DNA from: Acidobacteria bacterium 13_1_20CM_3_53_8
GTDB taxonomy: Bacteria > Acidobacteriota > Blastocatellia > Pyrinomonadales > Pyrinomonadaceae
DNA: 64,000 bases
Direction of reading: 5' to 3'
NCBI GenBank assembly: GCA_001920415.1
Contig: MNJR01000026.1
Span: 186,001 to 250,000 of the forward strand
Below the pieces are notes generated by a model that was given only the letters and a program-made list of their open reading frames with translations, did not search any database and was not told the origin of the DNA. A program made the position numbers and the translations under genes. Positions 1 through 64,000 of this stretch are shown here, in pieces. Numbering within the stretch: the first letter of the stretch is position 1; the number at the start of each line of letters is the position of its first letter.

Positions 1-427
1 CCCTTGTGTTCGCGCCGAACGTTCCGTCGTGATGATGATTTTTGCCGTGAATGTCTGCGGCGACGCATCCGCCAAGCGAGACGAACCTAGTGCCCGGCGT
101 GACGGAAGGAAACCACCCGCGCGGCAGAAATTTTTGGAAGACTTCAGCGAGCGTCATGCCTGCTTCGGCTGTGAGCCAGCCAGTACGCTCGTCGAAAGAG
201 ATTGTGCGATCCAGCTTTTCCGTCATCATCACAACGCCGCCTTCGTTCATAGCGGCGTTGCCGTAGCTTCGTCCCTGCCCGCGCGCAATCATGCTCTCGT
301 AAGATGACGGTTCGACCTCTTCTATTGTTTCAGGAGAGACGATTGCGGCGGAGGAGCGCGGGTAGCGACCCCAACCTGAAATCTCCTTAAAATCTTTTTG
401 TAAACGCGCGGGAGTTTTAGTTGACAT
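1..427 (-). CDS. DprE1-like FAD-binding oxidoreductase, N-terminal part (runs off left edge)
   Basis: An open frame read leftwards from an ATG at 427 stays open to the window edge (142 codons). The N-terminus contains ISGWGRYPRS, then MIARGQGRSYGNAA and GTRFVSLGGCVAADIHGKNHH. These are the hallmarks of FAD_binding_4 oxidoreductases of the DprE1/gulonolactone-oxidase type: a glycine-rich FAD loop, then the GG..A.DIHGKNHH segment. In the DprE1 family the enzyme oxidises a polyprenyl-phospho-pentose; here a role in making a sugar precursor for the neighbouring glycan locus is inferred. Its start codon lies inside the last codons of the upstream methyltransferase (11-nt overlap), suggesting translational coupling. 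The C-terminal substrate domain is outside the window, so substrate cannot be judged. Confidence 0.85.
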   Translation of the reverse strand, partial: MSTKTPARLQKDFKEISGWGRYPRSSAAIVSPETIEEVEPSSYESMIARGQGRSYGNAAMNEGGVVMMTEKLDRTISFDERTGWLTAEAGMTLAEVFQKFLPRGWFPSVTPGTRFVSLGGCVAADIHGKNHHHDGTFGANTR

Positions 428-1637
428 TCGCTGTGACTCGAATCTGCCCTGAACCGTTCAGCGCGAACCAGCAGACATCGTTGCTTACAAGATCGAACTC
501 TAAGATATAACTGCCTACGGGCAGAGCGGGCACGCGAACTTCAAAGCTTACGGTCTGCCCCGGCAAGATTGGACGCCCCTCGCCCGGCGTCAGAGCCTCC
601 CAGTGATAGCTGTGATGAAGCAGCTTTCCATCGGCGTCGTAGACATGACAGCCGAGTTGAACCGCACCGAGTCCGGCGCTTCTGGGAAGCCAGAGCGACT
701 TGCTAGTATTCGTCACGGTAGCCCGCAGCGTAATGGGTTCGCCTTCGCGCGCGCTCAAACGGTCGGGCGCAATCTTTATCTCGCCCATAAGCCCCGTGCG
801 GAAACGACTGTCCGAGATGACATCTTCGCCTTTGTATAGAAAGAAATTTCTCTGGTTCTGCAAAAAGTCTCGCGTGGCCTGCGCCCAACGCTGCAAGGCT
901 TCGCCGCCCGCTAAAAAGTCATTAAAATCATCCAGGGTCAGATGAAATGTCGGCACGTTGAAGATGGCGAGTTTGATGTTCGTGAATCCTGCGCTTTGCG
1001 CTTGCTGCCAGATGTCTTCGATTACCACATCATTCTCGATTACGTTGAACGTCTTCATCTCGTACTGCGATTGCGGCGAGTGCGAATGCTCAGGCCCCGG
1101 CTCAGCGAAACCTGCTATGCCGCCTTCGACCAGAACGCGCGCCATCTCCGAAAGCACTTTCGGAGGGTTGGGCACGTGATGAAATGCGTCCAGGCAGATG
1201 ATTCTATCAACGCACGCATCGGGCAGGTTGAACCGCTCGCCATCGAAGAGCAGAAACTGCGGCTCCGGCTTTTCGCCTACGATGGGCTGACGATTGTAAA
1301 GCTCGCGCCCAATCTCTAGCGCCGTTGGCGAAACGTCAGTGGCTATGACTTTGCAGCCCAATTGCGTGAGATAGCGCGAAGCCCAGCAAGTGCCCGCGCC
1401 GAATTCCAGCACAGTCATTTCGGGGCAGAGCGACAGCCCTTGCAGCACCACAGCAAAGTTGATTAGCAGTTGCGCCGTCTCGTCAATCGAGCCGAAAGGT
1501 TTTGCGAGATGAAAGTTCCAATCCGACAAGCGCGAGAAATACTCTTCGGCCAGACGGTTTAGCTCCTCCAGAGAACTCTCCGCCATAAGCCTGCGCACAT
1601 CAATCAACTCTTCGTTTACTGCCAACGCTTTCTCCAA
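417..1637 (-). CDS. SAM-dependent methyltransferase with C-terminal beta-sandwich domain (copy 1)
   Basis: This 406-residue protein has a class I methyltransferase domain in its first ~260 residues: motif I VLEFGAGTCWASRYL (residues ~77-91), an acidic residue after strand 2 (VIATDVS), and DAFHHVPNPP as the motif IV region. Residues ~290-400 form a predicted beta-sandwich (ITLRATVTNTSKSLWLP ... YILEFDLVSNDVCWF) resembling C-terminal sugar-recognition modules of O-antigen proteins such as Wzt; that comparison is inference. It is clearly paralogous to the next gene upstream (1755-2963), so the pair arose by tandem duplication. It lies in a minus-strand operon and overlaps the oxidoreductase gene. 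Most likely it methylates a glycan, but acceptor and position are unknown. Confidence 0.85.
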   Translation of the reverse strand: MEKALAVNEELIDVRRLMAESSLEELNRLAEEYFSRLSDWNFHLAKPFGSIDETAQLLINFAVVLQGLSLCPEMTVLEFGAGTCWASRYLTQLGCKVIATDVSPTALEIGRELYNRQPIVGEKPEPQFLLFDGERFNLPDACVDRIICLDAFHHVPNPPKVLSEMARVLVEGGIAGFAEPGPEHSHSPQSQYEMKTFNVIENDVVIEDIWQQAQSAGFTNIKLAIFNVPTFHLTLDDFNDFLAGGEALQRWAQATRDFLQNQRNFFLYKGEDVISDSRFRTGLMGEIKIAPDRLSAREGEPITLRATVTNTSKSLWLPRSAGLGAVQLGCHVYDADGKLLHHSYHWEALTPGEGRPILPGQTVSFEVRVPALPVGSYILEFDLVSNDVCWFALNGSGQIRVTANVN

Positions 1638-1757
1638 AGGAAAGGCAAAAGGTAAAAGTAAAAAGGAAAAAGTTATAAGGCTAAAAGCATTTCAATTAAA
1701 AATTTAAAATTGGTTTCCGCCTCACTTTTGCCTTTTTACTTTTACCTTTTTACTTTA
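1636..1757. repeat. Family A intergenic inverted repeat
   Basis: A purine-rich left arm (AAAGGCAAAAGGTAAAAGT, near 1640-1660) and a pyrimidine-rich right arm (ACTTTTGCCTTTTTACTTTT, near 1721-1745) flank an AT-rich centre. The right arm directly abuts the TAA stop of the minus-strand gene ending at 1755. The same arms recur near 9.3, 13.0, 18.5, 42.3 and 56.0 kb, with a diverged copy at 25.2 kb. Confidence 0.75.
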
Positions 1758-2963
1758 GTTCACTTCCACCTGCACATGTACCGTCGGCGAACCATTTTGT
1801 GTGAACCAGCACACGTCGTTGCTCACCATGTCCAGTTCGAGCACGTAGCTGCCTGCACAGAGAGGCGGGATGCGCGTGACGAGTTCAACTTTTTCATTCG
1901 GCATGATGGCGCGGCCTGTGTCCGGCGTGAGCGGTTCGGAGTGAAAACGATGATGCAGCAGCGTGCCATCGGGCAGATACACATGCACGCCTAATTCGAC
2001 AGAGCCTACGCGCTCGCTCACAGGCAGCCAGATTGCCGGGCTATCATTGATGATCGTAACGGGAAATCTAATCTCCTCGCCAGCGCGCAACCTTAGCCTT
2101 TGTTCCTGCACATCTATCTTAGCCGTTAACCCTCTGCGGAAACGGCTGTCAGAAATTTTGCGCTCGCCCTTAAACAGAAAAAAATTTCGTTGATGCTGTA
2201 TGTAATCGCGCGTGGCTGCGGTGTAATCCTGCGCGGTCGCGCCACCTGCGATTAGATCGTTGAAAGCCGCGAGCGAGAGATGAAACGGCGGCAGATGAAA
2301 GACTGAAAGCTTTAGGTCTGTAAACCCCAAGCGCTCGGCCTCGTTCCAAATCTGCTCTATCACTACGTCGTTCTCAATCACGCCGAAGTCTCTCATCTCG
2401 CGTTGCGAGTCTGGCGAATTAGAGTGCTGCGGCCCGGGTTCGGAGAACCCTGCGATGCCGCCCTCTACAAGAACGCGACTGAATTCTGAGAGAATGCGTT
2501 CGGGATTTGGCACATGATGAAAAGCGTCGAAGCAGACAATGCGCTCCACGCTCTTGTCAGGCAAATCAATTCGCTCTCCATCGAAGCGCAAGAATTGCGG
2601 CGCGGGTCTGTGGCCGAAAGGGGGATGTCGCGCGTACAACTCGCGCCCCATCTTCAAAGCAGTCTCCGATGCGTCCAACGCAAACACTTTACAGTTGAGT
2701 TGCGTTAAGAAATGCGAAGTCCAACAACTGCCCGCGCCGAAGTCCAGAACCTTCAAGCCGGGACAAAGCTGTAATCCTTGCAGGAGCAGCGCGAAGTTGA
2801 TTAGAAGTTGCGGCGTCTGTTCCGGGTCTGTGAAAGGCTTGCCCAGGTAATAAGTCCAATCGTCAAGCCCCGTGAAGTAATGCTCGGCCAACCGGCAGTG
2901 CTCCTCTACACTACGGCTGGCGATCAATTCTTTCACGTCAATCAACTCTTCCGTCATTGCCAT
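1755..2963 (-). CDS. SAM-dependent methyltransferase with C-terminal beta-sandwich domain (copy 2)
   Basis: A 402-residue paralogue of the downstream gene at 417-1637, alignable over its whole length. The methyltransferase motif I is VLDFGAGSCWTSHFL, followed by VFALDASETAL (acidic strand-2 end) and FDAFHHVPNPERIL. The C-terminal ~110 residues again form the beta-rich module ending in VLELDMVSNDVCWFTQ. The two copies have diverged enough in the middle region to suggest separate acceptors or positions. It lies in the same minus-strand operon, separated from copy 1 by a family A repeat. Glycan methylation is inferred from the glycosyltransferase neighbourhood. Confidence 0.85.
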   Translation of the reverse strand: MAMTEELIDVKELIASRSVEEHCRLAEHYFTGLDDWTYYLGKPFTDPEQTPQLLINFALLLQGLQLCPGLKVLDFGAGSCWTSHFLTQLNCKVFALDASETALKMGRELYARHPPFGHRPAPQFLRFDGERIDLPDKSVERIVCFDAFHHVPNPERILSEFSRVLVEGGIAGFSEPGPQHSNSPDSQREMRDFGVIENDVVIEQIWNEAERLGFTDLKLSVFHLPPFHLSLAAFNDLIAGGATAQDYTAATRDYIQHQRNFFLFKGERKISDSRFRRGLTAKIDVQEQRLRLRAGEEIRFPVTIINDSPAIWLPVSERVGSVELGVHVYLPDGTLLHHRFHSEPLTPDTGRAIMPNEKVELVTRIPPLCAGSYVLELDMVSNDVCWFTQNGSPTVHVQVEVN

Positions 2964-3084
2964 AAGAGATTCAGCATATGTGTATATTTTGAGTAGCGAC
3001 GCGCGCCGGTTCTATCTCTTTACATGGTAGCTCTCATCTGCCTTCAGACCAAAGCCATGTTGTCGAACTCTCTTAACTGAAATT

Positions 3085-4920
3085 CTACTGGCTCGCCCTT
3101 CTTGTTTGAAACTGCATCCACTCAACTGCAACGCCAAGCTCGCGCCTATCTTCGTTCAGGCCGAACGAGTAAGGTGAAGCAGCGTTGGGCAGTTCAAAGA
3201 TTAGAACATTTTCTGAAGCGAGCGCCTCTTTCGGCAAAGCTATTTCGTAAACATCCGCATCGCGCGTTGTCAATGTCAGCGTTGTAATGGGTCGCCCGTT
3301 CAAAGAGATGTTGACGCGCTGCGAATCAAGCTGGTCCGGCACTATGAATGCGCCCATCTTCATGCGTACGAGCATACCATCCGTCCGTTCCAGACCGAAA
3401 AGCAGAGCAGCTTTGCGACCGTCCGACCAGCGGAAGTTCCCTTCGCTGCCAGACCAGCCGTATCCCATGTAATCATCTGACTCCGCCTTACCGAACTCGA
3501 CCGTAGTATCGTTAACAATCGGAAAAGATTTGGGCTGCGGAGATTCGACCAGTCCGGCTAGAAATTGCGGCTCGCGCCAATCCCAGACCTTCTCCGGGTG
3601 ACGGTCAATGTCCAATCGCCTCACGTTCCATTCCCACGTCTTGCGGCTCATAGCGCCACGCCCGTTGATGAAGACGCTCAACAGCAAGAGCAACGCGCCC
3701 ATAGTAATCTGAGCACGCCATGTGATGCGCGATGGAATTTCACCTCTCTTCTCGCGCTCATTTAACCAAGCGCGCACGGCCAGCACTGTTTGAAGTACGA
3801 ACCAAGGGATCATGCTCGTCATGAAACGCGCGCCGAAGCCATGACCGCCCCACCAGTGGCCGAACGATGACACCACCAGAAGGTGCGCAACAACGACGGG
3901 CAGCGAGAGAATCAGAACTTTTTTGTGCGGAACGTAGCGCCAGTAGCGAATCAACAGATAAGCCACAAAGAGAATCCAGGGCACATAAACCAGAAGCCCT
4001 CTCCCGGGGCTTACCAGATTCCCTGCGAGCGCCACCCAGAAGCTGTCAAAGCTCAGACGACTTGCTTCGTAGTAGCTGGGCAGCAGCCGACCGAAGTTGT
4101 GCCAGGAGTAAAGCACAAAACCTGCCAGCCAGAGTGAGCCTGTGAGCGCGAAGCTTAAAAACTTTCGGCGGTAGAAAATGAGCACGTAAATGCTTACGCC
4201 TAAAATTGTGACAGAGTTGGTAGGGCGCACGAAGTACATCCATGCGAGCAGGCTTGCCAGAAGCACAGGTCTTAACTTCCCTTTTCCCGTTTCAGCCGCG
4301 AGCAGCATCCACAGCGCAAGCCCAAGCAGAAGCAGTCCCCACGTCTCTGACCACATAGCTCTTGACGCAGTGCTCCACACCTGCGACCCCAAGGCGCAGC
4401 CCACAGCGATTATCACGCTCCAACTTTTTGGCAGTAACAGCCGCGCCGTGTAGAAGAAGACGCACGCAAGCACAGCCATCAGCAGCGCGGCCAGACTCGC
4501 TTCAATCTGGTGCTCCCCTTTGAGATTGTAGGTTCCGTCCTCGTTCGCAGCCGAGATGCCGAAACGGTTCATCAAAAACACATAGGGAACGGAGAGCACG
4601 GGCGTGCCCGGCGGGAAATAATAGTAGAGGTGATCGCCCACGACCTCTATTTGATAAATGTTCTTGACGCTCAAGTAGTTTCCATAAACCCAGTCGGCAA
4701 GCTCTGTGCGCGGTATGGCGTAGTTGTCCAGCTTAAAACTGCCGTAGTCAATAAGGCTCTGACTCAACAGCATTGAATAGCCCGAATCGGTTCCCTGAAA
4801 GACAGGCGAACGCACGAAGAGCAGAAGCGTGAACAGAAAGATGAGCGCGGCGATACTATGATCGCTCCGCAGCGAATTGCGAAGCGAGCGCGGCATGTGA
4901 AATGAAACGGGGCGTATCAT
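3085..4920 (-). CDS. Putative GT-C-type membrane glycosyltransferase
   Basis: A 611-residue polytopic membrane protein with about ten hydrophobic segments between residues ~25 and ~420, followed by a soluble C-terminal part of ~190 residues with beta-rich content (VRMKMGAFIVPDQLDSQRV, NISLNGRPITTLTLTT). The first lumenal loop has an acidic pair in QGTDSGYSML, where GT-C enzymes such as GT39/GT83 carry the catalytic Asp. The architecture suits transfer of a sugar from a polyprenyl-phosphate donor on the periplasmic side. Family assignment is by overall layout and neighbours, not by a complete motif set. The ATG at 4920 is preceded only by a weak AGG; an in-frame ATG lies at 4896. Confidence 0.6.
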   Translation of the reverse strand: MIRPVSFHMPRSLRNSLRSDHSIAALIFLFTLLLFVRSPVFQGTDSGYSMLLSQSLIDYGSFKLDNYAIPRTELADWVYGNYLSVKNIYQIEVVGDHLYYYFPPGTPVLSVPYVFLMNRFGISAANEDGTYNLKGEHQIEASLAALLMAVLACVFFYTARLLLPKSWSVIIAVGCALGSQVWSTASRAMWSETWGLLLLGLALWMLLAAETGKGKLRPVLLASLLAWMYFVRPTNSVTILGVSIYVLIFYRRKFLSFALTGSLWLAGFVLYSWHNFGRLLPSYYEASRLSFDSFWVALAGNLVSPGRGLLVYVPWILFVAYLLIRYWRYVPHKKVLILSLPVVVAHLLVVSSFGHWWGGHGFGARFMTSMIPWFVLQTVLAVRAWLNEREKRGEIPSRITWRAQITMGALLLLLSVFINGRGAMSRKTWEWNVRRLDIDRHPEKVWDWREPQFLAGLVESPQPKSFPIVNDTTVEFGKAESDDYMGYGWSGSEGNFRWSDGRKAALLFGLERTDGMLVRMKMGAFIVPDQLDSQRVNISLNGRPITTLTLTTRDADVYEIALPKEALASENVLIFELPNAASPYSFGLNEDRRELGVAVEWMQFQTRRASQ

Positions 4921-4943
4921 CCTGTCTATATTAAGGTCAAATT

Positions 4944-5160
4944 TCAGCCCGCGAAAGCGGGCGACAGCATAAAGCCCAGCCCGTCAGGGCTGGGGGAGAG
5001 TGCAAGTGTGAATAGCGAGCCATCGAAGATGGCGACAGCCCTTTGATTGTTATGGGCTGTCGCCCACTAACGTGGGCTTCGGTAATCTTTATTGCTATCT
5101 GTTCCCGGCGCTCACGCACCGGGCTTTAGACGGTCGCCCGCTCTCGCGGGCTTTAGTCAG
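4944..5160. repeat. Family C composite hairpin repeat (~220 bp)
   Basis: A string of GC-rich hairpins sharing the words GGCGACAGC, ATAAAGCCC and GGGCTTTAG: AGCCCGC..GCGGGCGACAGC, AGCCCAGCCC..GGGCTGGG, GCGACAGCCC..GGGCTGTCGC, CCCGGCGC..GCACCGGGCTTTAG and CGCCCGC..GCGGGCTTTAG. A second copy with the same words lies at 57617-57838. It occupies the divergent space between the genes starting at 4920 and 5247, so it may influence their promoters. Confidence 0.75.
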
Positions 5161-5246
5161 CTCGGTCAAACCCGCACACTTTCAGGTTTTGACTTTCCAT
5201 TCTTTCAGGTATCTTTGTGCTTGCTGGTTTTTCACTACTGAACTTA

Positions 5247-6971
5247 ATGGAGCGCCGTTTGACAAAAGGTGTGCTGAACATCACGGCTTTCGGAAATCTG
5301 GAACAGGGTTCGCTGTTCCGTCGCGCCGTGCGTGTGCTCGAAGAACTTAGGAAGAACTATTCTTTCGAGATTCAATTGCCCGAACAGGATGCTGGAGAGA
5401 TTGACATAGCGCTTTGCCTTGAGACGAGCGAAACGGAAGATGCTCGCGCTGCGATTGAAAGATTCATGGAGGCTGGGACGGTTACGTTCGTTCCTCGCAC
5501 GCTAACTTACGAAGAATTGCCTGATGATTCAGTCGTCAAAGTTGACACGGACATTTACGGGGAAGCATTGCTGCGCGCCTATCTTGAAAAAATGATCGGG
5601 GACGAGAGCTTGCGCGCGCGCGTGGGCGAAAACGCCCGGAAATTCATTTTGGAAAGACGTGAGAATGGTCGCGGCTCTTCATCACAGGATATTTTTGGGG
5701 GAAAACAACCTGAAACTCATGATGCGACTTCGCCCACTTCGGCGCAAGGCGAGGGCGGTCGCTTCATCAAGCTTGATGGGATGGATTTCAAGCGCGGCGC
5801 AATAGAATATCCGCGCAAGCTGAACGAGGGCGACCGCCAGCATCTTTTCACAAAGCCTTTCTATGATCTGGCGAACAAGGTCTCGCGCTGGTCGCACGCT
5901 GGATTAGATGATGACGCGCATCGTCAGTTCTGCGACTTTGCAAACATGGCTAGGCTGCTAGCGCTTCCGGCAGGCGCGCGCATATTGGACGTTGGCTGCG
6001 GCTCAGGCTGGCTTTCGGAATATTTCGCGCGGCTGGGTTACTACGTGACAGGCGTTGACATCAGCCCAGACCTTATAGAGATTGCGCAAGAGCGCCTTCA
6101 TAGCGTGCCATCATCCCTGAAAAATAGCGTGCCGCTCAAGTGCAGATTCGTCGCGCACGACATTGAGAGCGCGCCCCTTGAAGCGGAGTTCGATGTTGTC
6201 ATCTGCTACGATTCGCTGCATCACTTCGAGGACGAGCGCGCGGTGTTGCGAAACCTGGCCGCTATGCTTCCTTTCGGCGGACTATTATTTGTGCTGGAGG
6301 GCGAGCGCCCGCCGCAAGATTCTGAGACCGCGCGCGAGCTTCTGGGAGTCATGCGAGAGTACGAAACGCTTGAATCGCCGTTTAGCCGCGATTACCTTTT
6401 AAGAGTCTTGCGCGAGCATGGTTTCGCCATCGCAGGCGATTACATAAGCGTCAATGATCTCGTCGAGCGCGATTGTGTTGAGACGGGCGGGCGTCTTCAC
6501 ATAGAGACTGAGTCTGCGTTCAACTACCTGCTTTGCAAAAAAGTTGGCCCAAACCTTGATGCATTGAATTTGAAGGACAGCCGCGCGCCCGGCCAACTTC
6601 GCGCACGCTTTCGATTGCGCGGCGAGTGGCGAGAAAGAGTTTTTCGAGGCGAGCGGTTGCGCTGCGAGTTCGAGGTTGAAAATAGTGGCGACACGCTATG
6701 GCTCACCAGCCGACACGCGCTCAGAGGAACAGTTCGTCTGGCCGCGCGGATTCTTGATGAAGAGGGAGCTATTGTTGATGAAGTTCACGGCGTACCGCCT
6801 CTTGAGTTGCCCGTTGCGCCGAATGAATCCGTCGCGCTCTCTTTCGAACGTCGTGCGCCTGATGCTACAGGCTCTTACACGCTCAAGATTGATTTGATTG
6901 ACCAGGGCATCTGCTGGTTCGAGGGGGAAAATTCGGAGCCGCTGGTTCTTCAATTTCAAGTTCAGGACTAG
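5247..6971 (+). CDS. Methyltransferase with remnant glycosyltransferase N-terminus and C-terminal beta-sandwich domain
   Basis: A 574-residue three-part protein. Residues ~1-150 resemble shrunken pieces of a GT-B glycosyltransferase: a strand-helix start (NITAFGNLEQGSLFRRAV), then a C-terminal-like segment (YEELPDDSVVKVDTD ... DESLRARVGENARKFIL); the middle of a normal GT domain is missing. Residues ~235-420 are a class I methyltransferase with motif I ILDVGCGSGWLSEYF, the strand-2 acid in VTGVDISPDL, and CYDSLHHFEDE. Residues ~455-574 are the same beta-rich module as in the two methyltransferases at 0.4-3.0 kb (LKIDLIDQGICWFEGE at the end). The ATG at 5247 is preferred; a GTG at 5217 is also in frame, and neither has a clear ribosome-binding site. 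It starts a plus-strand run with the PIG-V-like gene 22 nt downstream. Confidence 0.75.
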   Translation: MERRLTKGVLNITAFGNLEQGSLFRRAVRVLEELRKNYSFEIQLPEQDAGEIDIALCLETSETEDARAAIERFMEAGTVTFVPRTLTYEELPDDSVVKVDTDIYGEALLRAYLEKMIGDESLRARVGENARKFILERRENGRGSSSQDIFGGKQPETHDATSPTSAQGEGGRFIKLDGMDFKRGAIEYPRKLNEGDRQHLFTKPFYDLANKVSRWSHAGLDDDAHRQFCDFANMARLLALPAGARILDVGCGSGWLSEYFARLGYYVTGVDISPDLIEIAQERLHSVPSSLKNSVPLKCRFVAHDIESAPLEAEFDVVICYDSLHHFEDERAVLRNLAAMLPFGGLLFVLEGERPPQDSETARELLGVMREYETLESPFSRDYLLRVLREHGFAIAGDYISVNDLVERDCVETGGRLHIETESAFNYLLCKKVGPNLDALNLKDSRAPGQLRARFRLRGEWRERVFRGERLRCEFEVENSGDTLWLTSRHALRGTVRLAARILDEEGAIVDEVHGVPPLELPVAPNESVALSFERRAPDATGSYTLKIDLIDQGICWFEGENSEPLVLQFQVQD

Positions 6972-6993
6972 CCGAGCGGCAGTAAGACGCATA

Positions 6994-8274
6994 ATGAAAC
7001 TGGAAGAGCAGTCAACGCTGACAACAGAAGAACCGATCACGAATGAAGACTCGCGTGTAGACGAAGGCGTGCGCCCGCAGTCGCGGCTTAAGGTCGTGCT
7101 CGCTCGTCTTTCGTCCGACCGAAGCGTGCGAAGCGGTCTGTTCGCTTTCGCGCTGACGCGCGCCATCGTTTTCACAATCTTCATAATGGCTACGCAGCTC
7201 TCTTTTTATGACAATCCTCCAAAACAGTTCGGCGACTTACAGAACGTCCGCGTCTCTCTTGAGCGCGTCCAGTTCGCGCGTAAGATGAGAGACCTGGTTC
7301 AGCGCGCGGACGGCAACTGGTATCTGGGAATCGCGCGCGACGGTTACGAGAATGCGCCTTTCGACGCGACGAGGGAGCACAACTGGGCATTCTTCCCTGT
7401 CTATCCGCTCATGGTGCGTGCGGCGGCCTTGCTATCGGGCGATTACGCGCTCTCCGCCATGACGCTGTCAAACCTCTTTCTGCTGCTGGCGCTCGTTCTG
7501 CTGCACAAGACCGCGCTCGTCTTCGGCTCGGATGAAAAGGTAGCAGACCGCGCTGTTCTGTACGCCGCAGCCTTTCCCACCAGTTACTTCTTCTCCGTAG
7601 CCCAGACCGAATCGCTATTTCTTCTGCTTTCGGTCGGATGCTTTTACGCAGCGCGGCGCGAGCGATGGCTGGCCGCAGGATTGACCGGCGCTATAGCATC
7701 GGCCACGCGAGCAATAGGGATTCTGTTGCTGCCCGCGCTCATAGTGTTATACCTGCAAAGGCGGCGCGGAAAGTTCAGGCCGTGGGAAGTTGCGTGCTTG
7801 TTGCTCATACCAACGGGTCTGCTTCTATTCATGCTCCATCTTTATCGCCTGACGGGCAATGCGCTGGCCTTCAAAGACGTGCTTGTGGCTTGGAAGCGTA
7901 GCGGAGCTTTCTTTCTGACGCCGCTCTACAATTTCATGATGAACCCGTTGCTGGTAGGCTCATACTGGGACTTCGGGCTACTGAACTTTTCGGCGTCAAT
8001 CATGGCGCTCGCGTGCGGAGTCGTTTTGGCAGTGAGACGAGAGTGGGCGCTTTCTCTATACACGCTGGGCTGTGTGCTTGCGCCGCTCTCTTCATCCGAA
8101 ATAGGGTTGCAGTCGCTCACGCGTTATGTGATGGTTGTGTTTCCTATCTTCATAGTTCTTGCGCACTTTGCGCGTCGCGCGTGGGTTGACCAGATGATTC
8201 GCGCAGTCTTCTTCGTCCTGCTGGGTTTGATGTCTGCCATGTACGCGCTCAACGTTAGTCTGGCGCTTAGCTAA
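6994..8274 (+). CDS. PIG-V/GT-C-like mannosyltransferase family membrane protein
   Basis: A 426-residue polytopic membrane protein. After a hydrophilic ~45-residue N-terminus it shows features typical of bacterial PIG-V (Man_transf) homologues: RADGNWYLGIARDGY (acidic residue plus WY in the first loop), HNWAFFPVYPLM, PTSYFFSVAQTESLFLLLS and a following SATRAIGILLLP. Eukaryotic members transfer mannose from dolichyl-phosphate-mannose; bacterial ones are thought to use polyprenyl-phosphate sugars in surface glycan or protein glycosylation. The next gene encodes a GtrB/DPM1-like synthase that could make exactly such a donor, which supports a functional pair. The ATG at 6994 is chosen because it lies just after the previous stop and begins a plausible hydrophilic N-terminus. 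Confidence 0.8.
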   Translation: MKLEEQSTLTTEEPITNEDSRVDEGVRPQSRLKVVLARLSSDRSVRSGLFAFALTRAIVFTIFIMATQLSFYDNPPKQFGDLQNVRVSLERVQFARKMRDLVQRADGNWYLGIARDGYENAPFDATREHNWAFFPVYPLMVRAAALLSGDYALSAMTLSNLFLLLALVLLHKTALVFGSDEKVADRAVLYAAAFPTSYFFSVAQTESLFLLLSVGCFYAARRERWLAAGLTGAIASATRAIGILLLPALIVLYLQRRRGKFRPWEVACLLLIPTGLLLFMLHLYRLTGNALAFKDVLVAWKRSGAFFLTPLYNFMMNPLLVGSYWDFGLLNFSASIMALACGVVLAVRREWALSLYTLGCVLAPLSSSEIGLQSLTRYVMVVFPIFIVLAHFARRAWVDQMIRAVFFVLLGLMSAMYALNVSLALS

Positions 8275-8332
8275 GCTTTTCAGGGCGATTGAAATTCTAG
8301 AGCGTTTCCGAACATGAGAGGAATTTTAACGC

Positions 8333-9316
8333 ATGCTCCTTTCCGTAGTCGTTCCCTGCTACAACGAAGAGGCAGTGATTCTCGAAACGCACCGCCGACT
8401 ATCGGAAGTGCTGAGCGGGATGAAGAATCTGGACTGGGAAATTCTATACGTTGACGACGGGAGCAGCGACCGCACGCCGGAACTTTTAGGGCAGGTTCAG
8501 CGGGCGGAAGAGCGCGTGCGCTTCATACGTCTATCGCGCAACTTCGGCCACCAGATAGCATTCAGCGCCGGGCTTGATTACGCGCATGGCGAGGCGGTCG
8601 TAGTCATTGACGCAGACCTTCAAGACCCGCCCGAAGTCATTCCCGAAATGGTCGAGCGATGGCGCGACGGCTATCATGTGGTTTACGGCGCGCGCACCTG
8701 TCGTGAAGGCGAGACGACGTTCAAGCTCTGGACTGCGAAGATTTTCTACCGTCTGCTGAACAGACTGTCGAACCTGAAGATGCCTGTAGACGTGGGCGAC
8801 TTTCGTCTGATGGATCGCAAGGTTGTTGATGCGCTGCGCGCTATGCCTGAGCGCGACCGATTCCTGCGCGGCATGGTTAGCTGGGTAGGATTTCGACAGA
8901 TAGCCGTTCTTTACAAACGCGCCCCACGCTTCGCCGGAGAGAGCAAGTACCCGCTTCTGAAGATGATTCGGTTTGCGGCGGACGCTGTAATCTCGTTCTC
9001 ATTCGTGCCGTTGAGATTGGTCATCTGGCTCGGCGTAGGCGCAATCGGCTTAGCATTTCTGGGCATCCTTTACGCAATCGTCCTGAGATTCTTCTTCGAT
9101 CCATCACACTGGGTTCGCGGCTGGGCTTCTATCTTCGTAGCGGTTCTTTTCATGAGCGGCGTGCAACTAATCTCCATCGGAATCATAGGCGAATACGTCG
9201 GACGCATCTACGGCGAAGTCAAACACAGACCGCTATATTTCGTTCAGGAAGGGAAAGAAGGCAAAAGTAAAAAGGTAAAAGGAAAAAGTGTGGACACGCC
9301 TAAAGGCGTGAATTAA
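8333..9316 (+). CDS. GT2 polyprenyl-phosphate glycosyltransferase (GtrB/DPM1-like)
   Basis: A 327-residue protein with an N-terminal GT-A domain: LSVVVPCYNEEAVI, the nucleotide-binding YVDDGSSDRT, and the DXD-containing VVVIDADLQDPPEVI. RFIRLSRNFGHQIA and DVGDFRLMDRKVV are typical of the GtrB/ArnC branch. Two transmembrane helices follow (residues ~230-255 and ~265-290). Such enzymes move a sugar from a nucleotide donor to undecaprenyl phosphate at the inner membrane. AGAGGA precedes the ATG with ~11 nt spacing. The last ~20 residues (Lys/Gly-rich, ending TPKGVN) and the TAA stop are encoded by a family A repeat, so the native C-terminus has been replaced or extended. Confidence 0.9.
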   Translation: MLLSVVVPCYNEEAVILETHRRLSEVLSGMKNLDWEILYVDDGSSDRTPELLGQVQRAEERVRFIRLSRNFGHQIAFSAGLDYAHGEAVVVIDADLQDPPEVIPEMVERWRDGYHVVYGARTCREGETTFKLWTAKIFYRLLNRLSNLKMPVDVGDFRLMDRKVVDALRAMPERDRFLRGMVSWVGFRQIAVLYKRAPRFAGESKYPLLKMIRFAADAVISFSFVPLRLVIWLGVGAIGLAFLGILYAIVLRFFFDPSHWVRGWASIFVAVLFMSGVQLISIGIIGEYVGRIYGEVKHRPLYFVQEGKEGKSKKVKGKSVDTPKGVN

Positions 9317-9386
9317 AAATTCAAAATCAGCGCGCGAAGCGCTGTCTTCACTTTTGCCTTTTACCTTTTTACTTTTGCCTTCATTT
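9252..9386. repeat. Family A inverted repeat overlapping a gene 3' end
   Basis: Purine arm AAGGCAAAAGTAAAAAGG (9259-9276) is followed by the short palindrome CACGCCTAAAGGCGTG and, across an AT-rich centre, the complementary arm CTTTTGCCTTTTACCTTTTT. The left part lies inside the GT2 gene and encodes its C-terminal tail and stop; the right end abuts the stop of the convergent metalloprotease gene at 9387. Confidence 0.8.
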
Positions 9387-11555
9387 TTATCCTGCCGAGC
9401 AATCCGTATCGCGGCGCGTGGTTATCAGGCCGAATCTGAGTTGGTATTCCGACGAAGAGATGAAGGCGCAGACCATCGCGCGGAAGCCGCTTGGATCATT
9501 CGGCAGCTTTGTGTTCAGTATGTTGAGCCAGAAGTTGTAGCCGCCCGTATCTGCGTCGCGGCGTAGGTAGCCGAAGTATTGCATCAAGACGAACGCAGGG
9601 TTGAACTCTGCCTGCGTGTATTCAGGATATTCTATGAGCTTGCGCAAGGTTATGGCGCGTTTGTTGGTCAGGCTCGTCCCTGAATCATAAGTGGCGAGCA
9701 GTTCGGCGCGATGCGACATAAGGTCAACGTTAGAGCTTTGCTTGACACTCGCAATCAGAGCGTCAACATACTGGTCTCGCCCAAGCGTCGCAGGATACTT
9801 TTGCAAAAATGCTGTGCGGCTCACCCAACTTTCTGCGAAAGACTGCTTTGCAGCATCAAGATTCCCGCCAGCTACTACCTGATTGCGATCCGTGTTGAAT
9901 TCGTTGAAGCCCGGCTGGCGACCCAGACTCGATTTGTATAGACGATAGATGTAGTAGCCCGTCTGTTGAAACTCGTCAGAGAAGAAGTATGCGGCGGAGA
10001 CTTCCCTGCGACGAGCGCTGACGCACGCCGCGTCCGTTCCGCATTGAGTTATCTGTCCAGTCCAGTAGTCCCAGCCGCCCTGATCAGGTTCACGTCCTAA
10101 AAAATCCAGATACTGCTGGCGCACGAAGAAGCGCGGGTCATCAATCACGTTCGCCGTGAAATAAGGCGGCGCGGTGAAAGTGGTGTTGACTAAAAAGGTC
10201 GCGCCCGGATCAACCGAGAGCACGCCTGAAAGATATGCTATCTCCCCGGAATTGTTCTGAACGCGAATGCTGTAGTCGCCGAAAGGCGTGCTCGGCGCAA
10301 CCGTAGCGTCGAAGCTCATGGCGGGTATGGGATTGCCCTGCGGGTCTGTGAAGGAGAGAAACGAAACGCTCGCCTGATTGACTGTAAAGTAGGGCGAGGT
10401 TATGGAGACGCCGGATGCAGGAATTTGTCCCTGAGTTATTCCTGTGCCGCCAACGTAAACCGTATAAACCTTCCCTGCATCAATCGGCGCGACGACCGTA
10501 GAGAGTTGCCCGTTAAGCCCCATCCACGTAGGGTTGAGCGAGGGCGTGCCAGTGATTGTGAAGTTTATGCCGCCCACTACTGGAGTGGTGTTCAAGTTAA
10601 TCTGAGTCGGATATTCAGAGGTGCGAAACGGAGGAGGAGGATTCGTCACCAATCCTGCGTAGCCGCCGCCGGATGCGGCTATGCTTTGAGCCGTTATAGG
10701 CCCGTCCAGCGGCTCAACTATCATGCGATAGGTTGCAACAGGCAGATTGTCAATCCGGTAACTGCCGTTCGACAGCGTGACGTTGCCCGCGACCACGTGA
10801 CCGTTGCCAACATCCTCAGCCCACACGTGCGCCCCGAAAACAGGCTGACCCGCAGCGTCACGCACCGTCCCCGAAATAGAAGTTCCTGCCACGGGGCCGT
10901 AAATCGTTCTCACACCCGCGCGATCATCTTCCGACAACGAGCGAGGCGTGACGGCAGGCGCTCCATAATATCCGTTCTGCCCCTGAAACGGAGCCATCGT
11001 CGCGCCCAGGTCTGCCGAATGCTCAAGCCCAAGCAGATGACCGACCTCGTGCGTCAATACGGATTCTACGTCGTATGTGCCTGTGGTTCCGTCCGTGGAG
11101 AATGAGATGTTCGGGTTCAGCGCTATATCGGATTCCGTGATGCCACCCGTCGCAGGGTTGAAGAAGTTTCGCGTGCGCCCGGTTCTGATATCGTTAGCGC
11201 CAGAAAACTCGCCTCCATTATTCGCTGAGACAGTGATGAGGCTGATGCCGTCGCCTCCGCTATTGCTTGGACTCACCTGCGTCGCGGACGAATTTGTCAC
11301 AGTGAAGCGCACGTTCGAGACCTGCTCCCATCGAGCCAGCGCCCTGCGCGCAGCGCCAACCACGTCGCTTCCCGCTTTGATATTAGCTGGAGGCGTACTG
11401 AGCGAAGCGGAAAGCGCGACCGTGATGCTCGTCGTCGGCCATTTGATCTGAATCGTGGCCGCAGAATCTGCGTATTGAAGCGTGTAGGCGCGAGCCGGGA
11501 GCGACCAGCCGAAAATAGTGTATATGAGTGCGAGCGCTAAAATTGTCCTGCGCAT
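9387..11555 (-). CDS. Secreted matrixin-like zinc metalloprotease with DUF4214-like C-terminus
   Basis: A 722-residue exported protein. The ATG at 11555 is chosen because AAGGGGAG lies 7 nt upstream and a signal peptide follows (hydrophobic residues 4-18, ending LPARA). The metzincin zinc site HEVGHLLGLEH is at residues ~169-179, with a Met-turn candidate at ~187 (LGATM), as in M10 peptidases. A carboxypeptidase-regulatory-like beta domain follows (ISGTVRDAAGQPVFGAHVWA), then beta-rich Ig/TIG-like stretches. The last ~220 residues are the DUF4214-like module (FVRQQYLDFLGREPDQGGWD ... MQYFGYLRRDADTGGYNFW) ending with a Cys near the C-terminus. It should act outside the cell or on its surface; the substrate is unknown. 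It converges with the GT2 gene. Confidence 0.9.
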   Translation of the reverse strand: MRRTILALALIYTIFGWSLPARAYTLQYADSAATIQIKWPTTSITVALSASLSTPPANIKAGSDVVGAARRALARWEQVSNVRFTVTNSSATQVSPSNSGGDGISLITVSANNGGEFSGANDIRTGRTRNFFNPATGGITESDIALNPNISFSTDGTTGTYDVESVLTHEVGHLLGLEHSADLGATMAPFQGQNGYYGAPAVTPRSLSEDDRAGVRTIYGPVAGTSISGTVRDAAGQPVFGAHVWAEDVGNGHVVAGNVTLSNGSYRIDNLPVATYRMIVEPLDGPITAQSIAASGGGYAGLVTNPPPPFRTSEYPTQINLNTTPVVGGINFTITGTPSLNPTWMGLNGQLSTVVAPIDAGKVYTVYVGGTGITQGQIPASGVSITSPYFTVNQASVSFLSFTDPQGNPIPAMSFDATVAPSTPFGDYSIRVQNNSGEIAYLSGVLSVDPGATFLVNTTFTAPPYFTANVIDDPRFFVRQQYLDFLGREPDQGGWDYWTGQITQCGTDAACVSARRREVSAAYFFSDEFQQTGYYIYRLYKSSLGRQPGFNEFNTDRNQVVAGGNLDAAKQSFAESWVSRTAFLQKYPATLGRDQYVDALIASVKQSSNVDLMSHRAELLATYDSGTSLTNKRAITLRKLIEYPEYTQAEFNPAFVLMQYFGYLRRDADTGGYNFWLNILNTKLPNDPSGFRAMVCAFISSSEYQLRFGLITTRRDTDCSAG

Positions 11556-11843
11556 ATAAAACTCCCCTTGATGGCAATTCGGTTCGGCAACTGATTTTGA
11601 GCGCGGCACGCGCGGCGCGGAAAGCGTGTCTAACCTGAACAAAATCTCCTGCTTGCTGCAACGTCAAAGTTCAAAGAAGGTATCTCGCGGCTCAGTTAAA
11701 GGGAGATTCAAGAGGCGTGAGCCGGAGAGCGAGTATAGCATACCAGCGCGACTAAAAAAGTCTGCTCGTTCATGAAATTTCTCGTCTTATACGCTCTCTA
11801 AAGCGTCCAAAGTTGTGTGTTACAGGCGCGTTGAAAAACCGCG

Positions 11844-11873
11844 TTGACAAACGGTTGACGGGCAAGCTACACT
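11844..11873 (+). promoter_or_regulatory. Candidate sigma-70-type promoter in the 11.56-11.99 kb intergenic region
   Basis: TTGACA (11844-11849), an 18-nt spacer and TACACT (11868-11873) lie upstream of the DUF4214 gene starting at 11990. A second -10-like TATAAT is at 11943-11948 with a poor -35 (TTTGGA). The rest of this 434-nt divergent region shows no gene. Confidence 0.45.
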
Positions 11874-11989
11874 GAAAATTGGGTTAGATGGGCGCAAAGC
11901 CTCAACCCTTCTTGATAGTGATTTGGAGCCTCCCTTCAATCCTATAATCTCTGGCGAAACAAGCCATCAAACCGAGCAGGAGTAGTTAG

Positions 11990-12877
11990 ATGCGAAAGCT
12001 TATCATTGCGATTCTAGCGGTCATGATAGTTGCCGCGAGCGCAGCAGCGCAGAATGCGCCTACGCTTAGAATCGTCGAATCAAATGGCCCCGGCCTCCCG
12101 GCAGACCTTTATTACGGCGACATCAAGGTCAAGCCCGTGCGCGTGCGACCGGGAACGAACCAGCGCATCACGATTGATGATGCTGACTTCTTCGTCATGG
12201 AGCACTACTTCGATTTCCTGAATCGCTACCCGGATGCGGGCGGTCTCTCTTACTGGACAAGCCAGATAACGCAGTGTGGCACGAACGCATCATGCGTTGA
12301 TCAGGCACGCATCACAGTTTCGGCGGCTTTCTTCATAGAATTAGAGTTTAAGAATACGGGCTACTACGTCTATCGCTTCTACAAAGGTGCGCTCGCTCGC
12401 AAGCCCACTTACGAAGAGTTCATGCCGGATCGCAGGCTTGTAGTAGGCGGCGCGAATGAGGAGGCAGGAAGAGCCAGCTACGCTGAAACTTTCACGCAGC
12501 GCCCAGAGTTCACACAAAAATATCCGGCGACGATGACCCCGACTCAATTCGTCAACGCGCTGCTCGCAACCGTGAAGCAAATCTCCAACGTTGACCTGTC
12601 ATCTCAGGCCAGTTTCTATGTTGGCGAACTCAACAGCGGTCAAACGCGCGGTCAGGTCGTGAGACAGGTCATAGAGACCCCTGCGTTCGATCAGTCTCAG
12701 AACAACGAGGCGTTCGTGCGTATGCAATACTTCGGTTACCTGCGCCGAAATCCAGACGAGGGCGGCGAAGCCTTCTGGCTGAACATACTGAACAACAAAC
12801 TGCCCAACGACGCCACAGGATACCGCGCGATGGTTGCAGCCTTCATACTGTCGAAGGAGTATCGCGAACGGTTCTAA
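11990..12877 (+). CDS. Small secreted DUF4214-domain protein
   Basis: A 295-residue protein with a signal peptide (MRKLIIAILAVMIVAASAAAQ), ~45 residues of linker, and then only the ~220-residue DUF4214-like module: FVMEHYFDFLNRYPDAGGLS, YWTSQITQCGTNASCV, MQYFGYLRRNPDEGGEAFW. It is the stand-alone version of the domain that ends four large exported proteins in this window. It lacks the extra tail with the final Cys that the other copies carry, stopping at KEYRERF. AGGAG lies ~9 nt before the ATG. Function is unknown; DUF4214 proteins are often secreted or surface-attached. A strong terminator follows at 12902. Confidence 0.85.
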   Translation: MRKLIIAILAVMIVAASAAAQNAPTLRIVESNGPGLPADLYYGDIKVKPVRVRPGTNQRITIDDADFFVMEHYFDFLNRYPDAGGLSYWTSQITQCGTNASCVDQARITVSAAFFIELEFKNTGYYVYRFYKGALARKPTYEEFMPDRRLVVGGANEEAGRASYAETFTQRPEFTQKYPATMTPTQFVNALLATVKQISNVDLSSQASFYVGELNSGQTRGQVVRQVIETPAFDQSQNNEAFVRMQYFGYLRRNPDEGGEAFWLNILNNKLPNDATGYRAMVAAFILSKEYRERF

Positions 12878-12901
12878 ACTCTGGAAACAGAATCGAAATT
12901 C

Positions 12902-12935
12902 AAAAGGGCTTGCTTCTTCGGAAGCAAGCCCTTTT
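12902..12935 (+). terminator. Rho-independent terminator after the DUF4214 gene
   Basis: A perfect 15-bp stem (AAAAGGGCTTGCTTC) with a TTCG tetraloop; the 3' arm ends in CCCTTTT followed by CATCATT. Its A/T-flanked symmetry would also serve the opposite strand. Confidence 0.9.
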
Positions 12936-12950
12936 CATCATTACACGCTG

Positions 12951-13026
12951 ATTTTTAATTTTTAGTTCACGCCTGCAAGGCGTGTCCACACCTTTGCCTT
13001 TTTACTTCTACCTTTTGCCTTCCTTC
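12951..13026. repeat. Family A repeat, half copy
   Basis: Contains the GTTCACGCC..GGCGTGTCCACACC palindrome seen at 9.3 and 56.05 kb and only the pyrimidine arm (CTTTGCCTTTTTACTTCTAC). It lies ~20 nt from the stop of the minus-strand GT4 gene. Confidence 0.7.
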
Positions 13027-13046
13027 CAGATTCTTATACAGACCCT

Positions 13047-14177
13047 TCAGCGACCAAACCTCGCAATCGCCTCTTTATAAACTTCTCTTGTCAGCCGCGC
13101 CGTTCTTCCCCATGAAAACTCCGCCGCTCGACGCAGCCCCGCATTCGATAATGCTGCGCGCGCTCGTTCATCTTTGAGCAACGTGACGATGCTGCGCGCG
13201 AGCGATGGAACATCGTCGGGCGCGACCAGAAGCGCTGCGTCTTCTGTTACCTCTGTGATGCTTGCGATGCTGCTTGCTATGACGGGCGCGCCACAAGCCA
13301 TTGCTTCAAGCGGCGGCAGCCCGAAGCCTTCGTATAGAGACGGGTAGACGAAGACGCTTGCTGCTGAATAAAGAGCGCGCAAATCCTCGTCCCCCAGATA
13401 GCCTGTGAAAAGCAGACGCTCCTTTATGCCCGACGACTCGATCATCTCAAAGAGCTTGTCCGTCACCCATCCCTTTCCACCTGCAATGACCAACTGCGGA
13501 CGAAAATCCGTCGAGCGCATTATCTCAGCGACGGCGCGCACAAGCGTCACAAGATTTTTTCTAGGCTCGATTGTGCCTACGAAGAGCAGAAACTCTTCTT
13601 CAACACCCAATCTTTCGAGCACGCCTTTTGATTCTTCAGCGCCCACCCTTCTGAAAACCTCACGCGCAGCTTCCGGCACAGCGAATACTTTTTCGTGCGA
13701 CACGCCCAAGTGCTCTAAAACTTCGCGCCGCACGCTCTCGGTAGGCGTGATGATCGCAGTAGCCGCGCGCACCATCAGAGGAAGTCTTCGACGCGCGCGC
13801 CAGACTCTGCGTCTCTCATGCGTGTCTGGATGAAGTTGTAGAGAGAGGTCGTGAATGGTCAGAACCGAAGGACAAATTTTTCGCAGCGGCACTTCGTAGT
13901 TAATGCCATGAAAGATTGAAAATTTTCGTAGCTTTGCGTAGCGCGGCAACCCCACAGTCCACCAGTGGCGGCTGAACGCATTCACTTTCGCTCTGACGAA
14001 ACTTAAATTTTCTGGAACCTCTATGTTACTGATTGATTCTATGAAAGGGCGCGGGCTTACTATTTCAAATTCATCTTGCGGATTGTCTAGCGCGAGCGCG
14101 CGCGCAAGCTCCGCAGTGTAATGCCCAACGCCCGCGAGCGGCTCGCTGAGCGGGATGCCGTCAAGGCCAACAAGCAT
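13047..14177 (-). CDS. GT4-family glycosyltransferase
   Basis: A 376-residue GT-B enzyme. The N-terminus (MLVGLDGIPLSEPLAGVGHY) has the glycine-rich loop region of GT4 acceptor domains. The C-terminal donor domain shows LFVGTIEPRKNLVTLVRA, then VFVYPSLYEGFGLPPLEAMA, which is the E(x7)E motif binding the nucleotide-sugar, and APVIASSIASITEV. It is likely a cytoplasmic, retaining transferase (mannosyl- or similar) building the surface polysaccharide repeat. It is the last of a run of minus-strand genes from 18.4 kb; the upstream GT4 gene ends 9 nt away. Confidence 0.9.
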   Translation of the reverse strand: MLVGLDGIPLSEPLAGVGHYTAELARALALDNPQDEFEIVSPRPFIESISNIEVPENLSFVRAKVNAFSRHWWTVGLPRYAKLRKFSIFHGINYEVPLRKICPSVLTIHDLSLQLHPDTHERRRVWRARRRLPLMVRAATAIITPTESVRREVLEHLGVSHEKVFAVPEAAREVFRRVGAEESKGVLERLGVEEEFLLFVGTIEPRKNLVTLVRAVAEIMRSTDFRPQLVIAGGKGWVTDKLFEMIESSGIKERLLFTGYLGDEDLRALYSAASVFVYPSLYEGFGLPPLEAMACGAPVIASSIASITEVTEDAALLVAPDDVPSLARSIVTLLKDERARAALSNAGLRRAAEFSWGRTARLTREVYKEAIARFGR

Positions 14178-14186
14178 AGTCTCGGT

Positions 14187-15572
14187 TCACCCCGCACCCA
14201 TCGCGTGAATTTTCTCAGAAATTCTGCGTAAAAGTTCGTCCGCAACGTTTGTTCCGAACAAATCTCTGGCACGCGCGCCCGCCGTACACGCAAGTTTCAT
14301 GAAGCCTGCGCGCGGTCGAAACGCCCGTGCGCTCTCAGCTAAACTTACAATCGCGTGCGCGTAAGCTTCCGGCGAGTGGAATTTTTCCAGAATCTCGCGC
14401 CCCTTTCGTCCCGCCAGAGCAAAGCGCTCAGGGTCTTTGAGGAAAGCTTTCAAGTTCGATTGAATATCTTCCTTCTCATTTTCAACGCGAACGAAACTTA
14501 CGGCCTCTTCCGAGAGAGTTGCGTACCATCCTGTTCGGCTTACCATGCTCGGCAGCGCGTGCGCCCAGATGCGTAGCTGGCTCCCTGAAGCCTCGCCCAT
14601 CGTAGGGTATCGCAAATTAATAGCCATGTGTGTGCGCGATAACGCGGCGTCCAATTCCGCCTCCGGCGCGAATCCATGCAATGTGACAAGGCTTTTCAAA
14701 CCGAGCGAGCGAACTCGAGAGCGCAGCCGTCTTTCGTTAACAAGAATCTCTCCGTATATGTCCATACGAAATTGCTCGCGCTCAGGCAATTCTGCGAACG
14801 CTTCGAGTATAGTATCAAGGCGACGATTGCGGCTGAGGTAGCCGAAAACGATCAGGCGGAAAGGCGGGGCGAGCGATTGCGGAATGCGGATTTCGGATTG
14901 CGGATTTAAGAAAGGTTGAATTGAATCTACAGTATGTGTCTTCGCTCCACTTTCCAATCCGCAATCCGCAATCCGCATTCCGCAATGAGAGAACGGAAGC
15001 GGCGCGTAAGCGACCGGGCAAAGGCTATCAGCTTTCAATCTCTCGAACGCTTCGCGTGTGTGTACAAGCAGGCCTATAGCATTCTCCGCAGCGTGTTCGG
15101 TGAGCGGATACTTCTCGGCCATGTAATCAATATTGCGCGCATTCTCGGCGAAACACTCTGCGGCGTCGCGCGCGCCCTCTTCGCCGTAGTAGAACTGCAT
15201 CGCGTTAAGATAAGCCGGAAGGTCTCGCCATGCTACGCGGTAGAGGCCGTCGAAGAAATGATGAAGGCGTATGTCATGCAAGACGACTATGCCGGAATGG
15301 CGGCGGCTCACCTGCCAGATTGCGCCGTGAAAGAGCGGGTTGTTGCCTATGTTATAGACTGAGATGTCTGCGCGATTCATCTCCGCCCAATCCATCTGCA
15401 AGGGATTGAACCTGCGCACCTCGCAAATAGTTTCCAACGATCTATCCCACTCGGCTTGATCCGTCCAGAGTGTGACCTGTGCCCTGCTTTGCAGCGCAGG
15501 CAGCACGCGCCCAGTGTAATGCGCTATGTCTGTGCTTGCAGGTTGCAGTGGAGAGAACCAGTTAATCTTCAT
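14187..15572 (-). CDS. GT4-family glycosyltransferase carrying an in-frame repeat insertion
   Basis: A 461-residue GT-B-type glycosyltransferase. The ATG at 15572 overlaps the upstream stop in an ATGA junction, which fixes the start. Recognisable parts are MKINWFSPLQPASTDIAHYT at the N-terminus, FRLIVFGYLSRNRRLDTILE opening the donor domain, INLRYPTMGEASGSQLRIWA (the E-containing donor loop) and a helical C-terminus. Between the two domains, about 37 residues (around CGMRIADCGLES ... NPQSEIRIPQS) are encoded by a dispersed inverted repeat (14876-14986). The insert keeps the frame, so a full-length protein can still be made with a low-complexity linker extension; activity is uncertain. Confidence 0.85.
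   Translation of the reverse strand: MKINWFSPLQPASTDIAHYTGRVLPALQSRAQVTLWTDQAEWDRSLETICEVRRFNPLQMDWAEMNRADISVYNIGNNPLFHGAIWQVSRRHSGIVVLHDIRLHHFFDGLYRVAWRDLPAYLNAMQFYYGEEGARDAAECFAENARNIDYMAEKYPLTEHAAENAIGLLVHTREAFERLKADSLCPVAYAPLPFSHCGMRIADCGLESGAKTHTVDSIQPFLNPQSEIRIPQSLAPPFRLIVFGYLSRNRRLDTILEAFAELPEREQFRMDIYGEILVNERRLRSRVRSLGLKSLVTLHGFAPEAELDAALSRTHMAINLRYPTMGEASGSQLRIWAHALPSMVSRTGWYATLSEEAVSFVRVENEKEDIQSNLKAFLKDPERFALAGRKGREILEKFHSPEAYAHAIVSLAESARAFRPRAGFMKLACTAGARARDLFGTNVADELLRRISEKIHAMGAG
14876..14986. repeat. Family E inverted repeat inside a coding sequence
   Basis: Left arm of GCGGATT-type words (ATTGCGGAATGCGGATTTCG, 14876-14895 and on to ~14907) and right arm of complementary ATCCGCA words (14955-14986) flank a ~47-bp centre. 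The length is close to a multiple of three and no stop falls in the host frame. Words of this type translate as IRNPQSA/RIADCGL strings. Confidence 0.85.
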
Positions 15573-16615
15573 GACAGAAGTTTCCCGGTGACGTTGGCCC
15601 AACTGATCTTCATCTCACGGAAAAGCTCTAGCCCGCGCACGCCCCATTGCTTCGCTCGCGCAGGGTTTCGCCAAAGGTCGTCCATCTTCGCCGCCAGACT
15701 TTCAGCAGAAGCTTCCGCCACAGAACCCGTCTCTCCGTCTCGAACAAATTCGAGCGGCCCGCCAGAGTCCACGCACGTAATGACGGGTTTCGCCGCGAGC
15801 ATCGCTTCGAGCGTGACGTAACCGAAGTCTTCATCAATCGGCGGGTAAATTACGCCCAGAGCTTTTGCATAAAGAGCGCGCTTCTCTTCCTCACTCACCT
15901 GCCCCAGCCACTCTACGCGCGCGTGCACGCGCAAGCGCCGCGCTAGAGCTTTCAACTGATCCGCGTATGCTGGATTGTCAGGCGAGCCGGAGAATCGCAC
16001 GCGCACAGCTTCCCTAGTCAGCGCCAGCGCTTCCAGCACTAGAGCCTGCCGTTTGGGAAGACAGAGGCGGCTGGGAAAGAAGAGATATTCTTCCGCGTCT
16101 GACGAGTAAAACTTTTCTGCATGTGGTGGCGGATGATAAAGCGGCTCAGCCTCTATCCCGCAAAAATCTTTGAGGCGGCGCGCGACCGTGCTTGAATTTG
16201 CGAAAACTCTTTTCGCTTCAGGAATCAATTTCATATCGGCACGACGAATTGCGTCGCGCACCTCAGTGCCGTTAGGCGAGTAGATTAAATCTCCGAGCGG
16301 GTGATCCCAGAGTTCGTAGGCCGTTCGGAATTGATGAAGAATCCAGAGCACCTTGCGTGGATGCGGGATAAGATAGGCTGGAAATTTTAGACCGATGAGC
16401 AGGTCAACTGGCGTGCCTGAAACTTCCGTTAAATCTATCAAACGGCACGCCAGCATGTGCTCCAGAATTTTTTCGGGCGGATACCATTTGAAAGGAATGG
16501 CGACGATCTCCGCCTCGTGCCCTGACGCAGAGAGCGCATCGCGCAACCCTTCCGCGTGCGCCTCTGCCCCTCCGCGTATGAACGGCACGTGCGTCGTCGC
16601 AATCAATATACGCAT
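15569..16615 (-). CDS. GT4-family glycosyltransferase
   Basis: A 348-residue GT-B glycosyltransferase. The N-terminus MRILIATTHVPFIRGGAEAH carries the typical GGAE loop of GT4 enzymes. The donor domain begins at EYLFFPSRLCLPKRQ, and the nucleotide-sugar-binding region is GVIYPPIDEDFGYVTLEAML (acidic residues seven apart), followed by KPVITCVDSGGPLEFV. The stop overlaps the next gene's start by four bases (ATGA), so the two are co-translated. It likely adds one sugar to the surface glycan. Confidence 0.9.
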   Translation of the reverse strand: MRILIATTHVPFIRGGAEAHAEGLRDALSASGHEAEIVAIPFKWYPPEKILEHMLACRLIDLTEVSGTPVDLLIGLKFPAYLIPHPRKVLWILHQFRTAYELWDHPLGDLIYSPNGTEVRDAIRRADMKLIPEAKRVFANSSTVARRLKDFCGIEAEPLYHPPPHAEKFYSSDAEEYLFFPSRLCLPKRQALVLEALALTREAVRVRFSGSPDNPAYADQLKALARRLRVHARVEWLGQVSEEEKRALYAKALGVIYPPIDEDFGYVTLEAMLAAKPVITCVDSGGPLEFVRDGETGSVAEASAESLAAKMDDLWRNPARAKQWGVRGLELFREMKISWANVTGKLLS

Positions 16616-16618
16616 AAA

Positions 16619-16738
16619 GCAGTTTTCAGTTTTTAGTTTTCAGTTTTCAGCAGCTTGTTGAGCGAAGACGGATGCAGATGTCTATTCAAGATTGAAGAGC
16701 ACTCTTCTCAAGACTGAAAACTAAAAACTGAAAACTGT
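16619..16738. repeat. Family D inverted repeat (CAGTTTTCAGTTTTTAG type)
   Basis: Left arm AGTTTTCAGTTTTTAGTTTT and right arm AAAACTAAAAACTGAAAACT flank ~70 bp. The right arm ends one base before the TAG stop of the methyltransferase gene at 16739, so it again sits at a gene 3' end. Confidence 0.8.
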
Positions 16739-18382
16739 CTACTCCCCTTTCCTACCGACGATGGCGTAGTCCATTGGGCCATAAAAATATTCGTTGAAGC
16801 GTCGGACGAGATCGCCGTCGCCTTCGACGGGTTCGGCTGTTGATGGGTTGAGCTTGATGATTTCGACACGCGCGAGGCCGCGAGATTCCAGAAGGAACTG
16901 CATGACGGGCGCGGGCAGAGGGTTGCGGTGTGTAGGGTCTAAGTAGAAGTTGCAGCTTCCGACCAGAACGTTCTGCGGGTTGGGCGTCTCGAAGATCACA
17001 TAGCCTCCCGGCTGAAGCACGCGCACCGTTTCGTCCAGCATCTTCACCAACATCTCGAACGGCAGATGTTCTATGACGTGAAATCCCGTCACCGCGCCAA
17101 GGCTTGCATCCTCTGTGCTGCGCAGATAATTCATCAAATCCTCTTCAATCACATCAAGACCGTGTTCGCGGCATTCAGCAATGAGAATGCTGTTGGAGTC
17201 AACGCCTCGCGCGGTGAACCCTTCGTCGCGCAGAAGCTCAAGCCACTCGCCTCGACCGCAGCCTAAATCAAGAACAGGCTCACGGCGCGCGCCTGTCCCT
17301 TCGCCTTCGAGCAGAGGCAGATAGATGCGCAGGCGCTCTCTTATCTCATCATTAGTCCCGCGAAAACGGTTTTCGAGCGCGGCGTAGAGCGCATCCAACT
17401 CATGACTTTCTACTTCAAGCGAAGCGGGCAAATTCGCAGGATGAGTTTCCGCTCTGAAATCTTCACGCGGAGCGCTGCGAAGCTCTTCCAACAGGCGCGC
17501 AACTCGCTGGCCTTGCAGAGCAAGCTCCATGCGAATCTCCTGCTCTTTCTGAAACGTCTTCTCCAACTCGCTCTTAAGCTCGCGATAAATTTTTGCAGAT
17601 TTCCGCTCGCGCTCTTCTGTTTGCGTCGCCATCTCGTCGAAACGACGCTCGCGCTCCTCGCGCTCTACAGCAAAGCGCGACGCGAGTTCGTCCGTGCGCT
17701 TGACGCTCTCTTCATGCGAGCGTGCAGTGGTCTCAATCAAGTCGGTTAAGCGAAAAGATTCGGCGCGCGTATGATTGACGAGGTGAAGCGCAATCTGATT
17801 CGAGTGTTCGACTAATTGATCCTGTTGCGCAGCGACGTGCGCCTCGAACTGCTGCTGGTGTTTGATGTATGAAGGCAGGCGCGCTAATCCCACAACGAAG
17901 CGCGCCATATAGCCCAAGACTGGAATCCTGTAAACGAGTCTCAATGCGGCTGGCACGAACAGACCTTCAATCTGTACGCGCTTGGCTCGGCCTTCACGCG
18001 AATAGCGCAGGCGCGCCAGCACGTCCACTTTGTTGAGGCGACCTGAGCGCAGGCTCTCTATGAACCCCTGGTAGCCCGTAGCGTCAGGCCCGCGCTTGAG
18101 GATTGCAAGATAAGCGTTCTGTATGAAATTGCGGTCGTGGTATTTGAGCAGATCGCTCAAGTGATAGCGGTCGTCCGCGTGCGGCGTGAAAGAAGTTTGA
18201 AGATTGAGCGGCTGAATTTCTATTGGCCCGTAGGCGGCGCTATCTGTTTGAAATGATCTTGAAGAACTATCCGGCAAAGTTTCGTGCGCGGCCACACCAA
18301 CAGTTGCGCCGCGCTCTACGCCATCGCGCGCAGCTTCCGTCAACTTCTCAACACTGATTTCAGGCTCACTGATTTCGAACAT
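16739..18382 (-). CDS. Coiled-coil methyltransferase with DUF4214-like N-terminal region (possible glycan chain terminator)
   Basis: A 547-residue protein in four parts: a polar N-terminus; a short DUF4214-like helical segment (FIQNAYLAILKRGPDATGYQ ... SREGRAKR); a long coiled coil rich in Glu/Arg (~residues 180-310, REERERRFDEMATQTEERER); and a class I methyltransferase with PVLDLGCGRGEWLELL, RGVDSNSILIAE, GFHVIEHLPFEMLV and VIFETPNPQNVL. Coiled-coil methyltransferases such as WbdD cap O-antigen chains and use the coiled coil as a length ruler; that role is an inference here. The ATG at 18382 is chosen; a GTG at 18400 is also in frame. Confidence 0.75.
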   Translation of the reverse strand: MFEISEPEISVEKLTEAARDGVERGATVGVAAHETLPDSSSRSFQTDSAAYGPIEIQPLNLQTSFTPHADDRYHLSDLLKYHDRNFIQNAYLAILKRGPDATGYQGFIESLRSGRLNKVDVLARLRYSREGRAKRVQIEGLFVPAALRLVYRIPVLGYMARFVVGLARLPSYIKHQQQFEAHVAAQQDQLVEHSNQIALHLVNHTRAESFRLTDLIETTARSHEESVKRTDELASRFAVEREERERRFDEMATQTEERERKSAKIYRELKSELEKTFQKEQEIRMELALQGQRVARLLEELRSAPREDFRAETHPANLPASLEVESHELDALYAALENRFRGTNDEIRERLRIYLPLLEGEGTGARREPVLDLGCGRGEWLELLRDEGFTARGVDSNSILIAECREHGLDVIEEDLMNYLRSTEDASLGAVTGFHVIEHLPFEMLVKMLDETVRVLQPGGYVIFETPNPQNVLVGSCNFYLDPTHRNPLPAPVMQFLLESRGLARVEIIKLNPSTAEPVEGDGDLVRRFNEYFYGPMDYAIVGRKGE

Positions 18383-18447
18383 CGTCGGACACGTGCACAC
18401 TCGTATAGCCTTTCAACTTTGCAGGCTACGAGGATGCGAGCTATAAG

Positions 18448-18552
18448 TCAAAAGGCAAAAGGTAAAAGTAAAAAGGAAGGAAGGGAATGAACCTTCTTCA
18501 CTTTTGCCTTTTTACTTTCGACTTTTTACTTCTACCTTTTGACTTCCTTTTA
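18448..18552. repeat. Family A inverted repeat
   Basis: Purine arm AAAAGGCAAAAGGTAAAAGT and pyrimidine arms CTTTTGCCTTTTTACTTTCG and CTTTTTACTTCTACCTTTTG. The right end includes the TAA stop of the minus-strand gene ending at 18550 (the final codons read AAAATCAAG-TAA). Confidence 0.75.
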
Positions 18553-20988
18553 CTTGATTTTCGTGTGCGGCGCTGTATCTGTCGGGCGACTCGTCGTGCC
18601 CGAGACGGTTACGATTACAGGCACGTCGCCCGCGCCTGCAAGTGAAGCAGGCAGACGCACGTCTATCTGCTCGAAGCCGGGCGTGTCCGTCTTGAAGCAG
18701 GGCGTGGTTGTGGTCGTCTGATCCGAGCAGAGTATATCGTTGCCGGAAATGGTCACGCTGCCGATGGTCACGGTCACATTTGTGCGCAATGCCCTGCGCA
18801 CGCCGCTCACATGTATGCCAAGAATAGTTGCGACCGTTGCGCCCGAAGCATCCGTCGAAGTCACAGGGAAACCGTCAGCAGGCTCTGTCGTCGGCGTGCT
18901 AGGGTTGGTTACGTTAATGATGACGGCGCGCCCTCCAGCATCCATAGTCGTACTGAAGATGTCCGCCTGCGGGGCTATGATATTTATCTGTGAGCGAATC
19001 ACATTGCCGTTATTATTGATGACTAGCGGGTGCACTCCCGTGCCCAGCGCCACGGGTATCACGAAATTAATCTGCGTGGGACTAACGAAGTAAAGCCCGC
19101 ATGCAGCGTTTGTGATGGAAACAGTCACGCCGTTCAGTTCGACTGGAAGAGACGGCGTACGCAAACTTTCCGACGCAGTTCCTGCGGATTGAGACGACGG
19201 AGCCAGAGCCACAGGCGTTGCGGGCGGCGAGACCGAACGCATGATTGCAAGCTCGCCTGGAGCAAGGCCAAGAACCTGATCCGGCGAAGGAGAAGGCGTA
19301 GGCGTTGGGCTTGCTGCCACCACAGGACGATTGCTCGCGCCCGTAAAATAGGCGACCGTAGCTGACGATACATCCGTGCCGCTGCGTTCCAGAAGGTAGT
19401 AAGTTTCCAGACTTCCGTCCGGGTTACCTGCGCCGAGTTCAGATACATCCAGATCGAATGCTATGCGCTCCTTCGTGTTGCTCGGGTACGCAGCGAGCCT
19501 TGCGCCTGCGGAGTTCGACGGCGTGTTCGTCAACAGCGTAATCGCAGGGCTGGCGGTCATAGGCGAACTGACGGGCACGCCGAATAGCTGAGAGCGATTG
19601 ATCGGATTAAGACCGTTCGCTGCTGTGGTCGGGACAGTCCCGGTCGCGTCGAAATTCAGAATAGACGAGAAGACGAGCGTCGAATTGTCGCCAGTGAAGA
19701 TAGGCTGGCGTCGTATGTCCGCTATGGTCGTCTCGCGCGGGCCTATCTGCGTGAATGCGTCGTTCGCTATATCGTAAACGTAGAGCGCAGTTCCCGCGAG
19801 CGTTCCGTTGTTCTTCGGATCGTTAGAAAGCGACTCAAGAGAGAGGAGCTTGCCGTTGCGGCTTATGCGCTTGCCGAAACTGAGTACGTTCGCAGTCGAG
19901 CCAGTGGGCGTAGAAGTCGTGCGAGTCACCTGCTTTGTCACGGTCGCCGCAGAGCCTGTGAAGCTCCCAAGATACACTTCGGCATTTCCGTCCGCGTTAT
20001 TCCCAGTCCCGCCTATAGAGATGTTGGCGTTCGATATGAACGCTATTACTGAGCCGTCACCGCTTATTGATGGGTTCTCGTTGAACGTTCCTACGGTCAG
20101 GTTCCCCTGCGTAGTGTTCTGCGTGTTCGTCATCTGGAAGAAGGTGTTTGAAGAGCGCACCCAGATGAAGATTTCGGGATTGCCGTCCGCATTACCTCCC
20201 GTCAGGTTGCGCGTAGAGACGAATGCCACGATTGAGCCGTCGTCGCTTAACGTCGCCTCGCGGTTATCGTCCGCGACGAACGGAGATGCTGTGGCAGAGC
20301 CGGGCGTTGGCGCTCGGCTCGCTACGGTGTCCGTGACGCGCGTGAACGTCCCCGTGCTCAGATCAACGAAAGGCGGGTCTGCGCCGTTTGAAAGGTCAAC
20401 GCTCGACAGCGCCGGAATCCGGTAGATGAAAAGCTCCTGGTTTGCATCCGTGCTGTAGCCTGCCGGCGCGGTCGCGGCGTCGAAGTTGTCCGGCGTGAGC
20501 GCGTTCGAACTGAATACTATGTAGCGCCCGTCGTTGCTGATGATTGGACGATTGTTGCTTACCTCTATCAGTATGCTGCTCGATGGAACAGGCGTCGGAC
20601 TAGGGCTTGGCGTTGGGCTGGCGCTGGGACTAGGAGTTGGCGTAGGCGATGGACTAGCAGAAGGTTGAATAGAACTCTTCGTGTTGGTTATCTGAAAGAT
20701 GCGACGCTGCGCGTAATCATATAGAAAGATTTCGCGGTTGCCGTCCACGTTGTTTCTAGTAGCGGTTCGCTCGGTCGCAATGTCGCCAGTGGATTCAATG
20801 ACTACCAGACGACCGTTGCCGCTCGTGCCGCCCGTAAACGAATCCGCCGACGAAGAAGTGACCTGGGCGATGACCGGGTCAGGGGTCGGCGACGGGCTGG
20901 GAGTCTGGGCTTGAGCTAAATTATGCGCGCCGAAGATAAATAGGGACGCCAGTGCTACGGCGCGCGACAAACGAAGAACCTGCTTCAC
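18550..20988 (-). CDS. Secreted PD40/TolB-like beta-propeller protein with Solibacter-type C-terminal domain
   Basis: A 812-residue exported protein. A GTG at 20988 is the start: GGAGG lies 7 nt upstream, and a signal peptide ending AHNLAQA follows directly. Next come Pro/Ser/Thr-rich linkers (SPTPTPSPSASPTPSP) and at least six PD40-like blade motifs of the form NRPIISNDGRYIVFSSN, SDDGSIVAFVSTRNLTG and ISGDGSVIAFISN. The last ~220 residues match the pattern of TIGR03437, the Solibacter uncharacterised C-terminal domain (LYFVSPTQINFVIPVALGTG). The propeller probably binds ligand or protein outside the cell; no catalytic motif is seen. The 3' end is bordered by a family A repeat. Confidence 0.8.
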   Translation of the reverse strand: MKQVLRLSRAVALASLFIFGAHNLAQAQTPSPSPTPDPVIAQVTSSSADSFTGGTSGNGRLVVIESTGDIATERTATRNNVDGNREIFLYDYAQRRIFQITNTKSSIQPSASPSPTPTPSPSASPTPSPSPTPVPSSSILIEVSNNRPIISNDGRYIVFSSNALTPDNFDAATAPAGYSTDANQELFIYRIPALSSVDLSNGADPPFVDLSTGTFTRVTDTVASRAPTPGSATASPFVADDNREATLSDDGSIVAFVSTRNLTGGNADGNPEIFIWVRSSNTFFQMTNTQNTTQGNLTVGTFNENPSISGDGSVIAFISNANISIGGTGNNADGNAEVYLGSFTGSAATVTKQVTRTTSTPTGSTANVLSFGKRISRNGKLLSLESLSNDPKNNGTLAGTALYVYDIANDAFTQIGPRETTIADIRRQPIFTGDNSTLVFSSILNFDATGTVPTTAANGLNPINRSQLFGVPVSSPMTASPAITLLTNTPSNSAGARLAAYPSNTKERIAFDLDVSELGAGNPDGSLETYYLLERSGTDVSSATVAYFTGASNRPVVAASPTPTPSPSPDQVLGLAPGELAIMRSVSPPATPVALAPSSQSAGTASESLRTPSLPVELNGVTVSITNAACGLYFVSPTQINFVIPVALGTGVHPLVINNNGNVIRSQINIIAPQADIFSTTMDAGGRAVIINVTNPSTPTTEPADGFPVTSTDASGATVATILGIHVSGVRRALRTNVTVTIGSVTISGNDILCSDQTTTTTPCFKTDTPGFEQIDVRLPASLAGAGDVPVIVTVSGTTSRPTDTAPHTKIK

Positions 20989-21222
20989 GGAAAAGCCTCC
21001 GAATAAGTACACGGTTACGAAAGATTAATGCTCAGGGAGCTTGAGCAGTAGTAATGCGCAGGTGGAGTAAGCTACACCCAGCGGTCAAAGAAACTTATTT
21101 TACGCGGAAGCTGACTGGGAGCGCAAGCCAGCCGCCCTGTTAAAAATTATCTCAAGTAAACTGTCGTGTGCGTTCCCGCCGGAGACGCTGGAAATATTCC
21201 GCAGCACCTCACAGGGTTAATC

Positions 21223-21383
21223 TAATGCGAGTTAGACATAGGAGAGAGAGGAAAGGGAGAGAATTATCCACTAAATCACACGAAGTGACACGAAGAGAAG
21301 AATTCATTTCGCATTGTTTCGTGTGGTTTAGTGGACAATTCATTCGCTCTTATCTTCCAAAGGCTTATATCTAACTCACGTTA
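21223..21383. repeat. Nested inverted repeat with family B (CACACGAAG) core
   Basis: The outer arms are TAATGCGAGTTAGACATA (21223-21240) and TATATCTAACTCACGTTA (21366-21383). Inside is a second inverted repeat built of ATCCACTAAATCACACGAAG and its partner TTCGTGTGGTTTAGTGGA (about 21264-21338). The family B core recurs at 40.9 and 59.4 kb. It lies in the 500-nt space between two minus-strand genes, which shows no gene. Confidence 0.75.
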
Positions 21384-21515
21384 AGATAGAATTGATGAAT
21401 CCGCACTTCAAGTGGTTGCACCATTGGCTAATTTCCCGTCGTGCCATCGTGGGCAGATAGCAACCTGAACTAGAGATATAATTCTGTGAAATCAGCGCGG
21501 CGCTGAAGCCGTCCT

Positions 21516-24500
21516 CTATTGCGAAGAGCAATCTGAATTATGCCTTGTGACCGTCTGCCCGAACCTCAACTGGTATTCTGTGCTGGTGATAAAGGCGCAG
21601 ACCATGTTCCTGTAATTATTGGGTGGCGGTAGACGGTTAAGCACATCTAGCCAGAAACTGATACCGCCCGCGTCACCGTCTCTGTGCAGGTAGCCGAAAT
21701 ACTGCATGTCAACGAACGCAGGGTTGAACTCACGTGTCTTGAACTGAGGTATTTCCACAACAGCCCTAAGAACCTGCGCTCTTGTCTTTGCGCCCGTCTG
21801 CAAATCGCTCGCAAGCTGCGCGCGTTGCGTGTTGAAGCTAGCGTCCGTTAAGCCTGCTTTGTCGAATAGATGGTTGACGAAGCTGGACGCGCTCATGGAG
21901 AGCGGGTATTCAGCCAGAAACGCGCTGCGCTGTACCCAACTATCTGCAAAAGACTGCTTGGCCGCTTCCAACTGCGAGCCACCGGGCACAAGTGCGCGGT
22001 CTGGAGTGAACTGCGCATACGTCGGTTTTATTCCATACGATGCTTTGTAGAATCTGTAAACGTAATAGCCTGTCTCCTGAAATTCCAGTTCTATGAAGAA
22101 GGCTGCGGAAACTGTCAGGCGCTGGTCGTGTATGCACTGCTGGTTTGCGCCGCACTGCGTAATCTGGCTTGTCCAGTAATCCCATCCTCCCTGATCCGGT
22201 TCGCGGTTCAGGAAATCTAGATAATGCTGGCGCACAAAATATCTGGCGTCGTCAATCGGATTAGGTGAAGACGTGACGTTGAGCGCGACGGTCGTGGAAT
22301 GCGTGGTCGCGCCCGCAGCCGTCACTGTCAAAGTGTAATTGCCGACGGGTGTCAGCGCGCTCGTCGTCACTGTAAGCGTGGAAGAGTTGCCGGAGGTCAG
22401 GGACACAGGGTTGAACGTAGCGCTTGCGCCCGCAGGGTTACCTGCGATGCTAAGATTAACGGTCTGCGCGCTGCCGCTAACGGTCGTCGTCGCTATGTTG
22501 TAAGTGGCAGCAGTTCCTGCGCTCACCGTTTGCGAACTGCTAGTGGACGAGACGGAGAAATCGCTTGTCGCTCCTGTGACACCTTCGTAAGCGCCGCGCC
22601 CGTAAGTAGAGATTTGAATCTGCCCGCTTGAGTTCGTTGCAAAAGATGTGATGACCGTAGGCGGCAGCCCCGCGTTGAATGTCTCCCACACAAGCCCGCC
22701 AATGGTCGAGCGGAAAACGCCCACGTCCGTGCCAGCGTAAAAGATGTTCGGGTTCGACGGGTCAATCAAAAACGCGCTCGTGGGAATGTTCGGCAGGTTG
22801 CCGCTTATGTCCACCCAGACGGTGCCAACGGGCGCAGTGCCGTTCACAGTCTTGAAGACGTGGCCTGAGCCGTAGCCTGAGACTGTAAGATAAACGATTG
22901 CAGGATTCGACGGATCAACAGTGATGCCGGTGATAGTGCGTACGGGAAGTCCCGCAGTGATGTCAGTCCAGTTGTGCCCGCCATCCGCGCTCGCCATGAC
23001 GCGCCCCTGCTTTGAGCCTGTGTAGATAACGTTTCTGTTCGAGCGCGCGACCGCTATAGCGTTGAGCACATCTGTGCCGCCCAAGGTCAGGTCTGTCGCG
23101 CTTGTTGCAGACCAACTGCTGCCAAGGTCTGTGCTGGTGAAAAGTTTCCACGTGCCGAAATAGAGAGTCGCGTCAACACCGTTGCTAACGAAAGGCGCGT
23201 AGAAGGCTATGCGCGGATTTGTGTCCGGCTCGCCGAATGTGGCGTTCGTTGCTACGTCGCGGTCGAACGTGCCGCCATTACGGAAGCGCGTGATCTCTCC
23301 GTAAACGTAGGTTGTAAACAGAGTGTTCGGGTCAAGCGGGTTTACTACGCAGTGGCCGCCATCGCCGGAGGAAAATTCCTGCCACTGAGTAGAGGGGGAC
23401 GACGATGTGCGCTGCGTGCCGTTGTCCTGCGTCCCGCCGTAAGTTATTCCGGCCTGCGTAGGGTGCATTGTGATGCCTATGAACTGCGTCAGAGCAAGCT
23501 GAGAGTTGCGCGATTGAAAACTCGCGCCCGCGTTAGTCGAATAGTAAAGCCCGCCGTCGTTGCCTATGTAGAGTACGTTCGAGTTCACAGGCGAGAATGC
23601 CAGAGAGTGTTGATCCGGGTGCGCGTTTGAAAGCGTCGGGTGGTAAGCAAACGAGGCGTCGTAGTTTTTTGTTATGTTAGCGAAACTTGTGCCGCCGTTC
23701 GTTGATTTGTATAGGTCGCGCGCGCCAACGTAAATGGTATTTGCGTTCGCAGGGTCTGCGAAGATGTAACTGTTGTAACCCAGTTGCCCGTTGTCTAGCG
23801 TGGTCTGCGATATGTTAGTCCACGTGCCGCCTCCGTCAGAGCTTACGCCGACCGTCAGGCGCGAACTGGTGTCGCCCGTGTAGACGTAAACGCGCTGCGG
23901 GTCTGCGGGCGTCACTGCAACTTTTATCTCTCTGATTGCCGCGTCGGTTGAAGACGTGTAGATGTTCGTCCAGGTGCTGCCGCCATCGGTCGAGCGGTAG
24001 AGTCCGGGCGCGCCGGAGTTGGGCGGATCAACGCGGCGCAGCGCAAGATAAAGCGTCTGCGCGCTGGCATAGCTCACAACGAAATCGCGCGTCAACCCTG
24101 CGAACTTCTTGACCCAGTTCGCGCCGCCGTCTGTCGAGACAAAGAAGCCGCTTGAGAAAGTCGTGCCGCCAAGGAGCGCAGAATATTGAGCTAGATAGAC
24201 GCGGTTGGAATCTGACGGGTCAACCTCAATCTTCATGGTCGTCCCCGGCGAAGGCAATGTGGCGTTGCTCACGCGAGTCCACGTCGCTCCAGCATCAGTT
24301 GATTTAAGAACGCCCGTGCCCAAGTAACCCGAAACATCACCCATCCCTGCGTAAACTACAGACGGATTATTTCGGGAGAAAGCGATTGAGCCGACCGAGA
24401 GATCAACTTGATTGTCCGTGACGGGCGCGAAGGTTGTGCCGCCGTCAGTCGAGCGCCAGATGCCGCCTGTGGCCGCGCCTACGAGGACTATTTGCGAGTT

Positions 24501-25013
24501 CGCGGGGCTGACGGCGATTGCATTGATGCGCCCGCTGGTCACTCCCCAGTTGTTGAGCAAGTAAGACGACGTGGGCGCAGGGCCGATTGCGCGCCAACTC
24601 TGAATCTGAGCGGCATCGGTGCTAACGCCAGTCTTCGCATTTGGAGGGCGAGTATCCCACGCGCGTCGTCTTCCATCCGCCGGAATCGCGCCGAAAGGAT
24701 ATGCGCGCTGAAAGTAGAACCAGTCTTCGCGCCCTTCTACTTCACCCTCATCTTCCAGTGAATCAGGCGTGCGAGGCTCGCGCATAGGCACAGAAGAAGC
24801 GGCTCTGTGCTTGCCTGATAGATTTTTCCGAAAAGTGTGCGAGCGCCGTGCTGTCTTTACAGACCCGCGCATGGAACGTGCGGCGCGATGGCGCGCAGCC
24901 GCCGCCACGCCAACGGCGCAGAGACTCAGCAGCAACAGGAATGTGATGACGAAACGAGCGCTATGTAGGGGGGCAGAGGCGCGCGCCGTTTGGGGATTGT
25001 ATTTGTACTTCAA
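21516..25013 (-). CDS. Secreted BNR/sortilin-type beta-propeller protein with Ig-like and DUF4214-like C-terminal domains
   Basis: A 1165-residue protein. The N-terminus has a long hydrophobic segment (residues ~21-40, FVITFLLLLSLCAVGVAAAA) after a charged start. Residues ~130-820 hold many BNR/Vps10-like repeats with Asp-box cores (ATGGIWRSTDGGTTF, STDGGANWVKKFAG, TSTDLGSSWSATSA, ASADGGHNWTDITA), as in two-propeller sortilin/xyloglucanase-like folds. A proline-poor Ig-like domain follows (~850-935), then the DUF4214-like module of ~220 residues ending RHNSDCSSQ. The start is a TTG at 25013; no ATG or clear ribosome-binding site is available, so the exact start is unsure. It is likely a surface or secreted binding protein; glycan-active enzymes share this fold but no catalytic residues were assigned. 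Confidence 0.8.
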   Translation of the reverse strand: MKYKYNPQTARASAPLHSARFVITFLLLLSLCAVGVAAAARHRAARSMRGSVKTARRSHTFRKNLSGKHRAASSVPMREPRTPDSLEDEGEVEGREDWFYFQRAYPFGAIPADGRRRAWDTRPPNAKTGVSTDAAQIQSWRAIGPAPTSSYLLNNWGVTSGRINAIAVSPANSQIVLVGAATGGIWRSTDGGTTFAPVTDNQVDLSVGSIAFSRNNPSVVYAGMGDVSGYLGTGVLKSTDAGATWTRVSNATLPSPGTTMKIEVDPSDSNRVYLAQYSALLGGTTFSSGFFVSTDGGANWVKKFAGLTRDFVVSYASAQTLYLALRRVDPPNSGAPGLYRSTDGGSTWTNIYTSSTDAAIREIKVAVTPADPQRVYVYTGDTSSRLTVGVSSDGGGTWTNISQTTLDNGQLGYNSYIFADPANANTIYVGARDLYKSTNGGTSFANITKNYDASFAYHPTLSNAHPDQHSLAFSPVNSNVLYIGNDGGLYYSTNAGASFQSRNSQLALTQFIGITMHPTQAGITYGGTQDNGTQRTSSSPSTQWQEFSSGDGGHCVVNPLDPNTLFTTYVYGEITRFRNGGTFDRDVATNATFGEPDTNPRIAFYAPFVSNGVDATLYFGTWKLFTSTDLGSSWSATSATDLTLGGTDVLNAIAVARSNRNVIYTGSKQGRVMASADGGHNWTDITAGLPVRTITGITVDPSNPAIVYLTVSGYGSGHVFKTVNGTAPVGTVWVDISGNLPNIPTSAFLIDPSNPNIFYAGTDVGVFRSTIGGLVWETFNAGLPPTVITSFATNSSGQIQISTYGRGAYEGVTGATSDFSVSSTSSSQTVSAGTAATYNIATTTVSGSAQTVNLSIAGNPAGASATFNPVSLTSGNSSTLTVTTSALTPVGNYTLTVTAAGATTHSTTVALNVTSSPNPIDDARYFVRQHYLDFLNREPDQGGWDYWTSQITQCGANQQCIHDQRLTVSAAFFIELEFQETGYYVYRFYKASYGIKPTYAQFTPDRALVPGGSQLEAAKQSFADSWVQRSAFLAEYPLSMSASSFVNHLFDKAGLTDASFNTQRAQLASDLQTGAKTRAQVLRAVVEIPQFKTREFNPAFVDMQYFGYLHRDGDAGGISFWLDVLNRLPPPNNYRNMVCAFITSTEYQLRFGQTVTRHNSDCSSQ

Positions 25014-25139
25014 GGGAACTTCTACAAAAACTTAAGTCAGGGGATAAAACTCTTTGCGACGGATCGCAGTAACCCGCCGGGAAATGATTTTACTACAGAC
25101 GAACGGTTGTTGAGGGAATTTTTTCTCGCCGACGAAGAG

Positions 25140-25260
25140 CAAGGGTGAAGAGAGAGGGATAAAAGGTGAAATGGGTAAAAGGTAGAAAGGAGAAAAGCAG
25201 TTAGCCTTTCCTTTTCTCCTCTTCCCCTCTTACCCCTTCTTCCTTCATCCTTACTTTTCA
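25140..25260. repeat. Diverged family A inverted repeat
   Basis: Arms of AAAAGGTGAAATGGGTAAAA type and TTTCCTTTTCTCCTCTTCCC type; more diverged from the other copies. It lies just downstream of the subtilase stop at 25264. Confidence 0.55.
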
Positions 25261-25263
25261 CTC

Positions 25264-28200
25264 TTAGTTGGATGAACAATTAGAGTTATGGCGCGAGATG
25301 ATTGAACTGAACCTCTTCTGATATTCGTCGCTAGTGAGGAAAGCGCAAACCATATTGCGGAAATTATTAGGAGGAGGCAATCGGTTATTCAACACATCTA
25401 ACCAGAAATCATACCCTCCTGTATCCACATCTCTACGGAGATAACCAAAGTATTGCATCAACACAAACCCGCGATTGAACTCACGGTTCTTAAACTCTGA
25501 AATCTCTATGACATCCAGTAGAACCTGTGCTCTCGTTTTGCCTCCCTGCATGGCTGTAACTTGTGCCTGACGTTCTGTTGTGTACGGACTAAGGCTAGCC
25601 GTGTCATACAACTTGTTGACAAACTCAGTGTTCGTCATAGTGTTAGGGTAAGCACTCTTAAACTGCGTCCTTTGCACAAATTGATTGGCAAAATCAATGG
25701 TGGATTGTTGAATCTGCGCAGGGTCTGGGTTTATCAGCGGTCTATCTTGAGAAAACTGGGTGTAAGAGATGTTGGCTACCAGAGGGTCATTCTGTAGAAC
25801 ACCGTAAGATGCACGATACATACGATAGATGACTGAGCCTGTCTTCTGGAACTCTAACTCTATGTAGAAGGCTGCCGAAATTCCTATCCTCTGGTTATGT
25901 ATGCAGGTCTGATCCGTCCCGCACTGAGTAATCTGTCCCGTCCAGTAGTCCCAGCCTGATTGGTCTGGTTCACGGTTCAGGAAATCTAAGTAGTGCGTGC
26001 GTATGAACGTTCGCGCATCGTCTATTGGATTGCTTGTCGGCGGGGCAGTGTCATTATCTATGATGGTCACCATCGCAGTGCTCGCGGCGCCCAAAATGCC
26101 CCCGACTGGACTGCTTAATGTTAACGTAAAGGTCTCGTTACCTTCTACATAGGCGTCGTCAGTGCTGAGCAGGGTAAAGTTTTTGCTCGTTTCGTTGGCC
26201 GCAAAGCTGAGCGTCCCGCCAGTGATTTCATAATCGCAGTACTGCGAGGCCGAGCCGGTGATAGCAGTGCACGGTGCGAAGGGGCCGGTATCGCTCGTGG
26301 CATAGTTGACCGTGACGGCAGTTGAGGTATCCCCCGTACGATTGACGGTAACCTGAACGCTTCCACCTTCAGGCAGGCTGTAGTTTGCTATGCTGAATTG
26401 AACACTGGCAGGCGGCTTGTTAATAATGAATGTCTGAGCGGCGGCCAAGCCCCCGCTGGGGGTGGGGTTGAAGACAGCAACCTGGACTGTTGCTGGCGTC
26501 GCAATATCAGCCGCACTAATCTGTGCGGTCAATTGGTTCGAACTGACGAACGCTGTCGGCCTGTCAGAGCCGTTCCACCTCACAACTGAATTGCTTACGA
26601 AGCGGGAACCGTTAACCGTTAGAGTGAAAGCTGCGTCTCCGGCAATCTTACTCGATGGCGAGATGCTACTTAGAGTCGGCACCGGATTCGGCCCTACCAC
26701 GCTCAGATCAACGAAGTTGGACGAGCCTCCGCCGGGAGTGGGATTGAAGACGCTGATGTGCAATGTACCAGCAGACTCAATGTCTGCAGCAGTGACCTGA
26801 GCGGTCAGCCGTGAATTGTTGACGAAAATTGTAGTGCGGTCTGCGTTATTGACTCTTACGACCGAGCCGTTGACGAAGTTGGAACCGTTCACAGTTAGAG
26901 TGAATGCTGGGTCGCCCGCCGTGACGCTCGTAGGCGAGATATTGCTTGATGTCGGCACGGGATTGTTGATGGTGAGCGCGACCGCCAAGCTAGATGTCCC
27001 ACCGCCCGTCGAGGGGTTGAACACTGTGACTGCCACTGTGCCGGGCGAAGCAATATCAGTAGTAGTAATCTGCGCGGTCAGTTGCGTGCTACTCACGAAG
27101 GTGGTCATGCGATTGGAGTCGTTCCACCTCACCACTGAATCGCTGACGAAGTTCGCGCCGTTCACTGTCAGTGTGAAAGCGCCCCCTCCAACCGTGGCAC
27201 TGGACGGAGAGAGACCATTGCTGTCAATGGCCGGCAGAAGCGGTGGGCGCAAGACGAAGTTGACTGTCTGCGCGTTGGTCAACGCGGTCGGCGAGGTCTC
27301 GGAAGTGTGCGAGTTGACGGAATAAGCGTCAGGTTCGCCGCCCGAAATCCCCACGACGGGGAAGATGTTTGTGTTGCCGCTGCCGTAGCGCGTGATGATG
27401 CTGCCATCGCGGCGGAGTTCTATCTCGAAGTTTACGGGAAACTCTGTCGAGGGCGTACCGTCGCCGAAGGTCACAGCCTGCCAGCGGAAGATTATGCGGT
27501 TAAGGTCTGGCGTGCTCACGTAAACGTCGTCGCCCGTGCGCGCGTCCGTGCGCAGGTCGTCCCAAAGGCCAGCGATCATCTTCTGGCTGTTGAGGCCGGA
27601 GATTGCGCTCGGTACGTCGTCCGCATCGCCGTTAGCGCGCTTCGGTGGCGTAGAGAAGTAGAGCGCGCCATTCGTGGAGATGGTGACGGAGGTGTAGACC
27701 TGTCCGTAGAAGTTGAAGCTGAAAGGCAACGCGTAGCCCTCGAAATACTTATCGTCGGCTTCCAAACCAAGCGGCGTGCCCGTAGAGAGGCTGCCCGGCG
27801 GAGCCGTTTCAGAAACGAGATAAGGATCGGCTATGTCTGCGCTTATGCTTATGGACAGCGAGGCAGGTGTGCCTTCATTGCCGACGTTATCAAACTCGCG
27901 TATGCGTATGTTGCCGGACGTGTGCCTGAGTGGAATCTTGGCCGTCACGGTCTGCAACGCACCCGAAACTGCTGGCTTTAACTTGGCAAGCGAAATGGGC
28001 GCGCTGGGGTTCGCAGCGTCAACGAAGCTCACGTCATAGAGCGAAGCTCTCCCGCTCGCTCCATCGTCGCCCGAAGCCGTCCACTGCAAGCTAAGCGTGC
28101 GCTCCTGCTGAGAGGTAAGAGTCAGATTCTGTACAGTGCCCGGCGGTGTAGTGTCGTTCTCCGCTCCGGCCTGCAAAGAGTTGAAGACGTTCAATCGGCG

Positions 28201-29646
28201 ACCCGTTAGAGTCTTGCTGGAGAGAACAGATAACTCATCGCCATTGAATAGCAGAAGGCCGCGCAACTGCTGAACGGTCAGGTTCGGGAACTTCGCAAGA
28301 AGCAGCGCAGCCGCGCCCGCTACGTGTGGCGAGGCCATAGAAGTGCCGCTGAAAGTCGAGTAGGTGTTGTTAGGCGTCGTACTCAGAATGCTACTGCCCG
28401 GAGCACCGAGTTGAACCGTGCTCAAACCGAAATTTGAGAACCCGGAGATGTTGTCAGCACGGTCTGTGGCCGCGACAGAGATTAAGTTCGGCAGGTCGTA
28501 GCTTGACGGGTAATGCGGCGATTGATCCGTATTGACAGCATCGTTGCCCGCAGCCGCTACGAACAGAATGCCGGAACTGTTGAGCGCAGCTATAGCGTCC
28601 GATTGCGACTGCGCAAAGCCATCGCCGCCGTAACTGTTGTTCAGCACACGAATGTTAGCGCCCTTCACTCCACCTGTGCTCACCCACAAATCGCGCATCA
28701 GTTTTGCGTAAGAGTAGGCGCGAATTGCATCGCTCGTAGTGCCGTCCGTTGGCCCAAGAAACTTGAGCGGCATGATTTTGACCTGCCAGTTTACGCCCAC
28801 AACGCCAACGCCATTGTTGCCAACCGCTCCGATTGTTCCCGCCACGTGCGTGCCGTGCGCGTCCGTTCCGTTGTCGCCAGGCGAACCTGCATAGACATGG
28901 TTGTCGCCGCAAACAGGCCCGTCGCCCAAGTTGCAGGGTATGAAGTCCCATCCTTGTACGTCGTCAACGAATCCGTTGCCATCGTCGTCAATTCCGTTAC
29001 CAGCAATCTCGCCGGGATTCGTCCATATGTTCGCCTGCAAATCCGGATGATTGATGTCTATGCCTTCGTCAACTACGCCAACGACTACGTTGCTGCTGCC
29101 GTGTGTGATGTCCCAGGCCTGCTGCGCGTGTATGTCCGCGCCCGCAGTGCCGCCCGACTGGCCTGTGTTCTTCAGGCCGTATAGTTGACCGAAGGACGGG
29201 TCGTTCGGAAGGTCGTCGCGGTGAATTATGTAATCAGGCTCTGCGTATAGAACGTCCGGGCGAGCTTTAAGGGCGGCTATTGCTTCCAGAGTCCGGTTTG
29301 GATCAACCTTAGCCAGGCGAAGACCGGGCACAATCGAATTGGCCGCCAGGTTCTCAACTCTAATCTGAAGCTGCTCGCCGTTATCAGTTCTGAGCGCTGC
29401 TGCTGCGCGCTGCTCTGTCTTGGCCGCAGCCTCATCACGGTATCTGACTATCACGTTGCCGGGCACAAAACGCGCGTGGCTGCGCTTCCCGGCTACCTGT
29501 GTATGAAAGGTCGGCTGTTCAGTCGTCTGTGTGGCGGCCAGAGAGGCGTGCGGGCTTACCTGTGAGAATGAAAGAAGGCAGACGAAAAGGATTAGAACGA
29601 TGGCGCTGGTGACTAGAGACGACCTTCTGAGCGAACGCAAAGACAT
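25264..29646 (-). CDS. Secreted subtilisin-like (S8) protease with TIG repeats, Calx-beta and DUF4214-like domains
   Basis: A 1460-residue protein; the ATG at 29646 has AGGAG ~10 nt upstream and is followed by a signal sequence. A propeptide-like region (residues ~60-145, GNVIVRYRDEAAAK ... DVLYAEPDYIIH) precedes the catalytic domain: Asp193 in VVDEGIDINHPD (DEG where most subtilases have DTG or DSG), His264 in DAHGTHVAGT, Ser436 in SGTSMASPHVAG. Further on are a fibronectin-like stretch, a beta domain with STNGALYFSTPP, three TIG/IPT repeats (TVNGANFVSDSVVRWN, TVNGSNFVNGSVVRVN, TVNGSRFVSNSVVRWN), a Calx-beta domain (IANYSLPEGGSVQVTVNRTG) and the DUF4214-like module. It is a large extracellular protease, probably surface-retained by its C-terminal domains. 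Confidence 0.92.
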   Translation of the reverse strand: MSLRSLRRSSLVTSAIVLILFVCLLSFSQVSPHASLAATQTTEQPTFHTQVAGKRSHARFVPGNVIVRYRDEAAAKTEQRAAAALRTDNGEQLQIRVENLAANSIVPGLRLAKVDPNRTLEAIAALKARPDVLYAEPDYIIHRDDLPNDPSFGQLYGLKNTGQSGGTAGADIHAQQAWDITHGSSNVVVGVVDEGIDINHPDLQANIWTNPGEIAGNGIDDDGNGFVDDVQGWDFIPCNLGDGPVCGDNHVYAGSPGDNGTDAHGTHVAGTIGAVGNNGVGVVGVNWQVKIMPLKFLGPTDGTTSDAIRAYSYAKLMRDLWVSTGGVKGANIRVLNNSYGGDGFAQSQSDAIAALNSSGILFVAAAGNDAVNTDQSPHYPSSYDLPNLISVAATDRADNISGFSNFGLSTVQLGAPGSSILSTTPNNTYSTFSGTSMASPHVAGAAALLLAKFPNLTVQQLRGLLLFNGDELSVLSSKTLTGRRLNVFNSLQAGAENDTTPPGTVQNLTLTSQQERTLSLQWTASGDDGASGRASLYDVSFVDAANPSAPISLAKLKPAVSGALQTVTAKIPLRHTSGNIRIREFDNVGNEGTPASLSISISADIADPYLVSETAPPGSLSTGTPLGLEADDKYFEGYALPFSFNFYGQVYTSVTISTNGALYFSTPPKRANGDADDVPSAISGLNSQKMIAGLWDDLRTDARTGDDVYVSTPDLNRIIFRWQAVTFGDGTPSTEFPVNFEIELRRDGSIITRYGSGNTNIFPVVGISGGEPDAYSVNSHTSETSPTALTNAQTVNFVLRPPLLPAIDSNGLSPSSATVGGGAFTLTVNGANFVSDSVVRWNDSNRMTTFVSSTQLTAQITTTDIASPGTVAVTVFNPSTGGGTSSLAVALTINNPVPTSSNISPTSVTAGDPAFTLTVNGSNFVNGSVVRVNNADRTTIFVNNSRLTAQVTAADIESAGTLHISVFNPTPGGGSSNFVDLSVVGPNPVPTLSSISPSSKIAGDAAFTLTVNGSRFVSNSVVRWNGSDRPTAFVSSNQLTAQISAADIATPATVQVAVFNPTPSGGLAAAQTFIINKPPASVQFSIANYSLPEGGSVQVTVNRTGDTSTAVTVNYATSDTGPFAPCTAITGSASQYCDYEITGGTLSFAANETSKNFTLLSTDDAYVEGNETFTLTLSSPVGGILGAASTAMVTIIDNDTAPPTSNPIDDARTFIRTHYLDFLNREPDQSGWDYWTGQITQCGTDQTCIHNQRIGISAAFYIELEFQKTGSVIYRMYRASYGVLQNDPLVANISYTQFSQDRPLINPDPAQIQQSTIDFANQFVQRTQFKSAYPNTMTNTEFVNKLYDTASLSPYTTERQAQVTAMQGGKTRAQVLLDVIEISEFKNREFNRGFVLMQYFGYLRRDVDTGGYDFWLDVLNNRLPPPNNFRNMVCAFLTSDEYQKRFSSIISRHNSNCSSN

Positions 29647-30310
29647 GGGGAACATACTCCTAAAACTCTAAAGAGTTCATTTGCAGGGGGCGCAACCTGT
29701 GTTTTGATGAAACCAGCCCGCTTGCGGGTAATGCTCCATCTACTTTCTAAAAACCTGTCTAGCGGATTTCCAGACGACCGAGCCGGAGGATTCGGGCCGA
29801 TAACGTCTCTTTGATGCAAAACTTCTGGCCTAAGATGTAAATGAAATTTCGGACAACCGAGGATTTACTGCGAAGGGCTGACCACATCCGAGCGACTATA
29901 ACTCTGCCCCTTTGTTGTGGCCGCCACTGAGTAGAATAACCCTCAACCTGAGACAGACTACAACGACTCTCTTCTTTAGGACAAGCGCCGACCGCGCTGA
30001 TTGCAGGCCGAGCGCAGGACATCATGCAGATTAAAGAGTCCTGTCAGGGACAACGCTCTGCACGGGGCTGCTCTTTCAAACAGCCTCTAAAAAAATTTTC
30101 AGTCAGGCCACCTTGCAACATCACTTACGCATCCATTGGAGCAACAAGGGTAAAAGTCTCCCAGTTCGACCGTAGATTCTCGTAACCAAAGACCGGCCTC
30201 CCCAGAGGTCTACGCTAAAAACTTAAGACAGACCGAAGATGATCGCGGCATGCGAGCTATTACTTAGCCGCGTTATCCGTAGGTGTGCCTGCCTACCACT
30301 GGAGGATTTT
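29647..30310. other. Gene-free divergent intergenic region
   Basis: About 660 nt between the divergent subtilase and VIT-vWA receptor genes. I see no convincing open frame or strong promoter pair. GGAGGA (30301-30306) is the ribosome-binding site for the gene starting at 30311. A short TTTCAAACAGCCTCT word near 30076 resembles an arm of the inverted repeat at 53.7 kb. Confidence 0.6.
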
Positions 30311-33300
30311 ATGCGCTATCTACTCTCCCTGAAACTCTCCCTGCTTACCTTAATCGCAATCGCAGCCGCCTTCGCACTGACCGACTTGAAAAGTTGGAAC
30401 ACCGTTCGCGCGGCTCGCAATCGGAAGCAAACAACACAAGGCTCGCTACAGGCAGTTGATCCGCAAGGCAACTCGCGCGGCTCATGCCCATTGAAACATA
30501 CGGATGTCAAAGCGGAGATAAGCGGCTTTATCTCTCGCGTCACGGTCACGCAGGAGTTCGAAAATCCTTTCGACGAAAAGATAGAAGCCGTTTATGTCTT
30601 CCCTCTGCCGCAATCGGCAGCCGTTGACGACATGACAATGCTAGTAGGCTCGCGCACCATACGCGGCAAGATAATGCGGCGCGAAGAGGCGCAGGCCACA
30701 TACAGTCAGGCTCGCGCAAGAGGCCAGGTCGCAAGCCTGCTGGATCAGGAGCGCCCAAACATCTTCACTCAATCCGTAGCCAACATAATGCCGGGCGCGC
30801 AAGTGAAAGTCACCATCAGCTACGTAGAGACATTGAAGTACGAAAATGGAACTTACGAATTTTCGTTCCCTATGGTCGTAGGCGGGCGCTACACCCCAAC
30901 CGCACCGACGCAACCCCCAACACAGTCGCAGGCAGAAGAATCTACGCAGGGCGAGCTTTCTACTGCCGAGCGCGTGCCCGACGATGGGCGCATCACTCCT
31001 ATGGTCATGCCACGCGGCGAGCGCGCGGGTCACGACATCTCCATAGAAGTCACATTGGACGCTGGCGTGCCGATTGAAAGCGTCAATTCCACAACGCACG
31101 AAGTCGTAACGGAGATGCCTGACGCCAGGCGCGCCATTGTGCGCCTGAAAAACCTTGTGACGATTCCCGACAGAGATTTTACCCTCAAATACAAAGTCAC
31201 AGGTGGTCGCATAGAAGACGCGCTGCTAGCGCATGCGGACACTACGGGCGGCTACTTCACATTCATACTACAACCGCCGGAGCGCGTGACCGTTGAAGAT
31301 GTCATGCCGAAAGAGCTTGTGTTCGTGCTGGACACATCGGGTTCAATGGAAGGCTTTCCTATAGAGAAAGCTAAAGAGACTATGAAGCTGGCGCTCGATG
31401 GTCTATACCCGCAGGACACTTTCAATCTCATCACGTTCGCGGGCGACACCAGCATACTCTTTCCAGAGCCTGTGCCAGCCACGCCCGAAAATCTAGAGCA
31501 GGCGAAGAGTTTTTTGTCTGGCCGCAGAGGCGAAGGCGGAACAGAGATGATGCAGGCCATAAAGGCTGCGCTCGCTCCATCGGACGCGCAGGATCACGTT
31601 CGCATCGTCTGCTTCATGACGGACGGGCAGGTCGGCAACGACATGGAGATTCTCGCAGAGGTTCAGCGACATCCGAACGCGCGCGTCTTTGCAATGGGCT
31701 TCGGCGACGCGCCGAACCATTTTCTTCTGGATCACATGGCAGAGTACGGTCGCGGCGAAGTCCAATACGTGACCGACTCAAGCAACGGCGCTCGTGCTGC
31801 GCGACGATTCCACGAGCGCGTGCGAAACCCGCTGCTCACGGACATCTCGGTTGACTGGAATGGTCTGCCCGTCACAGATGTCTATCCAAAACAGATTCCC
31901 GATCTATTCAGCGCCAAGCCTGTAATCCTGAGCGGTCGTTATACACAAGCAGCGCGCGGCGTGATTCGATTGAAGGGAAAGATGAGCGGGCAGGATTTCG
32001 TCAGGGAGATTCCCGTTGATCTGCCTGAGCGCGAAGCAGAGCACGATGCTCTAGCAACCGTTTGGGCGCGGCGCAAGATTGATGACCTGATGAATCAAGA
32101 CATGGAAGGCTTGCAGACAGGCAACATGCGCGCTGACGTGCGCGAAGCGATAACTAAGCTCGGTCTGGATTACAGACTGATGACGCAGTTCACTTCCTTC
32201 GTCGCGGTTGAAGAGGCAGTCACAACCGACACGAGCGAACCCGTTCGCGTTGACGTTCCCGTCGAAACTCCCGCAGGCACGGGCAGCAATAGCGGCGCTG
32301 GCAACGGAGTCAGTAGCGGCGGTGGCGTCGTTGCTGGCGTCGGTGGCGGCGGTGGCAATTATAGCGTCATCGTTAACGGGACAGTCAGCGCGCAGGTAAC
32401 GGTCGTCGGTGGAAGCGGCGTTCAGGTCAACACTCAAACGCAAGAGCTTTCCAATACGGTCAGCGGCACTCAGATTCATGAGTTGCCGACCCTGACGCGC
32501 AACGCCTATGACATGGTTGGTCTGGCTGGTAACGCTACGAACAGCACGCAGAGTTCGGGACGGGGCACGGGGTTCGCAATCAACGGCCAGCGCTCCGCTA
32601 GCACAAGCACATTGCTGGACGGCGGCGAAAACGTAGACACATTCAACTCGACCGTAGGCCAGCACGTACCGCTTGATTCGGCACAGGAAGTGCGCGTTAT
32701 CACGAGCAATTTTTCAGCCGAATACGGTCGCGCATCCGGCGGCATCGTAAACGTAGCAACGCGCGCGGGCACGAACGATTTTCACGGCACGCTCTACGAA
32801 TTCAATCGCATGTCCGCACTTGCCTCGAATACTTTCGAGAACAATTCAAGAGGAGTTCCAAAGTCTGCGTTCGCGCGCAACCAGTTCGGCTACGCGCTGG
32901 GTGGGCCAATCATCAGGAACAAGCTCTTCTTCTTCAGCAGCACCGAATGGACTCGCGTGCGCGGCACGGGCGTAACATCCATGCTTGTTCCTACGCCGCA
33001 ACTTCTCGCCGCGAGCAACGCACGCACGAGAAGCATCTTCGACATCAACCCGCTGCGAGCGCAGACGGGCGGCACTGTCTATACTGCCGGACAGATACAG
33101 GAGTTGTTCAGAGATGCGACGGGCGCGCTCCCCGCAGGAGCTTTCTTCTCGCTGTCCTCTAGCCTGCCTGCATTCAGCACTGTGAACCTATTGTCGCACG
33201 CAAACGTAGGCGCAGGCTCCCCGCAGAACTCTTTCTCGACGGTGGAGCGCGTTGATTACAACGTGAGCAGCCAAACTCAACTTTATGGCAGATTCGCGCT

Positions 33301-35461
33301 CGAAAGCAGGAAGAATTTTGCTGGCTCGAACTCTTTCAGCCCTTACGTCGGATACGACACAGGAAGCAGTGTCTTTAACCAGAACCATCTCTTGAATCTC
33401 ACTCACACCTTTTCGGCCAGACTCGTCTCTCAGACGAAACTGGTCTTTAACAGGCTCAACGACCAGCAGCCGCTCGGCCAAAAGATTTCGGCTCCTTCTT
33501 ATTACCTGAGAAGCAGTGTGCCGTTGAGCTTCTTCGGCACTACAGTAGCGCTGCCGGGCTACATGCCGTTTGCGCCAAACGCTGTCATTCCCTCTGGCGG
33601 GCCGCAGAATCTGGGAGAAGTCTCTCAGGATTTCAGCTACACGAGAGACAGCCACACTTTCCGCGTCGGCGGCCAGTACATATACATTCAGGACAATCGC
33701 ACGTTCGAAGCTTTCCAGAACGCGCTCGAAGCTTTCGGAACAGAGAACACTGCGACCGCCTTGAACAATTTCGTGCTGGGAAGCTTGCGCATGTTTCAGG
33801 TAGCGATTAATCCGCAAGGTCAATCCTTGCCCGGCTCATTCGTTAACCTGCCCGTAGAGCAACCGTCGTTTGCGCGCAGCAATCGCTACAACGAATGGGC
33901 TGCATACTTCAACGACTCCTGGCGCATGACTTCGCGCATCACTTTGAATATGGGTTTGCGCTACGAGTATTACGGCGTGCAGCACAACCGGAATTCGCAG
34001 CTTGACTCCAACTTCTACTTCGGTCAGGGCGCGAACATTTTCGAGCAGATTCAAAACGGAAGCATTCAGCTTGCCGAGAACAGTTCCGTTGGCGCTTTGT
34101 GGAAGCCTGACAGAAATAATTTCGCTCCGCGTATGGGTTTCGCGTGGGACATCTTTGGAGACGGGAGAACGAGTTTGCGCGGCGGCTACGGCATGGCCTA
34201 CGAACGCAATTTCGGCAACGTAACATTCAGCGTAATGCAGAATCCGCCTAGCTACGCTGTGGTAACCATTAACTCAGGCGATACGGGTTTTGCGACGATT
34301 CCTGCAACGACCAGTAACCTTGGGCCACTGGCCGGACAGAGCGGGAGCGTTCCACTGCCGGGGCGCATCAGCGTTGGACAGGTTGATGAGAACATCGTGA
34401 CCGCCTACGCGCACACATGGAGTCTAGCTTTCGAGCGCGAGTTGATGCCGGACACAGTCGTTTCCGTAGAATATTCCGGCTCACGGGGGCGCAAGCTTTA
34501 CGACCTGACGAACCTGAACAGGCCGGGTCTGGGCTGCATCTACCTCGAACGCTGCGGCGATCCATTGGGCGTAAACGCTTCGCTCGGTGTTGCGCCGGGC
34601 ATGTTCAGTTCAGAACTGCTCAACCCGAACTACTACGCTATCAACTCGCGCGGTAATCGCGGCAGGTCGAATTACAATGCTCTAATCTTCTCGCTTGATG
34701 GCAACGGCTTTCGCAGTCTTGGACTAAAACTCACGGCCAACTACACAATCTCTGTGGCGAGAGACAATTTGAGTTCGACGCTCAGCGATTCGGCGAACAA
34801 TTTTAATCTGGGACTGCTAGACCCGTTCAATCCCAATCTGGATTACGGCTATGCAGAAACTGATGCGCGCCACAGGTTCACCAGCAGCTTTGACTGGGAA
34901 CTGCCGTTCGCTAAATCTGCGCACGGAATCACTGGGAATCTCTTCGGAGGTTGGACGCTCGCAGGAATCTTCACGGCGCGCACGGGTCTTCCGTTCACAG
35001 TCTTTGACTGCACACGCTCGGTCTTCGACGTTTGCCCGCGCGTAGAGGCCAACGGTCTTGTGCGATTCCGGGCGGATGGCGCAGCAATAAGCACAGGGCT
35101 TCCGAATCTTTTCAAGTACATTGACCTGAGCGGTCTTACGCCGGGCTTATTCATCAACCCTATCACAGGCACCTCAGAAGTCGGCCCATTCCCGTCCAAT
35201 ATGACGCGGCGCAACCAATTCCGCGCGCCCGGTTACTGGAACTTAGACTTCGGGCTTTACAAGAACTTCAGGCTCAGCGAAGGCAAGACGATTCAGCTAC
35301 GAAGCGAGTTCTTCAACCTCTTCAATCACTCTAATCTTTATGTGGTTTACCCGTCGGCGGATATTTCGACGGGGAACTACATACAGGCTAAGAGAGGAGT
35401 TCCGAACGGAAGCGCCAACGAGCAGCGCAACATACAGCTTGCTGTGAAATTCATCTTCTAG
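30311..35461 (+). CDS. Fusion of VIT + von Willebrand A domains to an Oar-like TonB-dependent receptor
   Basis: A 1716-residue single open frame; GGAGGA 4 nt before the ATG fixes the start. Residues 1-24 form a signal sequence. Residues ~46-190 are a VIT domain (VTVTQEFENPFDEKIEAVYV). Residues ~335-505 are a vWA domain with a complete-looking MIDAS: DTSGS at 341-345, Thr411 (GGTE), Asp438 (MTDG). A Gly/Ser-rich linker (~655-685) leads to a TonB-receptor plug (~705-835: LSNTVSGTQIHELPTLTRNA, FAINGQRSAST, SAEYGRASGGIVNVATRAGT) and a beta-barrel to the end (last residue Phe, VKFIF). In Oar-like receptors the plug is normally preceded by a carboxypeptidase-regulatory-like domain; here VIT-vWA takes that place. 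Predicted location: outer membrane with a periplasmic vWA module. Ligand unknown. Confidence 0.88.
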   Translation: MRYLLSLKLSLLTLIAIAAAFALTDLKSWNTVRAARNRKQTTQGSLQAVDPQGNSRGSCPLKHTDVKAEISGFISRVTVTQEFENPFDEKIEAVYVFPLPQSAAVDDMTMLVGSRTIRGKIMRREEAQATYSQARARGQVASLLDQERPNIFTQSVANIMPGAQVKVTISYVETLKYENGTYEFSFPMVVGGRYTPTAPTQPPTQSQAEESTQGELSTAERVPDDGRITPMVMPRGERAGHDISIEVTLDAGVPIESVNSTTHEVVTEMPDARRAIVRLKNLVTIPDRDFTLKYKVTGGRIEDALLAHADTTGGYFTFILQPPERVTVEDVMPKELVFVLDTSGSMEGFPIEKAKETMKLALDGLYPQDTFNLITFAGDTSILFPEPVPATPENLEQAKSFLSGRRGEGGTEMMQAIKAALAPSDAQDHVRIVCFMTDGQVGNDMEILAEVQRHPNARVFAMGFGDAPNHFLLDHMAEYGRGEVQYVTDSSNGARAARRFHERVRNPLLTDISVDWNGLPVTDVYPKQIPDLFSAKPVILSGRYTQAARGVIRLKGKMSGQDFVREIPVDLPEREAEHDALATVWARRKIDDLMNQDMEGLQTGNMRADVREAITKLGLDYRLMTQFTSFVAVEEAVTTDTSEPVRVDVPVETPAGTGSNSGAGNGVSSGGGVVAGVGGGGGNYSVIVNGTVSAQVTVVGGSGVQVNTQTQELSNTVSGTQIHELPTLTRNAYDMVGLAGNATNSTQSSGRGTGFAINGQRSASTSTLLDGGENVDTFNSTVGQHVPLDSAQEVRVITSNFSAEYGRASGGIVNVATRAGTNDFHGTLYEFNRMSALASNTFENNSRGVPKSAFARNQFGYALGGPIIRNKLFFFSSTEWTRVRGTGVTSMLVPTPQLLAASNARTRSIFDINPLRAQTGGTVYTAGQIQELFRDATGALPAGAFFSLSSSLPAFSTVNLLSHANVGAGSPQNSFSTVERVDYNVSSQTQLYGRFALESRKNFAGSNSFSPYVGYDTGSSVFNQNHLLNLTHTFSARLVSQTKLVFNRLNDQQPLGQKISAPSYYLRSSVPLSFFGTTVALPGYMPFAPNAVIPSGGPQNLGEVSQDFSYTRDSHTFRVGGQYIYIQDNRTFEAFQNALEAFGTENTATALNNFVLGSLRMFQVAINPQGQSLPGSFVNLPVEQPSFARSNRYNEWAAYFNDSWRMTSRITLNMGLRYEYYGVQHNRNSQLDSNFYFGQGANIFEQIQNGSIQLAENSSVGALWKPDRNNFAPRMGFAWDIFGDGRTSLRGGYGMAYERNFGNVTFSVMQNPPSYAVVTINSGDTGFATIPATTSNLGPLAGQSGSVPLPGRISVGQVDENIVTAYAHTWSLAFERELMPDTVVSVEYSGSRGRKLYDLTNLNRPGLGCIYLERCGDPLGVNASLGVAPGMFSSELLNPNYYAINSRGNRGRSNYNALIFSLDGNGFRSLGLKLTANYTISVARDNLSSTLSDSANNFNLGLLDPFNPNLDYGYAETDARHRFTSSFDWELPFAKSAHGITGNLFGGWTLAGIFTARTGLPFTVFDCTRSVFDVCPRVEANGLVRFRADGAAISTGLPNLFKYIDLSGLTPGLFINPITGTSEVGPFPSNMTRRNQFRAPGYWNLDFGLYKNFRLSEGKTIQLRSEFFNLFNHSNLYVVYPSADISTGNYIQAKRGVPNGSANEQRNIQLAVKFIF

Positions 35462-35470
35462 TTGGATACA

Positions 35471-35512
35471 GAAAGTCCCGCGAGCGATGAGAATATCGCT
35501 CGCGGGACTTTC
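35471..35512. terminator. Strong hairpin between convergent genes
   Basis: An 18-bp perfect stem (GAAAGTCCCGCGAGCGAT) with a 6-nt loop directly after the receptor stop and ahead of the convergent metalloprotease stop. The tail is not T-rich, so efficiency is uncertain, but position and stem suggest a bidirectional terminator. Confidence 0.75.
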
Positions 35513-35547
35513 ACACTGTGACAGATTAATTGAGTAGCTTCTTCACA

Positions 35548-37968
35548 TCAATTAGAAGCGCAGTCGGAGTTATGACGAGTAACGGTTGAGCCGAATCTTA
35601 GCTGGTATTCGCTTGATGTGACAAAAGCACAAACCATGTTGCGGAAGTTATTAGGAGGAGGCAATCGGTTTAGCACATCCAGCCAGAAGTTATATCCTCC
35701 TGTGTCTGCATCACGGCGTAAGTATCCGAAGTATTGCATTAGAACGAATGCTGGATTGAACTCTGCTTGCGAATACTCAGAATAGTCTATCAGTTTGCGC
35801 AATGTGCTGGCTCGCTTGTTCGTAAGACTACTGCCTGAATCATATGTGGCAAGCAGTTCTGCACGGTGCGATGAAAGGTCAACGTTAGAGCTTTGTCTTG
35901 CGCTTGCAATCAGTGCGTCAACGTACTGATCTCGCGTCTGCGTCGTAGGATATAAAGCAGTGAAACTTGCGCGTTGCACAAAGCTTTCGGCAAAGGTCTG
36001 TTTTGCCGCTTCAAGATTTCCACCAGCTACAACCTGTGGACGATCAGCGCCAAATTCTGAAGCGTTTGGTTGTCTGGCAAGACTGGATTTGTATAGTAGA
36101 TAGATGAAGTAGCCCGTCTTCTGAAATTCGTCAGAGAAGAAGTAGGCTGCACTGACTCCTATTCGCTCGTCATGTATGCACTGCTGATTTGTGCCGCACT
36201 GAGCTATCTGTCCTGTCCAGTAATCCCAACCCGATTGATCCGGCTCACGACCCAAGAAATCCAGATACTGTTGACGAACGAATGTCCGTCCATCGTCTAT
36301 TGGATTCGGCGGCGCGGGCACTGTTACGTTGGCCGTGAGTGTGAAATTCGCGCCAGCCGAGCCGCAGTTGTCCAGGGCTATGAAGTATGTCCCGGCCTGT
36401 AGCGGAGCACCGCTTGACGGTGTGATGGTAATTGACTCTGTAGAGTTCGGAGAATCAGAGATGTATTCGGCCAATCCGGGCCATCCCACCACGCGCAGTA
36501 CGCGCTGGCCGAAGCGTACGTGAAGGTCAACATCCTGATCGCCGCTCAGATCAATCTTCAACTGCGTAGCACCCGCAGGCACTTGAATCGAATACTGCGT
36601 GGGGTTGACCGAGCAGCTATTAGCAGGAGCAGAAGTTATCACCCCGGTTTGCGCTACGCCGGAAGTCATCGCAACGGTACTGCCCGGCGAAGTCTGTGGA
36701 AGCGTCGGCGCAGGCTCGTTATTGATCCAGTAGCCAAGCAGATTCAGCACGGCTATGTCATTATCGGTTATAGTCCGCCGCGAGCCGTTAGATATAGCCG
36801 GGTCCATAATGCCTATGCCAAGATCAATCTTCCAATGGCTAGGCTGAAAGCCATCGCCTCCGGCTGACTTTGGGCCAGTGGACAGCGCTATCTGATTCCC
36901 ACCACCGTAGAAGACCTGCGAGCCACCTGACTTCAACATGCGCTGCGATGTGGCAAGATTGATAGAGTTAAGCCCATTGAAGCGGAACAAGTCCCACGCA
37001 GTAATTGCGGCATCCGATTGGCCGGTAATAACGCCGTTCGTCGTAGTGAAACCTAATGCATGGCCTATCTCGTGCGTGGCCGTCGCATCAAAATCAATCT
37101 TGTCTAAATCAATGCCGTTGCTTGGGTCGAAATCAAATTGAAAATTTGAGTTGAAACCTATGGAAGGCAGATCGTCAATTGACGACGACACCTCTCCGTC
37201 CGGGTTTGCGTTCGGACTCATCAGGCCAACGGCGCGTAAGACCGTACTGTTGACAGCCATAACGCCCACGCTTCCAAAATCCGTCGGAACAGTGCTGCCC
37301 TGTGGGAGCGAGCTATAGACGGATGTGTCATTTCCGTTTGAGGCGCTTGAAGCCAGAGCAGAGCGAAAGCTGCTGTAACCTACTGGATTGAAGACGAACT
37401 GCGAACCCGTCGAACCTAAAACTCCGCTCGGCCATGTAGTCCCGAATCGGGTCGGGCCGTAGTCCACATTTATGATAACAGTGATAGGCGTCTTGATGAC
37501 CGCCTGCCAGTTGGCTGCGGCTTTGATGAAAGCGGCTTTGGCCGCTGGGTTCTGATCTAACTGCGCCGTCCCCATCAGGATTATGTTCAGTCCTGTGGCC
37601 TCCGTTCTTATCGGCGTGATGCGATGCAGCCCCTTAGTCGAGGCCGGTCGGTTAAGAGAGAGCGCCTCTTCCATTGTTGCTTCGCGGCAGATGCTCTTGC
37701 CGTTTTTGTACTCGACAATAAAATCTCCGCCCGCTTCAACAGAAGCAGCAGTTGCGCCCGTACGATTTACGAAAAGGTTTTCAGGGTCGAACTCGGCGGA
37801 AGAGGAGAAGCTAGCAGGTGTGAACGCACGCACGGATTTGATGGTTGACTGAGACGGCGAGGCTTTGATTGTAGAAAAGCCTGGAAGCGCCGCGAAGCTT
37901 AAGAAGGCCGCAAGGGAGAAAGCGAAAATCTTCGCCGTAATATTTTCAGGGGAATGAAGGCGGAACAT
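35548..37968 (-). CDS. Secreted HEXXH metalloprotease (NF038122-like) with PPC and DUF4214-like domains
   Basis: A 806-residue exported protein; AAGGAG lies 7 nt before the ATG and a hydrophobic signal segment follows (IFAFSLAAFLSFAALPGF). The zinc motif HEIGHALGF is at residues 299-307, preceded by DATAT. The third metzincin His is absent, so the third ligand must lie elsewhere, as in gluzincin-like or NF038122-type proteins. A prepeptidase-C-terminal (PPC)-like beta domain (~residues 450-565, VDLHVRFGQRV ... GTYFIALDNCG) follows, then the DUF4214-like module (FVRQQYLDFLGREPDQSGWD) ending RHNSDCASN. It is probably an extracellular protease. Confidence 0.88.
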   Translation of the reverse strand: MFRLHSPENITAKIFAFSLAAFLSFAALPGFSTIKASPSQSTIKSVRAFTPASFSSSAEFDPENLFVNRTGATAASVEAGGDFIVEYKNGKSICREATMEEALSLNRPASTKGLHRITPIRTEATGLNIILMGTAQLDQNPAAKAAFIKAAANWQAVIKTPITVIINVDYGPTRFGTTWPSGVLGSTGSQFVFNPVGYSSFRSALASSASNGNDTSVYSSLPQGSTVPTDFGSVGVMAVNSTVLRAVGLMSPNANPDGEVSSSIDDLPSIGFNSNFQFDFDPSNGIDLDKIDFDATATHEIGHALGFTTTNGVITGQSDAAITAWDLFRFNGLNSINLATSQRMLKSGGSQVFYGGGNQIALSTGPKSAGGDGFQPSHWKIDLGIGIMDPAISNGSRRTITDNDIAVLNLLGYWINNEPAPTLPQTSPGSTVAMTSGVAQTGVITSAPANSCSVNPTQYSIQVPAGATQLKIDLSGDQDVDLHVRFGQRVLRVVGWPGLAEYISDSPNSTESITITPSSGAPLQAGTYFIALDNCGSAGANFTLTANVTVPAPPNPIDDGRTFVRQQYLDFLGREPDQSGWDYWTGQIAQCGTNQQCIHDERIGVSAAYFFSDEFQKTGYFIYLLYKSSLARQPNASEFGADRPQVVAGGNLEAAKQTFAESFVQRASFTALYPTTQTRDQYVDALIASARQSSNVDLSSHRAELLATYDSGSSLTNKRASTLRKLIDYSEYSQAEFNPAFVLMQYFGYLRRDADTGGYNFWLDVLNRLPPPNNFRNMVCAFVTSSEYQLRFGSTVTRHNSDCASN

Positions 37969-38088
37969 TTGTAACTCCTTACAGATTCTGCGCGAAAGAC
38001 GGGTCAGGCCGTAAAACGCAAGTAAATTTAGCTAGCAACGTTAAGCTTGGGGGCAAATGCGGTGAAGGGATTGAGACGAAAAACAAAC

Positions 38089-38125
38089 GCCTCTGGTTGC
38101 CTGAATTTAGAGGCTTTTTATCAAT
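38089..38125 (-). terminator. Weak candidate terminator downstream of lptD
   Basis: A GCCTCT..AGAGGC stem with a 14-nt loop; on the minus strand it is followed by GTTTGTTTTTCG. It lies ~150 nt past the lptD stop. On the plus strand the 3' arm is followed by TTTTTATC. Confidence 0.4.
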
Positions 38126-38258
38126 GTCACGCGCGAGAACCGATTCGACCCGTCAGGCTCTCTATCTGCAAACTGCCCGAATAGGGCGTTCAAACCTTAT
38201 TCGGAAAATATACGGCAGGTCAATAGCAAATCGGGCTTGCGGAGATTCCGCACTGAAT

Positions 38259-40772
38259 CTAGCGCAACGCCTGGCCTATCTGCTCAGTGCCGAACGTGCC
38301 AATTCCGTTCAGACGGAAGCTGAAGACGAAGCGATGCTCGTCACGCAAGCCTATGTTGAAGGTGAAGTATTGAACGTTAACAGCGCAGCAATTGAATGAA
38401 TAGCCAGCCGTTACCGTTGAGCTTATGAGCGGCGATGAACCCGTGCGGTTTGGATTATGCTGGAAATCGAAGAACATGGTCACGCCGCCGTAAGGCCCGT
38501 GCCCGGTGTTGCCCAGAAACAGGGAAGGCCCCCACTGCGAGCCGCGTATCGTGCCCGGCTCTTTGCCGCGCGCATCCGCGAACCTCAGAAGCGCGCCGCG
38601 CAAGGTTATGGCGCGAGAATAGTAGAAGGATTGGAACAACTGAATCCAGCGACGGTTGATGCCGAAAGTTATAGCAATGTCGCGCACAGCAAACCTGTTC
38701 ACATCGAAATCCGTACGCGCGTCCGCAAAGAGAGTGCGGCTCGGACGATAGCGCACGTCCAGATTCAGCGGAGAGAATCGGCGGGGCACGCCGCCGAAGA
38801 AATATTTTCCGCGCAGGGTGATGGTCAGCGCTTCGTATGGCTGGCTGGCTAGCGGCACGCCCGTTTGATTGCTGCGCCGCGCCTGCGCCACAGCCGCAGG
38901 ACTTACATTTTCCGTAGAGCGGCGCGTGAAGAAGCGGTTCACAAGGCCGTACTCTATCTCGCTTGTGTTGGCTACGGTATCAACGTAGTCGAAGCGTATG
39001 ATTCGCTCGAAGTTTGATATGCCGCCAATCTTTCTGTAGATGACGTAAGGCTCTATGACGTGGCGAAAGAAGAATGAGCCGTCCGTGTGATGGAAGTTGC
39101 GAGCGAGCGCGGGCGGCCTCACGTCCAACTCAAATTCGCCGTAGCCGCGTGTGACATCGCGGCTCAAGACAAGGCGCGTCGCCGGATCAATCGAATTCGA
39201 GTAGTAAGTTCCCCTCAGTCCTGCGGTCGCCGTCACAGTCCATCCACTGAAGTTCAAAGGAACGCTGAATACGGGATGAATATCAAGACGCTGTACAACG
39301 GATGGCGTCAGTATGGGAAGCCCGCGCACTTGCTGGTTGAAAGCAGCTATGTCGTCAACGGTCTCCTTGCGCGATACGCCTTCCATTCCTCCCTCGAAAG
39401 AGAAATAGACGGGCACGCGCTCGAAAAAGCGAAGCGCAGACGGGCGTTTGTCCAGCGTGAAGCTTGGAAGCTGGCGAATGCGTATGCGCGTGTTAGGGAT
39501 GGTGATTACCTGCGAGCGCGCCAGAAAGTTGAAACTGTAATCCCCAAAATTCTTGTTGATGAATACCTGCGAGCGCTCTTCGGGCGAGATGACCTGCTGA
39601 ATGGTGTCCGAGAAAACCTGTCGGAACGTCAGGCTAGACGTGATGTTCACGTCCGCCGCCGCTAGAAATCCGTTCGGGAAATAGTGTACGCCGCGCGCGT
39701 AAAAGCTTGACCCGCCCTGATCCGGGTGGTCTGCGTCCGCGCGGTGTCCGAGTATGCGATCACGCATGATGAAAAAGCCCGTGTCTAGAAACGAGCGCGA
39801 GTTGGCGCGCGTGCGCAGGTCAGCGCCGAACCCAAGGCCGCGCGACGTGTAGATGTCGTTGCGAAAAGTTATATCGGCGGAGCGTCCCAGCGTCTGGTAG
39901 TAGGCGTTAGAAAGACGAAAGCCTTTGTTGCCTGAGCCGCCAAAAGTCGGGGTGAGAAAGCCCGAAGCTCTGTCGCGCGGCTTGATGGAAAGGGAGGCGT
40001 AAGGCATCCACAGAACAGGGATACTTTTGATTAGAAATTTTGGCGAGCGTACGCGCACGCGGTCGTTAATCTTGATGACGGCGCGCGTCGTCCTGAAACT
40101 CCACTTCGGCACGTTATCTTCGCAGGCCGTTATCTCTGCGTTGGTTGCGACGATGGTGTCGAAGCTAACCTTTTCTACGGAGTCCGCAGTGAAGTATATG
40201 ACTGTGCCGTCCAGCGTCTGATTCGTGAAGCCTGTAGAGTTAACGAAGAAGCCTGTCTTCTTAGCATAATTCCATTCGGCGCGAGAACCTGTGATTCGCT
40301 GACCAGGCGCTTGATCAAATACCACGTTGCCTTCTGCGACGATGCGGTTCGTGGCCTCGTAAACGGTTATGCGATCCGCCTGAAGACGGAACGCGCCTAT
40401 GCGCGCGTCAACGTTTCCCTCGTACACGACCACGCGCGCGTTCTGCGGGCCAGAGCCGCTGCTTCTCTCCGCCGTCACCGTCAACTCTTCCGTTGACTGC
40501 GCGCCCGTTGTAGCAGGCGTGTGCGGTCTGATGGGCTGCGGCTGATCCTGTTGAAGCGGGTTGATGTTCGGCGTGTCCGTCAGCGGGTTCGAGACCTGAC
40601 GGTCAACAGGATTCGTCTGCTGCGCGCAGAGCGGCGTCGCACACAAAGAGAGACAAAGCAGAGCGACGCCGAAGAGCATGCAGCGTCTGACGGTTTTCAG
40701 GAAAAACGCCTGCAAAGATGAAATGAAGACCTCCGAATGATGAAGCCGAACGAAACGCGCCGATGCTAACAC
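38259..40772 (-). CDS. lptD: LPS-assembly protein LptD (OstA family)
   Basis: An 837-residue outer-membrane protein. After a signal sequence (MLFGVALLCLSLCATPLCAQ) comes the periplasmic OstA/LptA-like jellyroll (~residues 90-200, LQADRITVYEATNRIVAEGN, VVFDQAPGQRITGSRAEWNY). The family-typical junction NAEITACEDNVPKWSFRTTR leads into the C-terminal barrel (WMPYASLSIKPRDRASGFLT; ending FRLNGIGTFG). LptD inserts LPS into the outer leaflet with LptE; no LptE is visible nearby. The start is uncertain: the frame opens with GTG at 40772, but the only good Shine-Dalgarno (GGAGG near 40732) precedes an ATT (40724) rather than ATG/GTG. Divergent from lpxB. Confidence 0.9.
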   Translation of the reverse strand: MLASARFVRLHHSEVFISSLQAFFLKTVRRCMLFGVALLCLSLCATPLCAQQTNPVDRQVSNPLTDTPNINPLQQDQPQPIRPHTPATTGAQSTEELTVTAERSSGSGPQNARVVVYEGNVDARIGAFRLQADRITVYEATNRIVAEGNVVFDQAPGQRITGSRAEWNYAKKTGFFVNSTGFTNQTLDGTVIYFTADSVEKVSFDTIVATNAEITACEDNVPKWSFRTTRAVIKINDRVRVRSPKFLIKSIPVLWMPYASLSIKPRDRASGFLTPTFGGSGNKGFRLSNAYYQTLGRSADITFRNDIYTSRGLGFGADLRTRANSRSFLDTGFFIMRDRILGHRADADHPDQGGSSFYARGVHYFPNGFLAAADVNITSSLTFRQVFSDTIQQVISPEERSQVFINKNFGDYSFNFLARSQVITIPNTRIRIRQLPSFTLDKRPSALRFFERVPVYFSFEGGMEGVSRKETVDDIAAFNQQVRGLPILTPSVVQRLDIHPVFSVPLNFSGWTVTATAGLRGTYYSNSIDPATRLVLSRDVTRGYGEFELDVRPPALARNFHHTDGSFFFRHVIEPYVIYRKIGGISNFERIIRFDYVDTVANTSEIEYGLVNRFFTRRSTENVSPAAVAQARRSNQTGVPLASQPYEALTITLRGKYFFGGVPRRFSPLNLDVRYRPSRTLFADARTDFDVNRFAVRDIAITFGINRRWIQLFQSFYYSRAITLRGALLRFADARGKEPGTIRGSQWGPSLFLGNTGHGPYGGVTMFFDFQHNPNRTGSSPLISSTVTAGYSFNCCAVNVQYFTFNIGLRDEHRFVFSFRLNGIGTFGTEQIGQALR

Positions 40773-40797
40773 GGAAAGATGGAAAAGTAGAAGGAAG

Positions 40798-41043
40798 GGG
40801 TTTCAAGTTTCAGGTTTCAAGTTAGAAAATCTCTTGGCTCAAATAAAGGATAGGTGTTGATGAATGAGCAAGGTGTTGTTGAGAGAAAGAACTATCCACG
40901 AAGCCACACGAAACTTCACGAATGATAAATCCCTTTCTCTTCGTGTCATTTCGTGTGGATTCGCGGATAGTTTTCATCTGCACCGATTCTTGACTTGAGC
41001 CAATCTCTTTAACTTGAAACTTGAAACCTGAAACTTGAAACCC
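40798..41043. repeat. Nested inverted repeat: TTTCAAG outer arms with family B core
   Basis: The outer arms are GGGTTTCAAGTTTCAGGTTT..(40798-40842, ending CTCTTGGCTCAA) and the complementary TTGAGCCAATCTC..AAACTTGAAACCC (40995-41043). Inside lies a family B core of ATCCACGAAGCCACACGAAA type (40891-40973). It fills nearly the whole divergent lptD/lpxB promoter region. Confidence 0.8.
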
Positions 41044-41075
41044 TATTCTTGCTGACTACTGTATTCTCTTTTTCG

Positions 41076-42281
41076 ATGACCGAGCCTTCATCTAAAGCAT
41101 TGCGCATGATGATAGTGGCGGGCGAGCCTTCGGGTGATGCACACGCTGCTGCGCTCGTCCGTGCGTTGCGCGATGAATGGGGAGCAGCGCTCGAATTTTT
41201 CGGTTCAACGGGTGCTGCGATGCGCGCGGCTGGCGTCGAGTCAATCGTTAAAGCTGACGAACTTGCTATTGTGGGTTTGGCTGAGATTGCAGCGGCTCTG
41301 CCAAAATTCTGGGATGCTTACCGCAGATTACGCCGCGCGGCTCTTGAGCGTAAGCCACGCGCAGTCATACTCGTTGACTGGCCTGACTTCAACCTGCGAC
41401 TCGCACACACGCTGCACAGGCGCGGATTGAAAATCATCTATTACATAAGCCCGCAGCTATGGGCTTGGCGCAGCCATCGCGTGCGCAACATACGGCGCGA
41501 CGTTGATTTGCTGCTCACGATTCTTCCGTTTGAAAAAGGTTGGTACGACGAGCGCGGCGTACGCCACGTGGAGTTCGTAGGCCATCCGCTCGCTGGCGAG
41601 GTTAGCGCTGAATACGGACGCGAAGAGTTCTGTCGCCGCAATGGTCTGGACGCGTCGCGTCCCATCGTAGCGCTGCTGCCCGGCAGTCGCCACAAAGAGT
41701 TCCAAAAAATCCTCCCGCCCATGCTAGACGCTGCGTCAATCATTCATCACAAGCGACCCCGTGTTCAGTTCGTCACAGCGCTTGCGCCGAACAGAGATAG
41801 CGCAGAAGCTGAAGAATTAATTGACGCGGCTAAGAGAAGCGGCGCGGCTTTGCCAGATGAGTTGCGCGTGGTTCACCACGCGACGCGCGAGGCATTGGCT
41901 GCGGCAGACGCTGCGGCTATTACGAGCGGCACGGCCACGCTCGAAGCGGCACTGACAAATTGTCCTCACGTCATCGTTTACAAAACCTCTTCGCTCAACT
42001 GGCACACGCTTGGCCGTCTCATTGACACGGAGCATTACGGGCTGACGAACCTGATAGCTGGCGAAAGACTTTTGACGGAGTTGATGCAGGAGGATTTGAA
42101 CGGCGAGCGCCTTGCGAACGAGCTTCTGGATTTACTGGACGAAGAAAGAAACTCAAAAATTCGCTCGCGCCTGCGCGAAATTGCTTTGCTTCTTGGCGAG
42201 GGCGGCGCTTCAAAGAGAGCCGCGCGAACAATCCTGCAAGCAATTGAGGGATGGAAGACGGATTTGAAAGGCAAAAGGTAA
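41076..42281 (+). CDS. lpxB: Lipid-A-disaccharide synthase
   Basis: A 401-residue GT19 enzyme that joins UDP-diacylglucosamine to lipid X to form the lipid A disaccharide at the inner membrane. Family signatures are visible: MMIVAGEPSGDAHAA at the N-terminus, ILVDWPDFNLRLA, YYISPQLWAWRSHRVRNIRR, EFVGHPLAGEV, VALLPGSRHKEF and ITSGTATLEAAL. The ATG at 41076 is preferred; no strong ribosome-binding site is seen, and ATGs at 41106/41109 are alternatives. The last codons and stop (LKGKR-TAA) are formed by a family A repeat. Convergent with lpxD. Confidence 0.93.
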   Translation: MTEPSSKALRMMIVAGEPSGDAHAAALVRALRDEWGAALEFFGSTGAAMRAAGVESIVKADELAIVGLAEIAAALPKFWDAYRRLRRAALERKPRAVILVDWPDFNLRLAHTLHRRGLKIIYYISPQLWAWRSHRVRNIRRDVDLLLTILPFEKGWYDERGVRHVEFVGHPLAGEVSAEYGREEFCRRNGLDASRPIVALLPGSRHKEFQKILPPMLDAASIIHHKRPRVQFVTALAPNRDSAEAEELIDAAKRSGAALPDELRVVHHATREALAAADAAAITSGTATLEAALTNCPHVIVYKTSSLNWHTLGRLIDTEHYGLTNLIAGERLLTELMQEDLNGERLANELLDLLDEERNSKIRSRLREIALLLGEGGASKRAARTILQAIEGWKTDLKGKR

Positions 42282-42404
42282 AAGTAAAAAGGCAAAAGGG
42301 ATAAGGCGAAAAGCATTTTAAGAAAGATGGCTTCCTCCTTACTTTTGCCTTTTTACTTTTACCTTTTGCCTTTCCTTTGCCTTTTACCTTTCTACTTTTG
42401 CCTT
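42268..42404. repeat. Family A inverted repeat forming the lpxB stop
   Basis: The left arm AAAGGCAAAAGGTAAAAGTA overlaps the last four lpxB codons and its TAA. Two right arms follow (TTTTGCCTTTTTACTTTTAC and CTTTTACCTTTCTACTTTTG). The right end touches the lpxD stop at 42403, so it fills the space between convergent genes. Confidence 0.8.
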
Positions 42405-43455
42405 ATTTCAGCCGTTCTTTCAGCCGCTTGATCTCTTCTTTCAACTCCTTGATCTCTTCGCGCATATGTGGCACGCGGGCGAGGTGCGCGTTCAATCGCT
42501 TGTACTCTTCCAAAGGCTGAACGGGGATGCCCCACCAGACTCCTGCGCGAACAATCTTTCCGGGCAGCACGCCCGACTTCGAGCCTATGATTGCCCCTTT
42601 AAGCACGCGCGCGTGATCGCCAAAGCCCACTTGCCCGCCTATGATTGCGTCGTCTTCGATTACGGTGCTGCCGCTGATGCCCGTCTGCGACGCAATGACC
42701 ACGCGCTCGCCTATGTCAACGTTATGTCCAATCTGCACCAGGTTATCAATCTTCGTATTTCTTCCTATACGAGTTTGCCCCAGCGCGCCGCGATCAACGC
42801 AACTGCCAGCGCCTATCTCAACATCATCTTCTATAAGAACTGTTCCTATCTGCGGAAATTTGTGGCGCACGTTCCGCTCGTCCGCCACGTAGCCAAACCC
42901 GTCCGCGCCCACTACAACTCCAGCGTGCAGATGAACGCGGTCGCCCACGCGCACGTTGTCGTAGAGAGTGACGTGCGGGTGTATGACGCAATCGCGCCCG
43001 ATTTTGACATCATCACCGATACTCGCGCCTGTTCTAATCTGTGTGCCAGTGCCGATTTGCGCACGCTCGCCAACGGATACGAAAGCGCCTATGAACACGT
43101 TTTCGGCAATCTGCGCGCTCGATGCGATGATTGCCGTAGGATGATGGAACTCGCCAAGCTGTTTTGGCGGGTGAAGAATTTCTGCAATCAAGGCGAAGGC
43201 AAGCTTGGGACGCGCAGATTCAATGCAGCAACGAGCATCCAGATTCGCGCCTTCCGGCACGATCAAGCATGAAGCGCGACTGGCACGCGCCGCATCCAAA
43301 AACTTTTTGTCCTCTACAAAAGCTATCTCGCCTTCGCGCGCGTCTTCTAAACTCGCCACGCCTAGAATCTCAACGTGGCGGTCGCCGCAGACGCGCCCGC
43401 CCACACGCTCTGCCAGTTCCGCAACGGTTTTTTTTGTTTCCGATTGCTGATTCAT
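42403..43455 (-). CDS. lpxD: UDP-3-O-acylglucosamine N-acyltransferase
   Basis: A 350-residue left-handed beta-helix acyltransferase adding the second acyl chain in lipid A synthesis. The N-terminal uridine-binding domain (VAELAERVGGRVCGD, VASLEDAREGEIAFVEDKKF) is followed by hexapeptide repeats, with the catalytic-His region KIDNLVQIGHNVDIGE and the downstream GISGSTVIEDD..GGQVGFGDH. The C-terminus is a charged helix (EEIKELKEEIKRLKERLK). The ATG overlaps the lpxA stop by four bases, so the genes form an lpxA-lpxD operon without the fabZ usually between them. Confidence 0.94.
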   Translation of the reverse strand: MNQQSETKKTVAELAERVGGRVCGDRHVEILGVASLEDAREGEIAFVEDKKFLDAARASRASCLIVPEGANLDARCCIESARPKLAFALIAEILHPPKQLGEFHHPTAIIASSAQIAENVFIGAFVSVGERAQIGTGTQIRTGASIGDDVKIGRDCVIHPHVTLYDNVRVGDRVHLHAGVVVGADGFGYVADERNVRHKFPQIGTVLIEDDVEIGAGSCVDRGALGQTRIGRNTKIDNLVQIGHNVDIGERVVIASQTGISGSTVIEDDAIIGGQVGFGDHARVLKGAIIGSKSGVLPGKIVRAGVWWGIPVQPLEEYKRLNAHLARVPHMREEIKELKEEIKRLKERLK

Positions 43456-44258
43456 CTCACTTCAGATGAAAACTCTTCTTCCTCAATACCCTCTCGACTT
43501 CGCTCGCGCGTAAATCCACGCTGCGAATCCTTTATGAAATTGATTAGATGATTGACGTTCTCATCATTAAATTGAGCCATGCTGGAAAGCGCCTCTTCGA
43601 GCGGCAGACCTGAACGAAAGAGAAGCTGGTAAGCATTCTTCAAAGCACCGCGCTCCTCGCGTGTGAAACCGGCGCGGCGCAGGCCGACAGTGTTCAGGCC
43701 ACGCACGCGCGGTGGATTTCCATCCGTCACGAAAAACGGCAACACATCCTGCACGATCTTGGACTTTCCGCCAACCATAGCGTAACGCCCGAACCGTACG
43801 AACTGGTGCGCGCCTACATCTGAAGAGAGAAAAACATGATCCTCTACAGTGATGTGCCCAGCCAGAGCTGCGCCGTTTGCGAAGATGTTATCGTCACCAA
43901 TGCGACAGTTGTGCGCCACGTGCGCGCCTATCATCAAAAAGTTGCGCGAGCCTATTATAGTTGTCTCTTCTTCGCCGCTCGCGCGGTGAAGCGTAGCGCC
44001 TTCACGAATCAGATTGTCGTCGCCTATGACTAGAAAACTCTTCTCACCTTTGAACTTCACGTCCTGCGGCTCGCCGCCCACGACTGCGTTCTCGAACACG
44101 CGATTGCGTCGCCCCAAGGTAGTAAACTTTTTGATAACAGCGTGCGCGCCAATCTCGCATCCTTCACAGACCATCACCTCATCTTCAATTACAGCGTAAG
44201 GCCCAACGCGCACGTCTGCGGCTATATTCGCGTGCGGACTGATAGCGGCGGTTTGCAA
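43452..44258 (-). CDS. lpxA: UDP-N-acetylglucosamine O-acyltransferase
   Basis: A 268-residue hexapeptide-repeat enzyme performing the first lipid A step, 3-O-acylation of UDP-GlcNAc. Signatures: ISPHANIAADVRVGPYAVIE, VVGGEPQDVKFKGEKSFLVI, REGATLHRASGEEETTIIG, and the catalytic-His stretch MIGAHVAHNCRIGDDNIFAN. The C-terminal helical part is LNTVGLRRAGFTREERGALK. Length and layout match the family. It is first in the lpxA-lpxD operon. Confidence 0.95.
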   Translation of the reverse strand: MQTAAISPHANIAADVRVGPYAVIEDEVMVCEGCEIGAHAVIKKFTTLGRRNRVFENAVVGGEPQDVKFKGEKSFLVIGDDNLIREGATLHRASGEEETTIIGSRNFLMIGAHVAHNCRIGDDNIFANGAALAGHITVEDHVFLSSDVGAHQFVRFGRYAMVGGKSKIVQDVLPFFVTDGNPPRVRGLNTVGLRRAGFTREERGALKNAYQLLFRSGLPLEEALSSMAQFNDENVNHLINFIKDSQRGFTRERSREGIEEEEFSSEVR

Positions 44259-44325
44259 ATTGCAAGCTAATCCTAACTCATGTTGACAGTCAAAAGAGAT
44301 TGTGAGGAAACATAGGTCTGAATTT

Positions 44326-44364
44326 GTGTGGCCTGATCTTTATTCTGAATCTTTCAGGCCACAC
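44326..44364. other. Intergenic hairpin
   Basis: An 11-bp stem GTGTGGCCTGA..TCAGGCCACAC with a 17-nt loop between lpxA and the STAND gene. It could end the STAND operon or be part of the lpxA leader; no T-run follows. Confidence 0.4.
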
Positions 44365-44528
44365 CTGCTGGAAAGATGTTATCTCGCTTCGTAGACGGCT
44401 CGCCACTCTATTTGAAAGACTGGAAAGAGTGTAGCCATGCGCGGGAGCTAATTACAGCAGTAAGTCTTACGCTGGCGCACAGCCCTGCCTAAAGCGGCCC
44501 GCATGGTGATGCTTTCCAAGCGTCTTCT

Positions 44529-47042
44529 CTATTGAGTACAATGCAGTTCATCTGCTTGCTTGGAGAACTCGTCAGCTTTAGGCCTATCACCTAAGCTATC
44601 ATAGATGTGCGCAATCTTCATCAAGACCGCCTTTCTGCCCGCGCAATCATTCTGGCTTTGGTAAAGCCTGACGGTCTTCATGAGAGAATCTACCTCGTTC
44701 TGTGTGTCCTGCATAATTTCATAAACGCCTGCGAGTCTTGTGAACACTATGGCTTCCGATTTGGGTTTGTTTATCTGATGGTAAACCGCAGCCTCACGCA
44801 TGAGAGTCTCGATGAGCTTCGCTCTGCTTGCGCTCGCCCCCGCTAACGGAGTGAGATGATCCACCATCATTTTTATGGTGCGCAACTCCTCATTAGGAGC
44901 ATTGAGCTTGGAGTAGCGCTGGCGAGCCTGCTCGAAATAGGTGATGGGGTCTTGGTCAGCCTCCAAGTGTACAACGTAGAAAACCCCTAGCCTGAAATAG
45001 GTTTCGGCTTCGCCTCTACTATCATGCGCAGAGTGATAAGAGATAAGCGCCCTTTTATAGTTCTCTACTGCACGCGACTTATTTCTCACGTCTGTTAGCT
45101 TAACTGTTGCGCCAGCACAATAATCACCAGTAGCGTTAAGCGCCTGCCCTTGATTCCTTAGATCACCTAGCCTCTCATAACTCCGCCGCGCATCGTCGAA
45201 ATGGTTAAGGGTCTCTTGATCTTGCCCCTCGTCCTCTCCGTCGCCTTGACCTCGTCCCCTTTCAATCTCCTCTGTTGCCTTTCCTGCTATAGAGGGATTG
45301 ATTCCGAAGGCCGCAAAAAAAGCGAGTCTCGATTGATCGGCGGCTTTTCTGTAAGCTATAGCTATATTTTCCTGGCGGCGAGCGTCACTGGCCTTAGCTT
45401 CTGCTATCACCTTCTGAGCTTTAAGTTGATCTTGGGCAGTAACCAGATCAGTGTTAGCAGTAATCAAATTACTGTTAGCATCCATCAGATCGTCTCTATT
45501 AGCCTGCAAATCATGGTAAGCGTCCAGCAGATCGTTGCTCGTTTTTTTCAATTCTCCGTTTTTCTGCTCTAGCAGCCCATTCACTCTTTTCAACTCTCGG
45601 CTTTGCCAAAGTGCATACACCGCTGACAACGCTGCGATTAAGAACATCACAGCCATCGCAATTGCGAGGAAACGGAATCGCCTTGCGCCTTTGGTCACCT
45701 CTTCCTGAGCAGCCTTTTCGGCAGCCTGACTTGCGGCCTCTTCTTTCTCCCGCTCCTGAAAATAGTTCGTTGTCCAGGCAAGGATCGGCTGGGCTAAAAC
45801 GTCGTGGAAGATTTCGTAGCGCTCTACTCCTCTAAGCCCTATGGGTGGCGAGACCGGGCGCAAGATGCGCACTTCGGGTGAGCTGAGAAGGTTGATGACA
45901 GAATTAACGCGATTTGCCGGTTGCTTGGCAAAGAAAATTAGATCGGCGCTCGTGTGGGCGATCTTCATGCCGCCGGGCGTGACGAGTTGGTGGAAGAGCT
46001 TGGCGGCGATTTTCTGGCTCTCTTTATCCGCTAACTCGTTCTTCATGACCTCGTCAAGATGCGTGCGCACGATCATCGTCGCACTGGAAGTATTCGTCTT
46101 CTCATCTGCTAGACTCTGATATGTGCTTCGTCGCAGTACGTTCGAGCCTGCCTTTCTCTCATCATCCCAGAGCCTGGTTAACACCATCTGCAAGAACGGC
46201 GTTTCGATTCTTACGTCTTCTGCTCCGTCTGAGGCTTCGTCATTCGTCTGCACTTGTCCTTGTCCAGCTAAATCGAGTGTGACTCTGCCCGTCCTCAAGT
46301 CTTCGAGCAAGTCATTGACCAGCGCAGCCTCTATTTTTACCGGAGGGTCTTGCGCCAACTCTTTATTATAGGTCGCTAAAGGTCCGAGAATCGCTTCTTC
46401 CGCCGAATCGCGGTCGAGGTGATCAAGACGCAGTAGGTTCCCCATAATTGTGGGGATGCGCCGTTGAAAACGATCAAGCTTGCTCAACCCGTCATCGCGC
46501 ATCGCCAGCAAGAAGTGAGCGTTCACGTCCTGCCGATTGACTGCCCTTGCGAACTGTGCTTCGAAGCTATAGCCGTTTAGGTCTATAGAGTCCGGGTGGT
46601 AGAGAAAATATTCCTCAAACTGATCGAGAATGAAGAAGATTAAGCAGTGCGAGGCGCGAATGCATTTGGACAGAAATTTATCCAGCGGTAATGTTTCGTC
46701 AACGTTGACCTCTATGTTAGGAGTTTTTTTTTCAGTTTTTTCTTTGACGGCGCGAAGCACCTCGCTTTTGAACGCGGACAGAAAATTCTCATCCTGCCAG
46801 TGGCGGAAGACAACGACGACAACGTCCTTCTCCTCTTTCAGCTTTCGCGCCACGCCCGCCTGTAGCACAGAGCTTTTTCCCACGCCGCTCGCCCCGTAAA
46901 GCACGGTCAAGGGCGAGGCGTAAAGGTTCGAGATGATGATCTCTGTGTCCTTATTTCGACCGAAGAAATAGTCGCCGTCCATTTGGTCATAAGGCTGCAG
47001 GCCCTTGTACGGGCAGAAGTTCTCGGCTCGTTTCTTATTCAT
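44529..47042 (-). CDS. nSTAND-type NTPase with membrane segment, coiled coil and TPR tail
   Basis: An 837-residue protein. The ATG at 47042 overlaps the SIR2 stop by 8 nt, with GAGG upstream. It begins with the nSTAND1-style PYKGLQPYDQMDGDYFFGRN, then Walker A GASGVGKS (residues ~50-57) and Walker B FFILDQFEEYF (~137-147), followed by an LLAMRDDGLSKLDRF helical region. A transmembrane helix is at ~457-479 (FLAIAMAVMFLIAALSAVYA), a heptad coiled coil at ~482-570 with ANxNL/ANTDL repeats, and TPR-like helices at ~610-835 (ESYRRL-like ARRSYERLGDLRNQGQALNA). STAND proteins switch between ADP/closed and ATP/oligomeric forms after sensing a trigger. Here it is probably the sensor or switch for the two upstream enzymes; this is inference from the operon. 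Confidence 0.85.
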   Translation of the reverse strand: MNKKRAENFCPYKGLQPYDQMDGDYFFGRNKDTEIIISNLYASPLTVLYGASGVGKSSVLQAGVARKLKEEKDVVVVVFRHWQDENFLSAFKSEVLRAVKEKTEKKTPNIEVNVDETLPLDKFLSKCIRASHCLIFFILDQFEEYFLYHPDSIDLNGYSFEAQFARAVNRQDVNAHFLLAMRDDGLSKLDRFQRRIPTIMGNLLRLDHLDRDSAEEAILGPLATYNKELAQDPPVKIEAALVNDLLEDLRTGRVTLDLAGQGQVQTNDEASDGAEDVRIETPFLQMVLTRLWDDERKAGSNVLRRSTYQSLADEKTNTSSATMIVRTHLDEVMKNELADKESQKIAAKLFHQLVTPGGMKIAHTSADLIFFAKQPANRVNSVINLLSSPEVRILRPVSPPIGLRGVERYEIFHDVLAQPILAWTTNYFQEREKEEAASQAAEKAAQEEVTKGARRFRFLAIAMAVMFLIAALSAVYALWQSRELKRVNGLLEQKNGELKKTSNDLLDAYHDLQANRDDLMDANSNLITANTDLVTAQDQLKAQKVIAEAKASDARRQENIAIAYRKAADQSRLAFFAAFGINPSIAGKATEEIERGRGQGDGEDEGQDQETLNHFDDARRSYERLGDLRNQGQALNATGDYCAGATVKLTDVRNKSRAVENYKRALISYHSAHDSRGEAETYFRLGVFYVVHLEADQDPITYFEQARQRYSKLNAPNEELRTIKMMVDHLTPLAGASASRAKLIETLMREAAVYHQINKPKSEAIVFTRLAGVYEIMQDTQNEVDSLMKTVRLYQSQNDCAGRKAVLMKIAHIYDSLGDRPKADEFSKQADELHCTQ

Positions 47043-48237
47043 GAGACGCCTCACTTTCCGCCTGCAATGCAGGGCTTTCCGGCATAACCTCTTCTTGTAG
47101 GCGCTTCACGAAGGCCGCAATGTCAGCGTTATAAATCTTGATGCCACGCGCATCCCACAATGCTCTCTCTAAGAGCGTCGGCCTGTATTTGATAGCCCAC
47201 GAAGAGAGGAACTCTGTGCTGATGTCTTCCTCGTCCTCCTCGTCCTCCTCGTCATAGTCGTCGTCCTGCTCTTCCGCAACCAACTCCTCCGGGGTTGCTG
47301 CTTCCCCTGCCGCCTCTTCCCGCTTTTCAGCGGCCTCTTGAGCAGCCAACAAGGGTTGTTCAATCACGTCATCAAGCTTGCTTTTTCTCTTACTCGGCAG
47401 AACATCACGTAGATTTCTCAGTACAACACGAAGATTCCAGTCGTTTAAGCCATAGCCCAGAAAGAGAAAATGGCGCGTGCGGAAGTAAGGCATAAAGATG
47501 GCCGGGACAGCCGTGTGCCCCGTCATGCGCGAGAGGAAATCTACATAATCCTCTTCCGTTATCACATAGCTGTCCCATTTACGTTTTGGACGACAGAGCG
47601 TTCCATGCATCTTGTAAATAACTGTTGTGGTTTTAAGGTCTATGTGAAGCGTGTTCGGGGTCACGGCCTTAGGCTCGCGCTCGCCGTGCTTCCACCAGAG
47701 CACGGAACCCTTTGCGTCCTCACTATCGGTCGGGTAAACGACGAGGTCGTAGGGACGACCGACAAGCTTAAAAGCGGTCTCGGTGAGATCGTCATAGTTC
47801 GTGGTGACGATCAGGAGCGGCGTATTTATCGAAGCCAGGTAAGTGTGTATGTCACATAATTCAAAGTTACGTTTGAAAATTTTTCGCAAACGCTGTCGTA
47901 GATCACTGCGCGAGACGGTGATTGAATAGTACGAGGATACCTTAGCCAGATCCTCCAAATCATGTTTCTCATCGGACGGAAAGCTACATTGTCTAGCTAA
48001 ATACTTTGACAATTCGGAACCGCGCGGTAAGAAATTCGATTCATTTGGCTTCCATTCTGCCTCTGGCGGTCTGCGTGAATTTACGCCCGCACCCAAAAAC
48101 ACCACGACTTTCCCTTCTCTTAATAATTCCTTTATGACGAGATATGGTGGCTCCAATTCTTTCAAACCGGCTTCGCCATTTTGAACGGACGCAGGTTGGT
48201 TTACAGTGACTTTGTTATCGGGGAATGGACTGGACAT
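47035..48237 (-). CDS. SIR2-like (SIR2_2) domain protein, possible NADase
   Basis: A 400-residue protein; AGGAGA lies 7 nt before the ATG. The Rossmann-type SIR2 core is clear: VVVFLGAGVN (residues ~44-53), VTTNYDDLTETAF with Asn147 and Asp149, YKMHGTL with His211, and FLFLGYGLNDWNLR (~257-270). The Asn and His correspond to catalytic positions of NAD-cleaving SIR2 effectors such as ThsA and DSR proteins; NADase activity is inferred. After the core is an Ala/Glu-rich segment and a very acidic tract (residues ~322-338), then a conserved tail. It is translationally coupled to the STAND gene and 54 nt downstream of the patatin gene. Confidence 0.87.
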   Translation of the reverse strand: MSSPFPDNKVTVNQPASVQNGEAGLKELEPPYLVIKELLREGKVVVFLGAGVNSRRPPEAEWKPNESNFLPRGSELSKYLARQCSFPSDEKHDLEDLAKVSSYYSITVSRSDLRQRLRKIFKRNFELCDIHTYLASINTPLLIVTTNYDDLTETAFKLVGRPYDLVVYPTDSEDAKGSVLWWKHGEREPKAVTPNTLHIDLKTTTVIYKMHGTLCRPKRKWDSYVITEEDYVDFLSRMTGHTAVPAIFMPYFRTRHFLFLGYGLNDWNLRVVLRNLRDVLPSKRKSKLDDVIEQPLLAAQEAAEKREEAAGEAATPEELVAEEQDDDYDEEDEEDEEDISTEFLSSWAIKYRPTLLERALWDARGIKIYNADIAAFVKRLQEEVMPESPALQAESEASHE

Positions 48238-48291
48238 AACTATTCTCCTGAGTGGAAATTTTCTGCGGCGGACATGCGCGTTTTTTCGAAA

Positions 48292-50097
48292 CTAAAAGTT
48301 TGAAAGGCACTCTACCTTACCTTTATCATCAACAAGCAGCATGGAGACCCAATCAGATGAGACCAGTTCTTTGAACTGTTTTTCCAGCTGCTCTTTTGTG
48401 GCCTGGTACATGTGGTCGAAGGCTAGCGCGGCCTGTTCTGTTTTCCAGAATTCCGCTGTCGAGATGATAAGTTCCGGCGCGGGGCAGATTGAGAAGACGC
48501 TAACCTTTTTATGCTTGCGCTCGTAACCCCGCTCTTCATCGCTCAACTGCTGAGCCTCGACGTGTCCATCCGCATTCGACTGCGTCTGTAAACAGTTCTC
48601 AATGCGAAGCATTTGCGTGAGCGGTTCCACGAGCGGCAAAATATCCTGCGCCGTGACCTTATTTTTGAGAGACTCTACTTCGTGATGAATCTTGAGCAGC
48701 GTGCCCTCGTAATTTTTCACCCTTTCACGCAGGCCAGCCAGTTCGTTGTAGAGGTAGATCATCTTGAAAGCGTTTCGTTCCAGTATCCCCTGGCGAATGC
48801 TCATTACGCGCAGGATGCGCCTGATGACAGACTTCTTGTTAATGTCTTCTTCTTCAAAGCTGGCGTTAAGCGGGAGTATGAAAAGCAGGTCGCACTTCTC
48901 AATCTCTGTGCCGAACTGAATCGGGAGGTTGTCTATCACGCCGCCATCTTCGAAAAGGTCTTTACCTATTGGCGTGTATTCAAAAAGCGGCGGCAGATCC
49001 ATTGAGGAGAAGACCCCAGTGCAAATGTCGTCCAAGTCTTTGGCCCCGCGCTTGGCGTCGTACGGCGTGGTCGAAGGCGGCTTTGAGCCTGGTAAGTTTC
49101 TGCCAACGTGATTGAGGTTGCGTCGGTTGGTCATAAACTCCAACCGCGCCTTCTGCACGTTCGACTGAGTGAAGTAGAAATGGATTGAGTCTTTGGCCTT
49201 CGGATTTTCGGCGTGGCGCAGCAGTTGACGACCGGCCTCTGTAGCTACTTGCTGCCCCACACTGTTCTTGCCGCCGAAGAGCGATCTGAAACTCTCGCGC
49301 CAAGGCTCGTTGGAGAGGATGAAGTTCTGGCGCGTCGGGACATACTTAACGGGACTTATTAGAGTCTCCACGTCCACCTTGCTCCACCAACTTTTTAGCG
49401 GGCCGCAGCCTTCCTCTTCACCTTTAATCAACCCTGCCAGCCAGAATAGCGCGTTCCATGAGCCGATTGATGTACCCGCGATCATCTTCACTCTATGATG
49501 AGCTTTGTGACGCTCCAGGAACTCGTAGATGGCTTGCATCGCTCCTGCTTGATAAGCCCCTTTAGCGCCGCCGCCGGACAAGATGATTCCTATCCTCTCA
49601 TAACCATAGAGAGGGTTCGTCTCATCAATGTCCTCATCTGACGATAGCAGCGGCAGGGGTGGCGCGGGCGGCTCAATCTTGATGGCTTTACGCCGCCACC
49701 AGCGATAGTAGATTTCGCCTGCGATGCCGTAGCTCAGGACGGTTCCACATAGCGCGAACGTCAGAATGAATACCGACTCGATGATATTGATAAACGCTAA
49801 TAGAATGTTCCCGACCGGACTTGCAGCAAGCATTCCTTGCTGTATGAATCCCGCTGCCTCGAGTAGAGAATGATTGAGTAAAGGAAAGAGCCAGAGCGTT
49901 AGCTGCGGGAAAATTAAGAGAAACCAGCCTGCGAGGATAGCGAAGAACGGTACGGTGAATCTCCATGGGAGATGCCTGAAAGCCCACCTGTTGATTGCCC
50001 TGATAGCTCCCCAGATGACCAGCGGGAGCAGCCAAGGCTCAATCAGAACTCTGGTCGGTGATCTCCGCCCTTCTCCGGTCTGGGTTACGGCGCTCAT
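48292..50097 (-). CDS. Membrane-anchored patatin-like phospholipase
   Basis: A 601-residue protein. The N-terminal ~135 residues have three hydrophobic segments (e.g. VPFFAILAGWFLLIFP; ILLAFINIIESVFILTFAL). The patatin domain has the full catalytic set: oxyanion loop SGGGAKGAYQAG (174-185), nucleophile Ser210 in AGTSIGSWNA, and Asp384 in FEDGGVIDNLP. The C-terminal ~200 residues include helices and a coiled coil (LAGLRERVKNYEGTLLKIHH). Patatins hydrolyse acyl chains of membrane lipids and serve as effectors in CBASS (CapV) and other defence systems. It is the first gene of an operon with SIR2 and STAND genes; GGAG is 8 nt before the ATG. Confidence 0.9.
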   Translation of the reverse strand: MSAVTQTGEGRRSPTRVLIEPWLLPLVIWGAIRAINRWAFRHLPWRFTVPFFAILAGWFLLIFPQLTLWLFPLLNHSLLEAAGFIQQGMLAASPVGNILLAFINIIESVFILTFALCGTVLSYGIAGEIYYRWWRRKAIKIEPPAPPLPLLSSDEDIDETNPLYGYERIGIILSGGGAKGAYQAGAMQAIYEFLERHKAHHRVKMIAGTSIGSWNALFWLAGLIKGEEEGCGPLKSWWSKVDVETLISPVKYVPTRQNFILSNEPWRESFRSLFGGKNSVGQQVATEAGRQLLRHAENPKAKDSIHFYFTQSNVQKARLEFMTNRRNLNHVGRNLPGSKPPSTTPYDAKRGAKDLDDICTGVFSSMDLPPLFEYTPIGKDLFEDGGVIDNLPIQFGTEIEKCDLLFILPLNASFEEEDINKKSVIRRILRVMSIRQGILERNAFKMIYLYNELAGLRERVKNYEGTLLKIHHEVESLKNKVTAQDILPLVEPLTQMLRIENCLQTQSNADGHVEAQQLSDEERGYERKHKKVSVFSICPAPELIISTAEFWKTEQAALAFDHMYQATKEQLEKQFKELVSSDWVSMLLVDDKGKVECLSNF

Positions 50098-51007
50098 ACT
50101 TCCTTCTCCGTTTGCCGTCCGGCGTCAGTGTGGGATTAGCCCACGACGGGTTTTAAGTTTGCGATCAAAATGTGACCTTCGCTAATAAGTGTATGACGCT
50201 TATCCAGGCTTAATTCACAAGCGCGTGAATCAAAATAGCGATTGGAGTCGTGAGCATCTCAGGAATAGCGGAGATACTGCGAAAAACTTTGAAAGAAAGA
50301 TCGTGAACTTAGGAAGTCTATCTGACTATCCTGCGCGGCTTATTTGAGGGCGCGCCCAGAGGCTGCCTTAAGGCGCTGAAGCGAAACCTTCATGCGAGAA
50401 AGGGTCTTAGAATCATCAAAAGTACGCCTTGGCTTATACTCCTCGTCGCCTCGTCGTGTCAACTAAAATTGATTCTAATTCGTAGTCAGCGCTGGCGATT
50501 AACCCGTCATGCAAAACTTTGGTAGGCATGCCGAGCCGGAGACCCACCGATCAGCCGACGCGCGCCATCGTATGCGGCCAGGAAAGACGCAGGACGAAAA
50601 ATTCTACAAGTGTTCTCATAAATATTATGATAAGAACCATGAAAACATTTCCGAGAACTCCAGGGCTAGGGAATGTGCTAGATTGAGACTTCGTTGCGGG
50701 ACGCTTCCGCGCAAAGATACTTCTATAACTTCCCATCCTAGAAGGCGGCACGCCATTAAGATGTTTCGGTAGTGAGCTAATCTAAAAATATCAGACCGAT
50801 GAGTGCTGGCTCTTATTTCCAACCCAAGGCATTGGCCTGTGCACTCTTCCCTTGCCTTTGCCCTGTAATGCCACTATCATGTGACTTTGCAAGGCTTTGC
50901 ACGGGGTTTTCGGGTGCAAAGCTTTGGCTCGGGGAAATAATTTTTATTAACTCTATTCTTTCAGGCGCGTCCTTGTTCTGTATTTTGCGCCCAAAGGAGA
51001 AGCACTT
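50098..51007. other. Long divergent intergenic region without a recognised gene
   Basis: About 910 nt between the patatin operon and the radical SAM gene. I see no convincing coding frame; short open stretches lack codon bias and ribosome-binding sites. Near the right end a hairpin GCTTTGCAC..GTGCAAAGC (50894-50902 / 50914-50922) and AAAGGAG (50993-50999) precede the radical SAM start. The size leaves room for a small RNA, but nothing specific was recognised. Confidence 0.5.
50213..50230. promoter_or_regulatory. Candidate operator palindrome upstream of the patatin-SIR2-STAND operon
   Basis: ATTCAC-AAGCGC-GTGAAT, a perfect 6-bp inverted repeat with a palindrome-like 6-bp centre, ~115 nt upstream of the patatin start. 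It is the most regular dyad in this leader. Whether a repressor binds is unknown. Confidence 0.35.
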
Positions 51008-52984
51008 TTGTTCAGTGATAATTTCCGTCGCGGCGAATCTGAGAAGGGGAAGCTTGGCGGGGTGAAAAGCTCTCGCCTGCTTTCCGGCCTTTCGGATGTT
51101 GCGTGGAAAGCGTTTCAGTCAATCAATAGGCGGCTGCCCGAAGGCGCGGCTGTACGACCGAAGTGGGCGCCGGGGCCTCTTCTGAAATCCTACGAGCGCA
51201 CAAGCCCACCGCTCGGATTCCCGCGCGAGACCGACTCTTTATGCCCGCGCTGCGTCAAGGAAGTTCGCAGTGCCGTCATTACCGGCGAGACTACGCTTGA
51301 AACTCTGATGGACGAGCATCCGGGCGAGATTAAGGCGCAGATTCTTGAAGATAAGGGTCAGGTCATCATGCGCAAAGTCTGCCCGAAGCACGGCGAGTTT
51401 GAGGACGTGATGGCGACCGACCCCGAATTTCTGCGCCGTATAGAATCACTCTTCTTCGGCAGAGATTTCAGGGCGGCTGAAGATAAAGAGGTTCATCGTC
51501 ACGGAACTTCAAACATTAAATTCGGGCGCGGCGCTGTGCTGACGGTTGATTTAACCAACCGCTGCAACATGATGTGCAACCCGTGCTTCATGGACGCAAA
51601 CCAGGTCGGCTATGTTCACGAGCCAACGTTCGAGGACACGAAAGCTATCTTAGACCGCGCAGTCTCTTTCAAGCCGCGCCGTCAGATAATAATTCTCTTC
51701 TCCGGCGGCGAGCCTACGCTTTCACCATATTTTCTTGACGCCGTTGCTTACGCCAAGAAGGTCGGCTTTTATCGAATACTCGCCGCAACGAACGGCATTC
51801 GCTACGCCGAAGACATAGAATTTTGTAAAGCTGCAAAAGCCGCAGGCCAGCACGGCGTTTATTTGCAGTTCGACGGCGTCTCGGAAGAGAAGAACAAGCA
51901 TCGCGGCGTAGGCAATCTCTTCGACGTGAAACTCCGGGCGATTGAGAATCTTGCTTCAGTAGGAATCAAGGTCACGCTCGTCACCACAATCGTCAATACA
52001 ATCAATAACGATGCGATAGGCCAGATAGTAGAGTTCGCTGCAAAGAACATTGATAAAGTTCAGACGATTGCGTTTCAACCTGTCTCGTTCACAGGACGCG
52101 ACGAAGACGTGCCGGACGACGTGCGCATACGACAGCGCTACACGCTCTCAGGCATGACGCACGATCTCAAAGACCAACTCGCCGGAAAACTTCAACCTCT
52201 GCGCGACTGGTTCCCGCTCTCTTCGTACTCAGCATTCACTTCCGTGATGGACATGCTTCAGGGCGCGGACGCTCCATGGGGCTGGTCTTCCTGCAACTGC
52301 CATCCGAACTGCGGCATATTCACGCTCGCCGTAGTTAATCGAAAAACGGGCGAGTTCAAATCGCTCTTCGAGTTCTTTGACTACGAGCAGTTCATGCACG
52401 ACGTTTCCGTCATCACTGATACGGCGCGCGGGCGAAAACTCTCTTACGCGCAGCTTGCTATGGCTATCATGCGAAACTTCCACGCGGAGCGAGCGCCGGA
52501 AGGTTTCCCGATTTCTCAGATCATAAATCTCTTCCGCCCGTCTTCGACCAGTTCTAATTCAGATCGCAACGACCGCATGAAGACGCAGAGCGCGGCGGAA
52601 GACACATCGGACGTGTGGCGCGTGCTCTGTGTAGAGGGCATGTGGTTTCAGGATTTATTCAACTACGATTTCCGCCGCACGGAGATGTGCGTCATTCCTT
52701 ACGGCACGCAGGAAGGCGAGATAAGTTTCTGCGCTTACAACACAGGCGTGGGCTGGCGGCAGATTATAGAAAATATGCACAAGACCGCCAACCTATCGGA
52801 GTGGTACAGCGAGCACGGTCGTCACCCCGTCTACGCCAAAGGCCACAACGTGCCCGGCATAGCCAAGACCAACTCGCTCAGTTTGCCAATAGTCAGCGCG
52901 ATTCTGGCAGAAGACAGCGACGGGCAAGACAAGAAGGTTTCGCCTTACCTCATTGAGGAAGAACAGGAAGAGATAAGCGTCTAG
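51008..52984 (+). CDS. Tetraether-lipid-synthase (Tes/MJ0619)-like radical SAM protein
   Basis: A 658-residue protein starting with TTG at 51008, supported by AAAGGAG 8 nt upstream. The radical SAM cluster motif CNMMCNPC (Cys186, 190, 193) follows LTVDLTNR. SGGEPTLSPYF binds SAM, and GVYLQFDGVSEE is a typical downstream strand. An N-terminal Cys pair (CPRC, 79-82) with KVCPKHGEF, and a later CNCHPNCG, suggest extra metal clusters, as in the Tes family that couples two lipid tails to make membrane-spanning lipids. Acidobacteria make such lipids (iso-diabolic acid and branched tetraethers), so a membrane-lipid role is plausible; function is inferred from family pattern. A strong terminator follows at 53000. 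Confidence 0.8.
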   Translation: MFSDNFRRGESEKGKLGGVKSSRLLSGLSDVAWKAFQSINRRLPEGAAVRPKWAPGPLLKSYERTSPPLGFPRETDSLCPRCVKEVRSAVITGETTLETLMDEHPGEIKAQILEDKGQVIMRKVCPKHGEFEDVMATDPEFLRRIESLFFGRDFRAAEDKEVHRHGTSNIKFGRGAVLTVDLTNRCNMMCNPCFMDANQVGYVHEPTFEDTKAILDRAVSFKPRRQIIILFSGGEPTLSPYFLDAVAYAKKVGFYRILAATNGIRYAEDIEFCKAAKAAGQHGVYLQFDGVSEEKNKHRGVGNLFDVKLRAIENLASVGIKVTLVTTIVNTINNDAIGQIVEFAAKNIDKVQTIAFQPVSFTGRDEDVPDDVRIRQRYTLSGMTHDLKDQLAGKLQPLRDWFPLSSYSAFTSVMDMLQGADAPWGWSSCNCHPNCGIFTLAVVNRKTGEFKSLFEFFDYEQFMHDVSVITDTARGRKLSYAQLAMAIMRNFHAERAPEGFPISQIINLFRPSSTSSNSDRNDRMKTQSAAEDTSDVWRVLCVEGMWFQDLFNYDFRRTEMCVIPYGTQEGEISFCAYNTGVGWRQIIENMHKTANLSEWYSEHGRHPVYAKGHNVPGIAKTNSLSLPIVSAILAEDSDGQDKKVSPYLIEEEQEEISV

Positions 52985-52999
52985 CCTTATCATTTATTA

Positions 53000-53047
53000 C
53001 TAAAATGAATGAGGGCGGCTCATCCTTGCCGCCCTCATTCATTTTAG
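53000..53047. terminator. Bidirectional terminator
   Basis: A near-perfect 20-bp stem (CTAAAATGAATGAGGGCGGC / complementary arm) with a short loop between the convergent radical SAM and small secreted protein genes; it overlaps the latter's stop by four bases. A- and T-rich flanks serve both strands. Confidence 0.9.
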
Positions 53048-53535
53048 TGATTAGCTCTCTCATCGTCCTCGATCTTCTTCTTAAGGTACTTGGCTAATTT
53101 TTCTGCGGTGCTTCTTTCACCTCTGTTAGCGCTGCCTCTGTGCGATGAATCTGCATATACTACGACCCTGGTTCTAACGTTAACTATCTGAATGCTGGCA
53201 GAAGCTGACGAGCGCGCATCTCCCAGGAAAATTGTCTTGGCCCATCCAGCTTTCTTCGTCTCATGTGTGCCGGTAATCTCGAAATCGGCTTGCTCCCGGT
53301 CGGCAACAATAACTAAAGGCACGCCCTTTTTTCGAAAAGCTGCTGCAAGGTATGAGTCGAAGCCATTCATCGGGGCAATATAGATTCTTGAATTTCTGGG
53401 GATTCTTGTATCTGCCGGAGCGGGAGAAGAAGTGCTTCCTGTTACAGGGTGACTGGAATTACCTTGCGCTAATCCTATTAGACCGCAGGAAAGCAGAAGT
53501 GTAAGAAATAGAGTGACTGTCAAGAGGAGTTTCAT
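53044..53535 (-). CDS. Small secreted protein of unknown function
   Basis: A 163-residue protein with a signal peptide (hydrophobic residues 3-22, ending GLIGLAQG; a Cys at 17 is not in a good lipobox). After a Ser/Pro-rich linker, residues ~48-160 have an alternating alpha/beta pattern: RIYIAPMNGFDSYLAAAFRK, VPLVIVADREQADFEITGTH, ASIQIVNVRTRVVVYADSS, and a basic C-terminal helix. The layout recalls small periplasmic proteins related to assembly or stress lipoproteins, but I do not recognise the family. It shares a bidirectional terminator with the radical SAM gene. Confidence 0.75.
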   Translation of the reverse strand: MKLLLTVTLFLTLLLSCGLIGLAQGNSSHPVTGSTSSPAPADTRIPRNSRIYIAPMNGFDSYLAAAFRKKGVPLVIVADREQADFEITGTHETKKAGWAKTIFLGDARSSASASIQIVNVRTRVVVYADSSHRGSANRGERSTAEKLAKYLKKKIEDDERANH

Positions 53536-53697
53536 ATTATTCCTTTCTTTTGTGAGTTACAGGTTTTTGCCAGGCAAAGGGCTAGAACAAGTCTACTTGC
53601 CATGCGGCGCGAACAATATATCTAAATGGATGTTTCAGTCAAGAATCAAACTTCAAATTCGCAAAAACTTTTTCATAAGGAATAGGCTATACAAAGT

Positions 53698-53765
53698 TAG
53701 AAGCTGTTTGGAAAAGCATCTGCGGCGAGAACCTCATACAGCCGCTTTTTCAAACAGTTTCTTAG
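53698..53765. repeat. Isolated inverted repeat
   Basis: The arms AAGCTGTTTGGAAAAGC (53701-53717) and GCTTTTTCAAACAGTTT (53744-53760) enclose a smaller GCGGC/GCCGC stem. A related TTTCAAACAGCCTCT word occurs near 30076. It lies between the small secreted gene and the HisKA gene. Confidence 0.5.
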
Positions 53766-53780
53766 AGATTAAGCTACGCT

Positions 53781-54128
53781 TCAATGTCTGGGCGGCGTTT
53801 CTGTTTCCGTCTTTTTGTCTTCCGAAGCTTTATAGGATTGAGGGCGCTGCACTGTGCGAAGCTGCGCCACTGTGTCGCGTATGCGCCCGGCCAGTTGCTC
53901 TATGGTCTCTACACGCTGGCGAGCCTTTTCGCTCAACGGTTCACGCAAGAGCAGTTGCGCCTGGCCTATTACGCCCGTGAGCGGATTGTTGATCTCGTGC
54001 CGCACGTGCGCGACCAGGTCTATAATCTCCGACAGTTTCGTTTCGTACGCTTCGACGAGAGCGCGCAAGCGCTCTTCGTTCGTCAACGCATGGGATTCTT
54101 CGTTAAGCGTAGAGTCTTCGGGGCACAT
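53781..54128 (-). CDS. Stand-alone histidine-kinase dimerisation (HisKA) domain protein
   Basis: A 115-residue protein (ATG at 54128 with GAGG 5 nt upstream; an ATG at 54170 is also in frame but without a ribosome-binding site). It consists of one H-box helical hairpin: KLSEIIDLVAHVRHEINNPL with the phospho-acceptor His44, then GVIGQAQLLL and a second helix ETIEQLAGRIRDTVAQLR. No HATPase domain or receiver follows; the protein ends with a polar tail. HisKA domains normally dimerise and accept phosphate inside sensor kinases. Alone it may act as a phosphotransfer or dimerisation partner. No kinase gene is nearby. Confidence 0.8.
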   Translation of the reverse strand: MCPEDSTLNEESHALTNEERLRALVEAYETKLSEIIDLVAHVRHEINNPLTGVIGQAQLLLREPLSEKARQRVETIEQLAGRIRDTVAQLRTVQRPQSYKASEDKKTETETPPRH

Positions 54129-54341
54129 CTTATCCTCAATTTTTCCGTCACGCTTCTTTTTAAGGAGCATTGAGGTGGGAGGCGCTCTTCATGCCGAAAA
54201 TCTTTGCGCGACTCGACGGTCTGCCCTCGCGTCCAGCAGCCATATTCTGCGCCGATACGCCTTTTCAATCAAGAGCAATCCTGCAATCTTAAACTTTTTC
54301 TTTTCATAGCTCTCTTTCGTCTCTTTGATTGCGTCGCGCGG

Positions 54342-54371
54342 TTGACAACTCACGCTTCCTGCACGTAAATT
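54342..54371 (+). promoter_or_regulatory. Candidate promoter of the tRNA-Gln locus
   Basis: TTGACA (54342-54347), a 17-18-nt spacer and GTAAAT/TAAATT (54365-54371), ~18 nt upstream of the tRNA 5' half. It would drive both the broken and the intact tRNA-Gln. Confidence 0.55.
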
Positions 54372-54454
54372 TTTCTCAAGAGCATTATTGGGAGATCGTC
54401 CAACGGTAGGACTCCAGACTCTGGATCTGGCTATCGGTGAATAAATAGAATTCT

Positions 54455-54528
54455 TCGGGGATCGTCTAACGGTAGGACATCTGACTCTGGATCAGAGAAT
54501 TGGGGTTCGAATCCCTGTCCCCGAGCCA
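54455..54528 (+). tRNA. tRNA-Gln(CUG), intact
   Basis: 74 nt with encoded CCA. Acceptor TCGGGGA pairs with TCCCCGA, discriminator G; D-arm GTCT..GGAC; anticodon stem TCTGA/TCAGA with loop CTCTGGA, anticodon CTG at positions 34-36, reading CAG. T-loop TTCGAAT. It has the same anticodon as the split gene around it but clearly different stems, so it is not a simple duplicate. Confidence 0.95.
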
Positions 54529-54540
54529 ATTAAATTGGCG

Positions 54541-54579
54541 AGATAGGTTCTGAAATTTTCAGTGTTTCAGAACCTATCT
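54541..54579 (+). other. 15-bp perfect hairpin between tRNA-Gln and the HNH gene
   Basis: AGATAGGTTCTGAAA pairs perfectly with TTTCAGAACCTATCT around a 9-nt loop. No T-run follows; instead TATAAT (54584-54589) overlaps the first ATG of the HNH frame. It may be an RNA processing signal, a weak terminator or an operator for the HNH gene. Confidence 0.6.
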
Positions 54580-54587
54580 GCGTTATA

Positions 54588-55004
54588 ATGTTCTTCATGA
54601 GAAAGCTATGTGGATGTTGTGGTAAAAACCGTCTCCTCAAGTTCTTCAACAAGCGGCGTGGGAATCAATTGCAGTCCTACTGTCAACGTTGCCAGAAAAC
54701 AACAAGTCAAATTCATTATCTTACTAATAGGCAGACCCATTTAGAAAGAGCAGCCAAACGTAGAGCATTTCTTCGACGATTAATCAACGAAGTCAAATCG
54801 AAGCCCTGTGCTGATTGCGGTGTTTCCTATTCATATTATGTAATGGACTTTGACCATCGAAAAGATAAGAATTTTTCGCTTAGCCAAGCATGGAGATTCC
54901 ATTCATGGAGCAAAGTGTTAGCAGAAATTGAAAAATGTGATGTAGTCTGCGCTAATTGTCATCGTGAACGAACATATGGTCGAACAGCTAGAGTTGCTAT
55001 CTAG
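54588..55004 (+). CDS. HNH endonuclease with N-terminal zinc ribbon
   Basis: A 138-residue protein. Cys8/Cys11 and Cys32/Cys35 form an N-terminal zinc-ribbon-like unit, followed by a basic helix (LERAAKRRAFLRRLINEVK). The HNH core comprises CADC (74-77), VMDFDHRKDK (87-94) and VVCANCHRERTYG (119-131), the layout of the HNH family common in phages and mobile elements, which makes DNA breaks with a metal-bound His. The first ATG (54588) overlaps a TATAAT, so translation may begin at the ATG at 54597. The stop is formed by the split tRNA T-stem. It is probably the homing endonuclease of this insert. Confidence 0.88.
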   Translation: MFFMRKLCGCCGKNRLLKFFNKRRGNQLQSYCQRCQKTTSQIHYLTNRQTHLERAAKRRAFLRRLINEVKSKPCADCGVSYSYYVMDFDHRKDKNFSLSQAWRFHSWSKVLAEIEKCDVVCANCHRERTYGRTARVAI

Positions 55005-55035
55005 GTTCGAATCCTAGTCTCCCAGAAATTATATA

Positions 55036-55068
55036 GGCCGGACTGATCATCCGGCCTTCATCATTTTT
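55036..55068 (+). terminator. Rho-independent terminator after the tRNA-Gln locus
   Basis: Stem GGCCGGA/TCCGGCC with loop CTGATCA, followed by TTCATCATTTTTA. It ends transcription just after the 3' half of the split tRNA. Confidence 0.85.
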
Positions 55069-55358
55069 ATCCCAGACAACCCAACCGATAAGAAGCCTGT
55101 GGAACACAGGATGCTAAGTATGAGTGCGGAGACACCTTTTTGACTTCAAAAGGGTTTCTGCTCGGTACCATTGGTGAGGCATTGTTCCCCCCTGTGCCCC
55201 GTTCTTCCCCAATGAAATCGAGCCGCGCTCTACAGTCTTCAAGATCGGGCGAGCAGTTCGACTCGGATTGGGCGCGAGCGCGCACTCTCAGCCACAGGGC
55301 CGCTCGCCATGGGAGTTAACGAAAGATAACGCGGTCAAATTTACCGCAAGGAGCAAGA

Positions 55359-55994
55359 ATGCTGGGATTGCTGGAAAAGATAAATCTGAAAGAGACGCTC
55401 ACGCGCCCCATCGTCTTCAGGGCCGGACGAAACAATGCTATAGCCATAGCCCACAACAACAAGGCCATGAAGCTGGCCGCCGAAGGACAATACGAAGAAG
55501 CGCTCGCAAAATTTCAGCTTGCGCTTCTAGGTCAGCCGCACTACGCGCGAGCCTACTACAATATGGCTCTCACCTATTTTTCACTTGAGCGATACGAGGA
55601 GGCCATAGACTGCTTTGAGAAGGCAATCGAATTCGATCCCAGATTCGTAGAGGCGCTGAACGATCTGGGCGTCACCTATGCCAATCTTCAGCAGGGGCGC
55701 GAGGCCATCAAATATTATCACCGCGCGTTGCGCATCAAACCGAACTACTACGACGCTCTTCTCAATCTGGGTGCGATGTATTACCAACTTGGAGATTTCA
55801 GAAACTCCATCAAGGCCATGAAAAAAGCTCTTGCCATCAACGACAAAGAGAAATTGGCCTACTATTATTTAGCTCTTATACACGCCGAGTGGCGTGACCG
55901 CGAGACAGCCCTAAAACACACAGCCACACTCGAACAGCTTGATGCCGGTATGGCAGATGAGCTTAGACACGAGGTTCTAAGGCGAGTCTATTAG
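55359..55994 (+). CDS. TPR-repeat protein
   Basis: A 211-residue soluble protein without a signal peptide; AAGGAG lies 6 nt before the ATG. From residue ~28 on it has four to five tetratricopeptide repeats with regular W/Y/G/A and P positions: NNKAMKLAAEGQYEEALAKF, YNMALTYFSLERYEEAIDCF, LNDLGVTYANLQQGREAIKY and LNLGAMYYQLGDFRNSIKAM. TPRs mediate protein-protein binding; the partner is unknown. The 290 nt upstream show no gene and no clear promoter. A family A repeat follows the TAG stop immediately. Confidence 0.88.
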   Translation: MLGLLEKINLKETLTRPIVFRAGRNNAIAIAHNNKAMKLAAEGQYEEALAKFQLALLGQPHYARAYYNMALTYFSLERYEEAIDCFEKAIEFDPRFVEALNDLGVTYANLQQGREAIKYYHRALRIKPNYYDALLNLGAMYYQLGDFRNSIKAMKKALAINDKEKLAYYYLALIHAEWRDRETALKHTATLEQLDAGMADELRHEVLRRVY

Positions 55995-56116
55995 AAAGGC
56001 AAAAGTAAAAAGGTAAAAGGCAAAAGGAAGAACAAAGCCTTCATCTCTAATTTTTAATTCACGCCTTTAGGCGTGTCCACACTTTTGCCTTTTACCTTTT
56101 TACTTTTACCTTTCTT
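55995..56116. repeat. Family A inverted repeat between convergent stops
   Basis: Arms AAAGGCAAAAGTAAAAAGGT and complementary CTTTTGCCTTTTACCTTTTT flank CACGCCTTTAGGCGTGTCCA. It begins one base after the TPR gene stop and ends one base before the esterase stop, filling the space exactly. Confidence 0.85.
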
Positions 56117-57574
56117 TCAATGTCGGTTCTTTAATCTCTCTACTATCTCACGATACAAGGCTTCATTGCGTAGCGAGTTGAGCGCCGCGTCGCTCGTGAT
56201 TGTGTTAAGGTCTGTGAACCCCAGTTCGATTGCCGTTCGCAGAGCTTGAAGAGCTTTCTTCTTATCTCCGTTAAGAGCGTAGGCGCGCGCAAGATCATAA
56301 AAAACCTGCTGGCTCTTCGGCGCTATCTCGGCGGCGATTTCGAGACTGTGGGCTGCTTGATCGTAACGGTGCTGGCCTTCAAGGAAAAGCGTCCCGGTCT
56401 CGTAGAACTGCGCGAACAGTTGGTTGAGCACGCGGCGAGCAATGCGTCGCTGGCTGCTGTCTTCATTCTCGTGTGCGCTCTTTCTCAACTCAGATAATTG
56501 CTGACTGAAAGCTGTGCTGGCTTGTGCTCGCGTGTCCGGGTCGTTTCGTCCTGCCACTAGCGCGTCTAGCTGTGCTATCAACTGCTGCTGCCTTCTAACC
56601 TGATCGTTCTCTTCTCTCAGAGCTTTCTTTACTTCGTCCGTCTCTCTTAACTGCGCGACCTTACGTACGGCCTCGCCCGTATCAATCATTCCGTCGAAAC
56701 TTTGAGAGAGCGAATCGTAGCTTTGATAGGCTTCATAGAATTTCCCCAAAATTTCAAGCCCGCGCGCTCTTTCCAATCCTCTGCGCCAGAGATCATTCAA
56801 GAGCGCATCGTCTCGCTTGCGCCTGCCGGATTTTATCGCCTGAATCTCCATCCATTCGACCGCTTCCATTGCGAGCGATTGCGGCGCCCACTCGTGCCCG
56901 CCGTCGAACATTACTACGCGATGCAGGATGCGGAATTTTTTGAGCGTGTCGTCGAGCGCTTTAAGTTCAGGAAAGTTGAAATCGTTAGTGCCAATCGTGC
57001 CGAAGAAGATGAAGGGAAGCGTTTGAGCGATAGGGATTTGTGGATGAAGGCCAGCGCCGCAAGCAATGACGCCCACTACACAATCATTGCAGATGGCGCC
57101 GAAAACGCTGGCGACGCGTGCGCCGCCGGAAAAGCCGGTCGCGTAGATGCGATTGTCGTCAACGGAAAATCGCTCGTGCGTGTCCGCCCACACTGCCTTG
57201 ATAGCGTCGCCCGCAATCGTCATAGGCCCGTTCCTTGAATTGTTCGAGCCTACTACGATCCAGCCATACTTTTCCGCAGCCTCTCTGAACAACTCTACGG
57301 GAATCCGTCCGCGAGCCACAGGGTCGAATGCGTAAAGAACAGGCCACTTGCGCGCTTGATTGTAATTTGACGGAAGATAGAGCGCGTAGCTCTGCGCAGG
57401 TTGCGCGCGGACTGCGACTTTCTCTATGACCTGCCCTTTTGGAAGTTCTTCCGCACGCGCGTTCGTCGCTGCGGATTGAGGTTGGATTACAGAAATATTT
57501 CGAGTCGCGCGAGCGGAAGACGACAGACTCAGGAGCGCGCAGATGAGCGCAAGCGTCAGAGTAATTTTTTTCAT
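56117..57574 (-). CDS. Secreted alpha/beta-hydrolase (esterase) with C-terminal TPR-like helices
   Basis: A 485-residue exported protein with a signal peptide (MKKITLTLALICALLSLSSS, cut near ARA). Residues ~50-240 form an alpha/beta-hydrolase of the feruloyl-esterase/PHB-depolymerase-like type: YALYLPSNYNQARKWPVLYA, nucleophile Ser149 in ATGFSGGARVAS, and the His in MFDGGHEWAP. The C-terminal part is helical, with a final TPR-like pair (FYDLARAYALNGDKKKALQA). The substrate is likely an acyl ester of an extracellular polymer, but this cannot be read from sequence. Upstream is a family C repeat, downstream a family A repeat. Confidence 0.85.
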   Translation of the reverse strand: MKKITLTLALICALLSLSSSARATRNISVIQPQSAATNARAEELPKGQVIEKVAVRAQPAQSYALYLPSNYNQARKWPVLYAFDPVARGRIPVELFREAAEKYGWIVVGSNNSRNGPMTIAGDAIKAVWADTHERFSVDDNRIYATGFSGGARVASVFGAICNDCVVGVIACGAGLHPQIPIAQTLPFIFFGTIGTNDFNFPELKALDDTLKKFRILHRVVMFDGGHEWAPQSLAMEAVEWMEIQAIKSGRRKRDDALLNDLWRRGLERARGLEILGKFYEAYQSYDSLSQSFDGMIDTGEAVRKVAQLRETDEVKKALREENDQVRRQQQLIAQLDALVAGRNDPDTRAQASTAFSQQLSELRKSAHENEDSSQRRIARRVLNQLFAQFYETGTLFLEGQHRYDQAAHSLEIAAEIAPKSQQVFYDLARAYALNGDKKKALQALRTAIELGFTDLNTITSDAALNSLRNEALYREIVERLKNRH

Positions 57575-57616
57575 CTATATGCGATCAGAAGTTTTTAGCC
57601 ATCGAAGACGAAGATT

Positions 57617-57838
57617 GTCTAAAGCCCTCGATAGAGGGCGGCAGCATAAAGCCCAGCCCGTGAGGGCTGGGTTAGTATCACGGTTAAAATTATTAAGCCC
57701 ACGTGAGTGGGCGACAGCGCGTTGATAATCATAGGGCTGTCGCTCGTCTTCGATAGCTTGTTCTCAATTTCTCTCGTGCTAACCCAGTGCTTACGCACTG
57801 GGCTTTATGCTGTCGCCCACTCGCGTGGGCTTAAATCC
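57617..57838. repeat. Family C composite hairpin repeat, second copy
   Basis: Starts with CTAAAGCCCTCGATAGAGGG and GGCAGCATAAAGCCCAGCCC and ends with the mirrored ACTGGGCTTTATGCTGTCGC and CCCACTCGCGTGGGCTTA. A central GCCCACGTGAGTGGGCGACA hairpin and a GGGCTGTCGC arm lie between. Shares its words with 4944-5160. It sits between the esterase start and the kinase-like stop. Confidence 0.75.
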
Positions 57839-57873
57839 AACGTTCGCGCATCGTGATTTATGAAAGACAATAC

Positions 57874-58506
57874 CTATTTGACTGCGCACTTGCGCTTGTA
57901 GATTTCTATCAACATGTCGGCTGTGTCATTCAGCGGCAGCAGGCTCGTATCAACCGATGCGTGGTAATTCTCGGCGCATACCCAATCGCACTCCGTCATG
58001 GCTTCTATGTATCTCTTTCTCATCTCGTCGGACTCTTCAATCATCGCAAGCGCGTCCTCTTTCGTCTCTGCCTTATAGAGTTTTATGACGCGCTTTATGC
58101 GAAAGCTGATGGGCGCGTGACAGAAGATGGAGAACATGCCCGGATGTCGCGGCAGCACGTAGGCTCCTGCCAGACCTACTACGACGCAATCAGTTTTTTC
58201 CGCGATTCTCTTCAGAATCTCGCCCAGCTTCTCGAAAAGCTCGCGGTCTGAGAAGTTGGGCAGAGGCGGCGGTGTATAGGCCGATTCGGGCGTGCCGAAT
58301 GTCAAACCGCTCAAGATTTTCTCCCAGAATGATGAGACTCTTTCGGCTCGCGCGGCTACGGTGCGTTCATCGCAGCCGAACTCTTTGGCCGCCAGTTGCA
58401 GCACTTCCCTGTCAACGTACTTGAGGTTCAGTTTCCTTGCTATTAGTTGCCCTACGTAAGAGCCGCCGCTTCCCAGTTGACGCGAGATTGTGATGGTAGT
58501 CCTCAT
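57874..58506 (-). CDS. Cytidylate-kinase-like family protein
   Basis: A 210-residue P-loop protein of the Cytidylate_kin2 type. The N-terminus MRTTITISRQLGSGGSYVGQ has a phosphate-binding loop (RQLGSGGS), followed by LNLKYVDREVLQLAAKEFG, the VVVGLAGAYVL core strand with a non-standard Walker region, and a C-terminal FCHAPISFRIKRVIKLYKAE lid-like helix. Family members are assumed to phosphorylate a nucleotide or similar small molecule, though few have been tested. It stands alone between a repeat and the M15-like gene. Confidence 0.82.
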   Translation of the reverse strand: MRTTITISRQLGSGGSYVGQLIARKLNLKYVDREVLQLAAKEFGCDERTVAARAERVSSFWEKILSGLTFGTPESAYTPPPLPNFSDRELFEKLGEILKRIAEKTDCVVVGLAGAYVLPRHPGMFSIFCHAPISFRIKRVIKLYKAETKEDALAMIEESDEMRKRYIEAMTECDWVCAENYHASVDTSLLPLNDTADMLIEIYKRKCAVK

Positions 58507-58533
58507 CTGTAGAATATCTCCCGGCTCACACTC

Positions 58534-59313
58534 TTAATACCTGTGCGAGGGCTGGCCTATGTGTATGTGTGGGCCTGTGGCAGTGCCGGGTATTGCCATG
58601 CGAAAAGCCGAGAAAGGGATTCCGCTTGCGCGCAGGAATTCCATCAGCGCCTGACCTTCCGCGCCGTCAGGGTTGATGGGCACGTCCATAGCATTGTGAT
58701 GATCCAATCTCCATTGATCGTGAATCGCAGACTGCCCGAAAGCGCTTATGGGAAGAGGTCTTCCGAATTTTTGCAGGAAGAAGCGCTGCACCTTCCATGC
58801 TTCCGATAGCAACCACACACCCGGCGCGTTGTAGCGTATATAGGCGGTCGTCCTAACTAGACTCCCGGAAGGCACAGGCCGCGCACGAGCCATCTGCTCA
58901 TCTGTCTGAGCTTCTATGAGCGTGTCGGCGATTTGAGTATCGGCGGTCGCCATCTGTTGTTTCACTTCGTTGACTTTCGCCTGCGCCTCTATGACCCTGG
59001 CTTCGCTCTCGTCCAGAGCATGCTTGGAGATAAGCCCCTGCGTGTATAACTCTCTTGAGTTTGTCACTTGCGCCTGAGCCTTGCGCACATTGTTTTCGTA
59101 AATCCCCAGAAGACTTTGAAGACTAGCCTTGTACTCTCTGGTAACTCTAACGTACTCCTCCCTGCTTTTCGCCAACTGCGCTGCGGCCTCCGTCTGAGGC
59201 GTGCTTCTCTGCTGCGCCCTCTTTTTCTTCTGCTGTGCTTGCGCAGGCACACTCATCAAGATGAATGCGCAAAGCATTAGCAGAATGATCCGAATGATTG
59301 GAAGAGCTTTCAT
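58534..59313 (-). CDS. Secreted coiled-coil protein with M15-like (DD-carboxypeptidase-type) domain
   Basis: A 259-residue protein; the ATG at 59313 starts a signal peptide (PIIRIILLMLCAFILMSVPA). The frame extends upstream through a family B repeat, but that part looks non-native. Residues ~45-150 form a helical, Gln/Glu/Ala-rich coiled coil. Residues ~155-259 resemble M15 peptidases: SAIHDQWRLDHHNAMDVPIN supplies a His plus HNAMD (like the H..G.A.D zinc site), and ATGPHIHIGQPS the final HxH. Such enzymes trim peptidoglycan peptides or act as hedgehog-type zinc peptidases. A periplasmic wall-related role is inferred. Confidence 0.7.
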   Translation of the reverse strand: MKALPIIRIILLMLCAFILMSVPAQAQQKKKRAQQRSTPQTEAAAQLAKSREEYVRVTREYKASLQSLLGIYENNVRKAQAQVTNSRELYTQGLISKHALDESEARVIEAQAKVNEVKQQMATADTQIADTLIEAQTDEQMARARPVPSGSLVRTTAYIRYNAPGVWLLSEAWKVQRFFLQKFGRPLPISAFGQSAIHDQWRLDHHNAMDVPINPDGAEGQALMEFLRASGIPFSAFRMAIPGTATGPHIHIGQPSHRY

Positions 59314-59393
59314 TAAAAGAGCATACGAACGCTGGCCTGAGAAGTTTTCATTTCTCTCTAAATCGAAACGGACGGCATTTGGAAGAGCGAAAA

Positions 59394-59474
59394 TATTATC
59401 CACTAAATCACACGAAGCGACACGAAACGGGTTCGAGTTTCTTCGTGTGGTTTCGTGTGGCTTCGTGGATCGTT
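59394..59474. repeat. Family B inverted repeat
   Basis: ATCCACTAAATCACACGAAG (59399-59418) with GACACGAAAC and the complementary TTCTTCGTGTGG, TTTCGTGTGG, CTTCGTGGAT. Matches the cores at 21.3 and 40.9 kb. Confidence 0.8.
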
Positions 59475-59569
59475 TATCGTTCATGTTTCAATCTCGCATA
59501 CTTCGACTTAACTCATACTCAATACAATCTTCAAGTCTTCTACTCAAACTCGTCTCTGACTCCTTCTTA

Positions 59570-61152
59570 TCAATGCGCCGCGACCGACGCGCCTTTCCGA
59601 GCACGCACGCGCTTGAAGAGCAGAGCGGTCGGGATGCACAGGACGCAAAGAAACGCCAGCAACCGGAAGTTGTCAATATAAGACATCAGCATGGCCTGTC
59701 GCGTTAATATGCCGTAGATTGTGCCGTATGCCTGCTGCGTAGCCGCCGCAGCATTCACGCCCTGCCTCATTAAAGCTCCTGCAACCTGCTGAACTCTCTG
59801 TTGAAACGCAGGATCATAGGGCGTCAGGTGCGAGGTCATGACAGCCTGATGCGTCTGCGCGCCGCGAGCCAGAAACGTCGTCACCATTGCGATGCCAATG
59901 CTGCCTCCTGTGTTGCGCATCAGATTATAAAGCCCCGAAGCATTTCCCATCTGCTCGTTCGATAGCGTGCCCATTGTCATCGTCGTCAGCGGCACGAAGA
60001 CAAATCCCATAGCAAAGCCGCTTATGACGCTCGGCCAGACAATGTTGCTCGTAGCTATCTGAAGATTCAAGCCAGCGTACATGTTAGTCGAAAATGCCAG
60101 CACAGCGAAGCCGAACATTATAAGAAAGCGCCCGTCAATCTTTCCAATCAGACGGCCTACTATGAGCATAGAGAGCACAGAGCCGAAGCCGCGCGGACTC
60201 ACAGCCATGCCACTTTGAACCGCAGGATAGCCCAGAAGCGTCTGCAAGAATAATGGAAGCAGCGCAGTGGAGCCGTAGAGCACTATGCCAACGGATGCAA
60301 TCAGGAGCGTGCCCACAGCGAAGTTGCGGTTGTTGAAGACGCGCAGGTTGACGATAGGCTCTTTCGCCCTGAGTTCCCAGACGACGAAAGCTATTGTTGC
60401 CGACGCAGCCAAGATAGTAACCAGAAGTATCCAGTTGGACGCGAACCAGTCTTCCTCTTGTCCTTTATCCAGCACGAGTTGAAGCGCGGCCAGGCCTACG
60501 GCCATCAACCCGAAGCCTATGTAATCAATTCGACCGGGCTTGCGATTGCGTATGTACGGCGGGTCTTCCACGAACATGTTCGCCATCAGGATAGCCAGTA
60601 TTCCTACGGGCAAGTTTATGTAGAAAATCCATCGCCACGAATAACACCAAGGCCGTAGATAGCCATTGCAGAGCCGCGCTTCTCCGCCGGAAAACTTTCA
60701 AGAAGAACTGATTGAGCAATCGGCTGCAAAGCTCCTCCGCCCGCGCCCTGAAGGATTCGAGCGACTATCAACATGCCTAAGCTTGTGGCCGCGCCGCACA
60801 TCGCAGACGAGATTGTGAAGATGACTATGCAGACTATTAGAAAACGCTTTCGTCCGAAGAAGGTCGTAAGCCACGCGGTCGCAGGCAAGACGATAGCGTT
60901 CGAGACCAGATAGCTCGTCAACACCCACGTTGCTTCTTCCGTCGTCGCCGAAAGATTTCCGGCGATGTGTGGCAGCGCAACGTTCGCAACGGAAGTGTCA
61001 AGCACCTCCATGAAAGTTGCGAGCATGACAGCGGCAGCAATCAACCAGGGATTGAAACTGGGCGTCCACGCCTGCGGCGCGGGCACAATCTCGCCACTGC
61101 TTTTTTGAGCAGGAGCGCGAAGTCGTCCAGCGTTTGCTGCGCTACTGCTCAT
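59570..61152 (-). pseudogene. EmrB/QacA-type (DHA2) MFS efflux transporter, disrupted by deletion and frameshift
   Basis: Two adjoining frames together make a 14-TM DHA2 transporter. The N-part (60616-61152) has FMEVLDTSVANVALPHIAGN, FGRKRFLIVCIVIFTIS and LLESFPAEKRGSAMAIYGLG, then leaves frame after GVI and stops. The C-part resumes with WRWIFYINLPVGILAILMAN in another frame (59570 to ~60650). The ~18-20 residues normally between (the GPxLGGW motif C region and following loop) are absent. So this is a short deletion plus frame change, not a programmed shift; a sequencing or assembly error remains possible. The stop of the EmrA-like gene overlaps the start by four bases. Confidence 0.85.
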
Positions 61153-62627
61153 TTCACTTTCACTTCCGGCTCAACGCTCATTCCCGGCGCGAGTAAGAAT
61201 TGCGAGTTGGGCGGCTCGTCAAAAACTATCTTGACAGGCACGCGCTGAACCACTTTGACGTAATTGCCCGTTGCATTCTCTGGCGGGATCAGGCTAAAGC
61301 GTGCGCCCGTCCCTGCCTGTATGCTGTCAACGTGCCCTTTGAAGATTTTGCCGGGATAAGCGTCAACAACTATCTCGACGGGCTGGTTGGGCTGCAACCT
61401 TCCAATCTGACTCTCTTTGAAATTCGCAGTGACCCAAACTTCGCCAGACACAATCGCCATCAACGGTTGGCCCACCTGAACAAGCGCGCCCTCTTCAACA
61501 GCTTTCCGTGTAACTCGCCCCGTCTCAGGCGCATAAATCTTCGTGTAAGAGAGTTCTAGTTGCGCTTCCTCAACTGCCGCGCGTAACTGCTCAATTGATG
61601 CGCCTGCTGTTTCTGCCTGTGCTTCGCTCACAGCAACCTGCTGCGGCGCTGTGTTGGCCTGCGCCAATCTTCCCAGAGCTTCGTTCACACCGGCCTGTGC
61701 GCCGCCGATTTGAGCCTGAGCGCGCCGCGCATTTTCAGCAGCCGTAGTCTCTGCGGCTCGCGCTTCATTCACTTGAGCCGCCGCCGCCGCGACTCTTCCG
61801 CGCGCCGCATCAAGTTGCGCGTTCGCAGTCTGCGATGCGGCTATGGCCTGATCCAATCGCTGGCGCGAAATCTCATCTCTTTGAAAAAGCTCTTGGTAGC
61901 GCGCGACATCTGCGCTGGCACGCGCGGCTTCGGCTTCCGCCGCAGTAACCTGCGCGCGCGATTGCTGAAGATTGGCCTGAGCAGTAGAAACGCCTGCGCC
62001 CGCTTGCGAGATTCGCGTTCTCTCTGCCGCCGCCGCAGCGCGTTGCGCTGCAACGCCAGAGCGCGCCTGCTCTACAACAGCCGAAGCCTGCTGCGTGCTC
62101 GCTCTGGTGTTTGCTCTGGTTAACTCTATGCCCGTTCGCGCTTCTCTTAAACGAGCAAGTCCGGCGTCCAATGCAGCCTGCGCCTGCTGCAATCTTGTCT
62201 CATAATCGCGCGCATCAATCTCCGCTATGAGGTCGCCTTCGTTCACTGGCTGATTGTCTGTGACGTAAACCTTCGCAACGTATCCGGCGATTTTCGGACT
62301 GATCTGAACCACGTGCCCGTCAATGAAAGCGTCGTCTGTTGATTCATGCGAGCGCGCGTAGAGCCAGTAGCGAATGCCGAATATCAAGCCAAGTATGAGG
62401 ATGACAGAAGCTACGATGAGGAACAGAGGCCGCCTGTAGATTTTCCTCTTTCTGACAATCACAGTGCTACCGCTAATAGGTTCGGTCTCAACCGACTCTA
62501 ATTCGACATCGCCAGCCTGCGCGTCCGGGTCTTCCACAATGTCCGCGCTTACCTCTGCGCCCGTCTTACTCTCAACCGTATCCTCCGGCCTACCCTCTGC
62601 CTCTTCCTTCTCCAGAATTTCCGCCAT
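61149..62627 (-). CDS. EmrA/HlyD-type membrane fusion protein of an efflux pump
   Basis: A 492-residue periplasmic adaptor. The ATG at 62627 has GGAG 8 nt upstream. An acidic cytoplasmic N-terminus precedes one transmembrane helix (PLFLIVASVILILGLIFGI). The lipoyl halves are split around a long Ala/Gln-rich coiled-coil hairpin (~residues 140-350, with RVAAAAAQVNEARAAE). Lipoyl half 1: DGHVVQISPKIAGYVAKVYV; half 2: YTKIYAPETGRVTRKAVEEG. Then come the beta-barrel (QIGRLQPNQPVEIVVDAYPG) and membrane-proximal domains. It bridges an MFS pump and a TolC channel. It lies between the TolC-like gene and the broken EmrB-like gene, all one minus-strand operon. Confidence 0.92.
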   Translation of the reverse strand: MAEILEKEEAEGRPEDTVESKTGAEVSADIVEDPDAQAGDVELESVETEPISGSTVIVRKRKIYRRPLFLIVASVILILGLIFGIRYWLYARSHESTDDAFIDGHVVQISPKIAGYVAKVYVTDNQPVNEGDLIAEIDARDYETRLQQAQAALDAGLARLREARTGIELTRANTRASTQQASAVVEQARSGVAAQRAAAAAERTRISQAGAGVSTAQANLQQSRAQVTAAEAEAARASADVARYQELFQRDEISRQRLDQAIAASQTANAQLDAARGRVAAAAAQVNEARAAETTAAENARRAQAQIGGAQAGVNEALGRLAQANTAPQQVAVSEAQAETAGASIEQLRAAVEEAQLELSYTKIYAPETGRVTRKAVEEGALVQVGQPLMAIVSGEVWVTANFKESQIGRLQPNQPVEIVVDAYPGKIFKGHVDSIQAGTGARFSLIPPENATGNYVKVVQRVPVKIVFDEPPNSQFLLAPGMSVEPEVKVK

Positions 62628-62651
62628 GATTCTTTCTCCAACAAACGACAA

Positions 62652-62778
62652 CTCTTTGCGAGCTTAAGCATTTCCCTTTGCGCCTTTGCGAGAAACTGCA
62701 ATTCTCTTCACTCTTAAGATTCATGTGAATTGCTGTTTCTCGCAAAGGCGCAAAGATAAAACCAAAGCTCGCAAAGAT
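62652..62778. repeat. Family F inverted repeat (GCGCCTTTGCGAGAAAC type)
   Basis: Outer arms CTCTTTGCGAGCTT (62652-62665) and AAGCTCGCAAAGAT (62765-62778); inner arms TTTGCGCCTTTGCGAGAAAC and GTTTCTCGCAAAGGCGCAAA. It separates the EmrA-like start from the TolC-like stop, ending ~24 nt before the latter. Confidence 0.8.
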
Positions 62779-62801
62779 GTTCTGAATTGCTCTCTAACCT
62801 C

Positions 62802-64000
62802 TCACCATCGAAATGTTTCGGCGCGCCCCAAGGCAGCGGCAAGATTCAATCGCGCTGCGTTGTATTGCGTGATCGCCGCAACTTGCGCGTCGCGCGCGTT
62901 GGCTAATGCAGTCTGCGCGTTGATGACTTCAAGATTGTCCGCTACGCCAGCGCGGAAGCGGTCGCGCGCCATCGCCAATTCGCGCTCGGCCAACTGCACG
63001 CTCTCGTTCGCCGCTCGCACCTCAGCCGCAGTCGTTCTTATGTTTGAGAGCGCAAGCCGCACGTCTTCTTCCACCTGTCCGCGCACGCTTCCCAGTTCAA
63101 GCTCAGCTTGCCGCTCGCGGCTCGCGGCAACAGCAATGCGCCCGTTTGTTAGTCCGCCATTGAAGACGGGCACGTTCAATTGAATCGCAACTCGCCGCGT
63201 TGGAAGGTCTGTGTTCGTAGGCGTGATGCCGCTCACGCCGTAATCGCCAACGAATTCGAGCGAAGGAAGCAGCTCTGCGCGCACCGCCTCGCGCTCAAGC
63301 TCGTTTGCCCTGACCTGCTCTTCTGCCACACGAACTTCGCGTCTCTCTTGCGCGGCCTCCGCCACTGCGGTTTCGGTAGACGGCAGAGGTTCTTCCATGA
63401 ATCGCAACTGATCTGTAAGTGTGAGCGATGCGCCGAGCGGAAGACCCACTACGCGCTGCAAGTTCAGACGCGCTTGCTCCGAAGCGGTCTGCGACTGAGC
63501 AAGTCGCACCTGCTCTGCTGCAAGACGAACTTCGGCGCGCGTCACGTCAACGCCTGTAGCAACGCCAGCGTTGTGTTGATCCTCTGCGAGTTTCAGAAGC
63601 GCTTGCGCGAGTTCTACATTCGCCTGTGCAGCCGCAACCGAACGGTCTGCGCGCAGCGCTTCAAGGTAAACGAGCGCAGTGCCGCTTGCGACCTGCTCGC
63701 GCGCTAACTGCTCTTCCAATTCAGCGATGTGAACGCCAGCGCGCCCCGCCTGATAATTTTTAATGGCACTTAGACTGAAAATTGTCTGAACGAGACGAGC
63801 GCGAGCATCGAAATTGTTGAATGGGCCAATGAAGGTGGAGCGTATGCCGGGAAATGTGCTGGGCTGAAAACCTAGCGCGGCAAGATTCTGCGTGATGTTG
63901 GCCTGATAAGCTGCGGCAGAAATATTTGGCAACAGACCCGCGAGCAATTCCTGCCTGACGCCCTCTGCTTCGCGCCGTCGCTCGCGCGCAAGAAGAGTTG
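62802..64000 (-). CDS. TolC-family outer-membrane efflux protein, C-terminal part (runs off right edge)
   Basis: An open frame enters from the right edge and ends at 62802; ~399 residues are visible. It has the TolC pattern of long amphipathic helices rich in Ala/Glu/Arg: RREAEGVRQELLAGLLPNIS, VQTIFSLSAIKNYQAGRAGV, AEDQHNAGVATGVDVTRAEV, LNLQRVVGLPLGASLTLTDQ and ARDRFRAGVADNLEVINAQT, with the second structural repeat mirroring the first. It forms the outer-membrane exit duct for the EmrAB-type pump encoded downstream. The signal peptide and start are outside the window. Confidence 0.92.
   Translation of the reverse strand, partial: TLLARERRREAEGVRQELLAGLLPNISAAAYQANITQNLAALGFQPSTFPGIRSTFIGPFNNFDARARLVQTIFSLSAIKNYQAGRAGVHIAELEEQLAREQVASGTALVYLEALRADRSVAAAQANVELAQALLKLAEDQHNAGVATGVDVTRAEVRLAAEQVRLAQSQTASEQARLNLQRVVGLPLGASLTLTDQLRFMEEPLPSTETAVAEAAQERREVRVAEEQVRANELEREAVRAELLPSLEFVGDYGVSGITPTNTDLPTRRVAIQLNVPVFNGGLTNGRIAVAASRERQAELELGSVRGQVEEDVRLALSNIRTTAAEVRAANESVQLAERELAMARDRFRAGVADNLEVINAQTALANARDAQVAAITQYNAARLNLAAALGRAETFRW

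What the first reader, a model, noticed from the sequence alone, without database searches (positions are those of the whole stretch)
54389..55025. tRNA-Gln split by an HNH element that brings a replacement tRNA-Gln with the same anticodon
The two halves of a perfectly paired tRNA-Gln(CUG) lie 566 bp apart, split at the variable loop/T-stem and flanked by a GCTATC duplication. Between them are a complete but different tRNA-Gln(CUG) and an HNH endonuclease. An element that destroys an essential tRNA while supplying a substitute would be selected to stay, like an addiction module. Perfect pairing of the split halves implies recent insertion or continued function through RNA rejoining.
Basis: partly seen in the sequence, partly recalled or inferred. 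Interest (0 to 1): 0.86.

Follow-up and report, generated by a model that had tools for sequence, protein, structure and literature searches.

The report
Homing element that replaces tRNA genes
A small selfish-looking DNA element has broken a tRNA-glutamine gene in a soil bacterium and brought its own working copy with it, and the same arrangement recurs with other tRNA genes and in another phylum, so it looks like a natural 'cut and rescue' gene.

Summary
A tRNA-Gln(CUG) gene (A) is split at its variable loop; the 566-bp insert holds a complete, different tRNA-Gln(CUG) (B), a strong hairpin and an HNH gene. The intact gene sits at the same place in other genera of this acidobacterial family, so A is ancestral and the insert is new. 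The HNH belongs to an uncurated family (PHROG 2255) that sits beside tRNA genes: 6 of 6 copies in this genome, 25 of 29 in the family, 66 of 80 across many phyla. Two HNH lineages entered this same tRNA-Gln gene, with different gene orders. The layout 'half tRNA, whole tRNA of the same anticodon, HNH, half tRNA' recurs for Gln in a planctomycete and, reordered, for Thr. Rescue tRNAs differ from resident ones exactly at the otherwise near-invariant split site. Best reading: a homing endonuclease that cuts a tRNA gene and carries a cut-resistant replacement, like fungal mitochondrial mobile ORFs or synthetic Cleave-and-Rescue drives. Cutting, immunity and mobility are inferred. RNA rejoining is unlikely: in sister elements the halves are decayed or missing. 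'Addiction' is unproven: a tRNA-Gln(UUG) is also present.

The parts
54342..54371 (+). promoter-like site (TTGACA, 18 nt, TAAATT) of the original tRNA gene, now upstream of 5' half A and B
   Evidence: consensus scan, 10 of 12; one such hit is also expected by chance, but the position fits
54389..54435 (+). 5' half of the resident tRNA-Gln(CUG) A, nt 1-47, ending GCTATC
   Evidence: 94% identical with the intact gene L109 when joined to the 3' half
54436..55001 (+). inserted element, 566 bp (includes the second GCTATC copy)
   Evidence: absent from the intact gene at the same locus in relatives; GC 0.41 against 0.54 for the window
54455..54528 (+). complete replacement tRNA-Gln(CUG) B with encoded CCA
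   Evidence: ARAGORN; Rfam 58 bits; nearest relatives are the inserted tRNAs of L046 and L048, 86%
54536..54585 (+). hairpin of about 21 pairs between B and HNH, possibly a terminator or processing signal
   Evidence: -27.8 kcal/mol, z -7.5
54584..54589 (+). TATAAT, 7 nt before the HNH start: possible leaderless promoter (also CTATAATGTTTATATG in L043)
   Evidence: sequence only; inferred
54597..55004 (+). HNH endonuclease gene, 135 aa, stop codon inside the T-stem of 3' half A
   Evidence: PHROG 2255 E 4.7e-31; model pLDDT 94; beta-beta-alpha-Me matches
55002..55025 (+). 3' half of the resident tRNA-Gln(CUG) A (T-arm, acceptor strand, G73)
55035..55057 (+). terminator-like hairpin of the original tRNA gene (present also in L046)
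   Evidence: sequence comparison
51008..52984 (+). radical-SAM gene, synteny marker of the locus
   Evidence: tblastn 53-88% in the orthologous loci that hold it
53781..54170 (-). histidine-kinase-like gene, synteny marker of the locus
   Evidence: tblastn in the orthologous loci

Best explanation
A minimal homing element (tRNA B plus HNH gene) has inserted into, and replaced, the resident tRNA-Gln(CUG) gene. The HNH enzyme most likely cuts or nicks intact tRNA-Gln(CUG) genes at the variable loop/T-stem; repair from a copy that carries the element writes [B-HNH] into the break. The cell keeps CAG decoding because B, probably transcribed from the old tRNA promoter, takes over, and B is not cut because it differs from resident genes at the site. 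Shown: the split and its empty site; B and HNH between the halves; the HNH fold; the tie of this HNH family to tRNA genes; recurrence of the layout in other tRNA genes and taxa; patchy occurrence; B unlike residents at the site. Inferred: cleavage and its position, immunity of B, movement of B and HNH as one unit, homing by recombination.
For: Intact orthologous gene behind the same radical-SAM and/or kinase-like genes in other genera. HNH family beside tRNA genes: 6/6 in this genome, 25/29 in the family, 66/80 in genome contigs of many phyla, against 2/9 for other HNH genes of this genome. tRNA species clustered on the HNH tree, 36 changes against 61 shuffled. Same layout in L195 (Gln, planctomycete), reordered in L046 and L048 (Gln) and L065 (Thr); partial in L043 (Arg), L044 (Gln), L002 (Lys). 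Carried by few genomes: 5 of 119 in the family have such an HNH with tRNA-Gln(CUG). Residents have CTAT at the split site in 62 of 67 locus entries, inserted tRNAs GAAT or AAAT. B 71/71 identical between L046 and L048 while HNH and halves are at 81-84%, so B is under selection. HNH GC 40%, below every 400-bp stretch of the window.
Against: No cleavage data. No two loci share near-identical B and HNH at different sites, so movement as one unit is not seen; between L046 and L048 the HNH (81%) has diverged as much as the radical-SAM gene (81%), which fits vertical descent. L044's inserted tRNA is unlike the other Bs and keeps TTATC at the site. L004 is split without a local replacement. Many family members lie beside an unbroken tRNA without halves. 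tRNA-Gln(UUG) may cover CAG.
Confidence: 0.68

Rival explanations
1. Two-step, passive origin: an HNH homing gene broke tRNA-Gln A (as in the split tRNA-Met of L004), and B was acquired separately by tRNA recombination or from a tRNA array. The pair is not a unit and there is no rescue-linked spread.
For: L004 shows a split with no local replacement; B and HNH combinations differ between loci; this genome holds tRNA arrays.
Against: The enclosed tRNA has the same anticodon as the broken one in all five complete cases (window, L046, L048, L195, L065), and all those Bs lie inside the broken gene.
Confidence: 0.18
2. Phage-type supply or anti-defence tRNA: the HNH-tRNA pair comes from phage tRNA arrays, and B is kept because it resists tRNA-cleaving defences or suits phage codon use; breaking A was incidental.
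For: The HNH family is common in phages, 38 of 80 viral loci beside tRNAs; B resembles Caulobacter phage tRNA-Gln at 80%; homing enzymes and tRNAs go together in phages (PMC13096335; PMC5966550).
Against: The locus is chromosomal with no phage genes in the insert; B is nearer to inserted tRNAs of relatives (86%) than to phage tRNAs.
Confidence: 0.08
3. The two halves of A are still made into a working tRNA by RNA rejoining, with B as an extra.
For: All stems of the joined A pair.
Against: Sister elements have decayed or missing halves while B is conserved; a transcript through both halves would include B, the hairpin and the HNH gene.
Confidence: 0.02
4. The insert is an ordinary intron (group I) or a remnant of an integrase island in a tRNA gene.
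For: Both kinds occur in this family: att-like duplications of the 3' part of the same tRNA-Gln (L104-L106, L111) and group I introns with distant HNH genes in a tRNA (L057, L058).
Against: No integrase and only 566 bp; the split is in the variable loop, not the anticodon loop; Rfam finds no group I core at the window, L046, L048, L195, L065 or L004 but finds it in L057 and L058.
Confidence: 0.02

Closest known systems
Fungal mitochondrial mobile ORFs (mORFs) that bring a replacement gene end (Allomyces atp6; Glomus atp6, atp9, cox2, nad3; PMC3630166)
   Same: An endonuclease gene inserted into a host gene together with a foreign replacement for the part it displaces; the native remnant stays downstream of the endonuclease gene
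   Different: Organelle protein genes, only the C-terminal part replaced; here a bacterial tRNA gene and a whole replacement gene (L043 alone has a part-replacement layout)
SegB and other free-standing homing endonucleases of T4-like phages (PMC2988022; PMC13096335)
   Same: Small endonuclease gene beside tRNA genes; SegB cuts within tRNA genes and helps tRNA regions spread
   Different: SegB is GIY-YIG, lies between phage tRNA genes and does not split one; here an HNH enzyme inside a broken chromosomal tRNA gene
HNH genes in mycobacterial and phage tRNA arrays (PMC5966550, PMC6582537, PMC6409571)
   Same: HNH homing genes among tRNA genes; the enzyme family overlaps (mycobacteriophage hits)
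   Different: The passages read describe HNH genes between tRNA genes, with no broken tRNA or enclosed substitute
Synthetic Cleave-and-Rescue (ClvR) gene drives (PMC7951863)
   Same: Nuclease that destroys a host gene, linked to a cut-resistant copy of that gene
   Different: Engineered with Cas9 in insects; here natural, in bacteria, at the target site itself; cutting and resistance untested
Group I introns with HNH genes in tRNA genes
   Same: HNH gene inside a tRNA gene of the same bacterial family (L057, L058)
   Different: Introns restore the tRNA by self-splicing; here there is no intron core and a second tRNA does the work

Membership tests
HNH (beta-beta-alpha-Me) nuclease superfamily | HNH motif with conserved catalytic His, Asn, His and zinc-binding Cys pairs | tested here: met
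   invariant C, H, N, H in 46 sequences; PHROG HNH families for all 46
HNH (beta-beta-alpha-Me) nuclease superfamily | beta-beta-alpha-metal fold | tested here: inconclusive
   model pLDDT 94 aligns to Gme HNH (Z 5.2), T4 endonuclease VII (Z 4.3) and Cas9 HNH domains, but scores are low
Homing endonuclease | cuts the element-free allele at the insertion site | not testable with these tools
Homing endonuclease | gene present or absent at an otherwise conserved site | tested here: met
   intact and split tRNA-Gln at the same locus in one bacterial family
Group I intron | catalytic core (P3-P7) around the ORF | tested here: not met
   no RF00028 match at the window even at E up to 1, while L057 and L058 match
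Integrase-type element in a tRNA gene | integrase gene and a duplicated tRNA 3' end that restores the gene | tested here: not met
   the 566-bp insert holds only B and the HNH gene; neither half is restored
mORF-type element with replacement sequence | endonuclease gene plus a foreign replacement for the displaced host sequence, native remnant retained | tested here: met
   B foreign (76% to A), remnant 3' half retained; it works like an mORF but is not a relative of one by this test
Cleave-and-Rescue | rescue copy resistant to the nuclease | not testable with these tools
   only indirect: B differs from residents at the split site
Cleave-and-Rescue | target gene essential | tested here: inconclusive
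   tRNA-Gln(UUG) present; CAG is the commoner Gln codon, 479 to 225

The most novel reading that the evidence does not exclude
A widespread natural class of cleave-and-rescue elements in bacteria, archaea and phages: HNH enzymes that each target one tRNA species, destroy its gene, and spread with a cut-proof tRNA of the same anticodon, thereby driving turnover of tRNA genes.
Probability: 0.42. Interest if true: 0.88.

Novelty: new variant of a known kind. Interest (0 to 1): 0.75.

Why it matters
Homing endonucleases are known to hide in introns, inteins or gaps between genes so as not to harm the host. This element instead breaks a tRNA gene and pays for it with a substitute gene. If confirmed, it is a natural precedent for rescue-linked gene drives and a mechanism for the replacement and duplication of tRNA genes in genomes and phage tRNA arrays. 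It also points to a large, uncurated nuclease family with predictable targets.

Tried and rejected
Group I or other catalytic intron: no core. Integrase island: none here, although att-like duplicates of the same tRNA exist in L104-L106 and L111. Trans-splicing: halves decay or vanish in sister elements. Recent B-HNH transfer between G014 and G010: not shown, since HNH identity (81%) equals that of the radical-SAM gene (81%). Contigs of G071 and G047 that end at the split site look like assembly breaks, not elements. Pfam and NCBIfam give no usable assignment for this HNH family. No solved relative by sequence. Same-genus comparison impossible: the genus holds one genome. Phylum-wide profile searches added few loci, all beside tRNAs.

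Full report
What is there. The window lies in contig C44 of a 6.1-Mb draft genome. Named contigs with related loci from its family are Acidobacteriota (Blastocatellia, Pyrinomonadaceae). At 54389-54435 is the 5' half of a tRNA-Gln(CUG) (A) and at 55002-55025 its 3' half. Between them, in order, lie a complete tRNA-Gln(CUG) (B, 54455-54528), a hairpin of about 21 pairs (z -7.5), a TATAAT, and a 135-aa HNH gene (54597-55004) whose last codons and stop are made by tRNA sequence (GCT-ATC-TAG). The halves join to a tRNA with all stems paired. GCTATC stands at both junctions.

Empty site. Searching the joined A in 99 family genomes gave a match in 83, mostly full-length at 77-94% identity. The intact gene follows the same radical-SAM and/or kinase-like genes in several other genera (L109, L110, L115, L117 and others). 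A is therefore the ancestral, vertically inherited gene, and the 566-bp insert is new. A is 94% identical to the intact gene L109; B is only 76% identical to A and nearest (86%) to the inserted tRNAs of L046 and L048.

The enzyme. It matches phage HNH families (PHROG 2255, E 4.7e-31), and all 46 aligned relatives do. Pfam and NCBIfam do not assign it. The invariant residues are the HNH and zinc ligands. A confident model (pLDDT 94) resembles Gme HNH, T4 endonuclease VII, Cas9 HNH domains and the zinc part of Hpy99I, with low scores. Its GC is 40% against 54% for the window, lower than every 400-bp stretch.

A tRNA-bound enzyme family. All six relatives in this genome lie beside tRNA genes: Gln, Lys, Glu, a Met split in an array, Thr(GGU), Thr(CGU). 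In the family 25 of the 29 other best loci do. In genome contigs 66 of 80 do, over many phyla and two archaea; in viral contigs 38 of 80. A random gene would do so about once in a hundred (63 tRNA genes in 6.1 Mb; my estimate). Nine other HNH genes (PF01844) of the same genome give 2. On the HNH tree the tRNA species is strongly clustered (36 changes against 61 shuffled), although part of this may be common descent.

The layout recurs. In L046 (G014) and L048 (G010), at the same locus, another HNH lineage sits as [5' half][HNH][whole Gln(CUG)][3' half], its ATG inside the anticodon stem. L044 (G011) has the 5' half, HNH and a Gln(CUG). L045 (G005) has HNH and Gln(CUG) without halves, next to other genes. 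Outside the family, a planctomycete (L195) has exactly the window's order with its own tRNA-Gln(CUG). In G017 (L065) tRNA-Thr(GGU), in the Tyr-Gly-Thr cluster, is treated likewise, while this genome's L005 has HNH plus whole Thr(GGU) with no relic. L043 carries only a replacement 3' part: [whole Arg][HNH][3' half Arg]. L004 is a split tRNA-Met without local replacement. Breaks lie between the 3' strand of the anticodon stem and the T-stem. A control with mismatched flanks gave 1-3 clean splits per 97 loci, against 10 in the real pairing on the HNH strand, of which two (L057, L058) are group I introns and about two are weak. tRNA fragments are about 8 times enriched beside the HNH genes.

How it likely works. 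The HNH cuts intact tRNA genes of one species at the variable loop. Repair from a donor inserts tRNA plus HNH. The inserted tRNA is read from the old promoter and keeps CAG decoding. It escapes cutting because it differs at the site: residents have CTAT in 62 of 67 locus entries (some genes counted twice), the inserted ones GAAT or AAAT; L044's inserted tRNA, with TTAT, is an exception to this rule. Selection on B is visible: B is 71/71 identical between L046 and L048 while HNH and halves are at 81-84%. Only 5 of 119 family genomes carry such an HNH with tRNA-Gln(CUG), as expected for a mobile trait. Cutting, immunity and joint movement are inferred, not shown. SegB of T4-like phages is proof of principle that a homing enzyme can cut tRNA genes (PMC13096335). 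Fungal mORFs are proof of principle that one can bring a replacement for what it breaks (PMC3630166).

What it is not. No group I core (found in the true tRNA introns L057 and L058). No integrase. Rejoining of RNA halves is unlikely, since sister elements have decayed or missing halves. The gene need not be essential: a tRNA-Gln(UUG) is present, although CAG is the commoner codon.

Literature. HNH genes in tRNA arrays are known (PMC5966550, PMC6582537, PMC6409571). In the searches made here I found no report of a chromosomal tRNA gene broken by an endonuclease element that carries its substitute; the library is not complete, so this is not proof of novelty.

Noticed in passing
L057 and L058 (family genomes G023, G013), about 1430-2050 of the HNH-oriented sequence: True group I introns with a more distant HNH gene split a tRNA gene at the anticodon loop (halves match tRNA-Asn); Rfam RF00028 at 101 and 95 bits.
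   Followed up: partly
L004 (G000:C53), 108-590 of the HNH-oriented sequence: In a tRNA array of the same genome a tRNA-Met(CAU) is split at the variable loop by an HNH gene with no replacement tRNA at the spot.
   Followed up: partly
L002 (G000:C135), 1400-2120 of the locus: A decayed 5' half of tRNA-Lys, an HNH gene on the other strand, then an intact tRNA-Lys(UUU).
   Followed up: partly
L104, L105, L106, L111: Duplicates of the 3' part (from about nt 28) of the same tRNA-Gln in other genomes look like att sites of ordinary integrative elements, so this tRNA is a target of several kinds of element.
   Followed up: no
G000:C9:132421-134277 and G000:C53:123818-125012: Two arrays of divergent tRNA genes in the host genome, an HNH gene of PF01844 next to the first.
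   Followed up: no
L107, L108 (G006, G012): An intact but clearly different tRNA-Gln(CUG) (GGTGAAAT D-arm) lies near the same kinase-like gene family; it may be the end product of an old replacement whose HNH was lost.
   Followed up: no
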